A stretch of DNA of 59,567 nucleotides from a virus: the IMG/VR virus record IMGVR_UViG_3300027971_000004, positions 1 through 59,567 of that record. One strand, 5' to 3'. The notes under the pieces were generated by a model. That model was not told the origin of the DNA, searched no databases, and saw nothing but the letters and a program-made list of their open reading frames with translations. Positions 1 to 59,567 of the stretch are shown here, in pieces (position 1 is the stretch's first letter; each line of letters begins with the position of its first letter). The position numbers and the translations under genes were made by a program.

Positions 1-51
1 CGGATCGCAGCAAGCTCCACCGCACGGCGTGGATTGGCAAGTCCCGCTACA
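1..51. repeat. Terminal direct repeat, left copy (circular join)
   Basis: The first 51 bases are identical to bases 59517-59567. The Cys-rich gene on the minus strand reads through the join without a frame change, so the two ends are one locus seen twice. The simplest reading is an assembly overlap of a circular or circularly permuted genome, not a biological terminal repeat. Confidence 0.95.
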
Positions 52-162
52 GCAGTACTGGCTGGCGGTGCAGCAAGACCCAGTAGGCCCGCCACAGCAG
101 CACTTGCCGATCTCGCCCTCGCCACAGGTCTTGTTACCGCAGCAGCACTTACAACAGGCCAT
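1..162 (-). CDS. Cys-rich repeat protein, 5' part (continues at 59516)
   Basis: This is the N-terminal 54 codons of a 261-residue protein that continues at 59516 on the other side of the circular join. It starts at ATG 162, with GGGAG about five bases upstream. About one residue in three is Cys or Gly here, with clusters such as CCKCCCG and KCCCGG, and the frame enters the repeat 'GGACCDP' at the join. There is no signal peptide or membrane segment, so if exported it leaves by another route or as part of the virion. It is the first gene of the leftward virion block. Function unknown; a metal-binding or disulphide-rich surface protein is possible. Confidence 0.8.
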   Translation of the reverse strand, partial: MACCKCCCGNKTCGEGEIGKCCCGGPTGSCCTASQYCCSGTCQSTPCGGACCDP

Positions 163-209
163 AGGTACTCCCTACCTATCAATGCCCGGGAAAACGCAAG
201 CCAGGGGCC

Positions 210-311
210 TTGGCCGGGATTTTGGCCGGCTGCATCCAGAAGGCGTGTAGGGGGAGAGCGGCGACAGACGAAAAAGTTGGCCGCTAATTTGGCCACTTCC
301 GAGCGGCGACA
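210..311. repeat. Paired TTGGCC repeats and GAGCGGCGACA repeats
   Basis: TTGGCC occurs at 210-215, 222-227, 277-282 and 289-294, that is, as two pairs each with a 12-bp period. GAGCGGCGACA occurs at 256-266 and again at 301-311. Regularly spaced direct repeats of this kind are typical of regulator binding sites or iterons. They lie 48-150 bp upstream of the first virion gene, so an activator site for late transcription is a reasonable guess; a replication origin is the alternative. Confidence 0.5.
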
Positions 312-320
312 CGGGGAAAT

Positions 321-344
321 GTCCACGGTTCGCGAACTGCGGAC
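321..344. promoter_or_regulatory. 24-bp imperfect palindrome, operator candidate
   Basis: The two 12-base halves match at 10 of 12 positions, around a perfect core GTTCGCGAAC (328-337). The same half-sites, GTTCG and CGAAC, recur with a 7-bp gap at 24007-24023 over the -10 of the leftward early promoter. A shared regulator is possible but not shown. Confidence 0.45.
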
Positions 345-483
345 AGCAGTTTTTGGCGGGAAAGAGGCGTATGGGGGCTATAGGGGTGAAAAAAGTCAGG
401 AGTGGTATTGACGAAATACGTGATCCGTTTCGGGGGGGGAGGGGGTCCCTCTCTTCCCGCGTCTGGCCGTTCCCCGGGCAGGT

Positions 484-512
484 CGTAAGTCTATAGCCCG
501 CCTAGACTTACG
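484..512. repeat. Perfect 10-bp inverted repeat
   Basis: CGTAAGTCTA (484-493) and TAGACTTACG (503-512) form a perfect stem with a 9-base loop. No T-run follows on either strand, so an operator or a recombination or replication site is more likely than a terminator. Confidence 0.5.
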
Positions 513-550
513 CTTTCCCGCAAGTGTACCCTATGCGAACGTCGAAAGTT

Positions 551-563
551 TACCAAAATGGTA
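551..563. promoter_or_regulatory. Short dyad TACCA-AAA-TGGTA
   Basis: A 13-bp dyad with 5-bp arms in the non-coding region; a possible repressor half-site pair. Too short to be sure on its own. Confidence 0.25.
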
Positions 564-629
564 GGGTATTTTTCCGCCGCGTTTTCCGGCCCGGGTTGCT
601 TGGCATGCATTCGCCCCCCCTGCGCATGG

Positions 630-665
630 AAAGGCCCCGGGTAGGTTTCCCCGCCCGGGGCCTTT
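630..665 (-). terminator. Hairpin terminator of the orphan leftward gene
   Basis: AAAGGCCCCGGG (630-641) and CCCGGGGCCTTT (654-665) pair perfectly over 12 bp with a 12-base loop. It begins 24 bp beyond the stop codon of the leftward gene at 689. The stem ends in TTT, with no longer U-run, so it may be a weak intrinsic terminator; symmetry would let it act in both directions. Confidence 0.6.
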
Positions 666-688
666 CGCGTCTCGGCTATCCGCCCGCC

Positions 689-1696
689 CTATCGAAACCG
701 CCGGATAGCATGGGCAACCGCCGCCCGTTCCGCCGTTCCGCGATCATATCCCCGGCCCCTGCGCCGTAGGTTTGCGAGGGCGGTTTGCCGATCAACCGCT
801 GGCAGACTTTCCATCCGGCGGGCGGTTGCGCGGTTGCAAACTTCCCCGCCATCGTCAACCCACGCGGATAGCACCGGGGCCGGTTGCGGAGCGTAGCAAA
901 CTCGCGGGGCCGGTTTCCCCGGGTCAACTTCGCACGCCGGATACGATTGAACCCCAGCGCGTTTCCGTTCCATCCGCCATCGGCCATCGGTTATCGCGTA
1001 TTCTTCCGCCCGATCCGTTGGTATGACGATATCCCCATCCAGAATAACCGGCGCAGTAAAACCGCCGGTTTCCCGTTCCCGCCATACCATTTCACCATTC
1101 CCCATAGGTTGATAGTTTCCGCCCTTTACGGGAACGGTGCTACCCGTTGGGATATCGTCCCCGTCGCCTTGCAACGCGGTTGTATCCTCATGCGAGAATC
1201 TGGACGCATGGGCAACCCTGCGCGGGTCGGGAGTTCTAGAATCCTGCGCCCGATTGAATAAAGGGTACATTCCCCAGCGCTCCGCGAGCATCGCCCTATC
1301 CATGGGGGCTGTCCAGAACGAACGCTCCGCCATTCGCAACGTGGAGAGAACCGCCCGGGCGGTTTCGCTCGCGGTTATACCCGCCCTCTTATAGTCGCGG
1401 GTCAGGAACCGATCTAAAAACGCTTCCCAAGCGGATTGTTCGGCCCCCTCGCGGATTTGTTTCCGGCTGTAACCGGCGGGGATATCCCCGGTCGATCCTA
1501 CCCCAGCGCGGCGCGCCCGGGCCTTTACTAGCATTTCTAGGCTTTTCAGCCACCCCGGGTCAAAGAACATGGGCAACGGGTCAAACACTGTGCCCGGTTC
1601 CCGTTCCGGTGCTATCGGCCCTAGGACATGGTGGCGGGCGGTTCGCAACCGCAACCGCAACCGTTCCGCCCGCTCAGATGATGTTATGGTTCCCAT
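689..1696 (-). CDS. Orphan leftward protein, 335 aa, unknown
   Basis: I do not recognise this protein. It begins at ATG 1696, six bases after GGAGGAT. The first half is Arg-rich and helical, without membrane segment, signal peptide or clear helix-turn-helix. The second half contains 'VPVKGGNYQPMGNGEMVWRE' and seems more beta-rich. It stands alone between a near-consensus sigma70-type promoter (1747-1775) and a hairpin terminator (630-665), divergent from the early operon; that is where a temperate phage would keep a lysogenic or moron gene. By eye its word use (many ccggtttcc, ccgcccg and ggttgc strings) differs from the rest of the genome, which hints at separate acquisition. Confidence 0.8.
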   Translation of the reverse strand: MGTITSSERAERLRLRLRTARHHVLGPIAPEREPGTVFDPLPMFFDPGWLKSLEMLVKARARRAGVGSTGDIPAGYSRKQIREGAEQSAWEAFLDRFLTRDYKRAGITASETARAVLSTLRMAERSFWTAPMDRAMLAERWGMYPLFNRAQDSRTPDPRRVAHASRFSHEDTTALQGDGDDIPTGSTVPVKGGNYQPMGNGEMVWRERETGGFTAPVILDGDIVIPTDRAEEYAITDGRWRMERKRAGVQSYPACEVDPGKPAPRVCYAPQPAPVLSAWVDDGGEVCNRATARRMESLPAVDRQTALANLRRRGRGYDRGTAERAAVAHAIRRFR

Positions 1697-1720
1697 TGTA
1701 GTATCCTCCGGTTATAGACT

Positions 1721-1738
1721 CGCGGGTATCCGCCCGCG
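1721..1738 (-). promoter_or_regulatory. Leader hairpin or operator CGCGGG/CCCGCG
   Basis: CGCGGG (1721-1726) and CCCGCG (1733-1738) form a 6-bp GC stem between the predicted start of transcription (near 1740) and the ribosome binding site of the 689-1696 gene. It could be an operator or a leader structure that affects translation. Confidence 0.4.
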
Positions 1739-1746
1739 TTCCATTC

Positions 1747-1775
1747 ATTCTATACAATCGGTTTCCGGCTGTCAA
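1747..1775 (-). promoter_or_regulatory. Sigma70-type promoter for the orphan gene
   Basis: On the minus strand TTGACA (1775-1770), a 17-bp spacer and TAGAAT (1752-1747) make a near-consensus promoter. The predicted start near 1740 leaves a leader of about 45 bases before ATG 1696. This is the strongest-looking host-type promoter in the genome. Confidence 0.85.
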
Positions 1776-1833
1776 CCCCCGCAACTATTCCGCAACCCTT
1801 ACAATACCGAAAGAATAGGAAACCGGGCGGGCG

Positions 1834-1952
1834 GGTTGCAAGGTTTCCGTATATAGGGCGTTCCAATCGGGAGCACTACCCGCGAGGGTAGCAAACCCGT
1901 CAACCGGCAGCGGAAACAAATCCGCCCGCCGGTTGCAAGGTTTCCGTATATA
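1834..1952. repeat. Two identical 22-bp direct repeats
   Basis: A 22-base sequence beginning GGTTGCAAGG and ending CCGTATATA is present unchanged at 1834-1855 and 1931-1952, 97 bp apart. Neither copy has a sigma70 -35 at the right distance. A tandem operator pair or phage-specific promoter elements for the early operon at 2027 are possible. Confidence 0.6.
1876..1891. promoter_or_regulatory. Dyad CTACCC-GCGA-GGGTAG
   Basis: Perfect 6-bp arms around a 4-base centre, between the two 22-bp direct repeats. Operator candidate. Confidence 0.4.
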
Positions 1953-1984
1953 CAACGCGGGAACCAAACCAAGCCCCATGCGGG

Positions 1985-1997
1985 AACCTATTAGGTT
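1985..1997. promoter_or_regulatory. Dyad AACCTA-T-TAGGTT
   Basis: Perfect 6-bp arms around one base, 30 bp upstream of the first early start codon (2027). The position suits an operator for the rightward operon. Confidence 0.4.
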
Positions 1998-2026
1998 ACG
2001 CGCATGCGGGCAGATCAGGAGGTGCG

Positions 2027-2368
2027 ATGTCAAAGACTGATCACTCCCTAGTGATCATGGCAGCACTAGCCGAGCCACTAGCCAAACTGCGGGCAGCCGG
2101 GAATGTTTCCGTGCCGTCCGATGAGCTGGCGGTGCGTGCGGTCAAGGGTTGCTTGAACACTAGGACGGGCGGCTGGCGGGCTAGTAAGCCTGCTGACGAT
2201 GCCGCCGGATTGCTGTGGACGCTGGTCAAGTTTCACCGCTCTGGGGGCAGTCTTTACGGCTGGCCGTGGTTTGCGGATGAGACTATGCGGGACCAGTTAG
2301 ACACGCTGGCAGTTGTGCTGCTGGGCGGGTCGCGTGCGGCCAGTGAATGGCAGCGCGTTATGTCCTGA
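2027..2368 (+). CDS. First early-operon protein, 113 aa, unknown
   Basis: ATG 2027 is preceded by AGGAGG at ideal spacing. The protein is helical and carries no membrane segment or recognised motif; a Trp-rich stretch (about residues 70-80) is the only landmark. As the first gene of the rightward operon it is presumably made earliest, where phages often keep host-takeover or anti-defence proteins. That role is positional inference only. Confidence 0.75.
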   Translation: MSKTDHSLVIMAALAEPLAKLRAAGNVSVPSDELAVRAVKGCLNTRTGGWRASKPADDAAGLLWTLVKFHRSGGSLYGWPWFADETMRDQLDTLAVVLLGGSRAASEWQRVMS

Positions 2369-2453
2369 CGGGATTCGATCCCGGGCAGTGGGCGGGGATT
2401 CCTGCTGCCCGGGTTCGGCTGCCGTTCGGTAGTCGGTTCTACAGGAGGTGCGT

Positions 2454-3293
2454 ATGGTCAAACGATCACGCACCGCCCGTCCCTTGGGTGTCATTCTGCA
2501 CCGAGGTCAGTCTGACTTTGACGGCAGTCCCTATGTGGTCATCATGCCACTGGGCAAGTCTTCAAACAAAAAGACTGGTTCGATGCTTCAGACCTATATC
2601 ATTAGGTCACATGTCCACCCGGTACAGGCGGTGCGCTCAGGTGGTGACGTTGGCATCTGCAACGATTGCCCCATGCGTGGGCTGGTTGGCTTTCCCAAAC
2701 GGCCAGACTACATCGATCAGAAAGCAGCGCGGAAGCGCAATAAAAAGCGTTTTCGGGCCTGTTATGTGAATGTCGGGCAGGGGCCTGCCATGGTGTACGG
2801 TGCGTTCAAGCGTGGCCGTTACGTGGACTATGTCCCTGCCCTGCATGATCAGTACATCCGGGGCCGTAAGGTGCGATTCGGCACATACGGTGAGCCGGTG
2901 CTGATTCCCTTGGAGATAGTGCAGCATCTGGCCAGCATCTCTGCTGGTTGGACGGGCTACACCCACCAGTGGTCCAACCTGCGATATGCGGCATACAAGC
3001 AGGTTCTCATGGCATCTGTCCATGGTCTTACGGGGCCGTGGTCATACGAACATGCCAAGTCTCTCGGCTGGCGTACCTTCCGCACCATGCGGGGTGGTGA
3101 GCCGTTGGCGAGCGAAGTGTTGTGTCCTGCTTCCAAGGAAGCCGGGCATCGGCTGTCCTGCCTCACCTGCAATCTGTGCGACGGTGCTGGCACGCGGCAG
3201 ATCGGTTTGCAGTTAGTGGACGTTTACATTCCCGGGCATGGTGGCAAGGCGATTATGTCTGCCGTTGCCAACCTGCCAATCCTTCAAGCGTGA
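2454..3293 (+). CDS. Conserved phage/plasmid protein, two Cys clusters, 279 aa
   Basis: ATG 2454 follows AGGAGG by six bases; an in-frame GTG at 2448 lies too close to that site. The N-terminal part has 'KKTGSMLQTYIIR', then CNDCP, then 'CYVNVGQGP' and 'YGEP.LIP', followed by 'GWTGYTHQWS' and 'ASV'. The C-terminus has a second cluster, CLTCNLCDG. The order of motifs matches a family I know from many phages and plasmids with no established function. The two Cys clusters suggest one or two zinc sites. It is the largest protein of the first half of the early operon. Confidence 0.85.
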   Translation: MVKRSRTARPLGVILHRGQSDFDGSPYVVIMPLGKSSNKKTGSMLQTYIIRSHVHPVQAVRSGGDVGICNDCPMRGLVGFPKRPDYIDQKAARKRNKKRFRACYVNVGQGPAMVYGAFKRGRYVDYVPALHDQYIRGRKVRFGTYGEPVLIPLEIVQHLASISAGWTGYTHQWSNLRYAAYKQVLMASVHGLTGPWSYEHAKSLGWRTFRTMRGGEPLASEVLCPASKEAGHRLSCLTCNLCDGAGTRQIGLQLVDVYIPGHGGKAIMSAVANLPILQA

Positions 3294-3301
3294 GGTGCGA
3301 T

Positions 3302-3760
3302 GTGACTGATCAGCCCGAATGGGAGTGTATTGCCAACATTGGCGACATGAACCCGATTGACCATGGGGGCAAGTTCATCCTGGTCGATAAGACCGGACAC
3401 TATGCCCCCGAGATGGAGGTGCTGGAGAAGGAATACAACCACCGGAACAGTTGGCGGGTGTGGCGGTTCATCATGGAGCCGCACACATACATCAACGGTG
3501 TGCTGTCAGACAATCCGTACCATCCCGACAAGCCGGTGTGGTACGCGGATGACATCACCGGTGTGGCTGAAGCATGCAGTGTGGAGCCAGCCGACCTGAT
3601 CGCCAATCTCTGTTCGGCGGAAGCCCGGGAACGGGCGGAGGGTTACTACTGCCTGTTCACCTGCCTGTCTGCGGACAACTTTGATTCTTACCCCCTGGAA
3701 CTGGACAGGGAAGAAGTGGAAGAGCGGTATGCGGAAGCCCCTTACAACGTGGAGGTGTGA
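3302..3760 (+). CDS. Acidic early protein, 152 aa
   Basis: I choose GTG 3302, nine bases after the previous stop and just after GAGGTG. The frame stays open farther upstream, but that part overlaps the previous gene and lacks a ribosome site. The N-terminus 'WECIANIGDMNPIDHGG' followed by 'HYAPEMEVLE' resembles a family of small proteins I recall from phages and planctomycete genomes. The rest is acidic and soluble. Function unknown. Confidence 0.75.
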   Translation: MTDQPEWECIANIGDMNPIDHGGKFILVDKTGHYAPEMEVLEKEYNHRNSWRVWRFIMEPHTYINGVLSDNPYHPDKPVWYADDITGVAEACSVEPADLIANLCSAEARERAEGYYCLFTCLSADNFDSYPLELDREEVEERYAEAPYNVEV

Positions 3761-3761
3761 C

Positions 3762-4034
3762 ATGTTGGCGATCACAAGCAAATACCACGGGCCGACCGAT
3801 ACCCGCGGCTCCACGGTGCGGGCCACGGCCATGGGCAAGTCGGCCACCGTGCCATATGACAGCGCGCTAGACAACGAGGCCAATCACCGGGCAGCTGTGG
3901 TAGCCCTGTGCGACAAATTCGGATGGGAGGCCGACCGATTTTTCGGCGGTGCTATGGACGATGGGCGATGGGCTTGGGTGCCCGTCTTTGTCTACGACTG
4001 GGAACAGCGACAAAAGGAGGACAGCAATGCGTGA
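3762..4034 (+). CDS. Early protein, 90 aa, unknown
   Basis: ATG 3762 has GGAGG six bases upstream, overlapping the end of the previous gene. The N-terminal 'ITSKYHGPTDTRGSTVRAT' is followed by 'KSATVPYD' and a region with alternating charged and aromatic residues. This pattern is common in small phage proteins of unknown role, some called anti-restriction-associated. No membrane segment. It overlaps the next gene by 8 bp. Confidence 0.75.
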   Translation: MLAITSKYHGPTDTRGSTVRATAMGKSATVPYDSALDNEANHRAAVVALCDKFGWEADRFFGGAMDDGRWAWVPVFVYDWEQRQKEDSNA

Positions 4035-4356
4035 CACCCTGTATCTCGGTGCCTGCCCATACGGCGAGGATGGTGCCTCAGTTGGGCAGGATGGCTACAT
4101 GCGACAAGCCCGCAAGGAATGCCGGGCCTACATCGGGCAACTCAAGCGGATGCTCGGTGAGCCGCCCGAGGATTGTTCCTTGGTCATTCGGTCAAACCCA
4201 CATGATTTCGGAACCTACCTGTCGGTGGAGGCACAGTTCAACACCATGGCCGGGCAGGAGTATGCGTTGAGGTGTGACAACAAACAGCCCGAGCTGTGGG
4301 ATGACCAGGCACGGGCGGAACTAGGACTGGGGGTGAGCGATGTGCCCAATGTGTAA
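4027..4356 (+). CDS. Early protein, 109 aa, unknown
   Basis: ATG 4027 is preceded by AAAGGAGG. The protein starts 'LYLGACPYGEDGASVGQDGY' and continues with a helical 'ARKECRAYIGQLKRML'. Soluble, four Cys, no recognised motif. It overlaps the neighbours on both sides, which suggests translational coupling along this operon. Confidence 0.7.
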   Translation: MRDTLYLGACPYGEDGASVGQDGYMRQARKECRAYIGQLKRMLGEPPEDCSLVIRSNPHDFGTYLSVEAQFNTMAGQEYALRCDNKQPELWDDQARAELGLGVSDVPNV

Positions 4357-4501
4357 CTGCCAAGAGATGGCCTGGGCCGCACCCCTGGGGAATCTGTGGC
4401 ATGCCTGCTGTAGGGCATGCGGCATGGTATACACGTTTACATGGGAGGTAGACGATGTGGGCTGTGAGGACACGGAAGTTGGTGCTGGCGACGTTTGCTG
4501 A
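4340..4501 (+). CDS. Small zinc-binding-like protein, 53 aa
   Basis: ATG 4340 overlaps the previous gene by 17 bases. The protein has CPMCNC near the N-terminus and CCRAC about 20 residues later, which can make a four-Cys zinc site, then an acidic tail. The ribosome site (GGGGG) is weak, and the last 47 bases overlap the better supported gene at 4455, so the call is moderate. Confidence 0.5.
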   Translation: MCPMCNCQEMAWAAPLGNLWHACCRACGMVYTFTWEVDDVGCEDTEVGAGDVC

Positions 4502-4583
4502 CCGCTGGGAGGCGGAAGAGTGGATGCGGACTTGGCGTTCCATCCATGGGCATCGGGTGTACCTATCAAGAACGGAGAACTGA
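4455..4583 (+). CDS. Small basic protein, 42 aa
   Basis: ATG 4455 has GGGAGG six bases upstream, a strong ribosome site. The product is short, Trp- and Arg-rich ('WEAEEWMRTWRS'), and soluble. It overlaps the small zinc protein by 47 bases. Function unknown. Confidence 0.55.
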   Translation: MWAVRTRKLVLATFADRWEAEEWMRTWRSIHGHRVYLSRTEN

Positions 4584-4584
4584 G

Positions 4585-4797
4585 ATGAGCTTTCGACCGA
4601 TGGTTTCAACTGGCGGAGAGTTTGCTGGCAACGCCTTGCGGTTTGCCACCAGGGAAGAGGCCGAGTCTTCGGCCCGTGACCTGGCGATGCGGTGGACTTT
4701 GGTGGAACGCTTTCGGACAGACGAGTCCGACGATCCCGTGAACTGTGCATGGGATGCGAACCGTGGCAACGTACATCTGGAGGTGGTCAATGCCTGA
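4585..4797 (+). CDS. Conserved small phage protein, 70 aa
   Basis: ATG 4585 lies right after the previous stop, with GGAGA upstream. The pattern 'FATREEAESSARDLAMRW' followed by 'RTDESDDPVN' is typical of a small conserved family found in many phages and of unknown function. It overlaps the next gene by 8 bases. Confidence 0.75.
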   Translation: MSFRPMVSTGGEFAGNALRFATREEAESSARDLAMRWTLVERFRTDESDDPVNCAWDANRGNVHLEVVNA

Positions 4798-5041
4798 CAA
4801 AGTCTTCTTCATTCGACTGCGGAGTCTCAGCAATCTCGCCAGCGAGGTGCAGGAGATCAAGGCAGAGAATGCCCACCGGGCATTCCTCGCCTGCCCAGCA
4901 GCGGCTGCCAACTGGGGCCGAAACAATGGCAGTTCGTCTGTTGTCTGGCGGGTGGAAACCTTCTCCGGTGATGACATCGGGAACGGCAAGTGGGATGCGA
5001 CACCGATCATTCCTCAAGAGGTGGCCAATGCCAACGATTGA
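4790..5041 (+). CDS. Early protein, 83 aa, unknown
   Basis: ATG 4790 overlaps the previous gene by 8 bases and has GGAGG upstream; an in-frame ATG farther upstream lacks a site. N-terminal half helical ('LSNLASEVQEIKAENA'), C-terminal half Ser- and Trp-containing. Not recognised. Confidence 0.7.
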   Translation: MPDKVFFIRLRSLSNLASEVQEIKAENAHRAFLACPAAAANWGRNNGSSSVVWRVETFSGDDIGNGKWDATPIIPQEVANAND

Positions 5042-5201
5042 ACTGACCGACGAACAGGCCGAGGAGTTGAAAGATGTGCTGCAACGGGAGATCGATCACC
5101 TCTCCGCATTGGTTGGTGAATCGAATCATCCCGATGACATCATCGACCAGCACCGTAAGTCTGTTATGTCCGACATCCTTGAACTACTGGAGATTGCGTG
5201 A
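5028..5201 (+). CDS. Small acidic helical protein, 57 aa
   Basis: ATG 5028 overlaps the previous gene by 14 bases, with GAGG upstream. The sequence 'IELTDEQAEELKDVLQREID' is a helical, acidic pattern common among small phage proteins of unknown role. It ends in a TGATG overlap with the next gene. Confidence 0.7.
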   Translation: MPTIELTDEQAEELKDVLQREIDHLSALVGESNHPDDIIDQHRKSVMSDILELLEIA

Positions 5202-5365
5202 TGCCATTCCCTGACGCCAAGTATCCATACGATCAGCGACTAGTGCGTTCTGCATCTCGTTTGCTAGAGGCATGCAAGCTGGCATTGGTAGCCGGCGACC
5301 AAGACTACGTTCGGTTCATCATAGCGGCGGCAATCGCCAAGGCAGAAGGAAAGGAGCGTGAGTGA
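5201..5365 (+). CDS. Small early protein, 54 aa
   Basis: ATG 5201 overlaps the previous stop (TGATG), as its own stop overlaps the next start. The protein is helical ('LVRSASRLLEACKLALVAG') and ends in a charged tail. It is held in the operon by overlaps at both ends, which is the main support. Function unknown. Confidence 0.6.
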   Translation: MPFPDAKYPYDQRLVRSASRLLEACKLALVAGDQDYVRFIIAAAIAKAEGKERE

Positions 5366-5673
5366 TGGCACATACACCAGGACCATGGGAGGCGAGGCCG
5401 AATGATGGGCAGATCATCCTCAACGGATCGAACTGCTACAACATCCAAGAGATATTCAACGATGTCGGCGGGTTTAATCCTGATGACATTCGGCTCATGG
5501 CCGCAGCCCCCGGCTTGCTGGCCGCACTCAAGTTGTGCGTGGAGCTGGAGACTAACTGCGACGGGCGAGTCATCTGTTTCTGCGATGACCCCGAGATCGC
5601 CAAGCATGGCAAGTGCTACATGTGCGTTGCGTGTGATGCGATTGCCAAAGCAGAAGGGAGGACCGATGATTAG
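5365..5673 (+). CDS. HTPGPW-type conserved phage protein, 102 aa
   Basis: ATG 5365 overlaps the previous stop (TGATG). The N-terminal 'HTPGPWEA' and central 'DIRLMAAAPGLLAALK' are the hallmarks of a very widespread phage family of unknown function. The C-terminal third carries five Cys residues ('CFCDDP', 'CYMCVAC'), which could bind a metal and is less usual. Confidence 0.8.
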   Translation: MAHTPGPWEARPNDGQIILNGSNCYNIQEIFNDVGGFNPDDIRLMAAAPGLLAALKLCVELETNCDGRVICFCDDPEIAKHGKCYMCVACDAIAKAEGRTDD

Positions 5674-5953
5674 TGCATCCATACCACGCATTGCCCAGGC
5701 GGCAGCCGTCATCACCGAGGTGGTGGGCGATAACTTTCAGTTTCAGTGGGAGACGCCTGGCGACCGGCAGTATGGCAGGGGTGCGATGATGCTCCTTATG
5801 CACCCGCCGGGCAGTGAGCTGCGTGCCTACTGCAACTACGACTGCCGCGAGTACGACAAGATCGACAAGCTGGCCGATGCCCTGTCGGCTATCGGCCTGA
5901 TGGTTGAGGATTGCACGGGTGATTACTCCGGTGTCTATGAGGAATCTATCTAG
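5666..5953 (+). CDS. Early protein, 95 aa, unknown
   Basis: ATG 5666 overlaps the previous gene by 8 bases and follows GGGAGG. Helical start, then a mixed region with 'YCNYDCREYD' and an acidic C-terminus. No motif recognised. Confidence 0.7.
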   Translation: MISASIPRIAQAAAVITEVVGDNFQFQWETPGDRQYGRGAMMLLMHPPGSELRAYCNYDCREYDKIDKLADALSAIGLMVEDCTGDYSGVYEESI

Positions 5954-5979
5954 CCCCAAGGAATAGGAGCGTGGTTCGC

Positions 5980-6180
5980 ATGTGTACGGACTACAAGGAC
6001 GTTGCCGCTGCAGCCGTGGCGGATGCGATGAGCGTGATCTATGAGGCGACTGAGCTAGACCCGGGCAGCATGGTGGCGGTCAAGCTGATCAACACCCTGT
6101 TCATGGAGACGATCATCGCCCTAGACGAGATGGACGATGACGATGAGTGGCCCGAAGACTACAATCCCGAGGCAAACTAG
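5980..6180 (+). CDS. Small acidic protein, 66 aa
   Basis: I prefer ATG 5980; GTG 5971 is in frame but sits one base after GGAG. The protein is a long helix ending in a very acidic tail ('DEMDDDDEWPEDYN'). Such tails occur in DNA mimics and protein-binding inhibitors, but nothing here proves either. Confidence 0.65.
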   Translation: MCTDYKDVAAAAVADAMSVIYEATELDPGSMVAVKLINTLFMETIIALDEMDDDDEWPEDYNPEAN

Positions 6181-6181
6181 A

Positions 6182-6364
6182 ATGATCACCGTGCAGCTGA
6201 CGATTGCGGACCTCGCCTACCTGCGGGCCGCTGTTGAGAGGGACCTGGAAGATGCCCGAGACATCATCGCATTCGGTGATGATGAACACGCGGAGGCTGC
6301 GTATGCCTCTGCCGTGGAGGTGCTGAAGAAACTGCCCACTGAGGGGCAGGCGATACCTTTCTGA
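6182..6364 (+). CDS. Small helical protein, 60 aa
   Basis: ATG 6182 follows the previous stop by one base. 'QLTIADLAYLRAAVERDLED' starts an acidic helical protein similar in style to the 57-aa product at 5028. No ribosome site is obvious, so it is probably translated by coupling to the upstream gene. Confidence 0.65.
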   Translation: MITVQLTIADLAYLRAAVERDLEDARDIIAFGDDEHAEAAYASAVEVLKKLPTEGQAIPF

Positions 6365-6374
6365 GGAGGGAGTG

Positions 6375-6719
6375 ATGAGCGAACGAACGAGCCGCGGCTT
6401 GTCGGCCGACGCTGTTGTGGCTGTGCGCAAGCGGCGGCTAGGCACGCTGCCATTTGCCTTGGCTTTGCGGTGCTGCGATATCGGGGAAGCCCAAGACAGC
6501 GCGGGCAACGTGTACTTGACAACGTGGGGGCGGAATCTTTCCGACACCGATCAGAAGTGGTACGTCCGCGAGACTCGCTTCCACCCGATCTGGATGGGCG
6601 CTGACGATGGAAGCTGTGAATTGATCCTCGGCAGCCCTCGCAGCGGCGATGCGCTGGTCGGGTGGGTGAAGGACGGGCTGCGGCTTGGCGAAAACCCTGC
6701 GTGGGAGGAGGTGAAGTGA
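6375..6719 (+). CDS. Early protein, 114 aa, unknown
   Basis: ATG 6375 follows AGGAGGGAG; the in-frame GTG at 6372 is less likely. The first 30 residues are basic, the rest is mixed with several Trp. The stop overlaps the next start (TGATG). No motif recognised. Confidence 0.7.
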   Translation: MSERTSRGLSADAVVAVRKRRLGTLPFALALRCCDIGEAQDSAGNVYLTTWGRNLSDTDQKWYVRETRFHPIWMGADDGSCELILGSPRSGDALVGWVKDGLRLGENPAWEEVK

Positions 6720-6913
6720 TGGCTAAGACTGGTGACTTTGTGTACGTGGATCGCGATGTGTTTGTTGCCTCTCCCCAGAGAAGCGGCAGGCTTGTGAAGT
6801 GCGAGGTCTTGGAGGACAGCGGGCCGAGCCAGACCTACCTGACAAAGACTGATGGTAGCGGCTCACCGATGTACGTGTTCAACCGTGAACTGAAGGAGGG
6901 CAGCGATGGCTAA
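6719..6913 (+). CDS. Small early protein with MAK leader, 64 aa
   Basis: ATG 6719 overlaps the previous stop; GGAGG lies upstream. It starts MAKTG and is beta-rich ('DFVYVDRDVFV', 'GRLVKCEVLE', 'PMYVFNREL'), possibly a small barrel. First of six neighbouring genes that begin with MAK or a similar Lys-rich leader. Confidence 0.7.
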   Translation: MAKTGDFVYVDRDVFVASPQRSGRLVKCEVLEDSGPSQTYLTKTDGSGSPMYVFNRELKEGSDG

Positions 6914-7238
6914 GAAGAAAGCTGAAGATGGCATTGTGATCTCGGGGTTTGGCATCCTGACGATCAGCGTAAGGCTGGAACTGCACGTTGATGAGGACAT
7001 GTTCAATGTCCCTACCGTGCTGCAGCACAAAGTCCAGACGGTGATCCCTGATCCAGGCGTTGGCAAGTCCCACAATCCCGACCGCCTCATGTCTGCTGGC
7101 GAGGTGTTCGGTGCGGACATGGGCCGTGTGGCCCACCATTTCCGCGAGGCCCTGGCTGACCATGAGGACATGGCCAAGGGGTTTGCTCGCGAAATGCAGG
7201 ACTGGGCGAAGGATCACGGGAGGAAGACAAGTGGCTAA
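6906..7238 (+). CDS. Early protein with MAKKK leader, 110 aa
   Basis: ATG 6906 overlaps the previous gene by 8 bases and has GGAGGG upstream. After MAKKK comes a beta-rich section ('GIVISGFGILTISVRLEL') and then a helical C-terminus. Unknown function. The leader is shared with the genes at 7231 and 7442. Confidence 0.7.
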   Translation: MAKKKAEDGIVISGFGILTISVRLELHVDEDMFNVPTVLQHKVQTVIPDPGVGKSHNPDRLMSAGEVFGADMGRVAHHFREALADHEDMAKGFAREMQDWAKDHGRKTSG

Positions 7239-7449
7239 GAAGAAACACCATCCGGACTACGAACCGGACATTGAGTGCGGGTCGCTGTACCTACAGAAGG
7301 AAGTCGCCGTGCAGATGATGCTGGCGATTGCCTACTCGCTCAAGCACAACGAGTCGATGGATGACCTGGATAAGCAGCGGCTGTGCGTGGCAGCCACTGT
7401 GATCAACGATGTGTTCGACCTTGGGGCAGGGGAGGTGAGTGATGGCTAA
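7231..7449 (+). CDS. Early protein with MAKKK leader, GTG start, 72 aa
   Basis: GTG 7231 is eight bases after GGGAGG and keeps the leader MAKKK found in its neighbours; the open frame extends upstream only as overlap with the previous gene. The body is helical ('LQKEVAVQMMLAIAYSLKHN') and soluble. Function unknown. Confidence 0.7.
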   Translation: MAKKKHHPDYEPDIECGSLYLQKEVAVQMMLAIAYSLKHNESMDDLDKQRLCVAATVINDVFDLGAGEVSDG

Positions 7450-7840
7450 GAAGAAGGCAAGCAAGCAGCCAGTGGCTGCGGAGTACAAGTTCCTTGATGA
7501 CGTTCGCGACAAGGTGCCGCACCTGCTAGAGCAGGCGGCGTCTTTGCTGCCGTTCGATGATGTGATCAGCGAGCAGTGGATCGATGTTGAGGAAGGGTGC
7601 TTTGGCGTTGGATTCGACCTAGACGGCAGGGTCTGCCCGTCCCGCGTGTACTCGCTGTACGGCGCACGCATCTATGCCGACCGAGTGGTCCTCTTCTCTG
7701 ACATGCACACTCCAGCAGACGATACCTACCGCGAACAGTACGAAAGCGACATGCCCAGGCTGTGGTCCCTGCTGCGGCAGATTCCTCGCCCCGTGCATTC
7801 GTTTGGCGTTTGGACCGCAGCATTGAATGGAGGTGAGTGA
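7442..7840 (+). CDS. Early protein with MAKKK leader, 132 aa
   Basis: ATG 7442 overlaps the previous gene by 8 bases. After MAKKKASKQP the protein is acidic with mixed structure; 'SRVYSLYGARIYADRVVLFS' is beta-rich. It ends in a TGATG overlap with the next gene. Not recognised. Confidence 0.7.
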   Translation: MAKKKASKQPVAAEYKFLDDVRDKVPHLLEQAASLLPFDDVISEQWIDVEEGCFGVGFDLDGRVCPSRVYSLYGARIYADRVVLFSDMHTPADDTYREQYESDMPRLWSLLRQIPRPVHSFGVWTAALNGGE

Positions 7841-8076
7841 TGGGGTTCAATGTTGATCAGGCCAACGCGGCGAAGCAGCGGCGGAACGAATTGATGACAG
7901 CCACCGACAGGTACGCCAAGGCGCACCAGCGAGTGCATCGGTCGCCGCGACTGCGTAAGTATGCGAGCATCATCTTGGCAGACCTCGGCGGTCGCCATTG
8001 GGAGTGGGTTACCTACGCCCGGGTGAAGGAGATCGAAGCATGGGCACAGAAGATTAAGGAGGACAGCGATGAGTGA
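7840..8076 (+). CDS. Small basic protein, 78 aa
   Basis: ATG 7840 overlaps the previous stop and has GGAGGTGA upstream. The protein is basic and helical with a Tyr/His/Arg-rich centre ('RYAKAHQRVHRSPRLRKY') and could bind nucleic acid. No recognised motif. Confidence 0.65.
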   Translation: MGFNVDQANAAKQRRNELMTATDRYAKAHQRVHRSPRLRKYASIILADLGGRHWEWVTYARVKEIEAWAQKIKEDSDE

Positions 8077-8251
8077 CGATCACACCGAGGCTGCGATCTG
8101 GGCGGAGGGCACGCCTTACAAGGCTGACGAACTGCTGCATGGGTGGCGTGAGTGGCTGGAATACAACCGGGACGGCGCGGATTTGGCCTGGTGGTGCGAG
8201 AACATTATGCATATCCCTAGCACAAAGGAGGATCGCGATGGCGTTGTCTAA
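8069..8251 (+). CDS. Small acidic protein, 60 aa
   Basis: ATG 8069 overlaps the previous gene by 8 bases and follows AAGGAGG. Acidic and Trp-rich ('WREWLEYNRDG', 'AWWCEN'). It overlaps the next gene by 14 bases. Unknown. Confidence 0.65.
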   Translation: MSDDHTEAAIWAEGTPYKADELLHGWREWLEYNRDGADLAWWCENIMHIPSTKEDRDGVV

Positions 8252-8570
8252 GAAGAAGGCCGACCGCAAGCTGCCGTGCATCGGCATCTGGTCGCTGATT
8301 GCAACATGCGAGCCTACTGCAGGCAACACGCTGGTTGGGCTGTGGCTTGACGATGACGGCGCACAGCGTATCGAATTCTTCTGTGCCTTCTATGTGGACA
8401 AGGACGGCGAAGGCGTTGACCCGGACGATCTGAATCCTGGCGACGAGTACAGCATCACCTACCGATCACGGCAGGGTGGCAACACTGCGTTCTGGGACGA
8501 GGAGATTGATCCGCCTGACTACTGGGCGGATTGCAGGCTATTGATCCCGGCATGGGGAGGAGACAAGTGA
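8238..8570 (+). CDS. Early protein with Lys-rich leader, 110 aa
   Basis: ATG 8238 is preceded by AAAGGAGG. It starts MALSKKKADRK, a variant of the MAKKK leader, followed by a beta-rich body ('IGIWSLIATCE', 'NTLVGLWLDDDG', 'EFFCAFYVD') with acidic loops. The stop overlaps the next start by one base (TGATG). Function unknown. Confidence 0.7.
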   Translation: MALSKKKADRKLPCIGIWSLIATCEPTAGNTLVGLWLDDDGAQRIEFFCAFYVDKDGEGVDPDDLNPGDEYSITYRSRQGGNTAFWDEEIDPPDYWADCRLLIPAWGGDK

Positions 8571-8794
8571 TGGCTAAAGGTAACAAGGCAGATAGCGAGC
8601 GATTCATAAAGGTCATCTTCAGTGCGGCATCTATAGCCGACGCTGCCCGTGAGCTTGGCGTTTCTCGCCAGGCCGTGAGCGCCCGGCTGCAGAGATGGAA
8701 GGACTCCGGGGTGACCGGACTCCCGGAGTTTGACAAGAGTCTGGACACGGATTTGGTGCAAGAGATCGTCAACAAGCACCGCAACAAGAAGTAA
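8570..8794 (+). CDS. Helix-turn-helix DNA-binding protein, 74 aa
   Basis: ATG 8570 overlaps the previous stop and follows GGGAGGAG. Residues 20-45 ('IADAARELGVSRQAVSARLQ') form a clear helix-turn-helix, so the product probably binds DNA as a small regulator. The rest is a short helical tail with Lys at the end. It belongs to the MAK-leader group (MAKGNK). Position late in the early operon would suit a feedback repressor or Cro-like role, but no target is shown. Confidence 0.75.
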   Translation: MAKGNKADSERFIKVIFSAASIADAARELGVSRQAVSARLQRWKDSGVTGLPEFDKSLDTDLVQEIVNKHRNKK

Positions 8795-8838
8795 TCGCCT
8801 GCGTTGGGCGATGTAGTTGATGACACAGGGGGTATTGA

Positions 8839-9258
8839 ATGAGCGATCAGCCGACGATGAGCAGCCTGTTTGGTGGAGAGAAAGATCGACCAGAACTCCC
8901 AGAGGACCTTCTTCAATGGGTCTTTCACCAAGACTTTATGGTTCAAGCCACAGGCAGGCCAATCAACACTCGGTATCTGTGCCAAGCGTTGCGTGACCTG
9001 AGAGCCGCCAGCTACGGGGTCAATGTCCATGAGGTTCGCCTTGCATGGCAGATGCTCTTGGATACAGCAGGCCCCCAGTTGACGGGCATGTTCATACGCG
9101 GCGGAGACTGGAAGCGGTTCGCTCCGCCCTGCGACAGCAAGACAGACACCCCTTCCAACGTGACGGTGTGGAAAGACTTCGACCACAGGGTGGTGGTTCG
9201 CAGACAGTTTGTTGGCGAGGTGCCGACAGACATTTCCTTTAGCGTGGAGAGCTTGTAA
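8839..9258 (+). CDS. Early protein, 139 aa, unknown
   Basis: ATG 8839, with GGGGG about seven bases upstream, follows a 44-bp gap, the longest since 2447. The protein is helical in the first 90 residues ('LPEDLLQWVFHQDFM', 'RYLCQALRDLRAA') and more mixed after. No domain recognised. The stop TAA shares a base with the next start (TAATG). Confidence 0.7.
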   Translation: MSDQPTMSSLFGGEKDRPELPEDLLQWVFHQDFMVQATGRPINTRYLCQALRDLRAASYGVNVHEVRLAWQMLLDTAGPQLTGMFIRGGDWKRFAPPCDSKTDTPSNVTVWKDFDHRVVVRRQFVGEVPTDISFSVESL

Positions 9259-9326
9259 TGGACAAGGATGTCCTGGTTGAGCTTGTGATTGTGGTGATCC
9301 GTGTCATTCTGGAGAACATACGATGA
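9258..9326 (+). CDS. Micro-ORF, 22 aa, hydrophobic
   Basis: ATG 9258 overlaps the previous stop; the product is a short hydrophobic helix ('VLVELVIVVIRVILEN'). It overlaps the next micro-ORF by ATGA. The chain of overlaps from 8839 to the recombinase is its main support; no ribosome site of its own. Confidence 0.4.
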   Translation: MDKDVLVELVIVVIRVILENIR

Positions 9327-9400
9327 GCGAGATGGCTGACTTTTTCCTTGGTTCTTTGATAGTATTAGTTGTCCTATTCTTCTCGTCACTGAGGAGCTGA
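9323..9400 (+). CDS. Micro-ORF, 25-aa membrane peptide
   Basis: ATG 9323 overlaps the previous micro-ORF, with GGAG upstream. The product is one membrane-spanning segment ('FFLGSLIVLVVLFFSS') with few other residues. Its stop overlaps the recombinase start (TGATG). It may be a small membrane peptide or may only couple translation of the recombinase to the operon. Confidence 0.5.
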   Translation: MSEMADFFLGSLIVLVVLFFSSLRS

Positions 9401-10185
9401 TGCTATACCTATACGCCCGTGTGTCCACCGACAAGCAGGAGAACGGCCGCGAGGCCCAAGTCTCCAGGCTCCAGCAGTGGGTCGCTGACAAAGGCTTGTC
9501 GGTGGACGGTGTGTACCTGGACGAGGATGTGTCTGCGTTCTCTGTGTCACTGCCAGACCGACCGGCTGGCAAGCAGCTGTGGGATGTCCTCGCACCAGGC
9601 GATACGGTCCTGATGACCAAGATCGACCGCGGCTTCCGGCGCTGGGCCGATGCCGCAGTCACACACGCTAGGTGGAAAGACCTCGGTGTGTCGCTGCGGT
9701 TTACGGACATGGACTTCGACCTGTCCACGCCGCAGGGCGAGTTGTTCTTCTCGCAGATTGTGGCGTTCAGTCAGTACGAATCACGCATGCACGGGCAACG
9801 CAAGCGTGAGGTCTACGCCAACAAGCGGCAGAGCGGACTGCCCTACAACCAGCTGCGTCCGTTCGGCTGGCTGTCAGTGAAGGGTAAGTCTGGCCGGCTG
9901 GAATCCTGGCAGCCCTGCCTTGCGGAGCAGGAGCTTGGCCGGCGGGTTGTGGCGATGCGGAAGCAGGGGATGACCTGCTCTAAGATCGCCCTCGTCCTTT
10001 GCCATGAGGGACTGAGGAAGCCGGTGAGGAAGAAGGGTTCGTCCGGTTACTATCACGTGAACGATGTGTTCCTTCTGGAGCGTGCGGCGAAAGCCGGATA
10101 TCCAAAGCTGCCGCGAGGTTTCTGGCTAGCTCCCGACTACGCACAGAAGCTAGACGCAATGAGATGTCATGGTCTTCCGCTATAG
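9400..10185 (+). CDS. Serine recombinase (resolvase/invertase fold), 261 aa
   Basis: The N-terminal catalytic domain has 'YARVSTDKQ' with the nucleophile at Ser9, then 'TKIDRGFRR' (the conserved Arg region) and the long E-helix 'SQYESRMHGQRKREVY'. After about residue 145 a short DNA-binding domain follows ('GMTCSKIALVL' near residue 200). It is far shorter than large serine integrases (450-700 aa), so it is more like a phage resolvase, invertase or compact integrase. ATG 9400 has GAGGAG upstream and overlaps the preceding micro-ORF. Its last 206 bases lie antisense to the 3' end of the sigma-like gene. With a tyrosine integrase also present, dimer resolution or DNA inversion is a possible job. 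Confidence 0.9.
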   Translation: MLYLYARVSTDKQENGREAQVSRLQQWVADKGLSVDGVYLDEDVSAFSVSLPDRPAGKQLWDVLAPGDTVLMTKIDRGFRRWADAAVTHARWKDLGVSLRFTDMDFDLSTPQGELFFSQIVAFSQYESRMHGQRKREVYANKRQSGLPYNQLRPFGWLSVKGKSGRLESWQPCLAEQELGRRVVAMRKQGMTCSKIALVLCHEGLRKPVRKKGSSGYYHVNDVFLLERAAKAGYPKLPRGFWLAPDYAQKLDAMRCHGLPL

Positions 10186-10612
10186 TCCTGAGCGTATGAC
10201 CCGACTCAAACCTGTCGCTTGCCATCTGCTGGTGTTCTTCGGGCAGGTCTTGGATCGCCAGCCCTAGGTAGTCAGGGTTCTCTAGCAGGGGCAGCATGTC
10301 TTCTGCTTCCTGCAGGCTGATCTTCCAATCGCCGGGCTGGCGGGTCACCTTCTTGATCGACTTGTACATGCTGTTCATTATCGCACGGGCGAAGTATGCC
10401 TTGGGGTAAGGCAGTCGCTTCTTGTCGTACGTGCGGGCTGCCTTGGTGAGGGCGAGGAACCCTTCCCCTTCCAGGTCTGGGAGCAGCACTGACTTCTGCC
10501 ACGGCGGGCGGTTCTGAACGAAGAACCTTGCCAGCATCTTGGCAAGGGGAACGTACTCAGCCGCTAACTCTTGACGCTTCTTTGAGAGTCGCAATCTCTT
10601 TTGCATGTTCAT
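9980..10612 (-). CDS. Sigma-70-like factor, about 210 aa
   Basis: Residues 10-90 look like sigma region 2: 'QELAAEYVPLAKMLARFF', 'DLEGEGFLALTKAARTYDKK' and 'YFARAIMNSMYKSIKK'. After a linker, 'LPEEHQQMASDRF' and 'HTLRTIAEDHDIS' correspond to region 4 with its helix-turn-helix. The start is uncertain (ATG 10627, 10612 or 10606) because all overlap the upstream membrane protein gene. It probably redirects host RNA polymerase, perhaps to late promoters. The final 40 residues are low-complexity. Region 4 is partly encoded opposite the recombinase 3' end. Confidence 0.75.
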   Translation of the reverse strand: MNMQKRLRLSKKRQELAAEYVPLAKMLARFFVQNRPPWQKSVLLPDLEGEGFLALTKAARTYDKKRLPYPKAYFARAIMNSMYKSIKKVTRQPGDWKISLQEAEDMLPLLENPDYLGLAIQDLPEEHQQMASDRFESGHTLRTIAEDHDISLRLASVRSRELARNLAAALDIRLSPHAPEGTHRSRDSNRTNPSSSPASSVPHGKGRGRS

Positions 10613-10784
10613 CCAGTCGGTGCTCATGCTCAAGCAACGCTCGTCGGAGTTCTTCCACAATCTCTGGAAGAGCCTCCACGCTGCTGGCAATCACAGCCAC
10701 CTTGGCATGGATTGAGAAAGCCCATGGAGCAACCGCACAAGCGGCCGTCAGGGCGAGCATCCATACCTCAACATCAATCGTCAT
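10557..10784 (-). CDS. Small membrane protein with coiled coil, 75 aa
   Basis: ATG 10784 has GGGAGG seven bases upstream. One membrane segment near the N-terminus ('WMLALTAACAVAPWAF') is followed by an acidic coiled coil ('VEELRRALLEHEHRLDEHAK'). This layout occurs in phage holins and in lysis-region membrane proteins. The last part overlaps the sigma-like gene. Confidence 0.65.
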   Translation of the reverse strand: MTIDVEVWMLALTAACAVAPWAFSIHAKVAVIASSVEALPEIVEELRRALLEHEHRLDEHAKEIATLKEASRVSG

Positions 10785-11001
10785 GCGCAACCTCCCTCAC
10801 CATCTTGACTAGCATGATCCCCGCATAGGGGTGAAGCTGCCCTTCCTCAACGTGCAACTTGACCATGCCTACACATTCTTCGGTTCGCTCGGGGAAGTAG
10901 GAGTAGATGTGAGTCTCTCCATTGAGCTTGGCGATGACACGGTTAAGGCGTCGAAAGCCTGGCCTCGGATCGTCTGCATATCCTTCCGATTCATAATCCA
11001 T
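10774..11001 (-). CDS. Small soluble protein, 75 aa
   Basis: ATG 11001 gives an acidic protein 'MDYESEGYADD' followed by a mixed body ('LNGETHIYSYFPERTEECVG'). It overlaps the next gene by 11 bases. It shares about 130 bases, in another frame, with the membrane-protein frame 10869-11123. I believe this frame over the shared part, because codon use looks normal and the hydrophobic signal of the other frame is all upstream of it. Confidence 0.6.
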   Translation of the reverse strand: MDYESEGYADDPRPGFRRLNRVIAKLNGETHIYSYFPERTEECVGMVKLHVEEGQLHPYAGIMLVKMVREVAHDD

Positions 11002-11123
11002 TTCGCTATCCAGTTGCTCACCAGTGAAATGAGTACGGGCAACACAAACAAGATGAAGAATGACCCGCACTCAGGGTGCATCCGCAGGTATGTCTCCTTC
11101 ATCCTGCGCCGGTAGGTGCGCAT
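10869..11123 (-). CDS. Possible small membrane protein, 84 aa
   Basis: From ATG 11123 the frame encodes a basic start, then a clear membrane segment ('FFILFVLPVLISLVSNWIAK'). After that it becomes Ser/Thr/Pro-rich, where it overlaps the 75-aa gene at 10774-11001. The membrane half looks real; the tail may be chance coding. Lysis-region membrane protein is a possible role. No good ribosome site. Confidence 0.45.
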   Translation of the reverse strand: MRTYRRRMKETYLRMHPECGSFFILFVLPVLISLVSNWIAKWIMNRKDMQTIRGQAFDALTVSSPSSMERLTSTPTSPSEPKNV

Positions 11124-11224
11124 GGAGATCGCACCATCAGGGACTACAAGCAGGCCGACAAGGGCGACTTCCCTGGAGTGGGCACTGATTCCCCGTGCGC
11201 CTGATTCGTACAGGCAGAGGTCTG

Positions 11225-11476
11225 CTACTTCCGTGGCTTGCAGTCTTTGCACTCCGGAAGAAGGACAGACTTGGCCTTGCACTTGCACCCGGGCGGGCAG
11301 GCACAGTCGGTCACATGCCCGTCGCCGTGGATAATCTTGCCGTTCTTGCATAGGCCGCAGCACTTCTCTGGCACAGCAACTGCTTTGGTGTGCAGGGTGT
11401 ACGAAGCGTTGACTGCAACGGCCGCGGAATAATCCGGGGCCGCAAGTCCCAAGAGAATCAGCAGAGTCTTAACCAT
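11225..11476 (-). CDS. Exported Cys-rich protein, 83 aa
   Basis: A short hydrophobic start ('TLLILLGLAA') reads as a signal peptide. The mature part has nine Cys in 'CCGLCKNG', 'HGDGH', 'CACPPGCKCK' and 'CKDC'. I associate this arrangement with small exported proteins of Planctomycetes and their phages. The start ATG 11476 overlaps the stop of the papain-like protease gene by 8 bases, so they are probably translated together. Disulphide-stabilised or metal-binding envelope protein is a fair guess. Confidence 0.7.
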   Translation of the reverse strand: MVKTLLILLGLAAPDYSAAVAVNASYTLHTKAVAVPEKCCGLCKNGKIIHGDGHVTDCACPPGCKCKAKSVLLPECKDCKPRK

Positions 11477-12422
11477 GGTTCAGTAGCCCTATGGTTCCGT
11501 AGTCGGGGAGACGCTGCGGCGGGAACCCGTCAACTGACCCATACGCATAGCAGTCCCCGCCCGCCACGCATACAGCCCAGTCATCCGCCTTTGTGACAAT
11601 CATTCCAGGCACCCAGGCGGGGTAGTCGGACGGCCATTCCTTCGGCGGCTGATTCCATTTGCCCCAGCTATTCTGGATAAAGAACACATCGAACGGCCAG
11701 TGCTTCCTTGTGAAGTCCATGCCAACCGTCGCCATTGAATGCGACCATCCGCCCGATGTTCTCGGGTGAATGTTCTGGCTGTTCGGCGCCGCGGCCCATG
11801 ATGCAAACTGACCAGACGCCAAGCAGTATCCGTTCGCGAGCGCGTCCCTGGCATCGCTTACATGCGCCACCTGCCGGATGATTCCTACACGGTGCGCGCG
11901 GCACAATTCCTTGACGTTCTCGGGCACGCCAGTCGATCCCCAGCCTGTGCCTATGCGACTTGTATATTTAGATAGATCGACAACGCCTTCATACTTCTTC
12001 CTGATGAGGAAGCCGACCTCGTTCTCAAACATTGCCGCAACCGCTGGCGACATGCCCTGTCCAGAGTGGCCGCGGCACCCGTACGTAGGCTCTGTGGCAC
12101 CGCGAGAGACGAAGCCCTCTGGCTTCTTGGCTATTGCTATTTGCACTGCGCGTGAACCGTCTCTGGCATTGCGGGCCGCGTGGCTGGAACAGTCCCCGGT
12201 GTCTTGGACTTCAGTGAACGACAGCGGGTCAAGTGCCTGCACGTACGGCCACAGCAATGCCCTCTTGCCCTCTCCACTCCCGGCCATGTTTGGCTCAGAA
12301 TAGATCGGTTGTTTCATGGAGTCTAGGAAGAGTGCGCGGTCACGCGGGCTGTCGATGTAGCCAGTCAGGCCGTCGCTTTCATACGCCTGCAGCATGCCAA
12401 GTGGAGTTCCGTTGTCAGCCAC
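11469..12422 (-). CDS. Papain-like cysteine protease (C1 family), 317 aa
   Basis: Three catalytic motifs are in order: Cys78 in 'VQDTGDCSSHAA', His228 in 'GGWSHSMATVG' and Asn251 in 'FIQNSWGKW'; Gln73 could supply the oxyanion hole. No propeptide or signal peptide is visible. The start is GTG 12422 with GGAGG six bases upstream, overlapping the endonuclease VII gene by 8 bases. C1 proteases are rare in phages. Its place beside a subtilisin-like protease, exported proteins and small membrane proteins suggests envelope lysis or entry; a role on host proteins inside the cell is the alternative. Confidence 0.85.
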   Translation of the reverse strand: MADNGTPLGMLQAYESDGLTGYIDSPRDRALFLDSMKQPIYSEPNMAGSGEGKRALLWPYVQALDPLSFTEVQDTGDCSSHAARNARDGSRAVQIAIAKKPEGFVSRGATEPTYGCRGHSGQGMSPAVAAMFENEVGFLIRKKYEGVVDLSKYTSRIGTGWGSTGVPENVKELCRAHRVGIIRQVAHVSDARDALANGYCLASGQFASWAAAPNSQNIHPRTSGGWSHSMATVGMDFTRKHWPFDVFFIQNSWGKWNQPPKEWPSDYPAWVPGMIVTKADDWAVCVAGGDCYAYGSVDGFPPQRLPDYGTIGLLNHG

Positions 12423-13068
12423 GCCTCACCTCCATGCGCCGGTTGCGGAGATACGATATTCCAGCAGACAAAATGCCTGGGTTATCCCTGGCACCGCCAA
12501 GCATGCGATTGCACCCGCCGCAAAGCGTGCCCCTCACTGCGCCAGTTGTATGGCAATGATCAATGTTCTTTTTGGATGGCGAAGAAAACCCATCTCCGCA
12601 GATTTCGCATTGGCTAACTGCGCATTGTTTCTTGCACTCATCGAACGACAGCTTGTATATGCTGGACCTGTTGCGAATGCTGGCACAGTCTCGGCATTCT
12701 TTTCTCAGGCCACCGACTCTTTTTTTGTCTCGCGGAAATTGAGATGCCGGCTTCAATTCACCGCAGTCACAACAAGTCTTCTCGGTTAGCGTGACGGGAT
12801 GGGACGCAAGTCTCTTTCTGGCAGCGTTGCATTCCTTGCACTCATGCTGCAGCCCTGACGCCCGGTGCTTGGCCCTGTTAAAGCAGTCGGCCGGCAAGGT
12901 TTTCTTGCAAGAGAAACATTCCTGCCCCGCGACAGTGACGGGAATGTTTAGGCTCTTTGCCTTGAAGTTCCTGCAGTCCTTGCATGAAGGCTGATAGCCA
13001 TTCCTGCATGGGCTAAATGCGTCCAGCGGTTTGATCTCTTTGCACACAGTGCAAGACTTCTCACTCAC
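12415..13068 (-). CDS. Recombination endonuclease VII-like protein, 217 aa
   Basis: The C-terminal domain has the endonuclease VII signature: 'CEICGDG', 'NIDHCHTTGAVRGTLC', 'GCNRMLGGARDNP'. These supply the two CxxC zinc pairs and the catalytic Asp-His. Before it are three zinc-knuckle repeats of the form KxCxxC...KP..F...G...xCKxC. The family cuts branched DNA (Holliday junctions), which phages need before packaging. GTG 13068 overlaps the previous stop. The triple knuckle array is longer than in T4 endonuclease VII. Confidence 0.85.
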   Translation of the reverse strand: MSEKSCTVCKEIKPLDAFSPCRNGYQPSCKDCRNFKAKSLNIPVTVAGQECFSCKKTLPADCFNRAKHRASGLQHECKECNAARKRLASHPVTLTEKTCCDCGELKPASQFPRDKKRVGGLRKECRDCASIRNRSSIYKLSFDECKKQCAVSQCEICGDGFSSPSKKNIDHCHTTGAVRGTLCGGCNRMLGGARDNPGILSAGISYLRNRRMEVRRG

Positions 13069-13483
13069 ACTGACGCTCCACTGCGGTCATTCCGGCGGCG
13101 ATCTTCGCTGCCAAGTCTCGGTCGATGGGGAGGTTGTCCAGCGAGTAATACTCGGAGAGAACCTTGTCCACAGCCACATCAAGGCCGGGGTATTTCTTGG
13201 GTAGGTCGGTTCCACCCGCGGCCAGCCGCAGCGCATCGGCATAGATGCTGCGCCAGGCTGCCGTGGTAGTGATCAGCTGGCCCTGGTCCCTGCTGATGAC
13301 ATCAGCCAGCGCACCATAGATGCTGGCGAGTTTCGCCCGGTCGGAGGAGGAGGCCGACTGGAGGGCGACAGCGACGGGACCCGTGGCGGCTGGCCGCGGG
13401 GAACTGACAAACGACGCTGCAACCAACGCGGCTGCAAGCGCGAGCGGGATTAGCCGAGTAGGGCTTTGAGCAGTTGGCTGCAT
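13061..13483 (-). CDS. Exported or anchored protein, 140 aa
   Basis: The N-terminus 'RLIPLALAAALVAASFV' is a signal peptide or membrane anchor. The remainder is helical and soluble ('AKLASIYGALADVISRDQG'). ATG 13483 lies inside the end of the previous small membrane gene (34-base overlap). Possible spanin-like or periplasmic lysis helper; no family recognised. Confidence 0.65.
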   Translation of the reverse strand: MQPTAQSPTRLIPLALAAALVAASFVSSPRPAATGPVAVALQSASSSDRAKLASIYGALADVISRDQGQLITTTAAWRSIYADALRLAAGGTDLPKKYPGLDVAVDKVLSEYYSLDNLPIDRDLAAKIAAGMTAVERQCE

Positions 13484-13647
13484 GCTTCCACCACCTGGGG
13501 GTTGTTGGATGATTCCTTGATAGCCATCACTGCTTCAATGCTCTGCATGGTGTTGGTTCGCTTCGGCAACTTCACGTTGGGAAGAACGAACTGCACCACA
13601 AGAACGATGGCCAGGATGGAGAGGGCGATGATCTGAAAGGGCGTCAT
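13450..13647 (-). CDS. Small membrane protein, 65 aa
   Basis: One N-terminal membrane segment ('IIALSILAIVLVVQFVL') and a short soluble helix. ATG 13647 overlaps the subtilase stop (ATGA). Holin-like size and position between two envelope-directed genes; not proven. Confidence 0.65.
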   Translation of the reverse strand: MTPFQIIALSILAIVLVVQFVLPNVKLPKRTNTMQSIEAVMAIKESSNNPQVVEACSQLLKALLG

Positions 13648-14588
13648 AGAATCTTGGCTCCAGGAATGAAGATGGTTACTCCGCCTACCGACTGGGCCAC
13701 GGAGTAGTTGATTAGGTTGTGCGGGTCCAGCAGGCCCCAGCCGTAGATGCTGTCCCTGCCAGTGTCACCAGCGTCCTTGCATGTCTGACTCAGGGCATGC
13801 AGTACGGCAGGCTGGTCGATCTTCTTGCCGTCCTTCTTGGCGGCTGACACGTACAGGGCAAGAGTCCCTGCGACGAACGGCGCAGCCATGCTTGTGCCTG
13901 ACACCGTGGCATAGCCGTCGTTCAGCCAGGTGGATGTGATGTCGCAGCCCGGCGCCGCAACCACAATCTCCTTGCCGCGTGACGAGAACTCACACGCCGC
14001 CCCCGTGCGATCTACCGCACCGACACCAACCGTTTCCGGGAACGCGGCCGGGTAGTTAACCTTGCCGCCGTCATTCCCTGCTGCGCAGACAACGATCACC
14101 CCCTCTCGGCAAGCCAGCTTGATGGCCTCATGGAGCCTGCTGTCAGGCGTTGGCGAACCCAGCGACATGCAAGCAATGTCGCAACGCTGTTCCGCTGCAT
14201 GGAGCACAGCCTTGGCTACTGCCTCGTTGCTGCCCATGCCGCTATGGCCAAGGACCTTGAGCGAGAGGAGCTTGGCTTCTGGTGCGATGCCTTTAGCCAA
14301 ACCCCTGCGGGCGCCGATGATCCCCGCCACATGCGTCCCGTGACCGACCGTATCCTCAAACGATGTGTCGCTTGAGAAATTCCGGTAGTCCACCACTGCA
14401 TCGACCAAGGCGGAATGCTTGGAGATGCCGGTGTCAATCACTGCCACTGTAACACCGTCGCCTTTGGTTTGTTTCCAAAGGCTCGGGATGCCGTAGGACT
14501 CCACCCCCCAGTCCACACCGTCCTTGTCGGACAACGGGATGTTGCCAAACTCAACACGGTAGGGCGGGAGGTGGACGTAATCACTCAT
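13644..14588 (-). CDS. Subtilisin-like serine protease (S8), 314 aa
   Basis: All catalytic motifs are intact: Asp52 in 'AVIDTGIS', His83 in 'GHGTHVAGI', Asn172 in 'AAGNDGG' and Ser233 in 'SGTSMAAPFVAG'. ATG 14588 overlaps the previous stop; a TTG farther upstream in frame is less likely. It lacks a signal peptide and prodomain, so it would be made active in the cytoplasm unless released by a holin. Complete subtilases are uncommon in phages. With the papain-like protease two to three genes downstream, it suggests proteolytic attack on the host envelope or defence proteins. Confidence 0.9.
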   Translation of the reverse strand: MSDYVHLPPYRVEFGNIPLSDKDGVDWGVESYGIPSLWKQTKGDGVTVAVIDTGISKHSALVDAVVDYRNFSSDTSFEDTVGHGTHVAGIIGARRGLAKGIAPEAKLLSLKVLGHSGMGSNEAVAKAVLHAAEQRCDIACMSLGSPTPDSRLHEAIKLACREGVIVVCAAGNDGGKVNYPAAFPETVGVGAVDRTGAACEFSSRGKEIVVAAPGCDITSTWLNDGYATVSGTSMAAPFVAGTLALYVSAAKKDGKKIDQPAVLHALSQTCKDAGDTGRDSIYGWGLLDPHNLINYSVAQSVGGVTIFIPGAKIL

Positions 14589-14913
14589 CGGGCGAGAGCG
14601 TCTCAAGTGCCAGGAGAATCAGCCGCAGGATCGGGATGAGGCTGGTCAGGACGAAGTTCCAGTCCAAGCCAAGCGCGGAATACTCTGCACCCAGGGCGAA
14701 GGCACCGACTTCATGGTCCTCGTCCCAGTCATAAGCCTGCAGGGAACGCAGCTCCGACTCTGACAGGACTGGCATGATCAACCGGGCGACCTTGTCTACG
14801 ATCTCCCACTTGGCAAGGACAGGCAGGTCCTTGTTGTATGCCTTGACTACATCCAGCACCTTGGTGAGAAGGTCACGGTGAGCCAGAAGCCACTGAAGAA
14901 TCTTGAGATTCAT
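14581..14913 (-). CDS. Protein with C-terminal membrane segment, 110 aa
   Basis: ATG 14913 has GAGGTGG upstream. The protein is helical, acidic in the middle ('YDWDEDHEVG'), and ends in a hydrophobic helix ('FVLTSLIPILRLILLALETL'). It might be tail-anchored in the membrane. Lysis-region membrane protein is the likely category; no family recognised. Confidence 0.65.
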   Translation of the reverse strand: MNLKILQWLLAHRDLLTKVLDVVKAYNKDLPVLAKWEIVDKVARLIMPVLSESELRSLQAYDWDEDHEVGAFALGAEYSALGLDWNFVLTSLIPILRLILLALETLSPDE

Positions 14914-15280
14914 GTTCCACCTCATGGTCCAAACAGGCAACCGCCACAACAGCGTGGCCGGCGATGTCCATCAATGTCTCTCTAATGTCTATTGTCCGCA
15001 GTGATCCTCGGAGCCTGCGGCACTTCTCCCCGATTCTGGCAACCTGATATTTCCACGGGGTAATGCCGTCTTCCGCGACGCCGAGGGCGTTTTCCAAAGG
15101 GCTTTGCTTGCACCCGTAGTACCCACGCTTCCTGGTCAGCAACCTCCAGAGCAGGATGCAGATTCCCCAGTAGGGATCGTCCCGCAATAGGCCGGTCAGT
15201 TCACCAAGTAACTTCTCTTGCCGCTCGCTGGATTCGTCCGTACTCGCTCCAGAAGCTGGGGTGATGGTGGGGGTCTTCAT
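14873..15280 (-). CDS. Nucleotide-modification-type small protein, 135 aa
   Basis: From ATG 15280 (weak GGAAGA site). A Thr/Ser-rich start is followed by 'RDDPYWGICILLWRLLTRKR' and then 'ENALGVAEDGITPWKYQVARIGEK' and 'RETLMDIAGHAVVAVAC'. The second half resembles the helical MazG-like or DUF1599-type domain that phages carry near nucleotide-metabolism genes. I hold this loosely: no catalytic set can be checked by eye. Confidence 0.5.
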   Translation of the reverse strand: MKTPTITPASGASTDESSERQEKLLGELTGLLRDDPYWGICILLWRLLTRKRGYYGCKQSPLENALGVAEDGITPWKYQVARIGEKCRRLRGSLRTIDIRETLMDIAGHAVVAVACLDHEVEHESQDSSVASGSP

Positions 15281-15545
15281 CGTTGTCTTCCATGTCCAGT
15301 AGGTAGTTACATCTTGCATGTGCCCATTCCTCCACAAACGAGTCGATCAGGGTTTCTTTATCCTGGGTATTCAGCAGGGCGATGATTCCTCGTTCGTCCT
15401 CGCCGTTGAACAGCCAGTAGCCCAGCATCCCGTCCATCCGATTGGCCGGGCGCAGGTACACTCTGACCGGAAACAGGAGAGGGAATCTCCGGTCGGCCCA
15501 CAACTTCAGCCGTCGCAGCAATCTCTTGCGCCAGTCTGGGGCCAT
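15201..15545 (-). CDS. Putative metalloprotease-like protein, degenerate site, 114 aa
   Basis: The pattern 'VEEWAHARCNYLL' followed by 'HHHPSFWSEYGRI' resembles small phage zinc proteins with an HEWAH...HxxxW core (SprT-like). Here the first His of the HExxH pair is Glu, so if it is that family the metal site is altered, perhaps using the HHH cluster. ATG 15545 follows GAGG. It overlaps the resolvase-like gene out of frame by 188 bases. Confidence 0.55.
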   Translation of the reverse strand: MAPDWRKRLLRRLKLWADRRFPLLFPVRVYLRPANRMDGMLGYWLFNGEDERGIIALLNTQDKETLIDSFVEEWAHARCNYLLDMEDNDEDPHHHPSFWSEYGRIQRAAREVTW

Positions 15546-15828
15546 CTTCCAGCCTCACAATAAGCAGCCAGTCCCTACCGTTCCGGCGGTGAAGGACAAC
15601 AGGGACTTTGTCCCCGGCATCCCGCACGGCCTGATCCATCCACACATAGGGATTGCCTGCTTCGACCCGCTTCACTTCCAGATGCAGGTTTTCATAGGAG
15701 GAAATGACATCGGGCGAGTCGGTCCCGCCAGCAAACTGCTGGCCACGCCTGGCCTGGCCACCGAAGACTCGCACCCATTCACGGGCCATCTCCCGTTCGG
15801 CCCTGGCCCCCTTGGCCCGGCTGTTCAC
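15358..15828 (-). CDS. Resolvase-like PDDEXK nuclease, 156 aa
   Basis: N-terminal 'NSRAKGARAEREMAREW' with the acid residue, then 'GGTDSPDVIS' and 'LHLEVKRVEAG' supply the Glu, Asp and Glu-x-Lys of a PDDEXK site. 'WMDQAVRDAG' follows as usual in phage Holliday-junction resolvase-like proteins. GTG 15828 overlaps the previous stop (GTGA). The catalytic domain is complete by about residue 100; the remainder overlaps the next gene in another frame and looks low-complexity. Likely role: processing of branched DNA. Confidence 0.75.
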   Translation of the reverse strand: MNSRAKGARAEREMAREWVRVFGGQARRGQQFAGGTDSPDVISSYENLHLEVKRVEAGNPYVWMDQAVRDAGDKVPVVLHRRNGRDWLLIVRLEDGPRLAQEIAATAEVVGRPEIPSPVSGQSVPAPGQSDGRDAGLLAVQRRGRTRNHRPAEYPG

Positions 15829-16082
15829 TTGTCACCCCGCTTCCAAGACACGGTGATGAAGGTCCCGATGAACGCACCCGTGGCCAGAGGGAATAGGTAC
15901 AGGATGTTCTTGGAATAAGAGACAACCCCAAAGGCTAGGAGGGAGTAGAGGACCGATGACACAATAGCTGATCGCCACGGGTCACGCTTCTCCACGCAGA
16001 TGATGTAGTAGGCGTACAGCATGTCCACAACTATGTAGACCAAGAGGATCATCGCGGCGGTGGCGTAAGAAAAGTCGCCCAT
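15825..16082 (-). CDS. Multi-pass membrane protein, 85 aa
   Basis: Two to three membrane segments: residues 8-30 ('AMILLVYIVVDMLYAYYII'), 40-55 and 60-80 ('LYLFPLATGAFIGTFITV'). ATG 16082 overlaps the previous stop (TAATG). The size is right for a holin, but similar proteins occur widely in phages with no proven lysis role. Confidence 0.7.
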   Translation of the reverse strand: MGDFSYATAAMILLVYIVVDMLYAYYIICVEKRDPWRSAIVSSVLYSLLAFGVVSYSKNILYLFPLATGAFIGTFITVSWKRGDK

Positions 16083-16354
16083 TATTTCCTATGCCCACTG
16101 GCTGCAAGACTGGACTGTTTCCACTTTGCATGCTGATGCTGGGCGTGACGGGCCTCAACCTCCATGAGGTATGGGAACTGCTCCACTATGAGCTTCACCA
16201 CCTCGGGAGAGCGCTTCTTATCCAGGACCCGCACGTTCTGTCCGATCCATGAGGCGACCGGATTGCCTAGCTGGCGATCCCGCCCCTCAGTCTCGGACTC
16301 CCACCACCAACTGATGGTGTAACTGTTCGTCTTTGTCTGATCACCCGCCAGCAT
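16082..16354 (-). CDS. Small basic protein, 90 aa
   Basis: ATG 16354 has GGAGG six bases upstream. A Trp-rich part ('SYTISWWWESE') is followed by a helical, His-rich C-terminus. Not recognised; it sits between a nuclease-like gene and a membrane protein. Confidence 0.6.
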   Translation of the reverse strand: MLAGDQTKTNSYTISWWWESETEGRDRQLGNPVASWIGQNVRVLDKKRSPEVVKLIVEQFPYLMEVEARHAQHQHAKWKQSSLAASGHRK

Positions 16355-16724
16355 CTTCGACCTCCGTTGAAGAGAGGAGAACTCCCAGCATTTCCAGGAT
16401 GTGGTGCGGCCTTGGCTTGGCTGCCCCAACGCTCAGGAGGTAGGCAGTCAGGGTTTCGCCCGTCTGGATGTCTGCCAGGTCGCCCATGAGCCGGCCGTAC
16501 TCGTCTCGCATGTGATCGTAGGTAACGAGCTTCAGCCGGTCGGCATCGGAATGTAATTCACACCAGTCGATGATGTGTTCCTTGGCATCATCAAGACACC
16601 AAATGCCACAGGGAACCATGTAGAGGGTGACTCGGGTTTGCGACAGCGGGCACCAGGCCCGCAGCTGCAGGGTGTCATGCCGGATGACGCGGAGTACGTG
16701 TGCTATGGGCTGCGACTCGTCCAT
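16341..16724 (-). CDS. Staphylococcal-nuclease-like protein, probably degenerate, 127 aa
   Basis: The C-terminal half 'VTYDHMRDEYGRLMGDLAD' and 'LTAYLLSVGAAKP' matches the second half of the SNase fold, including the Arg of the YGR motif. The first half keeps a beta-rich pattern but lacks the usual Arg...Asp-Ala-Pro-Glu metal and catalytic residues ('VTLYMVPCGIWCLDDAKE'). So it may be an inactive nucleic-acid-binding homologue. It overlaps the HNH gene by 22 bases. Confidence 0.6.
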   Translation of the reverse strand: MDESQPIAHVLRVIRHDTLQLRAWCPLSQTRVTLYMVPCGIWCLDDAKEHIIDWCELHSDADRLKLVTYDHMRDEYGRLMGDLADIQTGETLTAYLLSVGAAKPRPHHILEMLGVLLSSTEVEDAGG

Positions 16725-17095
16725 GATCCCGTGTTACGTTCCCGTTCCTTGAGGTAGTAATCCGGCAGAGGCTCGGGGTCATAGCCCAGATGCTTCTTAT
16801 GTCTTAGCGAGGCGAGGTATTCCGGATCGTAGTTATCCGGATCACACTCCTGCTTGACACCTAATAGTATACGGTTGTCCAGATCGGCATGCAACTTGTT
16901 TCCACTGTGCAGCGTGTGATGGTCACGGTCGCAGAGCCGAAGGTAGTTCCTGATGTCATGCTTGCGACCTGCGCCACCAACGATGTGGTGAACCTCAAGC
17001 CGGCGGCGACCATCAGACTCGGGCCACCAGCACACTGAGCAACAGCGATGCTCGGCCACCCATTCCAGCAGGGCGGAGCGTTCAACAGCGTTCAA
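16703..17095 (-). CDS. HNH endonuclease, TTG start, 130 aa
   Basis: The HNH core is 'CSVCWWPESDGRRRLEVHHI', then 'YLRLCDRDHHTLHSG', with two CxxC/CxxDH zinc or metal positions. TTG 17095 is my start: GGAGG lies six bases upstream and the next ATG would remove the N-terminal helix. It overlaps the previous gene by 14 bases. Phage HNH proteins of this size act in DNA packaging or as free-standing homing enzymes; it lies in a run of nuclease genes and far from the terminase. Confidence 0.85.
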   Translation of the reverse strand: MNAVERSALLEWVAEHRCCSVCWWPESDGRRRLEVHHIVGGAGRKHDIRNYLRLCDRDHHTLHSGNKLHADLDNRILLGVKQECDPDNYDPEYLASLRHKKHLGYDPEPLPDYYLKERERNTGSWTSRSP

Positions 17096-17594
17096 CGACA
17101 GCCTCCGCTACTTGGCGCAGGGCCGACTGGAAGTCATCTTCTAAGATGTCGTTCTTGGCCTGGTTGATTATCCAAAGAACAACTCGGCAGTTGTCTGGCG
17201 TGTAACCCTTGCTGCTGTCGATGCGATCAATTGACGGCATGAATGGATGTCGCCTGACGTTAAGAACAAAAACAATTCCTGTGACCTCGCACGTGCAGGC
17301 CAGTAATTTCTGCCGAAACCACTCAAGCGCAAGCCCAAACTCTAGCGATCTATGCTTCGCCCGGCTTTTGCATTGCTGAAACATTGCTGCAGCCAAGTCC
17401 CGATCTTTCCACGCTCCGCGCGTTCTTCTTCTGCGAGCTTTATTTTTTTCATCCTTCTGATATTCGGAGTCACAGCGCCTGCAACTGCCCTGTAGACCGT
17501 CAGCCTTACTGTTGTTCCTGTTAAAGTCCGAGCGGGGTCTTTCCCGCCCTTGACACAATGGCCCGTTGCAAACCTTGGTTGCCTCGGCGTACAT
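17082..17594 (-). CDS. HNH-type nuclease with zinc-ribbon start, 170 aa
   Basis: The N-terminus has a zinc knuckle ('CNGPLCQG', 'CRRCDSEY'), followed by a basic region. The C-terminal half has 'CEVTGIVF', 'PSIDRIDSSKGYTPDNCRVV' and 'NQAKND', a layout typical of phage HNH-related endonucleases. ATG 17594 follows AAGGAG very closely; it is the first gene after the promoter at 17631-17658. Role: DNA cleavage, possibly homing. Confidence 0.75.
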   Translation of the reverse strand: MYAEATKVCNGPLCQGRERPRSDFNRNNSKADGLQGSCRRCDSEYQKDEKNKARRRRTRGAWKDRDLAAAMFQQCKSRAKHRSLEFGLALEWFRQKLLACTCEVTGIVFVLNVRRHPFMPSIDRIDSSKGYTPDNCRVVLWIINQAKNDILEDDFQSALRQVAEAVVERC

Positions 17595-17630
17595 GCTCCT
17601 TCACGCTTCCACCTCCGTGGGTTGGGCGGG

Positions 17631-17658
17631 AGTGTACAGGCGATCACGCCCCAGTCAA
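17631..17658 (-). promoter_or_regulatory. Sigma70-type promoter for the nuclease/lysis block
   Basis: TTGACT (17658-17653), a 16-bp spacer and TACACT (17636-17631) on the minus strand. The predicted start near 17624 leaves a 30-base leader before ATG 17594. It would drive leftward transcription of the nucleases and the protease and membrane-protein genes. Confidence 0.7.
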
Positions 17659-17986
17659 ACGTAGACCGTGCAGAGGCGCAGTTGACTCCCAGCAAAAATG
17701 CCGGAAGTCAATCGCTTAGACCGCGCTTTCGGCGGCAGCGACTGGATGCTGATTGTTTAACGCCGTTGTATCCATTTCTCCCAGACACGGCGCTTGCGGT
17801 TGGCTGTAGCCCGGGGCAGGCGGAGTCACCAGTTCCCACCCCTCAGTCGCAAGAGTTCGGATGGATTGCCTTGCGGGCGGGTCACATCCGTGTTGCCCCC
17901 TCTTGTCGCATCCCATACGGGACCAGTTGGCGGGGGGCCGATCTGCAGGCCAGGTGCCCATCCGTGGGCTATGTAAGGGCGGCAGT
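17659..17986. other. Sparse region with one doubtful ORF
   Basis: I see no confident gene in these 328 bases. A minus-strand frame at 17716-17961 is listed separately. Otherwise the stretch is the upstream flank of the promoter at 17631-17658; no hairpin terminator for the leftward operon ending at 17987 is obvious. Confidence 0.4.
17716..17961 (-). CDS. Doubtful ORF, 81 aa
   Basis: Open from ATG 17961 with no ribosome site. The sequence is Pro/Gln-rich with three Cys; 'RQSIRTLATEGWELVTPPAP' looks protein-like, the rest does not. It follows the 87-aa gene in the same direction. Could be a real small gene or chance. Confidence 0.3.
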   Translation of the reverse strand: MGTWPADRPPANWSRMGCDKRGQHGCDPPARQSIRTLATEGWELVTPPAPGYSQPQAPCLGEMDTTALNNQHPVAAAESAV

Positions 17987-18250
17987 CTACCTGAGACTGT
18001 CCTTATGTCCAGTGTCTTCTAAGGCCCCTGGCGTGCGTTCTACGGGGCGTTTGGGTTCCGGGATACCGTACATGGCGTTCCCGGCTATTCGGATTTCTGA
18101 GGCGTCTACGTGCGTCACGCGGCCATCCCCAGTCAAATGTACAACCCAGACGGTGTTAATGTGGGGGCCGTAGTCAATGACGAGCAGGGCGATCCCGTCC
18201 CCGAGAGGGCAGGTAACCCAGATCGGCGGGTCCAGCTGGCAGATAGTCAC
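17987..18250 (-). CDS. Small conserved phage protein, 87 aa
   Basis: GTG 18250 overlaps the previous stop (GTGA). The core 'LDPPIWVTCPLGDGIALLVI', then 'VVHLTGDGRVTHVDASEIRI', is a small beta-rich pattern I recognise from many phages (single-stranded-DNA-related regions), with no known function. Confidence 0.7.
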   Translation of the reverse strand: MTICQLDPPIWVTCPLGDGIALLVIDYGPHINTVWVVHLTGDGRVTHVDASEIRIAGNAMYGIPEPKRPVERTPGALEDTGHKDSLR

Positions 18251-18474
18251 TCGGCCAGCCTCCAGGCTTCCTCGGCGTCGAACACGTTCGGCGCCCGCTC
18301 CCCGGCCAAGGACATGTCCACCACCCCCGGGTAGTGACGCATGAGCCTGCGGGCCTCCTCGCGTACGTGGCGGGGAACTCTCTTAAAACCATCCGGCAGG
18401 GCGGGGTTCATCAGCCGCAGGAGAAAGTCCCTGGTGCTAAGGACTGATCGGGTTCGCTGGCTTGGAAGAGTCAT
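18247..18474 (-). CDS. Small conserved protein, 75 aa
   Basis: ATG 18474 overlaps the previous stop (ATGA). The pattern 'RTRSVLSTRDFLLRL' followed by 'PRHVREEARRLMRHYP' matches a small family common in phages and bacteria whose function is unknown. Basic and helical. Confidence 0.75.
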   Translation of the reverse strand: MTLPSQRTRSVLSTRDFLLRLMNPALPDGFKRVPRHVREEARRLMRHYPGVVDMSLAGERAPNVFDAEEAWRLAE

Positions 18475-18746
18475 TTGGTTCTCTCCAGCAGTGAGCGGAG
18501 CGTGGCGGCACTTGCGTAACTCTTCGCGTCAATGAAGTCTGCAGCCGCCTCAATCGCCTGCCGCTCCTCGTCGGTGAGCGTGGGCGGAGTCAGGGAACAG
18601 TACTGAGTTGTAGTGCCGACAACGTACGGACACGGGGCCTTACGCAGCCGCTCAATCTCGTCAGCAGCCTCATCCATGAGGTCGGAAGCCGAGACTGAAT
18701 CGACTGCGTGAACCCAGCGTCGGAGCCGGGTGACGATGTCTGTCAT
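18471..18746 (-). CDS. Small helical protein, 91 aa (paralogue of next)
   Basis: ATG 18746 overlaps the previous stop. The C-terminal part 'LTDEERQAIEAAADF', then 'LRSLLERTK', matches the end of the neighbouring 96-aa protein ('LTDKERRALTEASEFY', 'LSGLLERMK'), so the two probably arose by duplication. The start 'ITxRLRRWVHAVDSVSAS' type is common in phage proteins. Unknown role. Confidence 0.7.
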   Translation of the reverse strand: MTDIVTRLRRWVHAVDSVSASDLMDEAADEIERLRKAPCPYVVGTTTQYCSLTPPTLTDEERQAIEAAADFIDAKSYASAATLRSLLERTK

Positions 18747-19033
18747 TTCATTCGCTCCAGAAGGCCGCTCAAAGTCAATCCTGTCTGGGTGCCAATGTAG
18801 AACTCGCTCGCCTCAGTGAGGGCACGCCGCTCCTTGTCAGTCAGGTGCTTGCCGTCGATGCACAACGCCTGCATTTTCTGGTAACCCTCTATCAGGGCAC
18901 TCATCTGTTTGCTGTCCTCTTCCCTTTGCCGGCGGAGGTCGGCAATCTCCTGCGCTCCTTCCAGCAGCAGCTCGGCCGGTTCTTCCCGTGGACGCTTGGC
19001 TGCCCACATGGACATGCGGTCTTCAATCTTCAT
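18743..19033 (-). CDS. Small helical protein, 96 aa (paralogue of previous)
   Basis: Start ATG 19033 overlaps the tiny membrane gene by 11 bases. N-terminal coiled coil ('LLLEGAQEIADLRRQREED') and a C-terminal half that matches the 91-aa neighbour. ATGA overlap downstream. Function unknown. Confidence 0.7.
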   Translation of the reverse strand: MKIEDRMSMWAAKRPREEPAELLLEGAQEIADLRRQREEDSKQMSALIEGYQKMQALCIDGKHLTDKERRALTEASEFYIGTQTGLTLSGLLERMK

Positions 19034-19121
19034 GGTTGCTCAAGATGATGAGGAGGATGACTATGATCAGGAGGAACATGGTGAACGTGCCTTCGCCTAT
19101 GGTGTCGATGAACGTCAGCAT
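19023..19121 (-). CDS. Tiny membrane protein, 32 aa
   Basis: ATG 19121 has GGGGA upstream. Residues 14-28 ('TMFLLIIVILLIILSN') span the membrane. It is linked by overlaps to the coiled-coil gene upstream (7 bases) and to the 96-aa gene downstream. Its role is unknown; phages often hide such peptides in early operons. Confidence 0.6.
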   Translation of the reverse strand: MLTFIDTIGEGTFTMFLLIIVILLIILSNHED

Positions 19122-19255
19122 GATCCCCACGCATTAATGACCTTGGCCTGGAGGCTTGCGATCTCGGCCTCCAAAGTCTGGATGCGTCTTCGCAACGTAG
19201 CGTTCTCGTTCTTCAATCGCTCCACCTCCTGAGAGGAATAGTCCTGCGTCTCCAT
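19115..19255 (-). CDS. Coiled-coil peptide nested in nuclease gene, 46 aa
   Basis: The frame encodes heptads ('VERLKNENATLRRRIQTLEA' and onward) typical of a two-stranded coiled coil or leucine zipper. Almost all of it lies inside the 3' end of the nuclease gene in another frame. ATG 19255 has no site; alternatively TTG 19222 lies seven bases after AGGAGG and gives a 35-aa peptide. Both frames look protein-like, so a true overprinted gene is plausible. Confidence 0.55.
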   Translation of the reverse strand: METQDYSSQEVERLKNENATLRRRIQTLEAEIASLQAKVINAWGSC

Positions 19256-19739
19256 CGACAAGGTCCAGATAGTGATGTGGGTATAGGAGGTCTGTGAGTT
19301 GGCTGGCTGGTCGGAGGAACTTCTTCGGGGCAACGAGGGTCGGAACGTCATGCCCTCGCCCTCGGTCGAAGACAGTCTGTTCCTTCCAACTGTTGTCCCG
19401 ATCAAGGGGAGTGAGCCACACCCACTCTCCTGTTGGCCGGGAGATGTAGATGTAGGCGAGGTGCTGCAGTCGCTCGCGTCCAAGTCCTCGCATGTCATCA
19501 ACAAAGACGGTGTCATATGGGTAATCCTCCGGGGAAGTGAAAGTTAGGGACCGCTCCTTGATCTCCAAGCTGAACAAGCCCAGTGCATCGGGCGTCTCAA
19601 CGTGGTCCTTGTTCTTGTTGTGAACCTTTACAACGATCTTCTTGCCGTGGGCCGCTGACCTGCCTGCCTCGCGAACAGACTCAACCCAGTTACGCTCGGC
19701 TCTGTGCCCGCCCTCAAGCGCACTCTTGAACGAACGCAT
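19134..19739 (-). CDS. PDDEXK-fold phage nuclease, 201 aa
   Basis: ATG 19739 has GGAGA seven bases upstream. The N-terminus 'GGHRAERNWVESVREAG' supplies the first acid; 'LGLFSLEIKERSLTF' carries the Glu-x-Lys; 'YPYDTVFVDD' follows. A C-terminal part 'WVWLTPLDRD', 'VPTLVAPKKFLRPA' matches a phage family of restriction-like fold proteins I know only as hypothetical. Likely a DNA-processing enzyme of the recombination module. The last 120 bases are shared with the coiled-coil ORF. Confidence 0.7.
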   Translation of the reverse strand: MRSFKSALEGGHRAERNWVESVREAGRSAAHGKKIVVKVHNKNKDHVETPDALGLFSLEIKERSLTFTSPEDYPYDTVFVDDMRGLGRERLQHLAYIYISRPTGEWVWLTPLDRDNSWKEQTVFDRGRGHDVPTLVAPKKFLRPASQLTDLLYPHHYLDLVDGDAGLFLSGGGAIEERERYVAKTHPDFGGRDRKPPGQGH

Positions 19740-20196
19740 TGAGTTCTCTCCGGTGTGACGGGAGCCGGGACCGATACGTGCCGGCGACACGCAGGGCTTC
19801 GGCTTGCTCAAGGATTTCCGTGGGAGTCGGATCGCCAGGCTGAAGCCCATCGTCCAAGTACTCAAGGTCCCAGCGGATCGGCTCGGCCTCGCGGAGTTCG
19901 ACCGCACGCTCGCGGACCAGATAGGCCCAGCGAGGAGAGCGGCCAAAGATTTCAGCGATGTCCCGGTTGTCCAGCCCGCAGTCACGCATCACCACCAGGG
20001 CGAGTCGCTCAGGGCTTGGCTTGGCAGGCAAGCTCCTTAGCAGACGGACGGCCCCCTTGGTCTGCTGGATGTCCAGCCCCAAGCTCTCCGCCACTGCGGT
20101 CGCTGACTCCTGATTGATCAGCACTCGGCGGTGCAGCTCGTCTGCGAAAGCCAAAGCATGCCGCAATCGAATCTCGCCATCGTTTCCAAAAACCAT
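19714..20196 (-). CDS. Helix-turn-helix regulator, 160 aa
   Basis: ATG 20196 follows AAGGAGGAG. The N-terminal half is helical ('LRHALAFADELHRRVLINQE'), and 'NRDIAEIFGRSPRWAYLVRE' (near residues 85-105) is a helix-turn-helix. An acidic tail with 'PTEILEQAEALR' follows. Probably a transcription regulator or replication initiator-type DNA-binding protein in the recombination operon. Overlaps the nuclease by 26 bases. Confidence 0.7.
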   Translation of the reverse strand: MVFGNDGEIRLRHALAFADELHRRVLINQESATAVAESLGLDIQQTKGAVRLLRSLPAKPSPERLALVVMRDCGLDNRDIAEIFGRSPRWAYLVRERAVELREAEPIRWDLEYLDDGLQPGDPTPTEILEQAEALRVAGTYRSRLPSHRRELNAFVQECA

Positions 20197-20311
20197 CTCT
20201 CTTCTCCTCCTTGAGAAACTCGGTAGGGAACACATGCTCAACATCGAACTGATTCAGAATCGCATCGACCGTCTCATCCAAGAGAAAGTCAGGACGCTTG
20301 GGGGATTCCAT
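20009..20311 (-). CDS. Small protein overlapping the regulator, up to 100 aa
   Basis: ATG 20311 overlaps the helicase 3' end and has GGGAG upstream. The first 40 residues ('PDFLLDETVDAILNQFDVEH') look real. From 20196 on the frame shares DNA with the helix-turn-helix gene for 188 bases and becomes Arg/Pro-rich. Either a true long overlap or a short gene that reads on until a chance stop. Confidence 0.5.
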   Translation of the reverse strand: MESPKRPDFLLDETVDAILNQFDVEHVFPTEFLKEEKRDGFWKRWRDSIAACFGFRRRAAPPSADQSGVSDRSGGELGAGHPADQGGRPSAKELACQAKP

Positions 20312-21332
20312 GTCGCCTCTCCCACTCCCTACAGAACAGACCCTTCACCCATCCGCTGATGCTCGGTGCATCACATGCCCATCGGATGTAGTGATCTGGA
20401 AGCTGGCTCATCTTCAGCCCGCCGTACTTGCCCCGGAGAGGGTTCGTATACGTGCCGACCGGCCTCTTGCCCTTCCATGTAATGTCGATCTCTTGGCTGG
20501 CCACCCGGCCAAAGCCCCGGCCTTGCGTGTTCTTCCGCATGGCTTCGATGGCCTTGGCGGATGCGATCCGCTCGGCCTCCTTGGCGGCGATGTCAGCCAT
20601 CTCCTCGGCAGTCAGTGGCTTCTTGGATTCAGCAGCCGCCTTCTTGACTACCTTCTTCACTTCCTCGTCGGCGGCAGGGCAGAACATGTCCACGCTGGTG
20701 ACGAGCGAGTGGTCGATGCTGCCCGTGGTGCAGTCCACTATCTTGAAGTGCTTCTTCGCACTTGCGGAGACGGCAGCTCGTCGGCTATCTGGCGTACTGC
20801 CCTCAAAATCAACAACGCCCGGTAGCGGACGAGTGGCTCGTCCCACGCACTGCAGCCAGAAGGACCTTGAGCGGGTGGGCCTTCCCAGAATAAGGGTTGC
20901 TGTAGGGGGGTAATCGAAGCCAACGGCAACGACTTGGCAGTTGCACAGGACCTTGGCCTCGCCTGACTTAAACGCTCGGAGTGCCTCACGCCTCTCCTCC
21001 TCGGGCTGTGTGCCGTACACGTACACGGCAGGGATGCCGTAGTTGTTGTTGAGGTAGTGGGCCGCAGCCTTCGATGACGAGACAGATGCCGTGAAGAGGA
21101 CGGTCTGGCCCTCCATCTCCTCCGCCGTGATCAGGCACAGGCGTTGGATGTTGGATTCCTTATTCAACTCGGCCTGTAGGGCCTGCTGCTGGAAGTCACC
21201 GCCAACGATCTTGATGCCTGACAGGTCCAAGGATTCCACCCGTGCTAGTTTGCAGACGGGGGAAACAGCCCACCCGTATTCGATGGCCCACCGCAGGTCG
21301 TATCCGCCGACGAGTTCTTCGTAGAATTGCAT
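20289..21332 (-). CDS. SF2 helicase, C-terminal half as separate gene, 347 aa
   Basis: This is the second RecA-like domain of an SF2 helicase: 'QTVLFTASVSSSKAAAHYL' (motif IV area), 'AVGFDYPP' (V) and 'QCVGRATRP' (VI), then a basic C-terminal extension of about 150 residues. It begins 'MQFYEELVGGYDLRWAIEYG', which normally continues directly from the TATPFRMDGKP segment encoded by the preceding gene. ATG 21332 has its own AGGAG site, inside the upstream gene. The two proteins presumably pair to make one DNA helicase for replication or recombination. Confidence 0.85.
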   Translation of the reverse strand: MQFYEELVGGYDLRWAIEYGWAVSPVCKLARVESLDLSGIKIVGGDFQQQALQAELNKESNIQRLCLITAEEMEGQTVLFTASVSSSKAAAHYLNNNYGIPAVYVYGTQPEEERREALRAFKSGEAKVLCNCQVVAVGFDYPPTATLILGRPTRSRSFWLQCVGRATRPLPGVVDFEGSTPDSRRAAVSASAKKHFKIVDCTTGSIDHSLVTSVDMFCPAADEEVKKVVKKAAAESKKPLTAEEMADIAAKEAERIASAKAIEAMRKNTQGRGFGRVASQEIDITWKGKRPVGTYTNPLRGKYGGLKMSQLPDHYIRWACDAPSISGWVKGLFCREWERRHGIPQAS

Positions 21333-21835
21333 GCTTCACTCCTGAGCATTGGCTTGCCGTCCATCCGAAATGGCGTGGCTGTAAAGCCAGCGACCATTGC
21401 CCCCTTCGATTGGAAATGCGTGAGCATCTCCACCACCGCCTCACTGCACATCATGTGTGCTTCATCAACGATCACCAGTTGGAAATCATCGAACCTCTCG
21501 TAACGCTTCTGCCCGCCCCTCCGGGAAAGCAGCGTTTGCTTCGATGCCACCACCACCTTGGGCGAGAACCAGTCATCGGCACCCGCCCTGTACTCAGCCA
21601 TCTCAATGTCAGGGTCTTCCCCGAGGATGTCCCTGACCTTGTCCACTGCCTGCCACAGAAGTTCCTTGAGCGGGACGATGATGAGCGTGCGGCCCGGGAT
21701 TCGATTGGCCAGGCTGCAGAACACCACCGTCTTCCCCGCTCCCGTGAACATGGGGTTGAGCGTGGACTTCACTCCGCGTTCCATCGCGGCGATGTTGTCG
21801 CCCACCACTTGCTCTTGATAGTCACGTAGTTGCAT
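21245..21835 (-). CDS. SF2 helicase, N-terminal half as separate gene, 196 aa
   Basis: Contains the first RecA-like domain: Q-motif-like 'LRDYQEQVV', Walker A 'FTGAGKT', 'VIVDEAHMM' (motif II) and 'GFTATPFRMDG' (III). After residue 166 the frame runs on for 30 residues that look like chance coding, overlapping the start of the second half by 88 bases. ATG 21835 follows AAGGAATGAGAC. Usually both halves are one chain of about 520 residues. Confidence 0.85.
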   Translation of the reverse strand: MQLRDYQEQVVGDNIAAMERGVKSTLNPMFTGAGKTVVFCSLANRIPGRTLIIVPLKELLWQAVDKVRDILGEDPDIEMAEYRAGADDWFSPKVVVASKQTLLSRRGGQKRYERFDDFQLVIVDEAHMMCSEAVVEMLTHFQSKGAMVAGFTATPFRMDGKPMLRSEACNSTKNSSADTTCGGPSNTGGLFPPSAN

Positions 21836-21855
21836 GTCTCATTCCTTTGAGAAGA

Positions 21856-21890
21856 CCTGGGGGCTGGGCGGAGGGTTCCCAGCCCCCAGG
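21856..21890 (-). terminator. 13-bp perfect hairpin between ssb and helicase
   Basis: CCTGGGGGCTGGG (21856-21868) and CCCAGCCCCCAGG (21878-21890) pair perfectly with a 9-base loop. In the direction of transcription it is followed by TCTTCTC, a poor U-run, so it may act as a leaky terminator or attenuator, or protect mRNA ends. It separates the SSB gene from the helicase and would lower helicase expression. Confidence 0.65.
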
Positions 21891-21914
21891 CGGCGCGCAC
21901 TTTCTTCCTTCAAA

Positions 21915-22256
21915 TCACCTAAAGTCCGAGAACGATTCCTCCAAGGCCGGCTCTTCACGGCGCTTCCCGCCGCAGAGCTGCACCTTCATCACCTTGATGA
22001 TCTTCTTCGACTTCTTCTCGCCGTCCTTCTCCCAAGACTGCGTCTGAATCTCACCTTCCACCAGCACCTGAGTGCCGCGGACGAGGTACTCAACGACGCC
22101 ACCGGGCTTCCACATCTCGCAGTCGAAGTACTCAACCGAGTCCTTGTAGCCATTGACCGCGAGGCTGAACTTCGCAACCTCGTTCTCGCCGGCCATGCGA
22201 CTCTCGGCATCCTTGGTCAGATTGCCGAGACAGATGAAACGCTGGTAACCGCTCAT
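21915..22256 (-). CDS. ssb: Single-stranded DNA-binding protein, 113 aa
   Basis: The OB-fold pattern is clear: 'FICLGNLTKDAESRM', 'VAKFSLAVNGYKDSVEYFDC', 'VLVEGEIQTQSWEKDGEKK'. It coats single strands during replication and recombination. The C-terminus (ESFSDFR) is shorter and less acidic than the bacterial DDDIPF tip, so contact with host partner proteins may be limited. Overlaps the Erf gene by 4 bases (ATGA). Confidence 0.9.
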   Translation of the reverse strand: MSGYQRFICLGNLTKDAESRMAGENEVAKFSLAVNGYKDSVEYFDCEMWKPGGVVEYLVRGTQVLVEGEIQTQSWEKDGEKKSKKIIKVMKVQLCGGKRREEPALEESFSDFR

Positions 22257-22891
22257 GCTTGAACCTCCCAGACCTTCTTGAATTCGGCCTCAACCCTGTG
22301 GAACACTTCCGCAGGGACGGCCTTCTCCTTCGCACGGAGACGCACCATGTCTAGATGCTTCTTCGCGTGATCCTTACTCTCGGCCTCGTTGATCGCCTTG
22401 ATCGCACCCTGCTGGTAGGCAAGGCTCTTGGCGTCCACCTTCGGCTCTGACTTCTTCTGCGGCTGCTGCTCACCAAGGCTGTTGCCGTCATCGTCAGCCT
22501 CGCCACTGAACCCGCCGCACAGAGCCATCAGTAGCGTCCGCTTGGCGTAGGTCATCGCCGCCCCAAAGGACTGCATGTCGGTCTTTCCCATGAACAAAGG
22601 GGCGGCACCGCTGATCCACTGGCCTGACGAATGACGCAGGGTTCCAACGACGAGCCACTGACCACCAACAAGGCCGGGTCGGAAGTCAGGGAGACTCAGC
22701 CCGTTCTTGGTGAGCGGCCCGCGGAGCGAGTCGCAGCACTGTGCATATGAAGCAAACTTGCTTTTGAAGTGCGGGTTCGCACTGTCATAGGCAACGATGG
22801 GATACTCGGCCTGGGCCTTGGCAAGAGCCTTGGTCAACTCCGATGTCTCGGGCGAACAACTCGGCCCGAGGATGTTGTTGTCGTAATTCAT
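22253..22891 (-). CDS. erf: ERF-family single-strand annealing protein, 212 aa
   Basis: The ERF superfamily pattern is present: 'KALAKAQAEYPIVAYDSANP', 'FASYAQCCDSLRGPLTKNGL', 'QSFGAAMTYAKRTLLMALCG'. The last third is Lys/Glu-rich and helical. ERF proteins anneal complementary strands in phage recombination and can circularise incoming DNA. ATG 22891 is preceded by GGAG at a rather long spacing; a GTG-type upstream start is less likely. It is coupled to the exonuclease upstream and SSB downstream, a standard recombination trio. Confidence 0.9.
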   Translation of the reverse strand: MNYDNNILGPSCSPETSELTKALAKAQAEYPIVAYDSANPHFKSKFASYAQCCDSLRGPLTKNGLSLPDFRPGLVGGQWLVVGTLRHSSGQWISGAAPLFMGKTDMQSFGAAMTYAKRTLLMALCGGFSGEADDDGNSLGEQQPQKKSEPKVDAKSLAYQQGAIKAINEAESKDHAKKHLDMVRLRAKEKAVPAEVFHRVEAEFKKVWEVQA

Positions 22892-23739
22892 ACCTCTACG
22901 TACTCCTCTTCCTTCTTTGCCCACGCCGGGACAACGAGTTCCGTGATCTCGTTTGCGTCAGCGGGCATATACATGCCCGTGGAGCGGCGTAGACGAACCT
23001 CCTCCATGGTGTTGAGCATCCGGCGCCCGGCTGCCTCAACAAGTTCAACTGGCAGATAGAAGACCTTGCAGCCGTAGGGCGGCATGGTCTGCACAAAAAC
23101 GAATGGCATGCGGAAGTGCGGCAGGCCGATGGCCTTGGCAGACTCCACGTACAGCCACTCCTGCTCGTAGTAGCCGTAGTCCCTCGCACTGAAGAAGAGC
23201 TTCTCCCATGGCTGGGATGTGGTCTTGAGGTCCCACCACAACTCTGGGCAGCATGCGTCCGGGCGGGTCTTGAGCGGATGGCCGTCTATCTCAAAGAACA
23301 CTGAGACTTGCGTCTCGGTGGTCCGCTTCATCAGGTCATAGGCAGCGTCGTTGCCCAGCATTGAGCCGTGCATCTGCTTGTAGGCCCACAACTGATCAGG
23401 CGTGCAGATGATGGCCGTCTGCTGGGCAGCCCACTCCCTGTAGGCATTGGTCGTTCGGGAGCCACCCTTCCCAAGCACATCGTCCGGGGGGGTGACCACC
23501 ATGTCCTCAAACCGCTTGCCGCCGAGGATGCCGGTGATGATCTCGTCAAACTCAGACCCCTTGGAGGTCCCTGAGTTGCCACCGAAAAACGTCTTGCCCT
23601 GCTCCAGCCACAGCTGCACCTCGCCGCCGTGCTTGGCGACCGTGTGCAGGAAGGACCGTGAGTCGAAGTCCGACTCCATCCGGTACGCCTGATTGCTCAT
23701 GCCGATCACCTTGGTCGGCAGTTCTTTGATAGTGGTCAT
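22888..23739 (-). CDS. RecE/exonuclease VIII-like PDDEXK nuclease, 283 aa
   Basis: ATG 23739 follows GGAGG. The region near residues 155-195 ('KTRPDACCPELWWDLKTTSQ', 'DYGYYEQEWLY') holds the Asp...Asp-x-Lys and the QaxxY-type helix of the Cas4/RecB/RecE-like nuclease group. It would resect double-stranded ends to expose single strands for the Erf protein encoded next (4-base overlap). The N-terminal 'MSNQAYRM' and 'HGGEVQLWLEQG' are usual for phage members. Confidence 0.85.
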   Translation of the reverse strand: MTTIKELPTKVIGMSNQAYRMESDFDSRSFLHTVAKHGGEVQLWLEQGKTFFGGNSGTSKGSEFDEIITGILGGKRFEDMVVTPPDDVLGKGGSRTTNAYREWAAQQTAIICTPDQLWAYKQMHGSMLGNDAAYDLMKRTTETQVSVFFEIDGHPLKTRPDACCPELWWDLKTTSQPWEKLFFSARDYGYYEQEWLYVESAKAIGLPHFRMPFVFVQTMPPYGCKVFYLPVELVEAAGRRMLNTMEEVRLRRSTGMYMPADANEITELVVPAWAKKEEEYVEV

Positions 23740-23790
23740 CCGTACACCTCCAGAAAATGAAAGCCCCATCCGTGGGGCAGGGTCGATCCT

Positions 23791-24006
23791 TCAATCCCCG
23801 TCCTTGGGGCAGAACTCCTTGATCGCTTCGCCCAGATGTCCAAGCACCAGCAAGGTGCAGACGAGGCCCAATCGGTTGAGCCAGAGGGCAGTGGTCAGGG
23901 CGGCGAGAAACGCCAGCCGTAGGATTCGGTGATCCCGAAGGACGCACCAAACTAGGGCACTCCGGAGAGTGCTATAGACAATTGAGCTAGGGGTGCCTGT
24001 AAACAT
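23791..24006 (-). CDS. Small membrane protein from a leaderless transcript, 71 aa
   Basis: ATG 24006 has no ribosome site; the predicted start of transcription falls on or next to its first base. A basic N-terminal part is followed by one or two membrane segments ('LRLAFLAALTTALWLNRLG', 'LVCTLLVLGHLG') and a short polar tail. It is the first gene of the leftward recombination operon. Superinfection exclusion or a membrane-anchored regulator is possible. Confidence 0.65.
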   Translation of the reverse strand: MFTGTPSSIVYSTLRSALVWCVLRDHRILRLAFLAALTTALWLNRLGLVCTLLVLGHLGEAIKEFCPKDGD

Positions 24007-24023
24007 GTTCGGATTATACGAAC
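24007..24023. promoter_or_regulatory. Operator-like dyad over the -10
   Basis: GTTCG (24007-24011) and CGAAC (24019-24023) flank the 7-base centre that contains the -10 of the leftward promoter. A protein bound here would block transcription to the left. The same half-sites form the core of the palindrome at 321-344. Confidence 0.55.
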
Positions 24024-24041
24024 TTTGCAGGGGGGTATGAA
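24013..24041 (-). promoter_or_regulatory. Leftward early promoter, consensus -10
   Basis: On the minus strand TTCATA (24041-24036), a 17-bp spacer and TATAAT (24018-24013). The -10 is perfect, the -35 matches 4 of 6. The start should fall at 24006-24007, giving leaderless mRNA. The -35 overlaps the probable integrase start codon on the other strand, so leftward transcription and integrase expression may interfere. Confidence 0.7.
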
Positions 24042-24915
24042 ATGCCTCGGACTTCGGGAAAAACACTCGCCACCATCGGGGGGCTTTCCCATGCTGCTTT
24101 ACCACTTCGCACTTGACTACGCTATGAAGTCCGGGGCTTCCGCCGGGTACGCGGAGCAGCTTCGCGTCCTGACCAAAAGACTGCCGTGGCAGGTCAGCGA
24201 ACTGACCATTAGCAACATCGACGGCTACCTGACTCAGGCTCTCCATATCCTCGCTCCTCAGACTGTCCAGAACCACAGGAGGATGTTGATCACCCTCCGC
24301 CGTGCTGCCCTCCGAGGCAACCTGCTGGTGGACGATTGTACAGGCGAGGTTCGCCGTGTCAAGTGCCCTCGTCCGTTGCCCCGTGCGTGGAGCCATGAGG
24401 AGATACGAAGATTGATACAAGCTGCCGGGGAAATGCCGGGTGGCACCCAGAAATGTAGATGGAAGATTCTGCTTCCAGCTTGGATTCTGGTGGCCTACAG
24501 CAGCGGTCTTCGGCTCGGAGATATGCTGACGCTGCGACATGATTCCATCCGTGGAGCCAGAGTTGCGTTGGTGATGGCCAAGACAGCCCGCCCGCATGTA
24601 GTCATGCTGGACAGCGCCGCCCTCCAGGCCATCGCATCCCTCCCAATCTCAGGCCCCCTTATCTTCGGGGGTCTGGTTGGGCGGTGCGTACTTATACGGG
24701 CGTTCAGGAGACTTGTCAAGCGGGCCGGAATGGCCGGGTCAGGGCGGTTTCTTCGCCGCTCGTCCGCGACCTATGCTGCCATAGCCGGGATGAACCCCTC
24801 GGACCACCTCGGGCACCTCACCCCCGGACTCGCACAGCGGTGCTATGTCGATCCGGTCTTGGTGGCAGAGTTGAAGAACCCAGTGCCGTCAGTCGCGCTA
24901 GCCGTTGATCCCTAG
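24037..24915 (+). CDS. int: Tyrosine recombinase (phage integrase), 292 aa
   Basis: An N-terminal core-binding domain (to about residue 105) is followed by the catalytic domain: first Arg in 'YSSGLRLGDMLTLRHDSI', Lys in 'VMAKTARPHVV', second box 'RFLRRSSATYAAIAG' (the usual His of HxxR is Arg), 'HLGHLTPGLAQRCYVDP' with the His and the Tyr nucleophile. The start is uncertain: ATG 24037 (next to GGGGGG) or ATG 24090. It lies alone on the plus strand, converging on the virion block with an 18-base overlap at the 3' end. It would integrate the phage; I cannot identify an attachment site. Confidence 0.88.
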   Translation: MKCLGLREKHSPPSGGFPMLLYHFALDYAMKSGASAGYAEQLRVLTKRLPWQVSELTISNIDGYLTQALHILAPQTVQNHRRMLITLRRAALRGNLLVDDCTGEVRRVKCPRPLPRAWSHEEIRRLIQAAGEMPGGTQKCRWKILLPAWILVAYSSGLRLGDMLTLRHDSIRGARVALVMAKTARPHVVMLDSAALQAIASLPISGPLIFGGLVGRCVLIRAFRRLVKRAGMAGSGRFLRRSSATYAAIAGMNPSDHLGHLTPGLAQRCYVDPVLVAELKNPVPSVALAVDP

Positions 24916-27900
24916 CATCTGCATCGGGTCCATGACGAGTTGCTGCTTCTTCTTCTCGCGGGCACGCTTGGCTGCCTCGGACTGGATGATCTTGTAGAGG
25001 AGGTACATGTCCTGCTGTTCCTTCGGCATGTTCATCAGAACATCTTCGGGGACGGCAATGTTCTCAAACGTCCTGACCCCTGGCGTTGTCTCCAGGATGC
25101 TGTTAAGCATGTCTCTCGCCGCCAGTCTCTTGGCTCGGTCGGAGTCAACGTCGGTGAGCTTGGCTCCAGCGAGGAGATTGAACGCCGCCTTCTGCAGGGC
25201 CTGTCCGCTTGTCATTCGATCATCGGTCGCCTGGCGATACAGGCCGAGGCCGCGGGCACCAAACGGGACAAAGTTTGTGACGAGCTGTTCCAGTGGTCTG
25301 CCTATCGGGCCAAGGTCCTGCTCAAGCACCGAGTACAAGTCGGACATCTGCCGGCCGCTGTACAGCTGACGGTTGGTGATGTACTCCAATGGCGCTTTGA
25401 GAAGTGGATTGGTCTGCCCAAGGATGTTGGAGCCAGTCTTGCGGATGGTGTCAGCAAGAGTTGAAGACGCATCCGCGCCCACCCCTTGCGTGTAAGTCTG
25501 GAACAGGCTCTCCCATGGCAGGTCGATGTTGTTGAGATAACGCTTGAGTTCTGGGTTGCCAGACCCACCAAGGATTCCTGGCAGGTCGGCGGGCAGCGGG
25601 ATTGCCGCAGACTGCCGTAGATGCTCAGGGACGAAGTTGTCTTGCGACGGCTCTGATCCGCGGTTGACGGCACGGATGAGCTGGTTCTGCAATCCGCCCG
25701 GTCGCTCAACGACGTTGGTCGCGATACTCGGGATGATGCCCTTCTGAAAACTGTAGAACGGGATTAGCCGTTTTAATCCCTTCTCAAAGCCCGTAAACGC
25801 TTGGGGCCGGTAGTCCACGTTTGAGAGGAACGACACATCCGCGGCCCGCCGCGGGTCCACTCCCTTCCTAATTTGGTTGAGGAACATGCCGCCTCGCAGC
25901 GAGTCCTCCACCCGCTGGCCCACAGCATCGTTGAGGACAAGCAGCGGATTAGTGTTCTCGCGCATCGGGTTCTGCGTGAACCCAACGCCACGCATTGAGA
26001 ACATGTCGCTGAGATATTGCCGCCAGCCACGGCCCCTTGGCATGGCTGCGTTGGCGACTTGGGCGGCAACCGATGTCGGGTCGGAGCCAAGGTACATGCC
26101 CTTCATCGCCTGCTCTGGCATTCCAGCAACGTCATCCAGTGCATTGCTGCCGGTGACCTGAGTGGCTCCAGTCAGGTCCAGGTATCTTGCGACCCGCTCT
26201 TCGTCAGTGAGGTTCTCAAATCCGGGGGCGTTTCGCAGTCGCCTGGCGAGCGGGCCGTAGTCGCCAGCGCTCGCCCGGTTTGCGGCCATCATGTCCCACA
26301 GATTGAACGCGCCGTGCGTTGCGGCATTGATCGCACCGCTATAGGCATTGCGAGTGTGGAAGGACGGGGCGGCGAGGGCACCGACCTTAAACATGTTGGT
26401 GAACTGATCGACCGCACCAAGCAAGCCCCTCTCGGGCATGGCAAGCTGGGTCTTCGGGGCCAGCGTGCGAAGTGCGTCTGAGTATCGCTCGTTGATTGAC
26501 AGGTTGGTCGGGTCTGCCCCAAACCTATCGTTCCACATCTGCCGGAAAGAAGCCGGATCAAATCCGAATCGCTCGGCAGCCTGCGTCAGCGGGATGCTTG
26601 TGCCGCCGACAACCTGATTAGCTTGGATGGGTTCTGCCAATTCGCCCATCTGGCGGATCAGCTCTTCGGCGTTGGCTCGGTTGGTGGCCTGGCCCGCGGA
26701 ATAGCGAGCCATGTTGTTCCATGGGTCGCTGTCAAAGATGCCTCGCCGGTTGGTGGCGAACTGCGTGTCTGCGGCCCGGAGCAAGTCGGCAAGCTGCGTG
26801 TACATGCCGTTGATGGCTTGGTCGGCCTGATCCAGCATCTGCTGCTGAATCGCAGGCGTGCCGTTGATGTACGCTGGGTCGTTTAGGACATCGTCCATCC
26901 ACGGCTGGTACGGGTCCTGGATGCCGATCTGCCCAAAGGCGTTGTCCAGGATTCCGCGGACCTGATCGTCGCTGGCGCCAATGAGCTGCTGCTGAAGCGC
27001 CGCCGAGTCCAAGCGGGGATTGAGGTTTCCCGTCAGCTCCCGGAAGGTCCGCATGCCACCAGGGAGGTCGGTGTACGCCTGCCGTCTACGGCCGAAGTTG
27101 TCTTGCGTACCAAGGATTCGCTCGGCCCGGGACCAAGGCTTCTCGCGGACCTGCGCCGCACCCGGTCGCACAGGAGCGCGGTCCTGCTGCCAGAAGTGAA
27201 GCTGACGCGGGAACCAGTCTGTTCCTTGGCGACTCGCCCATTGCGTGACAGGAAGTCCAAGATCATTGGCAGCAACATTAGCGTTGCGACCAAGGGTGGC
27301 AAACTCGTCCCGGACGTTTCGGAACTCTGGGACGTTCTCCATGACCCAGTCGGCCATCTCGTCGCCCGATCCGCGAGCGCCGGAATAGTAGGCCCCGTTC
27401 GGGAGCATGGGGCCGAAATGCCCGGTCGGGGTTCCGCCTCCGCCTTCAACCCAGTCGGCCATGGATTGGCGAAGCCGGGCGTTGTCGAACGTCCGCAAGT
27501 CATCGGGTATCGCCTGGCCAGCAAGCGACCCGGCCGAAGCAGGAAAGAACTCCGGAGCCTCTGCGTTGAGCGCCTCGCGCTGAAGCCTGGTTTGCCGCAG
27601 TCGGTCAGCGTATGCCAGGTCATCGGCGTTGCGATAGGCCCGGCGGTTGGCATCCTGGACCAGGTTGGTCAACTCAAGGTCGCGGTTCCAGTACTCGCCG
27701 GCCGACTTATCAAACGCTGCCGCTCCCCAGCGAGTGGCGTGACCGATGATTGGGGCATTCCGGGAGAAGTGCCCAAACCTATCTGCGGCATTGGCGACCG
27801 CATCACCGACCGGGCCGAGGTTGTATGAGAAGCCGATGTTGGTGCCCGGGATGCGAACGTCATCGAACGCACCCATAGCCTGGTCCAGCCCATCGGGGCC

Positions 27901-28530
27901 AACCCCAAACCTGTCAAGCTGCTGCATCAATCGCTGTTCGGTGTCGGCACGCACCGCGGGGTCAGCAATGGTGAGCAGTTGTTCCCGCGGCGTGGTGTTC
28001 CGCATGTAGTTGCGAACGCCAGTCACGCCAGGAGTGTCGGCTGCATCAAGGGCCACGTTGCGAAGCATGCCCGCAGCTTCCGTGGCCTTGCCGGCAAGCG
28101 TCTTGGCGCCGCGACCAAAGAGAGTGCTAAGTCCAAACGAGCCGTAAGTGAGCGGATCAAGAAGCACTTCGGCAGCAAGCCCGCCACCGAAGTTTCCCCA
28201 GGTATCCTCGTCTCCGACCATTCCGTACTGGCGAAGAAGCTCTCGCCCAGTAACGCGATCCTCAGATGTGCCAAACGCACTGAGGGGATCGCCTGCAAGC
28301 GTGCCGCGTATCAAGGCGCCTGGAGTGTCAAACAGATAGCCAGCCGCCGCCAGTCCAGAGGAACCAATCTGGGCCAGTGAATTGAGGAGGCTGCTCTGCT
28401 CCTCCTTTGGCATCAGGTCAGCGATCTGCCGCCGACGCTTCTGCCCAGTCAGGGGGTCAATGTCGTAGTCGGACTGCCCGGTCAGCAGTCCATCTGGATC
28501 ATAGAGATCGAAGAGCGGGGAGCGTGCCAT
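24898..28530 (-). CDS. Large internal virion/ejection protein, 1210 aa
   Basis: The largest protein of the genome and the last of the virion block. It is helical, with an Ala/Gly-rich early region and a C-terminal part containing 'NVDYRPQAFTGFEKGLKRLI' followed by 'PFYSFQKGIIPSIATN'. The 'PFY' motif with neighbouring hydrophobics is typical of large phage internal proteins that are ejected with DNA. No lytic transglycosylase motif seen. Start ATG 28530 immediately follows the stop of the 532-aa gene. The 3' end overlaps the integrase gene by 18 bases on the opposite strand. Confidence 0.75.
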   Translation of the reverse strand: MARSPLFDLYDPDGLLTGQSDYDIDPLTGQKRRRQIADLMPKEEQSSLLNSLAQIGSSGLAAAGYLFDTPGALIRGTLAGDPLSAFGTSEDRVTGRELLRQYGMVGDEDTWGNFGGGLAAEVLLDPLTYGSFGLSTLFGRGAKTLAGKATEAAGMLRNVALDAADTPGVTGVRNYMRNTTPREQLLTIADPAVRADTEQRLMQQLDRFGVGPDGLDQAMGAFDDVRIPGTNIGFSYNLGPVGDAVANAADRFGHFSRNAPIIGHATRWGAAAFDKSAGEYWNRDLELTNLVQDANRRAYRNADDLAYADRLRQTRLQREALNAEAPEFFPASAGSLAGQAIPDDLRTFDNARLRQSMADWVEGGGGTPTGHFGPMLPNGAYYSGARGSGDEMADWVMENVPEFRNVRDEFATLGRNANVAANDLGLPVTQWASRQGTDWFPRQLHFWQQDRAPVRPGAAQVREKPWSRAERILGTQDNFGRRRQAYTDLPGGMRTFRELTGNLNPRLDSAALQQQLIGASDDQVRGILDNAFGQIGIQDPYQPWMDDVLNDPAYINGTPAIQQQMLDQADQAINGMYTQLADLLRAADTQFATNRRGIFDSDPWNNMARYSAGQATNRANAEELIRQMGELAEPIQANQVVGGTSIPLTQAAERFGFDPASFRQMWNDRFGADPTNLSINERYSDALRTLAPKTQLAMPERGLLGAVDQFTNMFKVGALAAPSFHTRNAYSGAINAATHGAFNLWDMMAANRASAGDYGPLARRLRNAPGFENLTDEERVARYLDLTGATQVTGSNALDDVAGMPEQAMKGMYLGSDPTSVAAQVANAAMPRGRGWRQYLSDMFSMRGVGFTQNPMRENTNPLLVLNDAVGQRVEDSLRGGMFLNQIRKGVDPRRAADVSFLSNVDYRPQAFTGFEKGLKRLIPFYSFQKGIIPSIATNVVERPGGLQNQLIRAVNRGSEPSQDNFVPEHLRQSAAIPLPADLPGILGGSGNPELKRYLNNIDLPWESLFQTYTQGVGADASSTLADTIRKTGSNILGQTNPLLKAPLEYITNRQLYSGRQMSDLYSVLEQDLGPIGRPLEQLVTNFVPFGARGLGLYRQATDDRMTSGQALQKAAFNLLAGAKLTDVDSDRAKRLAARDMLNSILETTPGVRTFENIAVPEDVLMNMPKEQQDMYLLYKIIQSEAAKRAREKKKQQLVMDPMQMLGING

Positions 28531-30129
28531 TTATCCCGTGAACCCACCGTCAGCACCGCCGGCACCGGGAGCCGTGGCGCCAGCAGGCGGAACTGCTGCT
28601 GCTTGGCGACCACCCTTGCGAGCCGCAATGCTGTCAACTATCTCCCGCGCCTGCTCTCGCGTGGTGCCTGGGTATCTCTGCATGATGTCATTTACCGCGG
28701 CCTCCTGCTCGGCAGGCGTGAACTCATCAAACCCGAATGCAGAAGACACCCAGCCAGAGTCGTAGGCATAGTTGTCGCCAATGTGGCCCTCGGCCCAAGT
28801 CAGCATGTCTTGCCGGTCCTTGGCCTTCTGCTGCTCAAGTGCGGCCTGCTGCAGGGGAGTGGCGCCGGGGTTGTTCGTCAAGAATGCCGTCATTGCCCGC
28901 TGCGCCATTCCTGCCGCCGCCTCGGCGTTTGCGGCATCCACCTGAGCGTGCAGCTGTCCACCCGGGAGCATGTACTTCATGGCGTTTGCTCGGTCCTCGT
29001 CGCTCATGTTAACAAGAGATTGAGCAATCCAGCGGTTGCCTGAGTTGAGGTTCTGCGACCCGCCGGCAAGCATCGCTGTAGCCTGCCAGTTGGCTCGGCG
29101 CTTGTCGCGTTCTGCGGACAGCTCTTGCCGGCGGCGCTTTTGATTGTCTTCTTGCTGTTTGCGGAACTCAGGCGTCGGTGCGTAAACGGAACGAGGAACG
29201 CCATCGGGGCCAACGGCAATGTCCATTTCGTACTTGCCGTCCAAGTATGGCTTGGCAAGTCCGGTGCGAGGTCCTGGCCGACCGGGTCCACCGGGAATCG
29301 CATACTTGTTTCTATTGGCCACATAGGCAGGCTGGTATGAAACACCGTCCGGAGTCACAACCGGAACGTATCCGCGAGCCTGCATGTCCCGATCTCGCTG
29401 CGACAGCCCCCCGGGCTTGCGAGTGTTGTAAGCCTCGGCCTCCTCTGCAGTCAGGCCGCGAGACGGCGCGGGAGAATTTCCGTCCAACGTGCGAGGGCCA
29501 GGAACCGTGGAGTCGGCAAAGTCCGGCGCCACGGATTCGGTGCCGCCGAAAGGACGGCCATCGTCCTCGGACTCAGCGTAGTCACTTGGATAGTTTTGGT
29601 AGTCAAGTTCGCTGGTGTTGGCACCACGCCAGTGATTGCGGCGAATCGCTTGGCGGCTGCCATAGATGCTCCCTGCGCCAAGTCGCTCACCTTGGCCTGG
29701 GTTGCGGATGTCAACCCTCCCCAGCCTGGCCGCATTCCCGGCCTCGTCGTAGCCGTACTCTGGGTGGCCAGTCTCGGCGTTGTAGTTGGTTTCAAAAGCA
29801 GCCATCCGCGCGTTGGCGGCTTTGCTCTCAGCAATTCGTTGACGCAGGGCTGCGTTGTCCCTTGGGTTGTTGTAGTGATCAAACAGCTCTGGCGACATCT
29901 CTTCGCCATGGATTTCGCGCATGCGGTCTACAACCATGGCGGCAGTGCGAGGGTCATCGCCAAGGCCCACAAGTCGGTCGATTTGAGCCTGCCTAACATC
30001 GCTCGGCAAAGGCCCGGCTCCCGCCGTAGGCTCAACAGCGATAGGCGTGGCAGCGGCCTCAAGGTTGGCGTCCACGTTATCAACAGTCTCATACGCCCCA
30101 TTGGGGAGGCGGCGATGCTTGACGGCCAT
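28531..30129 (-). CDS. Putative internal virion protein, 532 aa
   Basis: No family recognised. N-terminal third helical and acidic, centre Pro/Arg/Gly-rich and probably disordered ('PGGPGRPGPRTG'), then a coiled coil ('KQQEDNQKRRRQELSAERDK') and a helical C-terminus with Ala/Gly/Pro-rich tail. The size, composition and place between the other internal-protein genes support a virion role. Confidence 0.65.
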   Translation of the reverse strand: MAVKHRRLPNGAYETVDNVDANLEAAATPIAVEPTAGAGPLPSDVRQAQIDRLVGLGDDPRTAAMVVDRMREIHGEEMSPELFDHYNNPRDNAALRQRIAESKAANARMAAFETNYNAETGHPEYGYDEAGNAARLGRVDIRNPGQGERLGAGSIYGSRQAIRRNHWRGANTSELDYQNYPSDYAESEDDGRPFGGTESVAPDFADSTVPGPRTLDGNSPAPSRGLTAEEAEAYNTRKPGGLSQRDRDMQARGYVPVVTPDGVSYQPAYVANRNKYAIPGGPGRPGPRTGLAKPYLDGKYEMDIAVGPDGVPRSVYAPTPEFRKQQEDNQKRRRQELSAERDKRRANWQATAMLAGGSQNLNSGNRWIAQSLVNMSDEDRANAMKYMLPGGQLHAQVDAANAEAAAGMAQRAMTAFLTNNPGATPLQQAALEQQKAKDRQDMLTWAEGHIGDNYAYDSGWVSSAFGFDEFTPAEQEAAVNDIMQRYPGTTREQAREIVDSIAARKGGRQAAAVPPAGATAPGAGGADGGFTG

Positions 30130-30138
30130 GAATGCTCC

Positions 30139-31212
30139 TTACCTTGCGTTTCTCATCTGATCGCCCATGGCCTGGAGGCGACGAACCTCCGCCATGACCT
30201 TCTGCGTATCGGCCACTTCACCGCCGGCTTCCATGCGACGAGCGTTCAAGTCTTGGAGAAGACGCTGTGCCTCGCCGTGGTAGTCGGTAGGCATTGCGGG
30301 CTTGTAGCCCGGCGCATTCTTCTGCTGATTCGCCATCCCAAGCAGCCGGTCAATCTCGGCCATCATCTGCTTGGCTTCTGGCACCTCGCCGCCAGCGGCC
30401 TTGCGCATGGCGTTGAGCTTGCCCATCAACTCGCGGGCTTGGAATGAGTAGTCCACAGGGGCGTTTCGCTTCGCCTCGCGGGCGAGGTACTGACGCTTGA
30501 ACCTGTCGGCAAACTCCTGCTCATCGGGCGGCATGTCAGGCTCAACGCTTGGCGCCGGCCGGGATTCTGCCGCAAGGTCTTCCGTGCCCGAGGTGTCGGT
30601 CATGTCGCCTTGGGTAGGCGTCTCGCCAGACGGGTACATCGAACTCAGGCCCGCACCAATTCCGACAGTTGCGGCAGCGGCACCGAGTTCACCGAGTCCT
30701 TCACGCATGCCCTGGGCACGCTGGGCATCAGCGGCCCGAGTGGCTCTGGCGGCGGAGTTGGTGGAGTTGAGTTCCTGCCCAGCAATGCGGGCAAGCTGCG
30801 GGTCTTGATTCCGCAGGTTGGGCGTGCGGCCACGGCGAAGGTTGTCGTTGGCCCGATAGCCCTTGTCCAGCTGATGCCAGAGCGGAGAGCCGAGTTCAAA
30901 GTCTTCAGCGGCTGCGGGGCGCGAAAGGGTCGGGCCTTCGGGCATGTTGGCGTTGATCACATCGTCAAACAGTTTTGTGCCGTCCACACTTGTTCCGCCA
31001 CGCTGCGGGCTGAACAAGTATGACGTTCCATACCTCTCCTGAGATGCCCGCATGTCATCCCAGAGCGCGTTGCTTCCGTGCATCTCTTGCGAGTGGCGAG
31101 TTGCTGCGCGGGCCACATCGTCCGCAACGTCAAGCGGGACGCCAGCCGCTGGACGGCCGACAAGCCTGCGAATTGCATCAACGGTTTCGCCCCACTTGCT
31201 TGGATTACCCAT
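30139..31212 (-). CDS. Putative virion protein with internal duplication, 357 aa
   Basis: The C-terminal 100 residues hold two related units of about 48 residues: 'DYSFQARELMGKLNAMRKAA' with 'GGEVPEAKQMMAEIDRLL', and 'DYHGEAQRLLQDLNARRMEA' with 'GGEVADTQKVMAEVRRLQ'. A hydrophobic stretch lies near the middle ('LGAAAATVGIGAGLSSM'), which could enter a membrane during DNA ejection. Start ATG 31212 overlaps the stop of the previous gene by one base. Confidence 0.65.
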   Translation of the reverse strand: MGNPSKWGETVDAIRRLVGRPAAGVPLDVADDVARAATRHSQEMHGSNALWDDMRASQERYGTSYLFSPQRGGTSVDGTKLFDDVINANMPEGPTLSRPAAAEDFELGSPLWHQLDKGYRANDNLRRGRTPNLRNQDPQLARIAGQELNSTNSAARATRAADAQRAQGMREGLGELGAAAATVGIGAGLSSMYPSGETPTQGDMTDTSGTEDLAAESRPAPSVEPDMPPDEQEFADRFKRQYLAREAKRNAPVDYSFQARELMGKLNAMRKAAGGEVPEAKQMMAEIDRLLGMANQQKNAPGYKPAMPTDYHGEAQRLLQDLNARRMEAGGEVADTQKVMAEVRRLQAMGDQMRNAR

Positions 31213-31484
31213 TACTTCTTCCCCTTCTTCTTCGGAACGTCAGGCAGTTCGTCATCGCCGTCGTACGGGAGGTCATCGTCAGTGACCATCGGCGTGTTGG
31301 GCTTGCCGTGCTTCTCCTCATGGAGGTCGGCTAGATCGTTCTTCTCTGCCTTGGCGCCAGTTTTCTTGCCAAGGTTCTTGACAATCTTCTTCTCCTCATC
31401 GTCATCAGCGACAAGGAGTTGCTTGACCAGCCGCTTCAGTGCGGTGTTGGTGAGATCGTCTAGATCAAAATCTATACGTGCCAT
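31212..31484 (-). CDS. Charged protein, 90 aa
   Basis: ATG 31484, with GGAAA upstream. An acidic and basic, helical protein: 'RIDFDLDDLTNTALKRLVKQ', then Lys-rich and Asp-rich stretches, ending KKKGKK. Probably unfolded in part; possible virion assembly helper. Overlaps the previous gene by 20 bases. Confidence 0.6.
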   Translation of the reverse strand: MARIDFDLDDLTNTALKRLVKQLLVADDDEEKKIVKNLGKKTGAKAEKNDLADLHEEKHGKPNTPMVTDDDLPYDGDDELPDVPKKKGKK

Positions 31485-31935
31485 TGTAGTTTCCGAAGGA
31501 ACCGAGATTGCTTGTGTTACCAATGCTCCCCAGCAAGCCGCCGAGAGCGTTACCCTGGAAGTTCAGTACGTTCTGATTGCGCTGCAGAGCGGCCATCGCG
31601 TTGGCGTAGTCGTTCTGCTGTGCGATGTTGGAGATGCCCTGACCGAAGTTCTCTTGGTTGGTCTGGTACTGGAGCGTGTTGTTGGCGTTGGTGGACGCAT
31701 CCTGAGCGGGAACCTGATACGCTTTAGCAATGCCGCCAGCGAGGTTCTGGGCCGCTTGAATGCCCGCCACAGCCATCGTCCCCTTGCCACGGGACACGCC
31801 ATTGCGGTCCATGGCCTTCATGTTGAATCGCGGATCGGCCGCTGCCTGGGCATTAGCCAGTTCCGTGTTGAACATGCCCTGCGTGTTCGGGACCTGCTGC
31901 GGGGCGAACGTCGAAGTTGTTGTGGCGTAGTTCAT
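31465..31935 (-). CDS. Gln/Asn/Ala-rich virion protein, 156 aa
   Basis: ATG 31935 overlaps the previous stop (TGATG). Composition is Asn/Gln/Ala/Gly-rich with few charges, for example 'AGIQAAQNLAGGIAKAYQVP' and 'NFQGNALGGLLGSIGNTSNL'. It resembles its neighbours at 31935-34609 and may pack with them inside the capsid or in the tail. Confidence 0.65.
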   Translation of the reverse strand: MNYATTTSTFAPQQVPNTQGMFNTELANAQAAADPRFNMKAMDRNGVSRGKGTMAVAGIQAAQNLAGGIAKAYQVPAQDASTNANNTLQYQTNQENFGQGISNIAQQNDYANAMAALQRNQNVLNFQGNALGGLLGSIGNTSNLGSFGNYNGTYRF

Positions 31936-32300
31936 CAGAAGATGTTTCCGAGAAGTCCGTTAAGCCCGCCAGACAACTTGCCGAGATAGTCCAGCTTCAT
32001 CGACTGCTGCGAGTTGGCGAGGTTGTTTGCGTTCTGCTGGGCCGTAGCCATCTGCTGCAGTCCCGCGAGAGCTGTGGACTGCTGCGCCTTCTGTGCGTTG
32101 GCAAGGTACTCGTTGTTGGTGGTTGCCGCGGCACGTTCGTAGTCCAAGCCCGCAGCCATGGCGCGGGCGTTGTAGACATCCGCTGCCGAGCCGGGGTACT
32201 GAAGTACGCCACCCTGCGCAGCCAGCCCGGCCAGAGCCTGCTGCTGCATGCCTTGGGTGACCGGCGGCTTGTTTTGAATGCCAGTGTCGTATGAGAGCAT
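31935..32300 (-). CDS. Ala/Gln-rich virion protein, 121 aa
   Basis: ATG 32300 overlaps the stop of the 769-aa gene (TAATG). Helical, Ala/Gln-rich ('ALAGLAAQGGVLQYPG', 'QQMATAQQNANNLANSQQSM') with a Gly/Leu-rich end. Same style as the two neighbours, so probably part of one virion assembly. Confidence 0.65.
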   Translation of the reverse strand: MLSYDTGIQNKPPVTQGMQQQALAGLAAQGGVLQYPGSAADVYNARAMAAGLDYERAAATTNNEYLANAQKAQQSTALAGLQQMATAQQNANNLANSQQSMKLDYLGKLSGGLNGLLGNIF

Positions 32301-34609
32301 TAGCGGTAGTACGCCTGGTTCATTCGGTCGAACGTGGCATTGCCTGTCGGCCTCACTGGGTTGGCCTGTTTCCACGCGGCAGTCGCAGCGGCGGTGTCGG
32401 CGCGGGCCTTGGCCATCATCTCGGCCTGCGATTGCATCGGACGTTGCTGTGGCTGCTGGAACCCGCCGTTGGCCATCTTGTACAGGTCAGTTACCTGCTG
32501 CATGGCGCCTTGGCGACCTGCGTTGTTGGAGTTGTTGAACGAGCCATACGCCGACCCCATCTGCGATCCGATAGAGCCGATCTGGCCAGCGCCTTGCTTG
32601 AGTGCCGACCCCAGAAGTTCCGCGCCGTCGCGTGGGATGTTGGCGTAGAACTGGTTCATGCCGTTGTTGAGTTGGCCATAACCACTCGCCAAGGCGCCAC
32701 GCATGTTGCCAAGGCCACTGTTTACCCAACTGCCCAACAGGTTGTCGTTCGTAGCCATCGAACTACCGAGCTGATCCCTGCCGGCCTGTCCGGTCTGCAT
32801 GAGGTAACTAGCGATGGGCGACGAGTTGATGGAGTTGCGAGACTGATTGATCGCGTCATAGCCCTGACTGAGTGACGATCCGATCCCTGACTGCGACCGA
32901 GAGAAGTCGTTGTTGATGCCACTCATGGTGGTGTTCAACATGCCGGGGATGGCGCCGGCTTGGCTGGCCGTGTTCCGCAGCGCCCCGAAGGCGTTAGCCC
33001 CATCGCGGTCCATCGCCTGCATGGAGGTGTTCAGCATGCCTGGAATCTGGCGGTTGGCCGATGCTAATCCTCTGTTGAGGTTGGCATACCCTTGCTGGCC
33101 AGCGGACCCGATGCCCTGCATGCCCGAGTTAAACATGCCGGGGATGTTGGAGAGCTGGTTTGAGAGAGCGCCGAGCTGGCCGTAGGTCGAAGCGGAGTTA
33201 TTCCCAATCGCCCCACCGCCCGCCGCACCTGTCCCATAAAGCCCGCTGAGGACGGCCTGGTCTGCGCCGCCCATCTGACTTGCGGCGTATGGCGTCTGGT
33301 TCGGGAAAGGTGCCAAGTATTGCGGACTCTGATACCAGGCCGGCGAAGGATTGGGCGAGTATCCGCCACCAGTGCCGCCGCCCCCATAGCCTCCGCCACC
33401 ACCACCAGACGAGTAGCCGCCAGATGCGTACCCGAGCGGCTCGCCAGCCGCCGTCATGCTTACGCCACCGCTTCCGCCGCCACCACCAAACGCGCTGCCA
33501 GCAACTCCGATCTGCCCAAGCCCAAGCTCCCGGGCCAATCCAAGTTTGGCCATGTCTGCCTGATAGCTGGCGCCGGTGTTGTATCCGCCGAGATTTGTGT
33601 TGGCCAGCGAAGACAGCATGTTGCCACGCGCTGTCTGCGATGCAGCCCCGTACTGCCCTTGGGCGGTCCCCAGTGTGCCGTACATGTTGCCGAGGGCGGT
33701 GTTGGTGGCCGATCCGAAATTGCCTGCGGCGGTGCCGAGACTTCCGGCAGCCTGACCGTACGCATTGCCCATCGCGCCGGCCATGTTGCCGTAAGCGCCG
33801 GCCATGCTTCCGCCAAGGGCAGCGTTGGACGAGTTGTAGCTGTTGAGCGCGGAGCCATAGGCCGACCCGAGCGCCCCGGCCGTGTTGCCCCGAGCCGTCG
33901 CCAAGCCAGTGCCAAGATTGCCAGCCGAGTTTGCAATCCCGCCCAAGACGCTGCCGTACGCAGTGCCAAGAGAGCTTGCCGCGTTGGCCCTCGCGGTGGA
34001 GGTTCCGGTCCCGAGCTGGCCGTAAGCGTTTGCCCCAGCGCCACCAAGGGACGCTGCGGAAGCACCAAGGCCGGCGAGGGCATTGTTCTGGGAGGCCCCG
34101 TAGGAACTCATGGCTCCTTGGTTCGCGGCCTGCATGTCGGCCATGGCCCGGTAGGCGGCAGACTGATTCTGGGCCTGGGCACCAAACGCCCCGCTCATCA
34201 TCTGGCCCATCGAACTCAGGCCAGCCGTGCCGATGTTGGCGGCGGCAATCTGCCGCGCTGCCTCGGTCTGGCCCATCGCAGAAGTCTGATTGGAATACAG
34301 GTTCTGGAGGTTGTTGCCGTAGTTGCCGTACAGATTGGCCAGCGACGAGCCAATCCCGCTCATGCCTTGGTTGTAGGCGTTAAAGGCGTTAGCGCCAGAT
34401 GTGGCGTAGTTGCCGTAGATGTTGGCCGGCTGACCGTACAGCGTCCCCTGGGCCGCGGCTTGGGCAGCCCCAATTTGGCCATTGGCGGCAGCCTGGGCGG
34501 AGTCAACTTGGCCGTAAGCCTTTAAGTGATCCGAGGCGACTTTGGCAGCCGCGGCTTGGGACACCGGATCGCCGCTGAAGGTGTAGTTCGGGACTTTGAT
34601 AAAGGCCAT
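32300..34609 (-). CDS. Gly/Ala/Ser/Asn-rich repetitive virion protein, 769 aa
   Basis: Almost no charged residues from about 40 to 340. Degenerate 11-residue-like repeats occur ('GAYGNMAGAMGNAYGQAAG', 'SLGTAYGSVLGGIANSAGN'). A Gly tract near residues 380-430 ('GGYSSGGGGGGYGGGG') is followed by a second repetitive half with 'IPGMFNSGMQGI' and 'IPGMLNTSMQAM' units. The composition recalls silk-like or membrane-inserting proteins. In this position it is probably an internal protein that forms a channel or lines the tail for DNA ejection; that is inference. ATG 34609 follows GGAGAA. Confidence 0.75.
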   Translation of the reverse strand: MAFIKVPNYTFSGDPVSQAAAAKVASDHLKAYGQVDSAQAAANGQIGAAQAAAQGTLYGQPANIYGNYATSGANAFNAYNQGMSGIGSSLANLYGNYGNNLQNLYSNQTSAMGQTEAARQIAAANIGTAGLSSMGQMMSGAFGAQAQNQSAAYRAMADMQAANQGAMSSYGASQNNALAGLGASAASLGGAGANAYGQLGTGTSTARANAASSLGTAYGSVLGGIANSAGNLGTGLATARGNTAGALGSAYGSALNSYNSSNAALGGSMAGAYGNMAGAMGNAYGQAAGSLGTAAGNFGSATNTALGNMYGTLGTAQGQYGAASQTARGNMLSSLANTNLGGYNTGASYQADMAKLGLARELGLGQIGVAGSAFGGGGGSGGVSMTAAGEPLGYASGGYSSGGGGGGYGGGGTGGGYSPNPSPAWYQSPQYLAPFPNQTPYAASQMGGADQAVLSGLYGTGAAGGGAIGNNSASTYGQLGALSNQLSNIPGMFNSGMQGIGSAGQQGYANLNRGLASANRQIPGMLNTSMQAMDRDGANAFGALRNTASQAGAIPGMLNTTMSGINNDFSRSQSGIGSSLSQGYDAINQSRNSINSSPIASYLMQTGQAGRDQLGSSMATNDNLLGSWVNSGLGNMRGALASGYGQLNNGMNQFYANIPRDGAELLGSALKQGAGQIGSIGSQMGSAYGSFNNSNNAGRQGAMQQVTDLYKMANGGFQQPQQRPMQSQAEMMAKARADTAAATAAWKQANPVRPTGNATFDRMNQAYYR

Positions 34610-34634
34610 GAGTTTCTCCTACTGACTAATGCCC

Positions 34635-35660
34635 TCAAAGGGCGTTCTTCTCCACGGTGCCCTGTGGCGTGAATTCAATGTCCTTGGTGCCGTCCTCCTC
34701 AATGGCGCAAGATTCCGCGTTAAACTTGTATTTTGGCACCTTAATCTTGGCTTTTTTGCCCTTGAACGCATGTGTGTGCGGGAGGGGCTTTGCGGGAAGG
34801 CCGTCCTTGCCATCCTTACCGTCTTGGCCTCCGCCCTGGATGATGTTTATCACCGTGTTGGTGATGTAATTAATCAGGTTTATGGTGCGGTTGTCGTTCG
34901 TAATGAACGTCTTGTTTTCGTCCAGGTACGTGTCGCCCTGATGGATCACATCCCCTTGGTTGATGACCGTGGACTGGTTGATCACATCGCCCTGGTTGAC
35001 GGTGTTTTCAAAGTAGGAGTCACCCTCAAAGTTGTTGACGGTCTGGTTGTAGTTGTTCTGTGTAGTCTGAAGGGTGGTGGAGAAGTCGTTGTAGCTGTTG
35101 TCTGTGTACTGGTTGTTGTACCAGTTGCTGATGTTGTTGTTCTGAATGGAGTTGTTGACGTTGTTCGTTGAGTTGTTGTAGGTGTTGTAGTCAGTCTGAT
35201 TGTTTATGTTGAAGTTTTGGGAGTTGTCGTAGTTGTTGGTGGTCAGGTAGTTGTCGCCATAGAACGTGTCACCGCCATAATAATTGCTGGTATTGTCATT
35301 GTTGGTGGTGAAGTAGCTGTTGTTGGTGTCACCGCCGTAGTTGTTGACATTCCAGACGTTGGGCGGGTAGTTGTTGATCGTCCGGTAATCGCCACCGTTT
35401 AGGTAGTTCTGGAGATTGTTTGTTGTGTTGTTGGTGTTGCCGTCGTAGTAGTTGTTGGTGACGCTTCCTACGCCTGGGGGTGAAGTGATCACGCCCCCCG
35501 GAGGTGCTTGGCTGCCCGCGCCAGTGTTGATGGACACTGGGCCGTTCTGGCGCAAGCCTTGGATGCAGTTGGCGAAGACTTGCAGCAGCGCCTGAGACTG
35601 CTGCTGGCCTGCTGGGAGGGCGAGAGCAGCGGCTAAGGCATTGCTCTGCTGTGTGTACAT
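34635..35660 (-). CDS. Asn-rich fibre protein with collagen-like motif, 341 aa
   Basis: From about residue 68 to 265 the chain is extremely rich in Asn, Tyr, Thr and Asp ('NNYYDGNTNNTTNNLQNYLN', 'NQGDVINQSTVINQGDVIHQ'), compatible with a stacked beta-solenoid. A short collagen-like run 'GGQDGKDGKDG' and then a folded C-terminal domain (about 55 residues, 'HTHAFKGKKAKIKVPKYKFN') follow. This is the layout of a trimeric tail fibre or whisker with a C-terminal tip. Start ATG 35660 overlaps the nozzle gene stop by one base. It may contact the host surface. Confidence 0.75.
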   Translation of the reverse strand: MYTQQSNALAAALALPAGQQQSQALLQVFANCIQGLRQNGPVSINTGAGSQAPPGGVITSPPGVGSVTNNYYDGNTNNTTNNLQNYLNGGDYRTINNYPPNVWNVNNYGGDTNNSYFTTNNDNTSNYYGGDTFYGDNYLTTNNYDNSQNFNINNQTDYNTYNNSTNNVNNSIQNNNISNWYNNQYTDNSYNDFSTTLQTTQNNYNQTVNNFEGDSYFENTVNQGDVINQSTVINQGDVIHQGDTYLDENKTFITNDNRTINLINYITNTVINIIQGGGQDGKDGKDGLPAKPLPHTHAFKGKKAKIKVPKYKFNAESCAIEEDGTKDIEFTPQGTVEKNAL

Positions 35661-38023
35661 TACGCAGTCACTCCACCGATGGTGACGCCGTGCAACACAA
35701 TCGGGGAGGATGACTGAGAGCCTGACAGGGCGACGGCTAAATGCCTGTCTGCACCCGACGAGCGGTCGTTGGCCCTGCCGGAATACCGGGCCGTTGAGTA
35801 GCCATTGGAATCGCCAAGCGCCGACCGTCCGGTTCGCATGTCAATCACCACGCCAGCCGGGGAAGCCACAACTCCTTCGCCGCGGTCGGAGTCAACGGCA
35901 TTCGATCTAGCCGTGGATGAGTTGTTGTAGTGAACCTTGAGCGTCAGGTCGGCCGTGGTGGCGGTGGGCTTGTACAGGACACCGATCTGACGGGTTGGTT
36001 CGTCCGTGATCACCAGCGGGCCAGTGCGCAGTTGGTACGGGATGGTTGCGGTGGTGTTCCCGCTTGTGTCCACAAGGCCCGTGTTGGCCTTGAGGAGCTT
36101 CCCATCGGCGGAGCCAGAGACTAAGGACTGCTTGCCGCTTATGCGGATGACGGTGGAGGCGCCGACCCCTTGGGGATATGTCTCCTCCCACCAAGTTTTT
36201 GTCGCAAGCGAATAGCACAGCGCCCTCGGGGGAGTGGTGCCGTCCGTGGACTTGCAGTAGTGGAAACGAATCACCCGCGAAACCGGGTCGGCTTGGACAA
36301 AGAAGTTGGCTGACTTGGAGAAGTCAATGACACTGTCTCTCCAGTAATCATCCACCGCTACAGATAGCGGCTCCATGCTTGAGCCGTCGAAGGCGTACAT
36401 GCCAAACGAGTCAACGCAGTACAGCCCGCCTTCAAAGGTGGTCCAGCATCGCTTGTTCAGAAGCCCGCGATATCCTGCCAGAGTCACGGCCGCGTCAATG
36501 ACTGGCTGGGCCACGTACGTGAGGCGGTACATGTGCTTCTCTTGGGCGACGAGCATCATGGCGCCATAGGGAATCAAGGCCACCACCCGGTCTTGGGAGC
36601 CGGTGTTGTTCTGGATCACAATCTCGTTCACGGGCGGAACGGATTCTGCCTCATCTGTCTCAGAGAACAGCAGCGTGTTTGGTCGCGTGCCGTTGGTGTT
36701 GGCCCCGTACCAGGCGCGGTCTTGGAACCAGCAGGCGTCTTCCATGTCCGTGGGCGGCACTTCAAAGCGATACGCATTGAGCTGGCCTGACGGGAGAGTG
36801 ATCGGCATCAGGCCGTATCCAGACCTAGTTGGGCTGATCAGCGTTGCCTCGTCCATGGTGTCCGTGTACGAGGTCGGCAACAGCCCGCCAGACCTCTCTA
36901 GGAGCGCAATGCGATAAAGGACAACAGCCTGGTTTGCTGATGTGCGCCACAGCTCCACGGCCACGGCCCGTGAGTCCGCGGCGGCATTGGACCAGTTCCA
37001 AGTAAAACCCGAGGCGCCCTCGCCGGCCTCAACGGTGACAAGTTCCGAGAGGCTAGAAGGAATAGGCCCGCCGTCCCCAATAAGCGTGTTGTCTAGGAAC
37101 CTGTATCCGCAGCGGTACGATCCTCGCATAGGCGAGCGGATAAGCGTTTCGGCCCTGGCGGCAGTTCCCAGGACGCTTGCTGTAGGAATGACCGAGTAAG
37201 CGCCGCGAGAGGTGATCACTGGGTTTTCTGGCGCGCCAGCTGAGTTTGCTATGCAATACGCCGCAGCCCCAGAGCCGCTGACAGAAGAGAACTGCACGGG
37301 AACAGTCCCGGCAAATCCGGAGCCGCCAACGACCGTGAGGTTGGTGACGGCATATGACATGATGCACTTCAGCGTGGCGCCAGCGCCTCCATTTACTGCA
37401 GTGATTGTGCCCGTGGCTACGCCCGTGGCGCTGCGGCCTGGGTTAACAATCCTTACGCCGCTTACGCGGCCATCAGTGATGTCAACTTCGCCAATGGCTT
37501 CAGCAATGCCGTTGCCAGAGAAGCTGACAAGTGCGCCGTTTGTATACCCAGACCCTTGAGTAAGAGGTATGGCAGAAGCGATACTGCCGTCAACAACAAC
37601 GGTCACCTCGGCCCCGCTACCTCGCCCACCACTGAGTGCGATCTGTGGGCGAGATGTGTAATTCCTGCCAGCGTTGGTGACGATGACATTGGCTACTCCG
37701 CCGTTCTTGAGTTTCGCCAATCCTTGAGCGTGATTCGTATTGCCCGCGGCCAGGCCACCTCCAGAGAACGCTACAGTGGGCGGCTGGAAATATCCTGAGC
37801 CAGACGCGATGACTTCTACGGCAGCGACGATGTTGGCCGTCGCTGCGATAGTGGACATCGTTAGCCCTGCGGTCGGGGCCTGCATGCCGATGTACTCAGC
37901 ATTCCCGTCGCCCGACCACCTTATCCCACGCCCGCCACCGTTCACGCCGTAGATGTACTTGTACTGACCCTTAAACAGCGAAACCTTGGTCGATCCAGTG
38001 AGCGTGGCGCCGTTGATCTTCAT
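35660..38023 (-). CDS. Tail nozzle-like protein, main part, 787 aa
   Basis: A long beta-rich protein. Residues 60-290 carry repeats such as 'VIASGSGYFQPPTVAFSGGG' and 'LTQGSGYTNGALVSFSGNG', seen in tail and surface proteins. The second half ('VVALIPYGAMMLVAQEKHMY', 'RCWTTFEGGLYCVDSFGMYA') looks like the beta-propeller of podovirus tail nozzle or stabilisation proteins. The expected N-terminal strand domain is in the separate 89-aa gene upstream, joined by an ATGA overlap. The repeats in the middle seem an insertion. Confidence 0.7.
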   Translation of the reverse strand: MKINGATLTGSTKVSLFKGQYKYIYGVNGGGRGIRWSGDGNAEYIGMQAPTAGLTMSTIAATANIVAAVEVIASGSGYFQPPTVAFSGGGLAAGNTNHAQGLAKLKNGGVANVIVTNAGRNYTSRPQIALSGGRGSGAEVTVVVDGSIASAIPLTQGSGYTNGALVSFSGNGIAEAIGEVDITDGRVSGVRIVNPGRSATGVATGTITAVNGGAGATLKCIMSYAVTNLTVVGGSGFAGTVPVQFSSVSGSGAAAYCIANSAGAPENPVITSRGAYSVIPTASVLGTAARAETLIRSPMRGSYRCGYRFLDNTLIGDGGPIPSSLSELVTVEAGEGASGFTWNWSNAAADSRAVAVELWRTSANQAVVLYRIALLERSGGLLPTSYTDTMDEATLISPTRSGYGLMPITLPSGQLNAYRFEVPPTDMEDACWFQDRAWYGANTNGTRPNTLLFSETDEAESVPPVNEIVIQNNTGSQDRVVALIPYGAMMLVAQEKHMYRLTYVAQPVIDAAVTLAGYRGLLNKRCWTTFEGGLYCVDSFGMYAFDGSSMEPLSVAVDDYWRDSVIDFSKSANFFVQADPVSRVIRFHYCKSTDGTTPPRALCYSLATKTWWEETYPQGVGASTVIRISGKQSLVSGSADGKLLKANTGLVDTSGNTTATIPYQLRTGPLVITDEPTRQIGVLYKPTATTADLTLKVHYNNSSTARSNAVDSDRGEGVVASPAGVVIDMRTGRSALGDSNGYSTARYSGRANDRSSGADRHLAVALSGSQSSSPIVLHGVTIGGVTA

Positions 38024-38289
38024 GTCGGCCCTTTGGCGTAGAACAGGACACCAGAAGCGTTCTGGTACACCACCGTCTCAAGCGTCCCGCTCTGAAACCT
38101 TTGGAGGGTTGTGATCGGGATCGTTGAGCCAGAGTGAGTGGTCCAAGACATCGAAGTCATGCCCTTGCGAACCGTCAGTTGTCCGGGGTTAAGGCACTGG
38201 AGATTGACTTGGGTAACTGCTGCGCCGGGAGGGATGGCGTACGGACTGACGTTGGTAGCAAGCCCGGCCCACTTTTCGATGATGATCAT
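38020..38289 (-). CDS. Tail nozzle-like protein, N-terminal domain, 89 aa
   Basis: 'VSPYAIPPGAAVTQVNLQCL' and 'NPGQLTVRKGMTSMSW' resemble the start of podovirus nozzle proteins, where the chain runs on into the propeller. Here it ends after 89 residues in an ATGA overlap with the 787-aa gene. The two products presumably assemble. ATG 38289 overlaps the previous gene by 4 bases. Confidence 0.65.
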   Translation of the reverse strand: MIIIEKWAGLATNVSPYAIPPGAAVTQVNLQCLNPGQLTVRKGMTSMSWTTHSGSTIPITTLQRFQSGTLETVVYQNASGVLFYAKGPT

Positions 38290-39425
38290 GCGCCCTCGTC
38301 AGCCTTAAGCGGACTCCTCCAGCCACCGTCATGCCAGATTTCCCTGGTCCTGCCAGAGAGCGGGGCGAGCTGGTCTTGCTCTAGGGCAAGGCGGAGGTCG
38401 CGCTGATAAGTGGAGAAGGACTGGTCGGCCTTGCCGCCACGGATGCGATCCAGCCAGTAGGAGGCGCAGGAGTGAAGTGCAGTCTGCATGTGGCGAGCAA
38501 CGTCAGCGGGGTCGGTGATCAGGTATTTGTACGATGACTCCAATGATGAGCCGGGAGGGGCAATAAAAATCACATCCTCCCCTGGGCGGGATGCAATCAA
38601 ATGCTCTTCTGTGTAAGGAGTCATTGACTCTATGGAGCCTGGATACTCCGATGCAGTGCCAATGCGGATGATTGACCCCGGGCAATCCGGTGGGAAGTTG
38701 GCGTCGGCGCTAGTTATTTCGACAGAAGAAGAGACGGTGATTGTCCCAGTGCGAACTCGCGGCTCATGCCCGGAGTACTTGATCTGCCTTGGATAGCGAC
38801 GGTAGGTGAAGTCCAGCGTCTCTTGCGATGTCGGATAACCAACGAGCTTGAGGATGTACCCAGACCCATTCGGGTTCTTGAGGACCGTCCAGTGCCATGG
38901 CCTTCCGGACCTGTTCCCGACCCGCTCCAACTTCATCGCTTCGTCAGGCTTCAGATACAGACCGGACCACCAGTTAAACTCATTGGACGGCTCGTCCATG
39001 TTCCGGAAGTCAGCCGGCAGGGCGTAGTCGGTTTGGTAGAGAACGTATGCCTGGCCGGCTGCGAGAGTGCTGGCAAACGTCAGAGTTGTGTCCAACGCCA
39101 AGATTGTTGGGGACACGCGCGTGGCGACCTTGGCAATCGCCCGGCCGATGGATACCGATCCAGACGCGGCCCATGTGGGCCAAGTTCCGCCAGACAGAGT
39201 GAGTTGGTTGGTTGTGGCATTGAACGCCACCGTCCCGGTCTGATACTGGGGCTGGGTGATGATCCGGCCGTGCTGGTAGTAGTGCGACCACTCGGTGACT
39301 GTGGTGACTTCGCTATAGGCGCGCTGCACGGCCGTGCGGATGTCTCGCTGCTCTGCGTCCTGCGGCCCGCCGTAGGAGGAGACGATGAGGTTTTCGACAA
39401 GATCGAAATAAGTGAGGTAGGCCAT
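38286..39425 (-). CDS. Tail adaptor/tubular protein, 379 aa
   Basis: The N-terminus 'YFDLVENLIVSSYGGPQDAE' followed by 'TAVQRAYSEVTTVTEWSHYY' resembles podovirus head-tail adaptor or tubular A proteins. A central beta domain ('TLSGGTWPTWAASGSVSIGR') and 'FTYRRYPRQIKYSG' follow, then a helical C-terminus. It would sit between portal and nozzle. ATG 39425, weak ribosome site after a 30-base gap. Confidence 0.7.
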   Translation of the reverse strand: MAYLTYFDLVENLIVSSYGGPQDAEQRDIRTAVQRAYSEVTTVTEWSHYYQHGRIITQPQYQTGTVAFNATTNQLTLSGGTWPTWAASGSVSIGRAIAKVATRVSPTILALDTTLTFASTLAAGQAYVLYQTDYALPADFRNMDEPSNEFNWWSGLYLKPDEAMKLERVGNRSGRPWHWTVLKNPNGSGYILKLVGYPTSQETLDFTYRRYPRQIKYSGHEPRVRTGTITVSSSVEITSADANFPPDCPGSIIRIGTASEYPGSIESMTPYTEEHLIASRPGEDVIFIAPPGSSLESSYKYLITDPADVARHMQTALHSCASYWLDRIRGGKADQSFSTYQRDLRLALEQDQLAPLSGRTREIWHDGGWRSPLKADEGA

Positions 39426-39455
39426 TAGCGATGTGTCTTTGGTTGCATTTGTTCA

Positions 39456-39776
39456 CTAGTTCACAGGGCTAGGAGACTCTGGTGGCAGCAGGGCGAGGGC
39501 GTCGGCCAGGGGCACAATCTCTACCGCTGCCATGAACTCCGGCGTCAGGTACGGCAGAGCCCATGCCAGGATGCCACCCTCATGAAGTTCCGAGAGCAGA
39601 TGCCCGCCCATCATCCAGCGACCATCGGTCAGTTGCTGCCCGCCAGCCACATGGCGAGGATCGCCGTGTTCCTGTTGGATGGTGTACCACTCTGAGGCGG
39701 TCGCGTAGTCGTAGACAAGGGCAAGGTCTTTACACTCGTCGTAGGGCATCGGAAGCGTGATGTCTGCGAGTGTCAT
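39456..39776 (-). CDS. Small protein next to the fibre gene, 106 aa
   Basis: ATG 39776 overlaps the stop of the 435-aa gene by 4 bases. Mixed, acidic, Leu-rich at the end ('IVPLADALALLPPESPSP'). The size and position after a fibre-like gene fit a tail-fibre assembly chaperone, but no motif supports it. Confidence 0.6.
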   Translation of the reverse strand: MTLADITLPMPYDECKDLALVYDYATASEWYTIQQEHGDPRHVAGGQQLTDGRWMMGGHLLSELHEGGILAWALPYLTPEFMAAVEIVPLADALALLPPESPSPVN

Positions 39777-41080
39777 ACGTTCCTCGTCATGGCTGCTTGG
39801 AAGGCTTGCATCGCGGTGTTGTAGGCGGCGGCTTGCGGTGCGGTCATCGACAGGCCGATGGAGTAGCCGCCGATGCGGCCGTTGAAGTAGTTTGCTGCGT
39901 TACCGCTTGCTGCCCGATTTACAGCAAACGCATATATCTCCGATGCCGTTGGCGTTGCGGCGGCGAGGGACATCGTCCCGTTGGCGGTGCCGTTCCTGTA
40001 GATAGTTCCGCTTCCTGATGTATTGACGCCCATCCACATCCCGCCACTAGAAATGGCAGTTGTGTTGTTGAGGTAACTTCCTGACGTTGGCCCAAACGCA
40101 AATGCACCCTTGTCCGCGTAGTCGAAGTGACCGAGAGCAAACTGCTGCTGGCCGATGCCGCCTGCAGACTCCGATCCCAAGAAATACTGAAAGCCTCCGT
40201 TGGGCCATGTGATCGGATACGCCGCCAAGTGACGGTCGCTGGCCGAAAGAGTATTTGTCGGGAACCCAGTGTTGAGGTACTTATTGCTGCCGTTGCCCGC
40301 CAGCCCGCCACTCGCACCTGTCTCGTTGTAGTTCGCAGATACGAACAGCCCGCCCACGTTGGTGTCGGTGGTGTTGCCGTATCTCGGCTGGCTGTACGAG
40401 GTCGCAGCCGCGCCGTACTCACACTGCATTCCCCAAACGTAAATGAACCCTGCGGCGTCACTGAGTTCGCTGACGGTCGAAAATCCAGTGCGAGCGTCTG
40501 TGGAAGTCGGAAGCGTGAATGTCTTTGTGAATCGCTGCCACGTTGTTGTGACGGTTACGGTATCGGAGTACGAGTTCCCTGTGAGCCACTGGATTTGGCG
40601 AGTGCCAGAGTTGGTCTTCATCCACGCAGACACGGTCACCTGACGCCCATCAAGTGGCATCTGCTGGTACATCTGACGAACATCAAACGGGGCTGACGGC
40701 GTTGTGAGTTTGGTCGCGTATCCGTATCCAAGCGGCCCGACTTCAGTGGTTGCCGTGCGGGTGACTAGGCCATTCCCGCCAGCAAGCCACGCCGCGTTGG
40801 TCTGGTCTGTCCCAAACTGGAACAGGTTTGTGACCGTCTTGTCTGGCGTCAGATAGAGCGGCACCAGTGCGGCGTTGAGTCCTGTGCCGCAAAACAAGTT
40901 AAGCCGATAGAAGCGGTCGCGTAGCGATGCCGAGTCAATGGCACGGCAGAACGCAGACACCGCTGGCAGCGATGTGCCAACCGTGCCGCCGTTGGCAACA
41001 ACGCGAGCGGCCCACGCTGCCGCTTCGGGATGAACGGCGTTTCTGTTTTGCGGGCGAAGAAGGCGTGGAGACAGGCCCAT
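39773..41080 (-). CDS. Receptor-binding/tail fibre-like protein, 435 aa
   Basis: N-terminal 80 residues look like an attachment segment. Residues 85-235 have a jelly-roll carbohydrate-binding appearance ('MYQQMPLDGRQVTVSAWMKT', 'TVTVTTTWQRFTKTFTLPTS', 'IYVWGMQCEYGAAATSYSQP'). The C-terminal 190 residues resemble a LamG-like sandwich ('SNKYLNTGFPTNTLSASDRH', 'FNGRIGGYSIGLSMTAPQAA'). Both are common in phage receptor-binding proteins, so binding of host surface glycans is likely. Confidence 0.7.
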   Translation of the reverse strand: MGLSPRLLRPQNRNAVHPEAAAWAARVVANGGTVGTSLPAVSAFCRAIDSASLRDRFYRLNLFCGTGLNAALVPLYLTPDKTVTNLFQFGTDQTNAAWLAGGNGLVTRTATTEVGPLGYGYATKLTTPSAPFDVRQMYQQMPLDGRQVTVSAWMKTNSGTRQIQWLTGNSYSDTVTVTTTWQRFTKTFTLPTSTDARTGFSTVSELSDAAGFIYVWGMQCEYGAAATSYSQPRYGNTTDTNVGGLFVSANYNETGASGGLAGNGSNKYLNTGFPTNTLSASDRHLAAYPITWPNGGFQYFLGSESAGGIGQQQFALGHFDYADKGAFAFGPTSGSYLNNTTAISSGGMWMGVNTSGSGTIYRNGTANGTMSLAAATPTASEIYAFAVNRAASGNAANYFNGRIGGYSIGLSMTAPQAAAYNTAMQAFQAAMTRNV

Positions 41081-41081
41081 G

Positions 41082-41411
41082 TCAGCCCTTTGCCATGACG
41101 GTCATCGCGCAGGTGGTGGCGCCAGCAACGATGGGGACAACGTAGTTGGACGAGAAACAGGCGTCTGGAACCGGCATGATGCCGACCGTCAGTGCCGTGG
41201 TGACCGCAGCGCCGTCAGCGTAAATCTGAAGCGGAGCCACCACAGGATCGACGGTTCCGTACCAGTTGATCTGCGTGCCGCCGCCAGTGCTGGCAACCAT
41301 CACGCACGCGCCGCCGAAACGGCCGAAGGGAAACTTGCCCGAGGTGGTTGCCGCCGAAGAGTTGGCGGTGACAACCATGCCGGGAGAGAAATGGCGAGCG
41401 ATTTCGTTCAT
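41082..41411 (-). CDS. Beta-rich virion protein, 109 aa
   Basis: ATG 41411 overlaps the previous stop. Mostly Ala/Gly/Val/Thr with few charges ('GGACVMVASTGGGTQINWYG', 'AVTTALTVGIMPVPDACF'). It has the look of a small decoration or head-fibre protein. It precedes the receptor-binding gene by one base. Confidence 0.65.
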   Translation of the reverse strand: MNEIARHFSPGMVVTANSSAATTSGKFPFGRFGGACVMVASTGGGTQINWYGTVDPVVAPLQIYADGAAVTTALTVGIMPVPDACFSSNYVVPIVAGATTCAMTVMAKG

Positions 41412-41947
41412 CGGTTCTTGACCCTGTAGGCGTGTTTTTCAATGACCTTTTCACGGAGTTCGGCAGTCTTGGCGCCGGGGTTCTTCTTCTTCTCCCGGCG
41501 CACCAAGTCCTTGACGATTGATTCGTTGATGAGCGTCCGCTTTGGCGCGGCGGGGCCGGGGTCATAGTTGACGCTCCCGGTCACCATCATCTGCCGCTCT
41601 TTGGCTACGCGGAGAACGTCATCGTTCCCTGACACCCAAGCCTTGGGGTCGCGCCAGCCGCGATGGTTGGCGATGCCGCCGCAGTAGTACTTGCCCGAGA
41701 TGTTGATCCCAGCGGCCTTGGCTTCGTCAGCCACGTACTTGGCTTGGCGGAGCGGCATGGCATCTAACTGTTGGTTGTTGTAGCGGCCTTCCATGAACGC
41801 CCGGTCGGTTCCCTGCGTCCCGGGAGGACATTGCAGGGCACACATCTCTGCGAACCGGGGATTCTGGCCGTCCTCAACCATGCGGCGGTAATGGGCCTGC
41901 ACGGACGAGGAGGCGTTGGCGATGTCGAATGGAAGGTCCATATACAA
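41408..41947 (-). CDS. Protein between portal and decoration gene, 179 aa
   Basis: ATG 41947 immediately follows the portal stop. Helical, with 'SGKYYCGGIANHRGWRDPKA' in the middle and a Lys/Arg-rich C-terminus. Four Cys. Probably a virion or assembly protein by position; family not recognised. Confidence 0.65.
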   Translation of the reverse strand: MYMDLPFDIANASSSVQAHYRRMVEDGQNPRFAEMCALQCPPGTQGTDRAFMEGRYNNQQLDAMPLRQAKYVADEAKAAGINISGKYYCGGIANHRGWRDPKAWVSGNDDVLRVAKERQMMVTGSVNYDPGPAAPKRTLINESIVKDLVRREKKKNPGAKTAELREKVIEKHAYRVKNR

Positions 41948-43966
41948 CTACTGTCCCGGGGGAGGGCCTTGTGGCGGCTGATCCTGCGGAGGGCCTCCTT
42001 GCGGGGGCTGACCAGGAGGAGGCCCTGGGGGTGGCGGAGGGGGTGGTGGCACGGCGAAGTCGGCCACATCCATCTGGTTGACCTCGCCCCACTTGGCCAT
42101 GAGGGTGTTGAAGAGTTCCGGCTTTCCGGCCTGCAACATGCCCTGAGCGACAGGCATCATCACCTGCATCAGGTTGTTGAGGTTCTCTGTCTTGGTAGCA
42201 ATGTTGGGCTTCCTCGCGGAGCCGGCTTCGACCCGGTAGTCGTACTCCCTGACAATGGAGTCAGGGTCTTCCTGCTGTACGTGCATCTGCCACGCTTGGG
42301 CTGCCATCGGACCCATGAACGGGGCAACGTCTTGTGGCTGAATCAACCACCTCGCAAGGAGTGCTTCCTTCCTCGCAACGTCCGAAAGAGCGTCTTCCAG
42401 CGTGTTGGCATAATCGTCTGGCCTGACCGAGATTTGCTCGGCCTTCACGTTGGCCTCTGCAGCTGACCGGAACTGATTTCTGGTCATGCCGTAAATTAAC
42501 TCTGTCAGGCCCACTCGCCGGTCGAAGAGGTTCGTCACCTCCGCGATGATCTTGTATAGGTCTTCTGTGACTGCGGGAAGCTGGAAGACTGAGATCACAT
42601 CGTTGACCGACCGGCCGATGGCTTCAGAGATTTCCACAATCTTGAAACCGCCCTCCGACTTCTCAAGCAACTTGCTCTTGAGGTTCTCATCCGCAGCCTT
42701 CGACACGCCAATCAGCACTTGGCTGGACGCTGCAATGCGTGTTGCAAGGAAGGACATCGCCCAATTAATGAATCGAAGCTCACCGATCCCGGGGCGGATC
42801 AGCGACACAGGCCATGAGTAGCCAGGCTTGCCGTGCCACGCCAGAAGTGTGAACGGCCAACCGTTTGGCTCGGCCCAGAAAGGGATGGGCCACTGAGTGT
42901 TCATAAACAGTTGCTGGGGAATGCCCGTCTCGTCCACCTCCTCTTGGAGCATCTTGGGCGGGCAGTTCAGCGGGAAGTCCACGCCCTCGGCAACGACGAT
43001 GTAGCAGTTTGGCCCCATGGCATCGAACTTGCCCTTGAGGTCCTTGTCGGAGTCCTTGAGCCGGTCACCGAATCCAATCTTGGAGTAGACCTCCCAGTAA
43101 CAGATGAGGTCGGCCGTCTTGCCGTTTCTCTTCTGAGTCCTGTACCCACGCTGATCCTCATTCACCCGAGACGAGTAAGACTCGGCGTGACCCTTGAGGT
43201 CTTCAATCGACAGACCAAACTTCGCCGCCACCTCATCGACTGGCTGAACCCGCTTGCGTGCGGCCCAGCGGATGTCTTCAAACTCGTCGGCGTCAGGGTC
43301 CCAAGTCAGGTTGTCGATGGAGTCAAAGAACGACCCAGCCATCTTCACGTTCGACCCAGGTGGCGAATACAGCTCATGCCACCACACGCCAGCACCCTTG
43401 ATGAACGCTTCCTCCACAACCTTCCGAGAGTGACGCTTGAGATCAAGCTCGTTGGGTGTGTAGTTGAGGTAGTCTTCCAAGAGCTTGGAAACAACCTTGC
43501 GGCGCTCAAAGGCGAACTGCTGCTGCTCCATGCCCTGCTGGTACGCCTGCACCCCAGGATCGGGCATCATCACCGGCTGGCCGTCAGGCCCCATCACAGG
43601 GCCTTCTGGACCCATCTGCGGAACCGGGGGCTGCGGGAAGATTCCCAACAGCTGTGGGCCGATGATGGGGAACTGCCTGGCGTTGACCGTCCGGGCAGGG
43701 TTCCGGTGATGAATGACTGCCGAGAACAGACGCACGGCCTCCCAGACACGGTTGACCGTCATCCGAAACGCAGGTGGGTCGATGCCGCGGTTGTAGCCCC
43801 GCTCGCCCATGGCATAACTGTTTTCCCACATAACCGATGGGTCGCTCGCGTAGAACCCCATAGCTTCTTTTGCATCGTCTGTGAACGCCTTCTTGTGCTT
43901 TTCAGCCAAGTCGATGAGGCGGAGCCAGTTCTTGGCTATGGGCGCGAGCGGGTTATCGTTGGACAC
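41948..43966 (-). CDS. Portal (head-to-tail connector), 672 aa
   Basis: GTG 43966 has GGGAGA seven bases upstream. Size, place next to the terminase and the pattern 'RMTVNRVWEAVRLFSAVIHH' (wing), 'VVEEAFIKGAGVWWHELYSP', 'NLTWDPDADEFEDIRWAARK', and the helical crown with 'EVTNLFDRRVGLTELIYGMT' match portals of short-tailed phages. The last 40 residues are Pro/Gly/Gln-rich and probably unfolded. It forms the 12-fold ring through which DNA is packed and ejected. Confidence 0.85.
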   Translation of the reverse strand: MSNDNPLAPIAKNWLRLIDLAEKHKKAFTDDAKEAMGFYASDPSVMWENSYAMGERGYNRGIDPPAFRMTVNRVWEAVRLFSAVIHHRNPARTVNARQFPIIGPQLLGIFPQPPVPQMGPEGPVMGPDGQPVMMPDPGVQAYQQGMEQQQFAFERRKVVSKLLEDYLNYTPNELDLKRHSRKVVEEAFIKGAGVWWHELYSPPGSNVKMAGSFFDSIDNLTWDPDADEFEDIRWAARKRVQPVDEVAAKFGLSIEDLKGHAESYSSRVNEDQRGYRTQKRNGKTADLICYWEVYSKIGFGDRLKDSDKDLKGKFDAMGPNCYIVVAEGVDFPLNCPPKMLQEEVDETGIPQQLFMNTQWPIPFWAEPNGWPFTLLAWHGKPGYSWPVSLIRPGIGELRFINWAMSFLATRIAASSQVLIGVSKAADENLKSKLLEKSEGGFKIVEISEAIGRSVNDVISVFQLPAVTEDLYKIIAEVTNLFDRRVGLTELIYGMTRNQFRSAAEANVKAEQISVRPDDYANTLEDALSDVARKEALLARWLIQPQDVAPFMGPMAAQAWQMHVQQEDPDSIVREYDYRVEAGSARKPNIATKTENLNNLMQVMMPVAQGMLQAGKPELFNTLMAKWGEVNQMDVADFAVPPPPPPPPGPPPGQPPQGGPPQDQPPQGPPPGQ

Positions 43967-43977
43967 GCAGTATCTCC

Positions 43978-44304
43978 CTACTGTCTATTGCCCTTCCGGC
44001 CCTCAAGTTCGGCCACTTTCTTCTCAAGAAGTGCGACTTTCTCGGACAGGATGGCTTCTTTGCCCGCCGGCCGGGGTCCCCAGAAGCCGTATTCCTTCCA
44101 AGCCGGGAACTCTTGGACCCCCGGATCGTCCTTGTGGTGGACGCTGGCCTTCTCAACCCCGCCATAACCCGGGACCACGGCCCAAAGCGTCAGGGTCCGC
44201 GAGGCTGTGGTGGTCACAAACGCCATGACAGGGTCCGCGCCCTCATGGGCGTAGAACAGAACCATGTCGCCAATCTTCACTTCGGGCATTTCGTAGCTAG
44301 TCAT
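43978..44304 (-). CDS. Small protein between terminase and portal, 108 aa
   Basis: ATG 44304 overlaps the terminase stop (ATGA). A beta-rich N-terminal part ('VKIGDMVLFYAHEGADPVMA', 'LTLWAVVPGYGGVEKASVHH') and a C-terminal coiled coil ('KVALLEKKVAELEGRK'). Unknown; possibly a packaging helper. Confidence 0.65.
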   Translation of the reverse strand: MTSYEMPEVKIGDMVLFYAHEGADPVMAFVTTTASRTLTLWAVVPGYGGVEKASVHHKDDPGVQEFPAWKEYGFWGPRPAGKEAILSEKVALLEKKVAELEGRKGNRQ

Positions 44305-45986
44305 TTCCGGCTTCCCATCGGGCCAAGGATCACGCAGGCGTCTTCGGACGCCCGCTCTCGTTTCTTCTTCCTGTCTAAGTAGTCCACCCACCATGGAGTA
44401 GGACCGTAGGTCTTGGGTGGCTTGTGGTACTTCGGCTCATTGGCGCAGAGGTATTCCAACACTTGGCAGGCGTGGACCTCGCCTCGGGTCTGTGGTTCGT
44501 CGGTCACGTAGACCTGGCCGTTGACCGTCGTTGTCTTCTTCCTGTACCGCTTGATTTCCCTGAGGAGGTTCGGACACCCACCCTCTAAAAACTTCAACTT
44601 TGTAGTGCCGTCGCCCTTGATGTGCAGCGCCTGCCTAACGAGAGCCGTGCGGGCCTGGATGTCATCAGACCCCGGAATGAACTGCGTGTTCGTCAACTGG
44701 AAGCGGAACTTGCGCTTCTTGAGTTCCTCGGAGTAAAGCTCATGCGGAAGTCTTCCGGACCCAAGGTCACGCAGCGCACCGCCGTGCATGTCCATGATCC
44801 CGGTGTAGATGTTCTGCTCCAGGGCCTTGGAACAGAACTGCTCTCCCCAGATCAGCGCGTTGCAGTTGCGGATGTACAACTCGTCGTAGATCAGCCAGAA
44901 CTTCTCGTCTGGCGGGATGGCGAGGAAGAGAGTCGCCATGACCGCATGGCCTGGGTCGATCCCCACATAGCGAGTCCAGTCCGATGGGATTCGACCATCA
45001 GGGAGTTCGGACCTCTGCATCATGTGGACTGACGCATTGAAGGTCGGGTACATGAGCGTCGATTCGGTGGTGAACTCACCCTCGGCACGCATGCGGAGTT
45101 CATCCATTCCGAGAGCCGACCACCGTTCGATGTTCTTCTTCTTTTCTTCCGGGTCGATGTGGTCGTTGTCCAGGAATCGAAGGACGAACTTCTTGATGAG
45201 CGGAACTTCCTGGCCCAGCTCCTCGGCCTTATCGGCTCGCTCGCACAATCCAAGGAGCGCGTCGTTCTTGCTCCACGGCATGGCCGACCAGACAAACCGG
45301 CCCTTGCGGTCAGACAAGCGAGCCTGCATTTCGCCCACCCAACGCTCGTTATTAATGTCCTCGTCTATATGTACAAGGTCGGCTTGAAAGCCTTGCGGCG
45401 GTTCCCCCTCAGACGAGAAACAGTAAATGGTCCAGCCGTTGTTGAGTTCAGCCTTGTTGAGGTAGCCAGCGTTCTTCTGCACCCAGGACATGTCTTTGAT
45501 CAGCCGGGGCGGAATCAATGGCGGAGCGGGCTTGGAGTCCTTTTGACGAGGGGCATCGGTCCCGGGATTGAAGGCCCTCCACTTGCCCGTGTCCTGATCT
45601 TTTATGATGCGAAATGCCCCGGCCTTAAACAGCATGGGATAGACCACCATGCCGATGTGCTGCCAGTTCTTCCCGATGATCACAAGGTTGCCGCCCTCCC
45701 TGGGATACTTCCCGTGAGGGTCTTGGCCAGTGGCGGCGCGAGCATCCTCAACGAATGAACACGCACTCTTGCCTGACCGATTGCCGCCGATCACCAATCG
45801 CTCCGATGACATGCACTTGTGGAAGTCATCTTGCTTAGGCATCGGCACGTACAGACGCAACGCCTCAAGGCGACGTTCGGACAGTTCGGCTTGAACGTCC
45901 TTCATCTGCCCAAGAGCGTGCTGCGTCAGCCCGCCGATTGGGCCTTCAACTGGGGGTGGCGGTGAAATCTTGGGGTGCTTTTTCAT
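44301..45986 (-). CDS. terL: Terminase large subunit, 561 aa
   Basis: ATPase domain: Walker A 'GGNRSGKS' (residues 67-74) and Walker B 'LVHIDEDI' with Asp208-Glu209. Nuclease domain: 'YVGIDPGHAVMATLF' with Asp344 and 'IYDELYI' with Glu near 369; 'IMDMHGGAL' supplies a later acid region. This is the motor and nuclease that packages DNA into the prohead. The end type (cos, direct repeats or headful) cannot be told from the sequence alone. ATG 45986 overlaps the 60-aa Cys-rich gene by 41 bases. Confidence 0.93.
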   Translation of the reverse strand: MKKHPKISPPPPVEGPIGGLTQHALGQMKDVQAELSERRLEALRLYVPMPKQDDFHKCMSSERLVIGGNRSGKSACSFVEDARAATGQDPHGKYPREGGNLVIIGKNWQHIGMVVYPMLFKAGAFRIIKDQDTGKWRAFNPGTDAPRQKDSKPAPPLIPPRLIKDMSWVQKNAGYLNKAELNNGWTIYCFSSEGEPPQGFQADLVHIDEDINNERWVGEMQARLSDRKGRFVWSAMPWSKNDALLGLCERADKAEELGQEVPLIKKFVLRFLDNDHIDPEEKKKNIERWSALGMDELRMRAEGEFTTESTLMYPTFNASVHMMQRSELPDGRIPSDWTRYVGIDPGHAVMATLFLAIPPDEKFWLIYDELYIRNCNALIWGEQFCSKALEQNIYTGIMDMHGGALRDLGSGRLPHELYSEELKKRKFRFQLTNTQFIPGSDDIQARTALVRQALHIKGDGTTKLKFLEGGCPNLLREIKRYRKKTTTVNGQVYVTDEPQTRGEVHACQVLEYLCANEPKYHKPPKTYGPTPWWVDYLDRKKKRERASEDACVILGPMGSRK

Positions 45987-46128
45987 ACTCGCCGCAGCCG
46001 TCAGCTGCCGTCACCACTGGGTACGCACATGTCTCTTGGTCCACCCACCTCGGCGGATACCGGCGGCACTGCGCCCACGGCCCCGCCTCCGCGATCAGTT
46101 TGAACCAACGGCAGGTTTCGCACTTCAT
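45946..46128 (-). CDS. Small Cys-rich protein, 60 aa
   Basis: ATG 46128 has GGAG eight bases upstream. CETCRWFK and CRRYPPRW, then another two Cys ('CAYP', 'CGEYE') give a four-Cys zinc-site pattern known from many small phage proteins. It overlaps the upstream gene by 128 bases and the terminase by 41, in other frames. Confidence 0.65.
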   Translation of the reverse strand: MKCETCRWFKLIAEAGPWAQCRRYPPRWVDQETCAYPVVTAADGCGEYEKAPQDFTATPS

Positions 46129-46624
46129 CTACTATCTCCACTTTCTTGAGACTCATCGCCGCCTCCAGAACCTGTCTCCGGAGTTCGGCTTCCAGTTCTT
46201 CTTCACTCATCAGCTCAAGCGGCTTCTTGGCACCACCCATGGCCGTATTCCCTACGACCAGTCGGACAACCGAGTCCAACATCTTGGTCCTAAACGCACC
46301 GCCCACGGGAGCGTCGTAAAATTGTTTCATATAGGCGTTAGCGAACCCGCGGACTCCGCCGAAGTACTCCATGAGTACCTCCAGCAACTCCGAGGAGTGC
46401 GGAATGTTCGCCCCACCAATCCTCGCAGCGGCTGTGAAGAGATCGACTGCACCCTTCTCAATCTCTTCTAACTTCTTGTTCCGCTTCTTCTTCCTGGCGC
46501 CACGCTCGCCCTTGTTGCGGCACTTCCTGCACTTGGCATGGAAGCCGTCCTTGGACTTGTGGAAGTTCGCCGTGGTGGCGGGATAGGAAGTCCCGCACTC
46601 AATGCAAGCCTTGTAGTCAGACAC
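46001..46624 (-). CDS. Candidate small terminase subunit, 207 aa
   Basis: An N-terminal zinc ribbon ('CIECGTSYPATTANFHKSKD' and 'CRKCRN') is followed by a basic linker, a helical core ('AVDLFTAAARIGGANIPHSS', 'LMEYFGGVRGFANAYMKQFY') and an acidic helix ('MSEEELEAELRRQVLEAAMS'). It lies directly upstream of the large subunit, where small terminases are normally found. No family I can prove. The last 40 residues overlap the 60-aa gene and look less ordered. ATG 46624 overlaps the previous gene by 8 bases. Confidence 0.55.
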   Translation of the reverse strand: MSDYKACIECGTSYPATTANFHKSKDGFHAKCRKCRNKGERGARKKKRNKKLEEIEKGAVDLFTAAARIGGANIPHSSELLEVLMEYFGGVRGFANAYMKQFYDAPVGGAFRTKMLDSVVRLVVGNTAMGGAKKPLELMSEEELEAELRRQVLEAAMSLKKVEIVDEVRNLPLVQTDRGGGAVGAVPPVSAEVGGPRDMCVPSGDGS

Positions 46625-47498
46625 TCGCCGGCAATCGCCTCATAATTTCAGCGGGAGCCTTGAGGTCCACCAGCTTGACGTTCATGTCCACGTTAGCCTC
46701 AAAGGACTGCCGCATCTTCTGGGCAATCTGGCTGGCGTCGATGAACTGCGGCTTGCCGACGCACTTGGGCTTCCAGTGACCGGCCCACGCATCCCAGTTG
46801 CAGTAGACCGGGTTGTAGCCCAGCTTCTGAGTGCCGACGAGGGAAATGTCCCGAGTGTTCGTCACATCCTCGGTGGATGATTTCTCGGCACAATACTTGT
46901 CTTTCCACTCATAAAAGAACCACGGCTTGTCTTCTGCCGTCTTTGGTTCCGTAAGTTCAAACGCCCGCATGTCGTACATGATCAGGCCGGTCGGGAGCGC
47001 GGCGCACTCTTGGATGCCAGCCAGCTTCACGGCAGTGTGCCGGTCGTACATCTCAAGCTGGAAGTCCGGGTTGGGATTCTCGGACTGCATGTGCTGCCAC
47101 CGGAACACGTAGACGCACTCCACAGGCGGAGGACCGCAGTAGGGCGCACCAATGACGCATGGACCCTTGGCGTAGTGGTCCACCAAGAAGTCGAAGGACG
47201 AGTTGAAGAACGGCTTCACGCCCTCTTGGCCCATGAGGATGTCGGGCTTCATGTCCGAGTCCACCATCACCAGAACGTCAACTTCGTTCTGACGAGCCAT
47301 GAGTACGGCCCGGTTGCGAGTCATAGTGATCGGAGTGTCGGCCAGGTTCCAGACGCGGATAGTTCCAATCCGTTCGTCCTGGGAAGCGTTGGCTACAAGC
47401 GGCACCATCCACTCTCGGATGTCAGGAACCTCAGAGGAGATTCCGCCGTTGCCGCCGTAAGAGAAAGTGCAGATACCTACGTTGAACTTTTGCTGCAT
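46617..47498 (-). CDS. Glycosyltransferase-like protein (GT-A fold), 293 aa
   Basis: 'VGICTFSYGGNGGISS' at the start and 'NEVDVLVMVDSDMKPDILMG' near residue 75 give a nucleotide-sugar-binding pattern with an Asp-x-Asp ('DSD') metal site. 'ALPTGLIMYDMRAFE' further on is like the acceptor-side loop of such enzymes. ATG 47498 follows GAGGTG. It has its own promoter (47524-47552), so its level can differ from that of structural genes. It might modify the phage particle or host surface sugars; DNA glucosylation is less likely without a modified base pathway. Confidence 0.65.
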   Translation of the reverse strand: MQQKFNVGICTFSYGGNGGISSEVPDIREWMVPLVANASQDERIGTIRVWNLADTPITMTRNRAVLMARQNEVDVLVMVDSDMKPDILMGQEGVKPFFNSSFDFLVDHYAKGPCVIGAPYCGPPPVECVYVFRWQHMQSENPNPDFQLEMYDRHTAVKLAGIQECAALPTGLIMYDMRAFELTEPKTAEDKPWFFYEWKDKYCAEKSSTEDVTNTRDISLVGTQKLGYNPVYCNWDAWAGHWKPKCVGKPQFIDASQIAQKMRQSFEANVDMNVKLVDLKAPAEIMRRLPASV

Positions 47499-47523
47499 AA
47501 AACACCTCGGGGGTTGGTGTACA

Positions 47524-47552
47524 AGCGTACCCTAAATGGTCGCTATAGTCAA
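47524..47552 (-). promoter_or_regulatory. Sigma70-type promoter before the glycosyltransferase
   Basis: TTGACT (47552-47547), a 17-bp spacer and TACGCT (47529-47524). The stop codon TGA of the upstream gene lies inside the -35. The predicted start near 47517 gives a 20-base leader with GAGGTG before ATG 47498. It can drive the terminase-portal part of the block. Confidence 0.75.
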
Positions 47553-48220
47553 GCCTGATACATGGGCTGCTTGGGCCGCGGGAGTGGATCGAAAGCGCGG
47601 CCCCCGAATTGCGTAAGACTGCGGGGGTCAAATGGTTTGGCGAGTTTCGTTGGCCCAGTCCTCTCGCCGTAATTCAAGTAGTAATTCTTCGTCGCCTCGC
47701 TGGCTTGGTTCCACTCGTCATCGTTGACATACCTGGTGTCGTACCAGCCCCCGGCCGTGTCGGCGAATGCGCCTTGGATCGCGCTCGCCCAATCCTTGTT
47801 GGCCAAGCCCTGCGCATTGGCTCGCTGGTAAGCCCCAACCGCGAGGTCAGAACTCATTCCGGCCCCGCCGTAGCCACTAACGTGATTCAAAAAATTTGGA
47901 GACTTGTAGTACTCTGCAGTACCCGGTTCGGGATTATGTGCCTTCATAACCTCGCCAGACGCTCTCGCGGCGTTGGGGTCGAACCCGTTGCCGTTGACCA
48001 TTGTGTTGGGGTTAAAGAAATTCTGACTGTAAACCTTGGTCTGCGGCCGTGGGGCGGCTGGCTTCGGGGCCGGTTGCGGCGCGGGCTTTGGTGCGTAGGC
48101 CGAGAACGATGACCCGTACGGAGTTCCGCGGCCTGACGCAGGAACAGGGTTAGCCTGCCCCGTCTTGTAGGCGGGCTGAGAGAAACCAGAGCTGGATGCT
48201 GGGGCAAATGTTGAAGGCAT
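47549..48220 (-). CDS. Pro/Ala-rich virion-associated protein, 223 aa
   Basis: The first 70 residues are Pro/Ala/Ser-rich with 'GRGTPYGSSFSAYAPKPAPQ', the same GTPY motif that repeats in the next upstream protein. The rest is more folded ('NFLNHVSGYGGAGMSSDLAV', 'WASAIQGAFADTAGGWYDTR'). Start ATG 48220, weak ribosome site. Probably works with the 581-aa neighbour. Unknown function. Confidence 0.65.
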   Translation of the reverse strand: MPSTFAPASSSGFSQPAYKTGQANPVPASGRGTPYGSSFSAYAPKPAPQPAPKPAAPRPQTKVYSQNFFNPNTMVNGNGFDPNAARASGEVMKAHNPEPGTAEYYKSPNFLNHVSGYGGAGMSSDLAVGAYQRANAQGLANKDWASAIQGAFADTAGGWYDTRYVNDDEWNQASEATKNYYLNYGERTGPTKLAKPFDPRSLTQFGGRAFDPLPRPKQPMYQA

Positions 48221-48245
48221 TGCTTTGCTTTCTGTCAGTCAAGCG

Positions 48246-49991
48246 TTACGAGCGGACCTGCCACGGGCGGTTGGTAAACGTCGGCTGGCTAACTTGTGGT
48301 GCGGGCGTAGCGTTCCTGTCTTTATACCTCTGCCATATGTCTGCCTCAGTGGTCCCCGGAGGCAGGGTTGGCGCTTGGCCGTATGGCATTCCCTTCGACG
48401 GAGGCTGAATAGATTGCGCCTTGCCTACCGGCGACTGCTTGGATGTGGCGTCGTTGTATACGTTTGAATTTGCTTGGCCATAGTCAGGACCTCTGGTCGG
48501 CTCCAGCATTTGCATGTCCCAGGCGTGGCCGTTCCTAAACGAGTAGCCGGGAACTATCGGGTCGCCAGCCGTCAGTCGGCCAGCCCCCGGCAACTCCCAC
48601 CATGGACTGCCCACAGGCCCGTCGTAAGGCTTGAATGTGTTTGGCAAGCTGGTAGCAAGTTGGCCATACGGAGTCCCCTGCGGCTGCGGCTGAATGGACT
48701 GCGCCTTGCCTGCGGGAGACTGCTTGGCCGCATAACGACTCATGGCGTCGTTGAAGTACTGGTCCTTGCCCTCCGCTGCTGACTTGCCTGTCTTCTTGGA
48801 CATCCAATCGTCTGCTGGCGCGACGTTTTGCTGCGATGCCGACGCATAGATCAGATTCTTTAGCCGGTCGCCGTACGCCTTCCTCTGCAATGGGTCACCG
48901 TACTGGTACTCGTTGTATAGCTGATAGCCAGCGGGCGAGTTCAGCACTTGGCCAACCGCATTGTCCAGCCCCGTCTTCACATAGTCATCGTATGTGGCGG
49001 CGGGGTTCTCGTACCTGCCTGCGGCTTTGTTCTGGAGGAACTGAGAGCGATTTGCGTCTATGCCGGTACGTGGCGGCGTGTAAGTCGAAGGTGCGGGACG
49101 GTCGGTCACGGGTGGGCCGTAAGGATTCGCCGGCCCGCTCGGCGGTGGTGTCGGAGTGCCTACGGCGCTGACGGGAGAGTAGGTGGGCGGCGTGTATGGC
49201 GCCTGCGCGACTGACGGCGAACCCTGCTGCTGCGGCTGGTAGTACCCCTGCTGGTTGGCGTAGTTTCCGTACGCTTGGTTTTGATAAGCCTGTGAGGTTC
49301 CGGGAGCGAAGGACATAGTGCCCTGGAACTGCTGGCCCTGCTGGTTTACGAATGGCTGATACGGAGTGACCTGCGGCTGTGCGAATGTGAACGGATCGCC
49401 CTGACCGCCAAAGGCTTGGTTTAAACGCTGGATCATGCTGTCGCCGTAGTTGGGCGCCATGGACGGGGCACCACCACCAAGACCAGCCTGCTGCATGGCC
49501 TGCTGGTAGTCCAGTCCGGGAGTCATTCCCGCGGTCGGGTCGGTCATGCCGCCAGAGTTGAATGCAACCTGATTCTGCATCCGCTGCTGGTTGAGCTGGT
49601 TGATGAACGCATCCCGCTCAACGAACGGGTCCATGCTCTGGCCCCACGGGGTCTGAGCGGCTCCCATCTGGAACGGAGCTGGGCGCTGGCTTGCGGGCGC
49701 AGTAACGTAAGACCCCTGCGGGTCGCCAGTGACAGTCTGGCTTGCCGGGCGCAGCGTCGGCTTGCTTGGCTGCGAGTACGCCTGATACGGCGTGCCCTGC
49801 GACTGCGGCGGGATCGACTGAGCTTGCCCCTGTTGGGCGTAGGATTGGTAAGGAGTGCCTTGGGTCTTTGGGGCGCTGCTAGGTTTCGCTTGCGGAGGGT
49901 ATGCGTTCGCAGGCCCGAAGGATGGCTGAAACGCCGAGGCGATGTCCAGTTGAGGGCCGCGGGCGTACGGATTAGCGAACGAAGAAGCCAT
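48246..49991 (-). CDS. Gln/Pro/Tyr-rich repetitive protein, 581 aa
   Basis: ATG 49991 follows AGGAGG. Low-complexity throughout, with repeats built on 'GxAQSIxPxxxGTPYxx': at about residues 42-70 ('TQGTPYQSYAQQGQAQSIPP'), near 430-450 ('GKAQSIQPQPQGTPYGQLA') and near 540-555 ('GKAQSIQPPSKGMPYGQAP'). Some folded patches sit between. Probably disordered in solution; a scaffold, internal or head-vertex protein is possible. Not recognised. Confidence 0.7.
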   Translation of the reverse strand: MASSFANPYARGPQLDIASAFQPSFGPANAYPPQAKPSSAPKTQGTPYQSYAQQGQAQSIPPQSQGTPYQAYSQPSKPTLRPASQTVTGDPQGSYVTAPASQRPAPFQMGAAQTPWGQSMDPFVERDAFINQLNQQRMQNQVAFNSGGMTDPTAGMTPGLDYQQAMQQAGLGGGAPSMAPNYGDSMIQRLNQAFGGQGDPFTFAQPQVTPYQPFVNQQGQQFQGTMSFAPGTSQAYQNQAYGNYANQQGYYQPQQQGSPSVAQAPYTPPTYSPVSAVGTPTPPPSGPANPYGPPVTDRPAPSTYTPPRTGIDANRSQFLQNKAAGRYENPAATYDDYVKTGLDNAVGQVLNSPAGYQLYNEYQYGDPLQRKAYGDRLKNLIYASASQQNVAPADDWMSKKTGKSAAEGKDQYFNDAMSRYAAKQSPAGKAQSIQPQPQGTPYGQLATSLPNTFKPYDGPVGSPWWELPGAGRLTAGDPIVPGYSFRNGHAWDMQMLEPTRGPDYGQANSNVYNDATSKQSPVGKAQSIQPPSKGMPYGQAPTLPPGTTEADIWQRYKDRNATPAPQVSQPTFTNRPWQVRS

Positions 49992-50161
49992 CAGACATCC
50001 TCCTGCTTTGCGGAATCAGTCCCCATGCCCGACCCTTGCAGCATTCGCAGCTTGGCCATGTCTGCGTACGGATTCTCTTGCCGAGCCTCGGCAATGAGTT
50101 GACGCAGGAAGTCCAGGTTCTGGACGGCTGGATCGCTCATAAGAAGAAGTAGTTCGTCCAT
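49991..50161 (-). CDS. Small protein after the terminator, 56 aa
   Basis: Open from ATG 50161 (or ATG 50140), ending in a TGATG overlap with the 581-aa gene. Helical: 'DELLLLMSDPAVQNLDFLRQ', 'AEARQENPYADMAKLRMLQG'. The first ATG lies just after the U-run of the terminator and has no ribosome site, so translation may start on a leaderless or read-through message. Confidence 0.6.
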   Translation of the reverse strand: MDELLLLMSDPAVQNLDFLRQLIAEARQENPYADMAKLRMLQGSGMGTDSAKQEDV

Positions 50162-50203
50162 TTAAAAGAAAACAGCCGGCCGGCTTGCGCCTGCACCGGC
50201 TGT
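50161..50203 (-). terminator. Intrinsic terminator after the capsid genes
   Basis: In the minus direction ACAGCCGG (50203-50196) and CCGGCTGT (50179-50172) form an 8-bp GC-rich stem; TTTTCTTTTAAA follows directly. It lies about 27 bases after the stop of the 76-aa gene. It would limit transcription from the scaffold-capsid genes into the rest of the block, matching high capsid demand. Confidence 0.8.
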
Positions 50204-50229
50204 CCCCCGAAAGCCCATAAGGGCAATAC

Positions 50230-50460
50230 TCAAGTCCCGACCAAGCCGTAGTTCTGCAGCGCAACCTTGAGGCTGGCGTAGTCAGTCACGGCAGCGCTTG
50301 TGGCTCGCGTGGAGCCAGTGGCGCCGAAGAATCCGATGACGGCCGTGGAGGCACCAATCGTCAATCCGGTTGAGCTGCCGCTAAGGTGCTGCAGTTCGTC
50401 CCAGATCGTATTGGCGAGCTGCTGGTTGGCCAGCCCGATGATCAACTGGTTTCTGCTCAT
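50230..50460 (-). CDS. Small virion protein, 76 aa
   Basis: ATG 50460 has GAGGT upstream. Helical start ('NQLIIGLANQQLANTIWDEL') and a Gly/Ser/Ala/Thr-rich second half. Follows the decoration-like protein and precedes the terminator; probably a minor capsid component. Unknown family. Confidence 0.65.
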   Translation of the reverse strand: MSRNQLIIGLANQQLANTIWDELQHLSGSSTGLTIGASTAVIGFFGATGSTRATSAAVTDYASLKVALQNYGLVGT

Positions 50461-50468
50461 CAGTTACC

Positions 50469-51110
50469 TCACGCGATGGGAGTGGTGATCAACGCCAGAA
50501 CCGACGAGCCGTCAGAAGTAGTACCAGCCGAGATGGCGTAGCCGATGACGCCACGGCCATTGTCGTTCGCCTGCCCGGTGGTGGAGCCGGTAAGCGCGCT
50601 GGGCGTGGCCCGGCCGGCAGTGGTGCCCGTCGATGCCGCGGCGGTGATCGCAGCGAGGCGGGTGCCTGCCGTGATCGCCGTACCCGAGAGAGCCGCCGAC
50701 ACTTCCGTGGGGCCGTTGACGGTCACCCAGAAGATGTCGTTGATAGCCACGCCGGCCGATGGCAGCCACTCATCGACCACGCCAATCCGCTCCTCGTTGA
50801 GGGAGGCCGAGTAGCCGTTCACTTCCGTGAACAACTTGCCGGCAGCGGTGCTGAACGCGACAACTCGCTTCGGAGCCAAGGCGATGGTCGCCGTGTTCTT
50901 TACAGCAATGCAAACCTTGCGCCGATTGCTGCGAACCTGGCCCGTGATGGGATTCACATCAGTGAACTCCTTCACAACGCCAACGAAGTTGTCGCCGTAT
51001 GAGGCACTGGACTGAATGCCGTGGTAGCTGTCGTTCTTGATCGACTCACCCGAGCCAAGCGAGAACCAAGTCTGACCAAGACCGAATGGAGGATCAACCT
51101 GCAGACCCAT
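50469..51110 (-). CDS. Head decoration-like protein, 213 aa
   Basis: Beta-rich, Ala/Thr/Gly-rich, directly downstream of the major capsid gene. 'NFVGVVKEFTDVNPITGQVR', 'VCIAVKNTATIALAPKRVVA' and 'GYAISAGTTSDGSSVLALIT' resemble capsid-stabilising or decoration proteins of tailed phages. ATG 51110 follows AAGGA. Confidence 0.65.
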   Translation of the reverse strand: MGLQVDPPFGLGQTWFSLGSGESIKNDSYHGIQSSASYGDNFVGVVKEFTDVNPITGQVRSNRRKVCIAVKNTATIALAPKRVVAFSTAAGKLFTEVNGYSASLNEERIGVVDEWLPSAGVAINDIFWVTVNGPTEVSAALSGTAITAGTRLAAITAAASTGTTAGRATPSALTGSTTGQANDNGRGVIGYAISAGTTSDGSSVLALITTPIA

Positions 51111-51127
51111 AGTAATCTATTCCTTTC

Positions 51128-52261
51128 TCAGGAGGCGATGATCTTGAAGAAGTTACGCGGCGACTTGAACTTGAGGTTGCCGAGCGTTGACACCACGTAG
51201 CGATATTGCTGCGTAATTTCGTCGTAAAAAGGTCCCTCGCTGTTCATCAGCTGACCTTCCATGCACAGCAGCTCCATGTTGCCGATGCACAGGCCGTAGC
51301 CCGAGTTGGCAGTGGTGGAGACGGCACCAATCGAATTCTCCTGCGAGATTTCGACCCCGTCCAGCTCAAACACATCCGTGAAGCCATAGCTGCGGAGGCC
51401 GTTCGCACGGGAGACGATTACTCGCTCCTTGGCGTCCAGCGTGTTCAGCATGTCGATGTAGAGCCGGCGATCAAGCAGGACCATGTCAATCTGGTCTTCC
51501 TTGGTGTCGTTGCGACGGGTCTGATGCAAACCCTCGCGGATTGCCTTGACGCAGTTGTCCTTCCACGTAGTCGAACCGAAGTACGAAGACGTTGCGTTCA
51601 CAATCACAGGCGTAAAGAAGTCGAACTCCGGATCGGCATAGCCGTTGGGCCAGTTGCCGGCCCGCTGCGAACCGCCGTACGCACCGAGGACGGTCGAAAG
51701 ACCGGCGTAGGTGTCGTTGGGATAGTAGAACGGGTCAAGGGCGCTGACCGACCCACGCGCGGCAGGCGAAGTGCCCGAATCGACCTGGAGCGTCTGGGTC
51801 GCGCCCATGAAGCTCTCAATGCCGTGGAACCGCAGCTCGTTACCCGCGAGGTATCCATCTTGCAGCCACTCACGCGCGAGGTACTGTTCCATGCTCGTCA
51901 GGAGACGGCTGGCCATCTTACCGGCGACGTTTACAAGAGCCTGAGCGGAGCGGTTCTCCAGCATCTCTTTCTTGTAAATAGCGTCTGTCACTTGTGCACC
52001 ACGGTACTCAAGCTCGGCTCGCTTCCAGAGGTTCTGGCGTGCGAACGTACGCGGAGTTTCTCCGTTATTGCCGCTTGGAGTATGATTTCTGTACTGGATT
52101 TCCCAGTCGAAACCCCTTCCTGACATGTTAGTACGGATGTTACCCGACCCCTCAAGGGCGGCGAACACTTTGTACTTCCGCAACGACGCAATTTCTTCAA
52201 CCGCCAAATGGTTGACAATTGTCGTTGCAATACTGCGTGCCCAGTCAGTCGAACTACTCAT
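51128..52261 (-). CDS. Major capsid protein, 377 aa
   Basis: Lies between scaffold and decoration genes. N-terminal helix, then 'WEIQYRNHTPSG' and 'RAELEYRGAQVTDAIYKKEM' (spine helix region), 'QYLAREWLQDG', and 'DMVLLDRRLYIDMLNTLDAK', with 'GLCIGNMELLCMEGQLMNSE' near the end; length and layout fit the HK97 fold. No N-terminal delta domain cleavage motif is evident. ATG 52261 overlaps the scaffold stop (TGATG), with GGAG eight bases upstream. Confidence 0.8.
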   Translation of the reverse strand: MSSSTDWARSIATTIVNHLAVEEIASLRKYKVFAALEGSGNIRTNMSGRGFDWEIQYRNHTPSGNNGETPRTFARQNLWKRAELEYRGAQVTDAIYKKEMLENRSAQALVNVAGKMASRLLTSMEQYLAREWLQDGYLAGNELRFHGIESFMGATQTLQVDSGTSPAARGSVSALDPFYYPNDTYAGLSTVLGAYGGSQRAGNWPNGYADPEFDFFTPVIVNATSSYFGSTTWKDNCVKAIREGLHQTRRNDTKEDQIDMVLLDRRLYIDMLNTLDAKERVIVSRANGLRSYGFTDVFELDGVEISQENSIGAVSTTANSGYGLCIGNMELLCMEGQLMNSEGPFYDEITQQYRYVVSTLGNLKFKSPRNFFKIIAS

Positions 52262-53289
52262 CAGATTACTCCATCGTTAACGAGTTGGCCGCGAAGCCGA
52301 TCTTCAAAAGACATCCGCTGGCGAGGTGCCCGCGGCTCTGTGGTTCCTGCACTGCGATTCGGGGTACGGGTTGCGCGTTCCCGGAGGAACTGCATGTTCT
52401 GTTGGGCCACCGGGTCGGCCTGCGGCTGAGGCTGCGGCGCGTACTGCGGGGCGTACTGCGGTGGAGCCGACTGCATCTGCTGGTAGCGGATGTTCAGAAG
52501 GTCGCGCTGCAGCATGCCAGTTGCGTACTTCCAGCGGGCCTCGGGCGAGGTAATCCCGATCTCGGAAGCCTGCTGGATGTACGCCTGGATCGCCTGCCCC
52601 TCGCGGGAGATGTTTCCAGTTTGGTCGTAGAGCCAGTCAGCGTTCTGTCGCTCAAGGTCCGAAACGTAGTTGGTGGCCTGGTACTGGTTGAGCTGCTGCT
52701 GCACCAGTTCCTGAGCCTTCTGCATTGCGACCTGCTCAACGAACGGCTTGAGCGTGTTTTCGGGGTCCGTGACGAACTTGCGAGCGAAGTCGGCCGTGTA
52801 CGCCTGATACTCACGCAGGGCCTGCTGGGCCTCATACGGAGCGGACGGGTCAATGACTTCCTTGCCCGTGGACGGGTCGCGGACGATGTAACCCTTCCAG
52901 GTATCTTTGACCTGGGGCGGCGACCACCACTTGGGGGATTCTTCGGCCTTCGGCTTCGACGCTTCTGCCTGCGAGCGCCGCCACGCCTCAAACTCCTTCT
53001 GGTTGCGAAGGTAGTCCATTCCGGCGGGCACAATCGTTTGGTACTGCTGAAGCTGCTGGGTGGCGTTCTGGTATCCGTTGAACGCCCTGTAGAGGTTCTG
53101 GGCAATCGCCAGATCGTCCTGGCCTTGGAACTCGGGAAGATGGCGGAAGGCTTCGTAGGGAGACGAAAAGCCTTCACTGGCCCGCGACTCTGACTGATAT
53201 CCAGAGGCCGGCGAGGCATCCGCTGGCGACGATGGCGCCTCGGCTACGGCTGCGGACTGATCTGATGGTTCGTTGTATTCGTCTGACAT
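52261..53289 (-). CDS. Scaffolding protein, 342 aa
   Basis: Acidic and Gln/Ala-rich, mostly helical, with disordered ends: 'AEAPSSPADASPASGY' at the start and 'QYAPQYAPQPQPQADP' near the C-terminus, followed by a basic tail. It sits immediately before the major capsid gene. This composition and position are usual for prohead scaffolds. ATG 53289 has no strong ribosome site after a 158-base gap. Confidence 0.75.
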   Translation of the reverse strand: MSDEYNEPSDQSAAVAEAPSSPADASPASGYQSESRASEGFSSPYEAFRHLPEFQGQDDLAIAQNLYRAFNGYQNATQQLQQYQTIVPAGMDYLRNQKEFEAWRRSQAEASKPKAEESPKWWSPPQVKDTWKGYIVRDPSTGKEVIDPSAPYEAQQALREYQAYTADFARKFVTDPENTLKPFVEQVAMQKAQELVQQQLNQYQATNYVSDLERQNADWLYDQTGNISREGQAIQAYIQQASEIGITSPEARWKYATGMLQRDLLNIRYQQMQSAPPQYAPQYAPQPQPQADPVAQQNMQFLRERATRTPNRSAGTTEPRAPRQRMSFEDRLRGQLVNDGVI

Positions 53290-53447
53290 GTGTCTGCATT
53301 GCCTTCGGGGGGAAAGGACTCTGCATGACTAGTGGCCGACGAATCGACGTTTTGTTCCAGGTAAGGCTGATTTCGGTAGTCGATGAATTCTGTGCGACTC
53401 AAGTAATCGCATAGCCGAGTCAAAATCTCCGGACTTTCGCCGCAGAT
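53290..53447. other. 158-bp gap between scaffold and PAPS-like genes
   Basis: No supported gene. A minus-strand frame beginning TTG 53402 reads a protein-like peptide for about 50 codons into the scaffold gene but has no ribosome site. TTGACT occurs at 53423-53418 without a matching -10. This gap is the natural place for a strong capsid promoter, but I cannot point to one. Confidence 0.3.
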
Positions 53448-54311
53448 TTAGTTCCCGCAGTATCCTTCGCACTCGTCTTGGAAACCAGCGAAAAGACTTT
53501 TCTGCCCGCTCTTTTCGTCGGCGGGCCGTAGATCGACTTCATCCAGCGGAACGCACGCCTTGTGCAAGTATCGGTGAGCGTCCAGCCCGGTGCCGGTGCG
53601 ACACACCTTGTCGATATGGACGGCCCGGTCCCAGCCCTTGGGATCGTCGGTCTTTAGCCGACGCCACTCGGCGTCTGACTTGAACGGGCAGAACACGCAC
53701 GCAGACCGCGGAACCTCGTACGGCAGTCGCTCCCGCAAGTACGCCATGCAATCACCGCGAGTCATTTGCATATCCCACAACGGAAAGTGGACCTTCCAGT
53801 TAGAGGGCTTGGCAAGAAACCGCTGCTTTACTCTGATGACACGCTTTGGCTCATCAAAAGACAAGCCCATGTATTGATGAACAACAACGTCCTTGCTAAC
53901 GGGCCTTCCTGGCTGCGCTCCGACATGCTGCCGAATCAGTCGCTCAATCGGCCTGACCTTAAAATCAGCTGTGCATTGCCGCTGAATGATGCCCTTGTCG
54001 CCGGTCTGCGGATTCAACGTGTAGGCCGGAATGGAAATGAAGTGCCCGCCATCTGTTCGCTGATTTCCGTTTACGTCTGCTCCGCGATCTAAGGCGTCTC
54101 CAAGCCTTCCTGCCGTTGTGATGATGATGGGCGGCCCGCCAAGCGTCTTGAGATAGTCAAGGTGCTTGTAGACCTCATCTGGCTCTTCTTGAACGTCGGC
54201 AAAAATCGCGGCATCAAACTTCGGCACCTCTGGCTCGTCGCCATCGATGCTCATCAGGTAGAGGGCCGTTGACTGCACGCCGGCGCCAAGATTTAGAAAG
54301 TGGTGTTCCAT
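53448..54311 (-). CDS. PAPS-reductase-like adenine nucleotide alpha hydrolase, 287 aa
   Basis: The PP-loop-like 'FLNLGAGVQSTALYLMS' near the N-terminus and 'IFADVQEEPDEVYKHL' match the fold of PAPS reductases and related phage enzymes. 'ACVFCPFKSDAEWRRLKTDD' near residue 210 and 'CTADFKVRP' give a set of Cys residues seen in family members with metal or catalytic thiols. It lies between virion genes and has its own leaderless promoter. Sulphur transfer, nucleotide or DNA modification are possible roles; none is shown. ATG 54311 has no ribosome site; a TTG three codons upstream is less likely. Confidence 0.8.
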   Translation of the reverse strand: MEHHFLNLGAGVQSTALYLMSIDGDEPEVPKFDAAIFADVQEEPDEVYKHLDYLKTLGGPPIIITTAGRLGDALDRGADVNGNQRTDGGHFISIPAYTLNPQTGDKGIIQRQCTADFKVRPIERLIRQHVGAQPGRPVSKDVVVHQYMGLSFDEPKRVIRVKQRFLAKPSNWKVHFPLWDMQMTRGDCMAYLRERLPYEVPRSACVFCPFKSDAEWRRLKTDDPKGWDRAVHIDKVCRTGTGLDAHRYLHKACVPLDEVDLRPADEKSGQKSLFAGFQDECEGYCGN

Positions 54312-54319
54312 GGCGCACA

Positions 54320-54348
54320 AATGTACACCAAACGTCGCGTTATGTCAA
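54320..54348 (-). promoter_or_regulatory. Sigma70-type promoter giving a leaderless start
   Basis: TTGACA (54348-54343), a 17-bp spacer and TACATT (54325-54320) on the minus strand. The transcript should begin within one or two bases of ATG 54311, leaving no room for a ribosome site. The stop codon of the upstream gene is embedded in the -35. Confidence 0.8.
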
Positions 54349-55028
54349 CGCAAACGAAGAAGCCTGATCGCCTCTTCTGGCGTCATTGATCCCGTACCAG
54401 GAACATAACCTTCCCGCGGGCGAACGGGACCGTCGAAAACCCCAAACGTGCCATCCGGCATCAGCCCAATGTTCCCCTCGTCGTAATCCAGCCAGTGGTG
54501 TCCGCGCGCCCACAGGCTCTGCTCAACATCATGCGCCCTGTCGGTCCACCACTCCCAGTGGCCGTGCCCTTCTGGGCGCCACTTGTCAGCATAGGTCTTA
54601 GCAGCGCGAGGCTGCACTCCAAACGCGACCCCACCTTCAGCCCCCTTGGAGGCGTACGGAACGACGCCTGGGACATCGGGTAGTTCGTACAGCTTTGGGT
54701 CGTAACCGACTTTAAACACGTACCGCTGATCGCCAAATGACGGGAGGGCCTCAAACACCACACTGTCTTGGCCTGACCCAATGGTGTCACCGAGCGTCAG
54801 CCTGTTATCCTTCAAAAATTCGTTGACTCTGTTCCAGTCTTCTGGAGAAGTGTCGGTGTGTCGCAGCAGGTGGTCGGCCAGCATGGCGTGCTGCGAATTG
54901 CGTTTTGCTTCAACCAACCGCTCTGCGACCATGCTGCGCCACGCCGGTTCACCGTGGTAGGCCCTAATGACAGAGCGAACGGCATCGCCTGCTTCGTCCG
55001 CGTGCTGGGCGAATTGGCGTGGGTTCAT
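54345..55028 (-). CDS. Kinase-fold-like protein, 227 aa
   Basis: Residues 75-110 contain 'LGDTIGSGQDSVVFEAL' (Gly-rich loop) and 'YVFKVGYDPK' (possible catalytic Lys). Near residue 180 'HHWLDYDEGNIGLMPDGTFG' and 'VFDGPV' resemble the Asp...Asn and Asp-Gly parts of kinase-like folds. An N-terminal helical part of 70 residues precedes. It is small for a full kinase and the metal-binding Asp may not be canonical, so it could be a pseudokinase. Similar domains occur in large phage polyvalent proteins. ATG 55028 overlaps the previous stop (ATGA). Confidence 0.6.
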   Translation of the reverse strand: MNPRQFAQHADEAGDAVRSVIRAYHGEPAWRSMVAERLVEAKRNSQHAMLADHLLRHTDTSPEDWNRVNEFLKDNRLTLGDTIGSGQDSVVFEALPSFGDQRYVFKVGYDPKLYELPDVPGVVPYASKGAEGGVAFGVQPRAAKTYADKWRPEGHGHWEWWTDRAHDVEQSLWARGHHWLDYDEGNIGLMPDGTFGVFDGPVRPREGYVPGTGSMTPEEAIRLLRLR

Positions 55029-55771
55029 TTGTATTCGATCCTGAGCCGCGGAGCCTCTGGAGAGTTTCGCAGCCGGCGAATGACTTCTCCTGCATCATCC
55101 ACCAGTTGCGTTGTGGCACCCCTGCCATAGGCCGCTTGGTCTGCCGCACGGCCTACGGCACGCATAACGTCATCGGCCTTGGAGAGTCCCTTGGCGCCAA
55201 GTTTCGCTGCGGCGAACGGCATGGCTGGAGCGACGAACGCCATCGGGCCACGCACGGGAGCGGCAAGGTAAGTTTCTGGGTCAGTCCCAAAGTCAAAAGC
55301 CATGATGCTTGCTTCGGGCACGCCGTTCTTCCTAGCCACTGGTCGCCAGTCATCGGGTGATCCTGGAGTTCCTGCGGCGGCTGGCGTGTATAGGGCTGAA
55401 GGAAGTGCGCGTGCGGCAAGCGATGCAGCGTCTGAGTAGTTGCCCTGATACGCCTCCTGTGCGGCGCGAAGACCGGTGTCCCTTACTCGCTGCCCCATAG
55501 CCAGGGCGTAGTCCGCAGCCGCCTTCTCGTCATCCCACGCCTCAGTTCCCATGCGTGGATAGAACGAGTTCGCCGCCATGTTCATCCGCAGTTCGCGCGG
55601 GTCATAGGTCGTACCGCGTGCATCGTCATAGATGGCGGTGTCATTCATGCCGCGCAGGGCCTTGTACAGCGGCTGGGACTTGGTTCTCTCCCACTCGGAT
55701 CGCTGGATGGCCTGATCCCTCGCCTCGGATTCCGGAGAACCCTGCATCCATTCGTACCAGGAGTCAGCCAT
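55025..55771 (-). CDS. Putative virion protein, 248 aa
   Basis: ATG 55771 overlaps the previous stop by one base. N-terminal half helical and charged, then Ala/Gly-rich with hydrophobic patches ('RGPMAFVAPAMPFAAAKLGA'), ending in a helical Arg-rich part. Probably an internal or ejected protein; not recognised. Confidence 0.65.
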   Translation of the reverse strand: MADSWYEWMQGSPESEARDQAIQRSEWERTKSQPLYKALRGMNDTAIYDDARGTTYDPRELRMNMAANSFYPRMGTEAWDDEKAAADYALAMGQRVRDTGLRAAQEAYQGNYSDAASLAARALPSALYTPAAAGTPGSPDDWRPVARKNGVPEASIMAFDFGTDPETYLAAPVRGPMAFVAPAMPFAAAKLGAKGLSKADDVMRAVGRAADQAAYGRGATTQLVDDAGEVIRRLRNSPEAPRLRIEYK

Positions 55772-57483
55772 TACTTGTTGAGCCTTTCGATAAGGTCATC
55801 GTCCGACATCATTGGGGCAGCCACTGCGGCACCAATGCCTTGGGTGAGGATGCGCCTTCGCATCTCGTCGGACATGATGTACCGCCTCCCGGCCTCGCCG
55901 GCACCTTGGCGAGTTAGTTTCCCAACCGAATCCAGCTGTTCTCGCAATGCAAAGTTGTGCATTGCCCTTGCGTTATGGGGCGCAAGGTACAGGGCTTGGC
56001 TTGTGATGCGCTGGGCCGCCTCCGGGGAAAGCCCAAGGGCATTCAAATACTCATACATCTCTTGCGGGGTTCCGCCATCGGCCTGAGACACTGGGTGCGA
56101 ACCGCCGAAACGGTCGTACGTGAGCGCCTGCTGCGCCGGAGGCAGGCTGTCGTACCGCATGCCGCTGTACAGCCTCCAGAAGTTAGGCCCCAAATGTTCG
56201 TCGCCAGTGGCGGCACGCATTTGATCGCGAAAAGGTTGATGAGTTTCGTACTGGGGACTTTCTTCTGCGATCCTTGCAACTGGCGAATTGCTCTCATCCA
56301 CCGTTAACCCGCCCATCTTTCTGCCCAATCTCTCCAGTGCGCCTGGAACAACCTTCCCGTAGAAGTGTTCGTAGTTGTCGATGTTGCCGCCGACCTTGTC
56401 AGCGATTGACCTGGGAGAGGCGACCTCAATTGCGCGGTGACCTTTTTGCGCCGCCTCTAGGGCGAGTCGCTTGATCAGAAGGTCTGCCCAAGAATCCTCC
56501 AGCGGAAAGTGAATGCCCTGCGACTTGGGGTCGTTGGACCACTGCCACTCGCCGTCATCGCCCATCTGCATGACATAGCCCTGTCCCTGGACGCGATCCA
56601 GATAGGCAGAGTCAGACTCGCTCGGCAGTTGCGCTGGTGGGCGTTGATGGTTGGCGATAGCTTCTCGGACCTTGCGGTTATGAATCCCTAAGTCAGACTG
56701 CAGTTCGTTTATCCGCAATGCATCGCCGTGAGTGTCGTAGCGTGCGTGAGCAACTGCGTTGGAGTCTATGTCTGACCAGTGAGAGCCAAACTCTGCGTTC
56801 TCTCGCATTGGCTGGCTGAGAAGCATTTCTGTGTAGTTTTTCCCGCCCTGGCCGTAGTTTCCATACTTGGGGCCAGAAACTATCTCGCCACTGCCGATGG
56901 GCTTTGGCCCCACGGGGGAAGACTTGGAAAACCAATCCCGCACATCATTCTCGCTGGGGGGCGTGCTGTGAGTCCTTGCGCGCTCTCCTGGCCGGGGAAC
57001 GCCTTGCGCGTCCGAGGATATGACGGTGACCCCCCATTCCCAGGGCGATTCTTCGCTGCGGTTAAATCCCAGGACCTTGTCGTAATCGCCGTAGCTGCTG
57101 ATTACAGAGCCAGGCGTATAGTATCGCTGGGCAAGGTCTGCCATGCCGCCCGCAGTTGTCGGGTATCGGTTACCCGACTCCGCAAGCAAAAGCTCTTTGT
57201 GCGTGTAGACCGGGCTACGTTCCTTGACTCGCGATAGAAGCTCTTCTCTTGCAACCGCATCGCGGCCGGCGATCAGCGAATCAAAGTCAGCCGCCTTCAG
57301 CTCCCAGCCCGGGACCCCGTCCTTGTATCGCTTGAGAAGCCCAGGAAGTTCTTGCACCCGGACGTTAGCGGGCATCTGCTCAATCGCCCTCTCTAAGCGA
57401 GAGTAGATTCCCGGGCCAGGGTTGTAGGGTAAGTATCCCGCGATCTTGCGGACTGCGTCCCCGGCTTGATCAAAGGTCGCCAT
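55771..57483 (-). CDS. Polyvalent-protein-like virion protein, 570 aa
   Basis: Residues 215-265 ('HWSDIDSNAVAHARYDTHGD', 'RINELQSDLGIHNRKVREAI') and 330-350 ('DSWADLLIKRLALEAAQKGH', 'AIEVASP') match a domain I know from very large 'polyvalent' phage proteins, often of the form HW...N..aH.R...ElQSD...W..lllKr....A. There the domains are thought to be ejected into the host. The C-terminal 150 residues are helical. ATG 57483 follows the stop of the upstream gene by one base. Confidence 0.7.
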   Translation of the reverse strand: MATFDQAGDAVRKIAGYLPYNPGPGIYSRLERAIEQMPANVRVQELPGLLKRYKDGVPGWELKAADFDSLIAGRDAVAREELLSRVKERSPVYTHKELLLAESGNRYPTTAGGMADLAQRYYTPGSVISSYGDYDKVLGFNRSEESPWEWGVTVISSDAQGVPRPGERARTHSTPPSENDVRDWFSKSSPVGPKPIGSGEIVSGPKYGNYGQGGKNYTEMLLSQPMRENAEFGSHWSDIDSNAVAHARYDTHGDALRINELQSDLGIHNRKVREAIANHQRPPAQLPSESDSAYLDRVQGQGYVMQMGDDGEWQWSNDPKSQGIHFPLEDSWADLLIKRLALEAAQKGHRAIEVASPRSIADKVGGNIDNYEHFYGKVVPGALERLGRKMGGLTVDESNSPVARIAEESPQYETHQPFRDQMRAATGDEHLGPNFWRLYSGMRYDSLPPAQQALTYDRFGGSHPVSQADGGTPQEMYEYLNALGLSPEAAQRITSQALYLAPHNARAMHNFALREQLDSVGKLTRQGAGEAGRRYIMSDEMRRRILTQGIGAAVAAPMMSDDDLIERLNK

Positions 57484-57750
57484 CTAGCACTTCCACGCGC
57501 GCAGGGACTTGTTGATCCGGCTATTCGGGTCGTTGGCGGTTTCTTTGCTGGTGAGCTTGTCCTTCATGCCCTGCATCCTGGCGCAGAATGAATCCCTGCG
57601 AGGGCCGCCTTCCGGCTGCGGAGCCTTGAGGTTCGCATCGTTTGCCCGGTTGTATGCAGCGCGCCCCTTGGCGTTCAGCCCACCGTCCGGGTCTTGGCCT
57701 TCCTTGCGCGTCCACAGGAGATTGCGGACCTTGTCGCCATCGGAGTCCAT
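57484..57750 (-). CDS. DUF6321-like small protein, 88 aa
   Basis: 'GGLNAKGRAAYNRAN' followed by 'LKAPQPEGGPRRDSFCARMQ', 'KDKLTSKETANDPNSRINKS' and 'LRAWKC' is a highly recognisable small phage protein (DUF6321-type). It is basic and is often found near structural genes; function unknown. I choose ATG 57750, five bases after AGAGGTG; GTG 57756 is in frame but overlaps the ribosome site. Confidence 0.8.
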   Translation of the reverse strand: MDSDGDKVRNLLWTRKEGQDPDGGLNAKGRAAYNRANDANLKAPQPEGGPRRDSFCARMQGMKDKLTSKETANDPNSRINKSLRAWKC

Positions 57751-57752
57751 CG

Positions 57753-58046
57753 TCACCTCTTGTGATCTTCGTAGTGCTTGCGATACTTCTGGCGGGGAGA
57801 AGGCTGCTTTATCCCAGTTCTCACGCCAAAGAGAGTTTCGTAAGGCCCTGGCGATTCTCTGGGGTATTGTGCGGCCATGTCGGTTATTTGCCGTTCGATC
57901 CCGCCATGGTCAAGGCCGAGTCGCATGCTGTTGGCTTGTTCCGCCGCCATTGCCTCAGGCCATCCCATTGATAGCAGGCCGGTTCGCAAAACATTCGGAT
58001 CGCCACTGGCAATTAATCTGCGAACAAGCTCACCTTCCTTGTCCAT
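57753..58046 (-). CDS. Small protein, 97 aa
   Basis: ATG 58046 has GAGG upstream. 'RRLIASGDPNVLRTGLLSMG' followed by 'PEAMAAEQANSMRLGLDHGG' is helical; the end is basic. Not recognised. Located in the leading part of the virion block. Confidence 0.6.
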   Translation of the reverse strand: MDKEGELVRRLIASGDPNVLRTGLLSMGWPEAMAAEQANSMRLGLDHGGIERQITDMAAQYPRESPGPYETLFGVRTGIKQPSPRQKYRKHYEDHKR

Positions 58047-58096
58047 CAGTCCTCGTCCCTTTCCTCAAAGAGAAACCACCAGGGGTTGTCATCCAT
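58046..58096 (-). CDS. Possible 16-aa micro-ORF
   Basis: ATG 58096 overlaps the end of the 124-aa gene and its TGA overlaps the ATG of the 97-aa gene. The peptide is Trp- and acid-rich ('NPWWFLFEERDED'). It fills an otherwise empty 42-base gap and may only couple translation. Confidence 0.3.
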   Translation of the reverse strand: MDDNPWWFLFEERDED

Positions 58097-58463
58097 TGAG
58101 CAAGGACCTGATGATGTTGCCCTCTTGCTCCTTCTGGGCCATCTGGACACGCATGTTGGCTAGGTACTTCTCATGCTCCATGCGCCGCTTCTCACGCTCT
58201 TGGGCCACGCGAGAATCCATCTCGTCTGAGATGGCGGAGTTGATTGCACCAGCCGCTGCGGCGTGATTGGCCATGCCCTGCCGGTGCATGTCCATGGCAA
58301 ACCCAAGCCCGGGATGCCCGAAGGCACCGCCCTGTTCATCTTCCATGCGTTGCTCGCGGTCAGCCTTGGCGCGCTCCAGTCGCATCTGACGCTGCTCTTC
58401 AGCTTGACGCTTCTTGCCGCCGTCTTGGTTCCACGCATCTTCCAGCATGCCCGACATCGCCAT
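58089..58463 (-). CDS. Charged coiled-coil protein, 124 aa
   Basis: ATG 58463 follows GGGGTGAAAT. Long charged helices ('KKRQAEEQRQMRLERAKADR', 'REKRRMEHEKYLANMRVQMA') flank a Gly/His/Met-rich centre. Probably a virion assembly or internal protein; no family recognised. Confidence 0.65.
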   Translation of the reverse strand: MAMSGMLEDAWNQDGGKKRQAEEQRQMRLERAKADREQRMEDEQGGAFGHPGLGFAMDMHRQGMANHAAAAGAINSAISDEMDSRVAQEREKRRMEHEKYLANMRVQMAQKEQEGNIIRSLLNG

Positions 58464-58473
58464 ATTTCACCCC

Positions 58474-58896
58474 TTACTTGTTAGTGCCCTTCTTGGCACG
58501 CCTAATAGCCATATGTATAAGTGCCTTACCAGCAAGGCGCACAAACGGAAGTTTCCTCTTGGTCGCTTCCTCTTGGAGCCAGTCGCAGATTGTCTCTACG
58601 TTTTCCTCGCACCATGGGATGCCCTTTTCGTCCATGGCCTTGGCGCGAGCATTGCAGGAGCATGTTGCGGAAGCGGTGATCCCGATCTTGGAGAGGAGAG
58701 CCTTCATCTCCGTGCCGGGGCCAGAGCCTAGCTCAATTCCCCTCTTGTCCTGCGGGATTTTTGGGTACGCGGGATGGTCAACATCCACTGTCCATTGGTC
58801 GCCGTCTTGTGAGACAACACACGGCATAACTTCGTCCAAGATGTATCCGCGCTCGTCGCATCGGGCGAGCAAGTGCTTCTTGTGACAAGTAATCAC
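58474..58896 (-). CDS. Cys-containing conserved protein, 140 aa
   Basis: GTG 58896 overlaps the previous stop (GTGA) and has AGGGA upstream. 'CHKKHLLARCDERGYILDEV', 'CVVSQDGDQWTVDVDHPAYP', then 'CSCNARAKAMDEKGIPWCEE' and 'ICDWLQEEATKRKLPFVRLA'. I recall this two-part arrangement (a short beta region and a Cys/helical end) from phage and planctomycete genomes as hypothetical. Possibly zinc binding. Confidence 0.7.
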   Translation of the reverse strand: MITCHKKHLLARCDERGYILDEVMPCVVSQDGDQWTVDVDHPAYPKIPQDKRGIELGSGPGTEMKALLSKIGITASATCSCNARAKAMDEKGIPWCEENVETICDWLQEEATKRKLPFVRLAGKALIHMAIRRAKKGTNK

Positions 58897-59567
58897 GGCA
58901 ATGGATTCCCTGCGCTCAATGCGTCGTTGACCCCGAAACAAATAGTCAGGCTGTACCCTGAGCCGCCAAAGAGGTTATCTTGCGCGGCCACCGTAAATGT
59001 TCGCCCCACCTCCATGACCCATTTTCCTTCGCCCGCGCCACCAACAGTGTGCCCGCCGTTGCAGGTAGGCTGTGGATCGCAAAAAGACCAAGGGCCAGTT
59101 GGATACAGCCCGGCCTCAATCAGTGAGCCGTTAACAAGAAGGTCATCGTCTACGGTTCCGGTTATTCGTATTCGACAAGGAGTTGAAAACCCCGACGGAA
59201 CCGTCACCGTCCTTGTGTTTGTCACACCCCGATTGCAACAAACAGATGGGGGAACGGCGAAAGTTTCTGCCTTAGAGTCAGAAACGCTGACGCAATATCC
59301 TCCGCATGGGTCGGGAATGCACGGAATCCCGGCGCCAATAAACGTCCTGCCGTCCTCCTCGCAACTGGCCTGTGTCTCTTGATAGCAGCTGCCAAACACT
59401 GTGTCACAACAAGCACCAGGGCAGGGGTTTGGATCACAAGGGACTCCGTAGCCGAGCCAATCGCCGCCAAGTTCTGTGCAAGTCTCTTCGTCCGCTACCT
59501 GGGTGCAACCAAACACCGGATCGCAGCAAGCTCCACCGCACGGCGTGGATTGGCAAGTCCCGCTACA
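58893..59567 (-). CDS. Cys-rich 'GACC' repeat protein, main part (starts at 162)
   Basis: Continuation of the frame that starts at ATG 162 across the circular join; full length 261 residues. The first half has repeats of about 40 residues with 'GACCD', 'CTELGGDWLGYGVPC', 'GACCDTVFGSCYQETQASC', 'GRTFIGAGIPC'. This repeat style (GACC...C...C...GG...G..C) is one I associate with surface proteins of Planctomycetes, especially Phycisphaerae. The C-terminal 110 residues are beta-rich ('SGFSTPCRIRITGTVDDDLL', 'SFCDPQPTCNGGHTVGGAG'). It may decorate the virion or bind the host; inference only. Confidence 0.8.
   Translation of the reverse strand, partial: CSGTCQSTPCGGACCDPVFGCTQVADEETCTELGGDWLGYGVPCDPNPCPGACCDTVFGSCYQETQASCEEDGRTFIGAGIPCIPDPCGGYCVSVSDSKAETFAVPPSVCCNRGVTNTRTVTVPSGFSTPCRIRITGTVDDDLLVNGSLIEAGLYPTGPWSFCDPQPTCNGGHTVGGAGEGKWVMEVGRTFTVAAQDNLFGGSGYSLTICFGVNDALSAGNPLP
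59517..59567. repeat. Terminal direct repeat, right copy
   Basis: Identical to bases 1-51; see the left copy. Confidence 0.95.

Follow-up and report, generated by a model that had tools for sequence, protein, structure and literature searches.

The PAPS-reductase-like gene of the viral record IMGVR_UViG_3300027971_000004 (IMG/VR) lies upstream of the scaffold and capsid genes and directly behind a promoter-like sequence, which raises the question of whether this putative enzyme has a promoter of its own, whether its message is leaderless, and whether the timing of its expression differs from that of the virion. We analyzed the whole record (positions 1 to 59,567, 59,567 nt; here called the window), in which the gene runs from 53448 to 54311 on the minus strand, has an ATG start, and encodes a 287-aa PP-loop protein matching phrog_424 (E = 4e-35), a family named "phosphoadenosine phosphosulfate reductase." Searches of the protein against Pfam and the sequences of solved structures returned no match; for its AlphaFold model (mean pLDDT of 83), the best fold match was CysH 6vpu (E = 4e-4, TM of 0.33 to 0.42), and CysH and other PP-loop ATPases were resembled only loosely. 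The protein is like the phage PAPS-reductase-like PP-loop proteins of phrog_424 in its profile match and in the GAGVQST loop and the CxxCPFK and ECEGxCG motifs that it keeps in common with its homologues. Cysteines 113, 188, 205, 208, 281, and 285 are invariant among these homologues and suggest a metal or iron-sulfur site. "PAPS-reductase-like" is a fair name for this putative enzyme. A single-protein search of viral contigs recovered 22 close homologues (72 to 90% identity) and one distant one, and a search with an alignment as the query recovered 80 loci. One locus, L019:5001-6743, carries a tandem pair of PAPS-like genes, 80% and 58% identical to that of the window.

On the minus strand, the junction upstream of the gene reads CTTCGTTTGCG-TTGACA-TAACGCGACGTTTGGTG-TACATT-TGTGCGCC-ATGGAACACCAC, with the gene opening ATG GAA CAC CAC after TGTGCGCC. 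The -35 hexamer TTGACA (54343 to 54348) agrees with the consensus at 6/6 positions, and the -10 hexamer TACATT (54320 to 54325) agrees at 4/6, the key A2 and T6 among them; the two are separated by a 17-nt spacer (54326 to 54342), and 8 nt lie between the -10 hexamer and ATG 54311. The upstream open reading frame (54345 to 55028, minus strand; 227 aa, with an N-terminal "AGDAVR" tag) has its TGA stop (54347 to 54345) within the -35 hexamer. Both the hexamer arrangement and the embedded stop had been reported in a preliminary description of this DNA, and rereading of the sequence confirmed all of the coordinates. A sigma70-type promoter is expected to have TTGACA/TATAAT-like hexamers 16 to 18 nt apart, and the pair found here answers to this better than chance would give. 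With a score of 10/12, the site is the best promoter-like match between 40 and 59.6 kb, and when the regions upstream of the 73 genes were shuffled, 0.5% of the sets had a TTGACA site 4 to 12 nt before a called start (0.005 expected per 73 genes); across the window, three TTGACA-N16-18-TANNNT sites were found versus 0.42 expected. These chance tests are post hoc, and conservation is the better test.

The only homologue in the same phage lineage and the same slot is that of IMGVR_UViG_3300027963_000084 (L014/L042); compared with the window, this phage has a scaffold protein of 69% identity and a capsid protein of 82% identity. Its junction reads CGTTTGCG-TTGACA-AAGCCCCGCCAGTTGTG-TACATT-TGTGC. 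Two identical 14-nt blocks, the first comprising the -35 hexamer with the preceding codons and stop and the second (GTGTACATTTGTGC) containing the -10 hexamer and the last 3 nt of the spacer (GTG), flank the first 14 spacer positions, which have drifted to 5 matches; the upstream open reading frame of L042 ends at the same place, its stop also inside the -35 hexamer. Identical blocks around a drifted spacer are what selection on a promoter should leave, and this conservation is the strongest evidence for a promoter. Against it, hexamers kept with a free spacer were seen in one relative only, L042, closer capsid relatives lack the PAPS-like gene, and the -10 hexamer agrees at no more than 4/6 positions. 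Besides L042, a scan of viral contigs for the promoter block found unrelated contexts only, and among the matches listed by a looser scan, those near a g90-like gene were unrelated. It could be argued that TTGACA comes from the last codons of the upstream gene and its stop codon, which it overlaps, and that TACATT is fortuitous, particularly as promoter-like sites scoring at least 9/12 in the last 20 kb (3 versus 5.2 in shuffles) are not raised in number; the hexamers conserved while the spacer drifted and the rarity of such a site in shuffled sets make this quite improbable. We consider the sequence at 54348 to 54320 to be very probably a real promoter.

The next question is where its RNA would begin. 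Close homologues begin MPEHHFLNLGAGVQST or MEKHYLNLGAGVQST, within 1 or 2 residues of ATG 54311; because these starts agree, we take ATG 54311 as the start, and the in-frame TTG at 54320 is ruled out. The usual distance from the -10 hexamer to +1 is 6 to 9 nt, so that the RNA would begin between 54314 and 54311 (minus strand), and a leader of 0 to 3 nt is the best prediction for this mRNA. At the ideal +1 stands a pyrimidine, C54313, so that the actual start might lie a base or two away. According to Zheng et al. (2011; PMC3160421), bacterial TA-led leaderless genes have A2 of TANNNT 8 to 14 nt upstream of the start codon; here, A2 of TACATT lies 13 nt from ATG 54311, and the predicted start zone fits this rule. 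Also as in such genes, the start codon is correct and no Shine-Dalgarno sequence precedes it: the duplex energy in the -17 to -4 region is -1.6 kcal/mol, and a weak GGTG further upstream is part of the promoter and would be outside the predicted RNA. The absence of a ribosome site noted in the preliminary description was thus confirmed, but it is not distinctive, as 34 of the 73 called genes have a duplex weaker than -5 kcal/mol (a rough figure, since gene starts were called by a simple script).

Comparison with L042 suggests how such a start may have arisen. There, the promoter lies 22 nt before the ATG of a 118-aa open reading frame (orf118) with an AGGAG, as in a normal leadered gene, and the PAPS-like gene follows orf118, overlapping its end. 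In L024 and L027, the parts of the window's record where the PAPS-like gene lies, orf118 gave no match, and the window's PAPS-like ATG occupies the position of the leader of L042. A leaderless or near-leaderless PAPS-like message is therefore, in our estimation, likely. It is also conceivable that the promoter is real but minor and that most of the PAPS-like protein comes from read-through of the overlapping upstream genes (57483 to 54345, same strand, overlaps of 1 to 4 nt) via Shine-Dalgarno-poor initiation or reinitiation, given how many genes of the window do without a strong ribosome site and that, elsewhere, the genes of several homologues overlap the gene before them. However, conserved promoter boxes would then be unnecessary, and the 33 nt from the upstream stop, a gap without a ribosome site, is long for stop-start coupling; we regard this as unlikely.

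A leaderless start of this kind has counterparts. The cI gene of lambda, transcribed from PRM, is a leaderless sigma70-driven phage gene, and the window gene is like it in having a phage AUG a few bases after a -10 hexamer; cI encodes a repressor, whereas the window gene is enzyme-like cargo whose role in lysogeny is hypothetical. TA-led leaderless genes (PMC3160421), including the -10-adjacent open reading frames of Deinococcus-Thermus (PMC12340547), are alike in having TANNNT just before the start, no ribosome site, and, as predicted here, a leader of 0 to 3 nt. The window gene differs from them in being a phage gene with a full consensus -35 hexamer, in having a relative in which the same promoter is leadered, and in that its start is a prediction. 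A 2017 survey placed Planctomycetes among the phyla with few Shine-Dalgarno genes and with leaderless or S1-type signals (PMC5397173), although its Planctomycetes entry is one genome and its bearing here depends on an uncertain host. Capsid relatives occur in a Pirellulaceae metagenome-assembled genome (MAG) and in an Ignavibacteriales MAG; binning of viral contigs is unreliable, so these do not identify the host.

The setting of the gene resembles that of cargo. What lies between the g90 and scaffold genes varies greatly among 80 capsid-relative loci; only L042 has a PAPS-like gene in this slot, although some loci end short of it, and relatives with 79 to 98% identical capsid proteins mostly hold other genes there. 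The PAPS-like gene is also present in phages without this capsid, and a search of 84,980 species genomes found no relative of it. Across a tree built from 35 PAPS-like proteins, the orf118 state changes about 4 times, with at least 3 changes forced by supported branches; the window gene falls in a set of 8 rows (support 96/89), and that of L042 (row L014) falls in a separate set of 8 rows (96/95). As promoter and slot are shared while the tree groups differ, the coding module may have been exchanged.

Taken together, a cargo gene with a conserved host-type promoter and a leaderless start is the best explanation, and we consider it probable. The PAPS-like gene would be cargo in a variable slot upstream of the scaffold and capsid genes, and host RNA polymerase carrying a housekeeping-type sigma factor would transcribe it from the -35/-10 promoter. 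In L042, this promoter would drive orf118, which has a ribosome site, followed by the PAPS-like gene. The window lacks orf118 and its leader, which places the start codon 9 nt behind the -10 hexamer, and the mRNA, probably beginning at or 1 to 3 nt before the AUG, would be translated leaderless. The most fitting reading is that of a moron-like cargo gene, transcribed separately and with a TA-led leaderless start: it is absent from close relatives at the slot and, by sequence and conservation, has its own promoter. Phage morons and other accessory genes with their own promoter (PMC7067206) are likewise extra genes in a variable slot near structural genes, with a host-type promoter and a patchy distribution; unlike them, the window gene has no clear terminator found after it, the hairpins following its stop being weak (z = -0.85), and its expression in a lysogen is hypothetical. 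A further suggestion, drawn from the single relative L042 and in our view rather doubtful, is a hypothetical plug-in port, with a fixed promoter whose -35 hexamer forms part of the 3' end of the gene before it and with cargo swapped behind it; the mode of translation would then switch with each swap, being leadered with orf118 in L042 and leaderless in the window. The tree is consistent with such swaps. The arrangement itself is of a known kind, and the interesting part is the natural pair, in which the same promoter is apparently leadered in one phage and leaderless in the other, allowing a test of how cargo genes are adapted by phages to the promoters of their hosts.

The preliminary description had also proposed that independent expression suggests different times of need for the enzyme and the virion. 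Of this, the own promoter stands, with its boxes kept and its spacer drifted in the same slot of a second phage, but the difference in timing is unsupported: a promoter of this class also precedes the packaging operon, and the scaffold and capsid genes have a conserved leader of their own. A TTGACT-17-TACGCT promoter (47524 to 47552, minus strand), followed in the window by TGTACACCAACCCCCGAGGTG and conserved in relatives, lies before ATG 47498, the gene that precedes those for terminase and portal. Among 943 distinct starts from the PAPS and capsid loci, 27 had a site scoring at least 9/12 at 20 to 29 nt upstream, versus 0.6 in shuffles, most of the best sites preceding this one gene. Since the same promoter class stands before packaging genes, an internal sigma70-type promoter is no mark of nonvirion timing; separate timing of the PAPS-like gene is unproven, and an internal promoter near structural genes should not, alone, be read as evidence of it. 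The interval from 47498 to 47552 (minus strand) holds, besides the packaging promoter, a C-rich leader hairpin that contains the ribosome site GAGGTG. A classic leadered promoter, TTGACA-17-TAGAAT with a GGAGG leader, lies elsewhere in the window (1747 to 1775, minus strand), about 50 nt before ATG 1696 of a 335-aa gene.

Two further roles for the promoter can be weighed against these data. It may serve lysogenic conversion, with the gene expressed in a lysogen whose late genes are silent, which would add a role to the cargo explanation and not replace it. The window has a serine-recombinase integrase gene (9400 to 10185; phrog_95, E = 3e-34), and accessory "moron" loci are described as often highly expressed when most prophage genes are repressed (PMC7067206). 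On the other hand, the promoter class is shared with the packaging operon and so is not lysogeny specific, and no prophage copy with the PAPS-like gene was found in the 84,980 species genomes; we think this role possible at best. Alternatively, the GTGTACATTTGTGC block might also be an operator for a phage or host repressor, making the promoter regulated and not constitutive. L042 has a near-dyad TGTACA-TT-TGTGCA, the 14-nt identity runs 5 nt past the -10 hexamer, and a similar TGTACACC follows the -10 hexamer of the packaging promoter; however, the dyad is just 4/6 in the window and any protein binding it is hypothetical, leaving an operator unlikely.

The region at 53290 to 53447 (minus strand) comprises the gap and the structured leader before the scaffold/capsid operon. 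The conserved leader carries GTAACAAAA..CATT..TAGA, and a hairpin whose loop is C rich abuts scaffold ATG 53289. Of about 40 relatives (L028 to L107), most have such a hairpin (53290 to 53325 in the window; loop CCCCCGAGG) right next to the scaffold start codon, and its stems vary in sequence yet keep pairing (e.g., GTTAGTTAG/CTAACTAAC and GATCTCTTAG/CTAAGAGATC). An Rfam search found no known RNA in the window, and the hairpin looks like an undescribed structured leader of the capsid operon.

Another group of homologues has a conserved TTGAC-N7-CCATGCTGC block, which stands at fixed spacing directly before a PAPS-like ATG that lacks a Shine-Dalgarno sequence (L006:696, L008:4976, L010:2099, L011:4976, L018:839, L020:3807, L139:2475, L143:2135, and L144:2475), behind several different upstream sequences. 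It was rejected as a sigma54 site, as the -24/-12 GG/GC spacing is wrong for one, and as a sigma70 site, as there is no -10 hexamer at 17 nt; it is distinct from the window's promoter. A conserved sequence upstream of orf118 in L003, L004, L015, and L123 was likewise set aside as a promoter candidate because it may be coding. Finally, otherwise unlike proteins encoded upstream of the scaffold gene share an N-terminal tag, approximately F..QAGDAVR.VI. Its carriers include the products of 55771 to 57483 and 54345 to 55028 in the window and of L042:2419-3045 and L042:3079-3636, together with proteins of L028, L035, L050, L064, and L101, and the tag could be a sorting or packaging signal.
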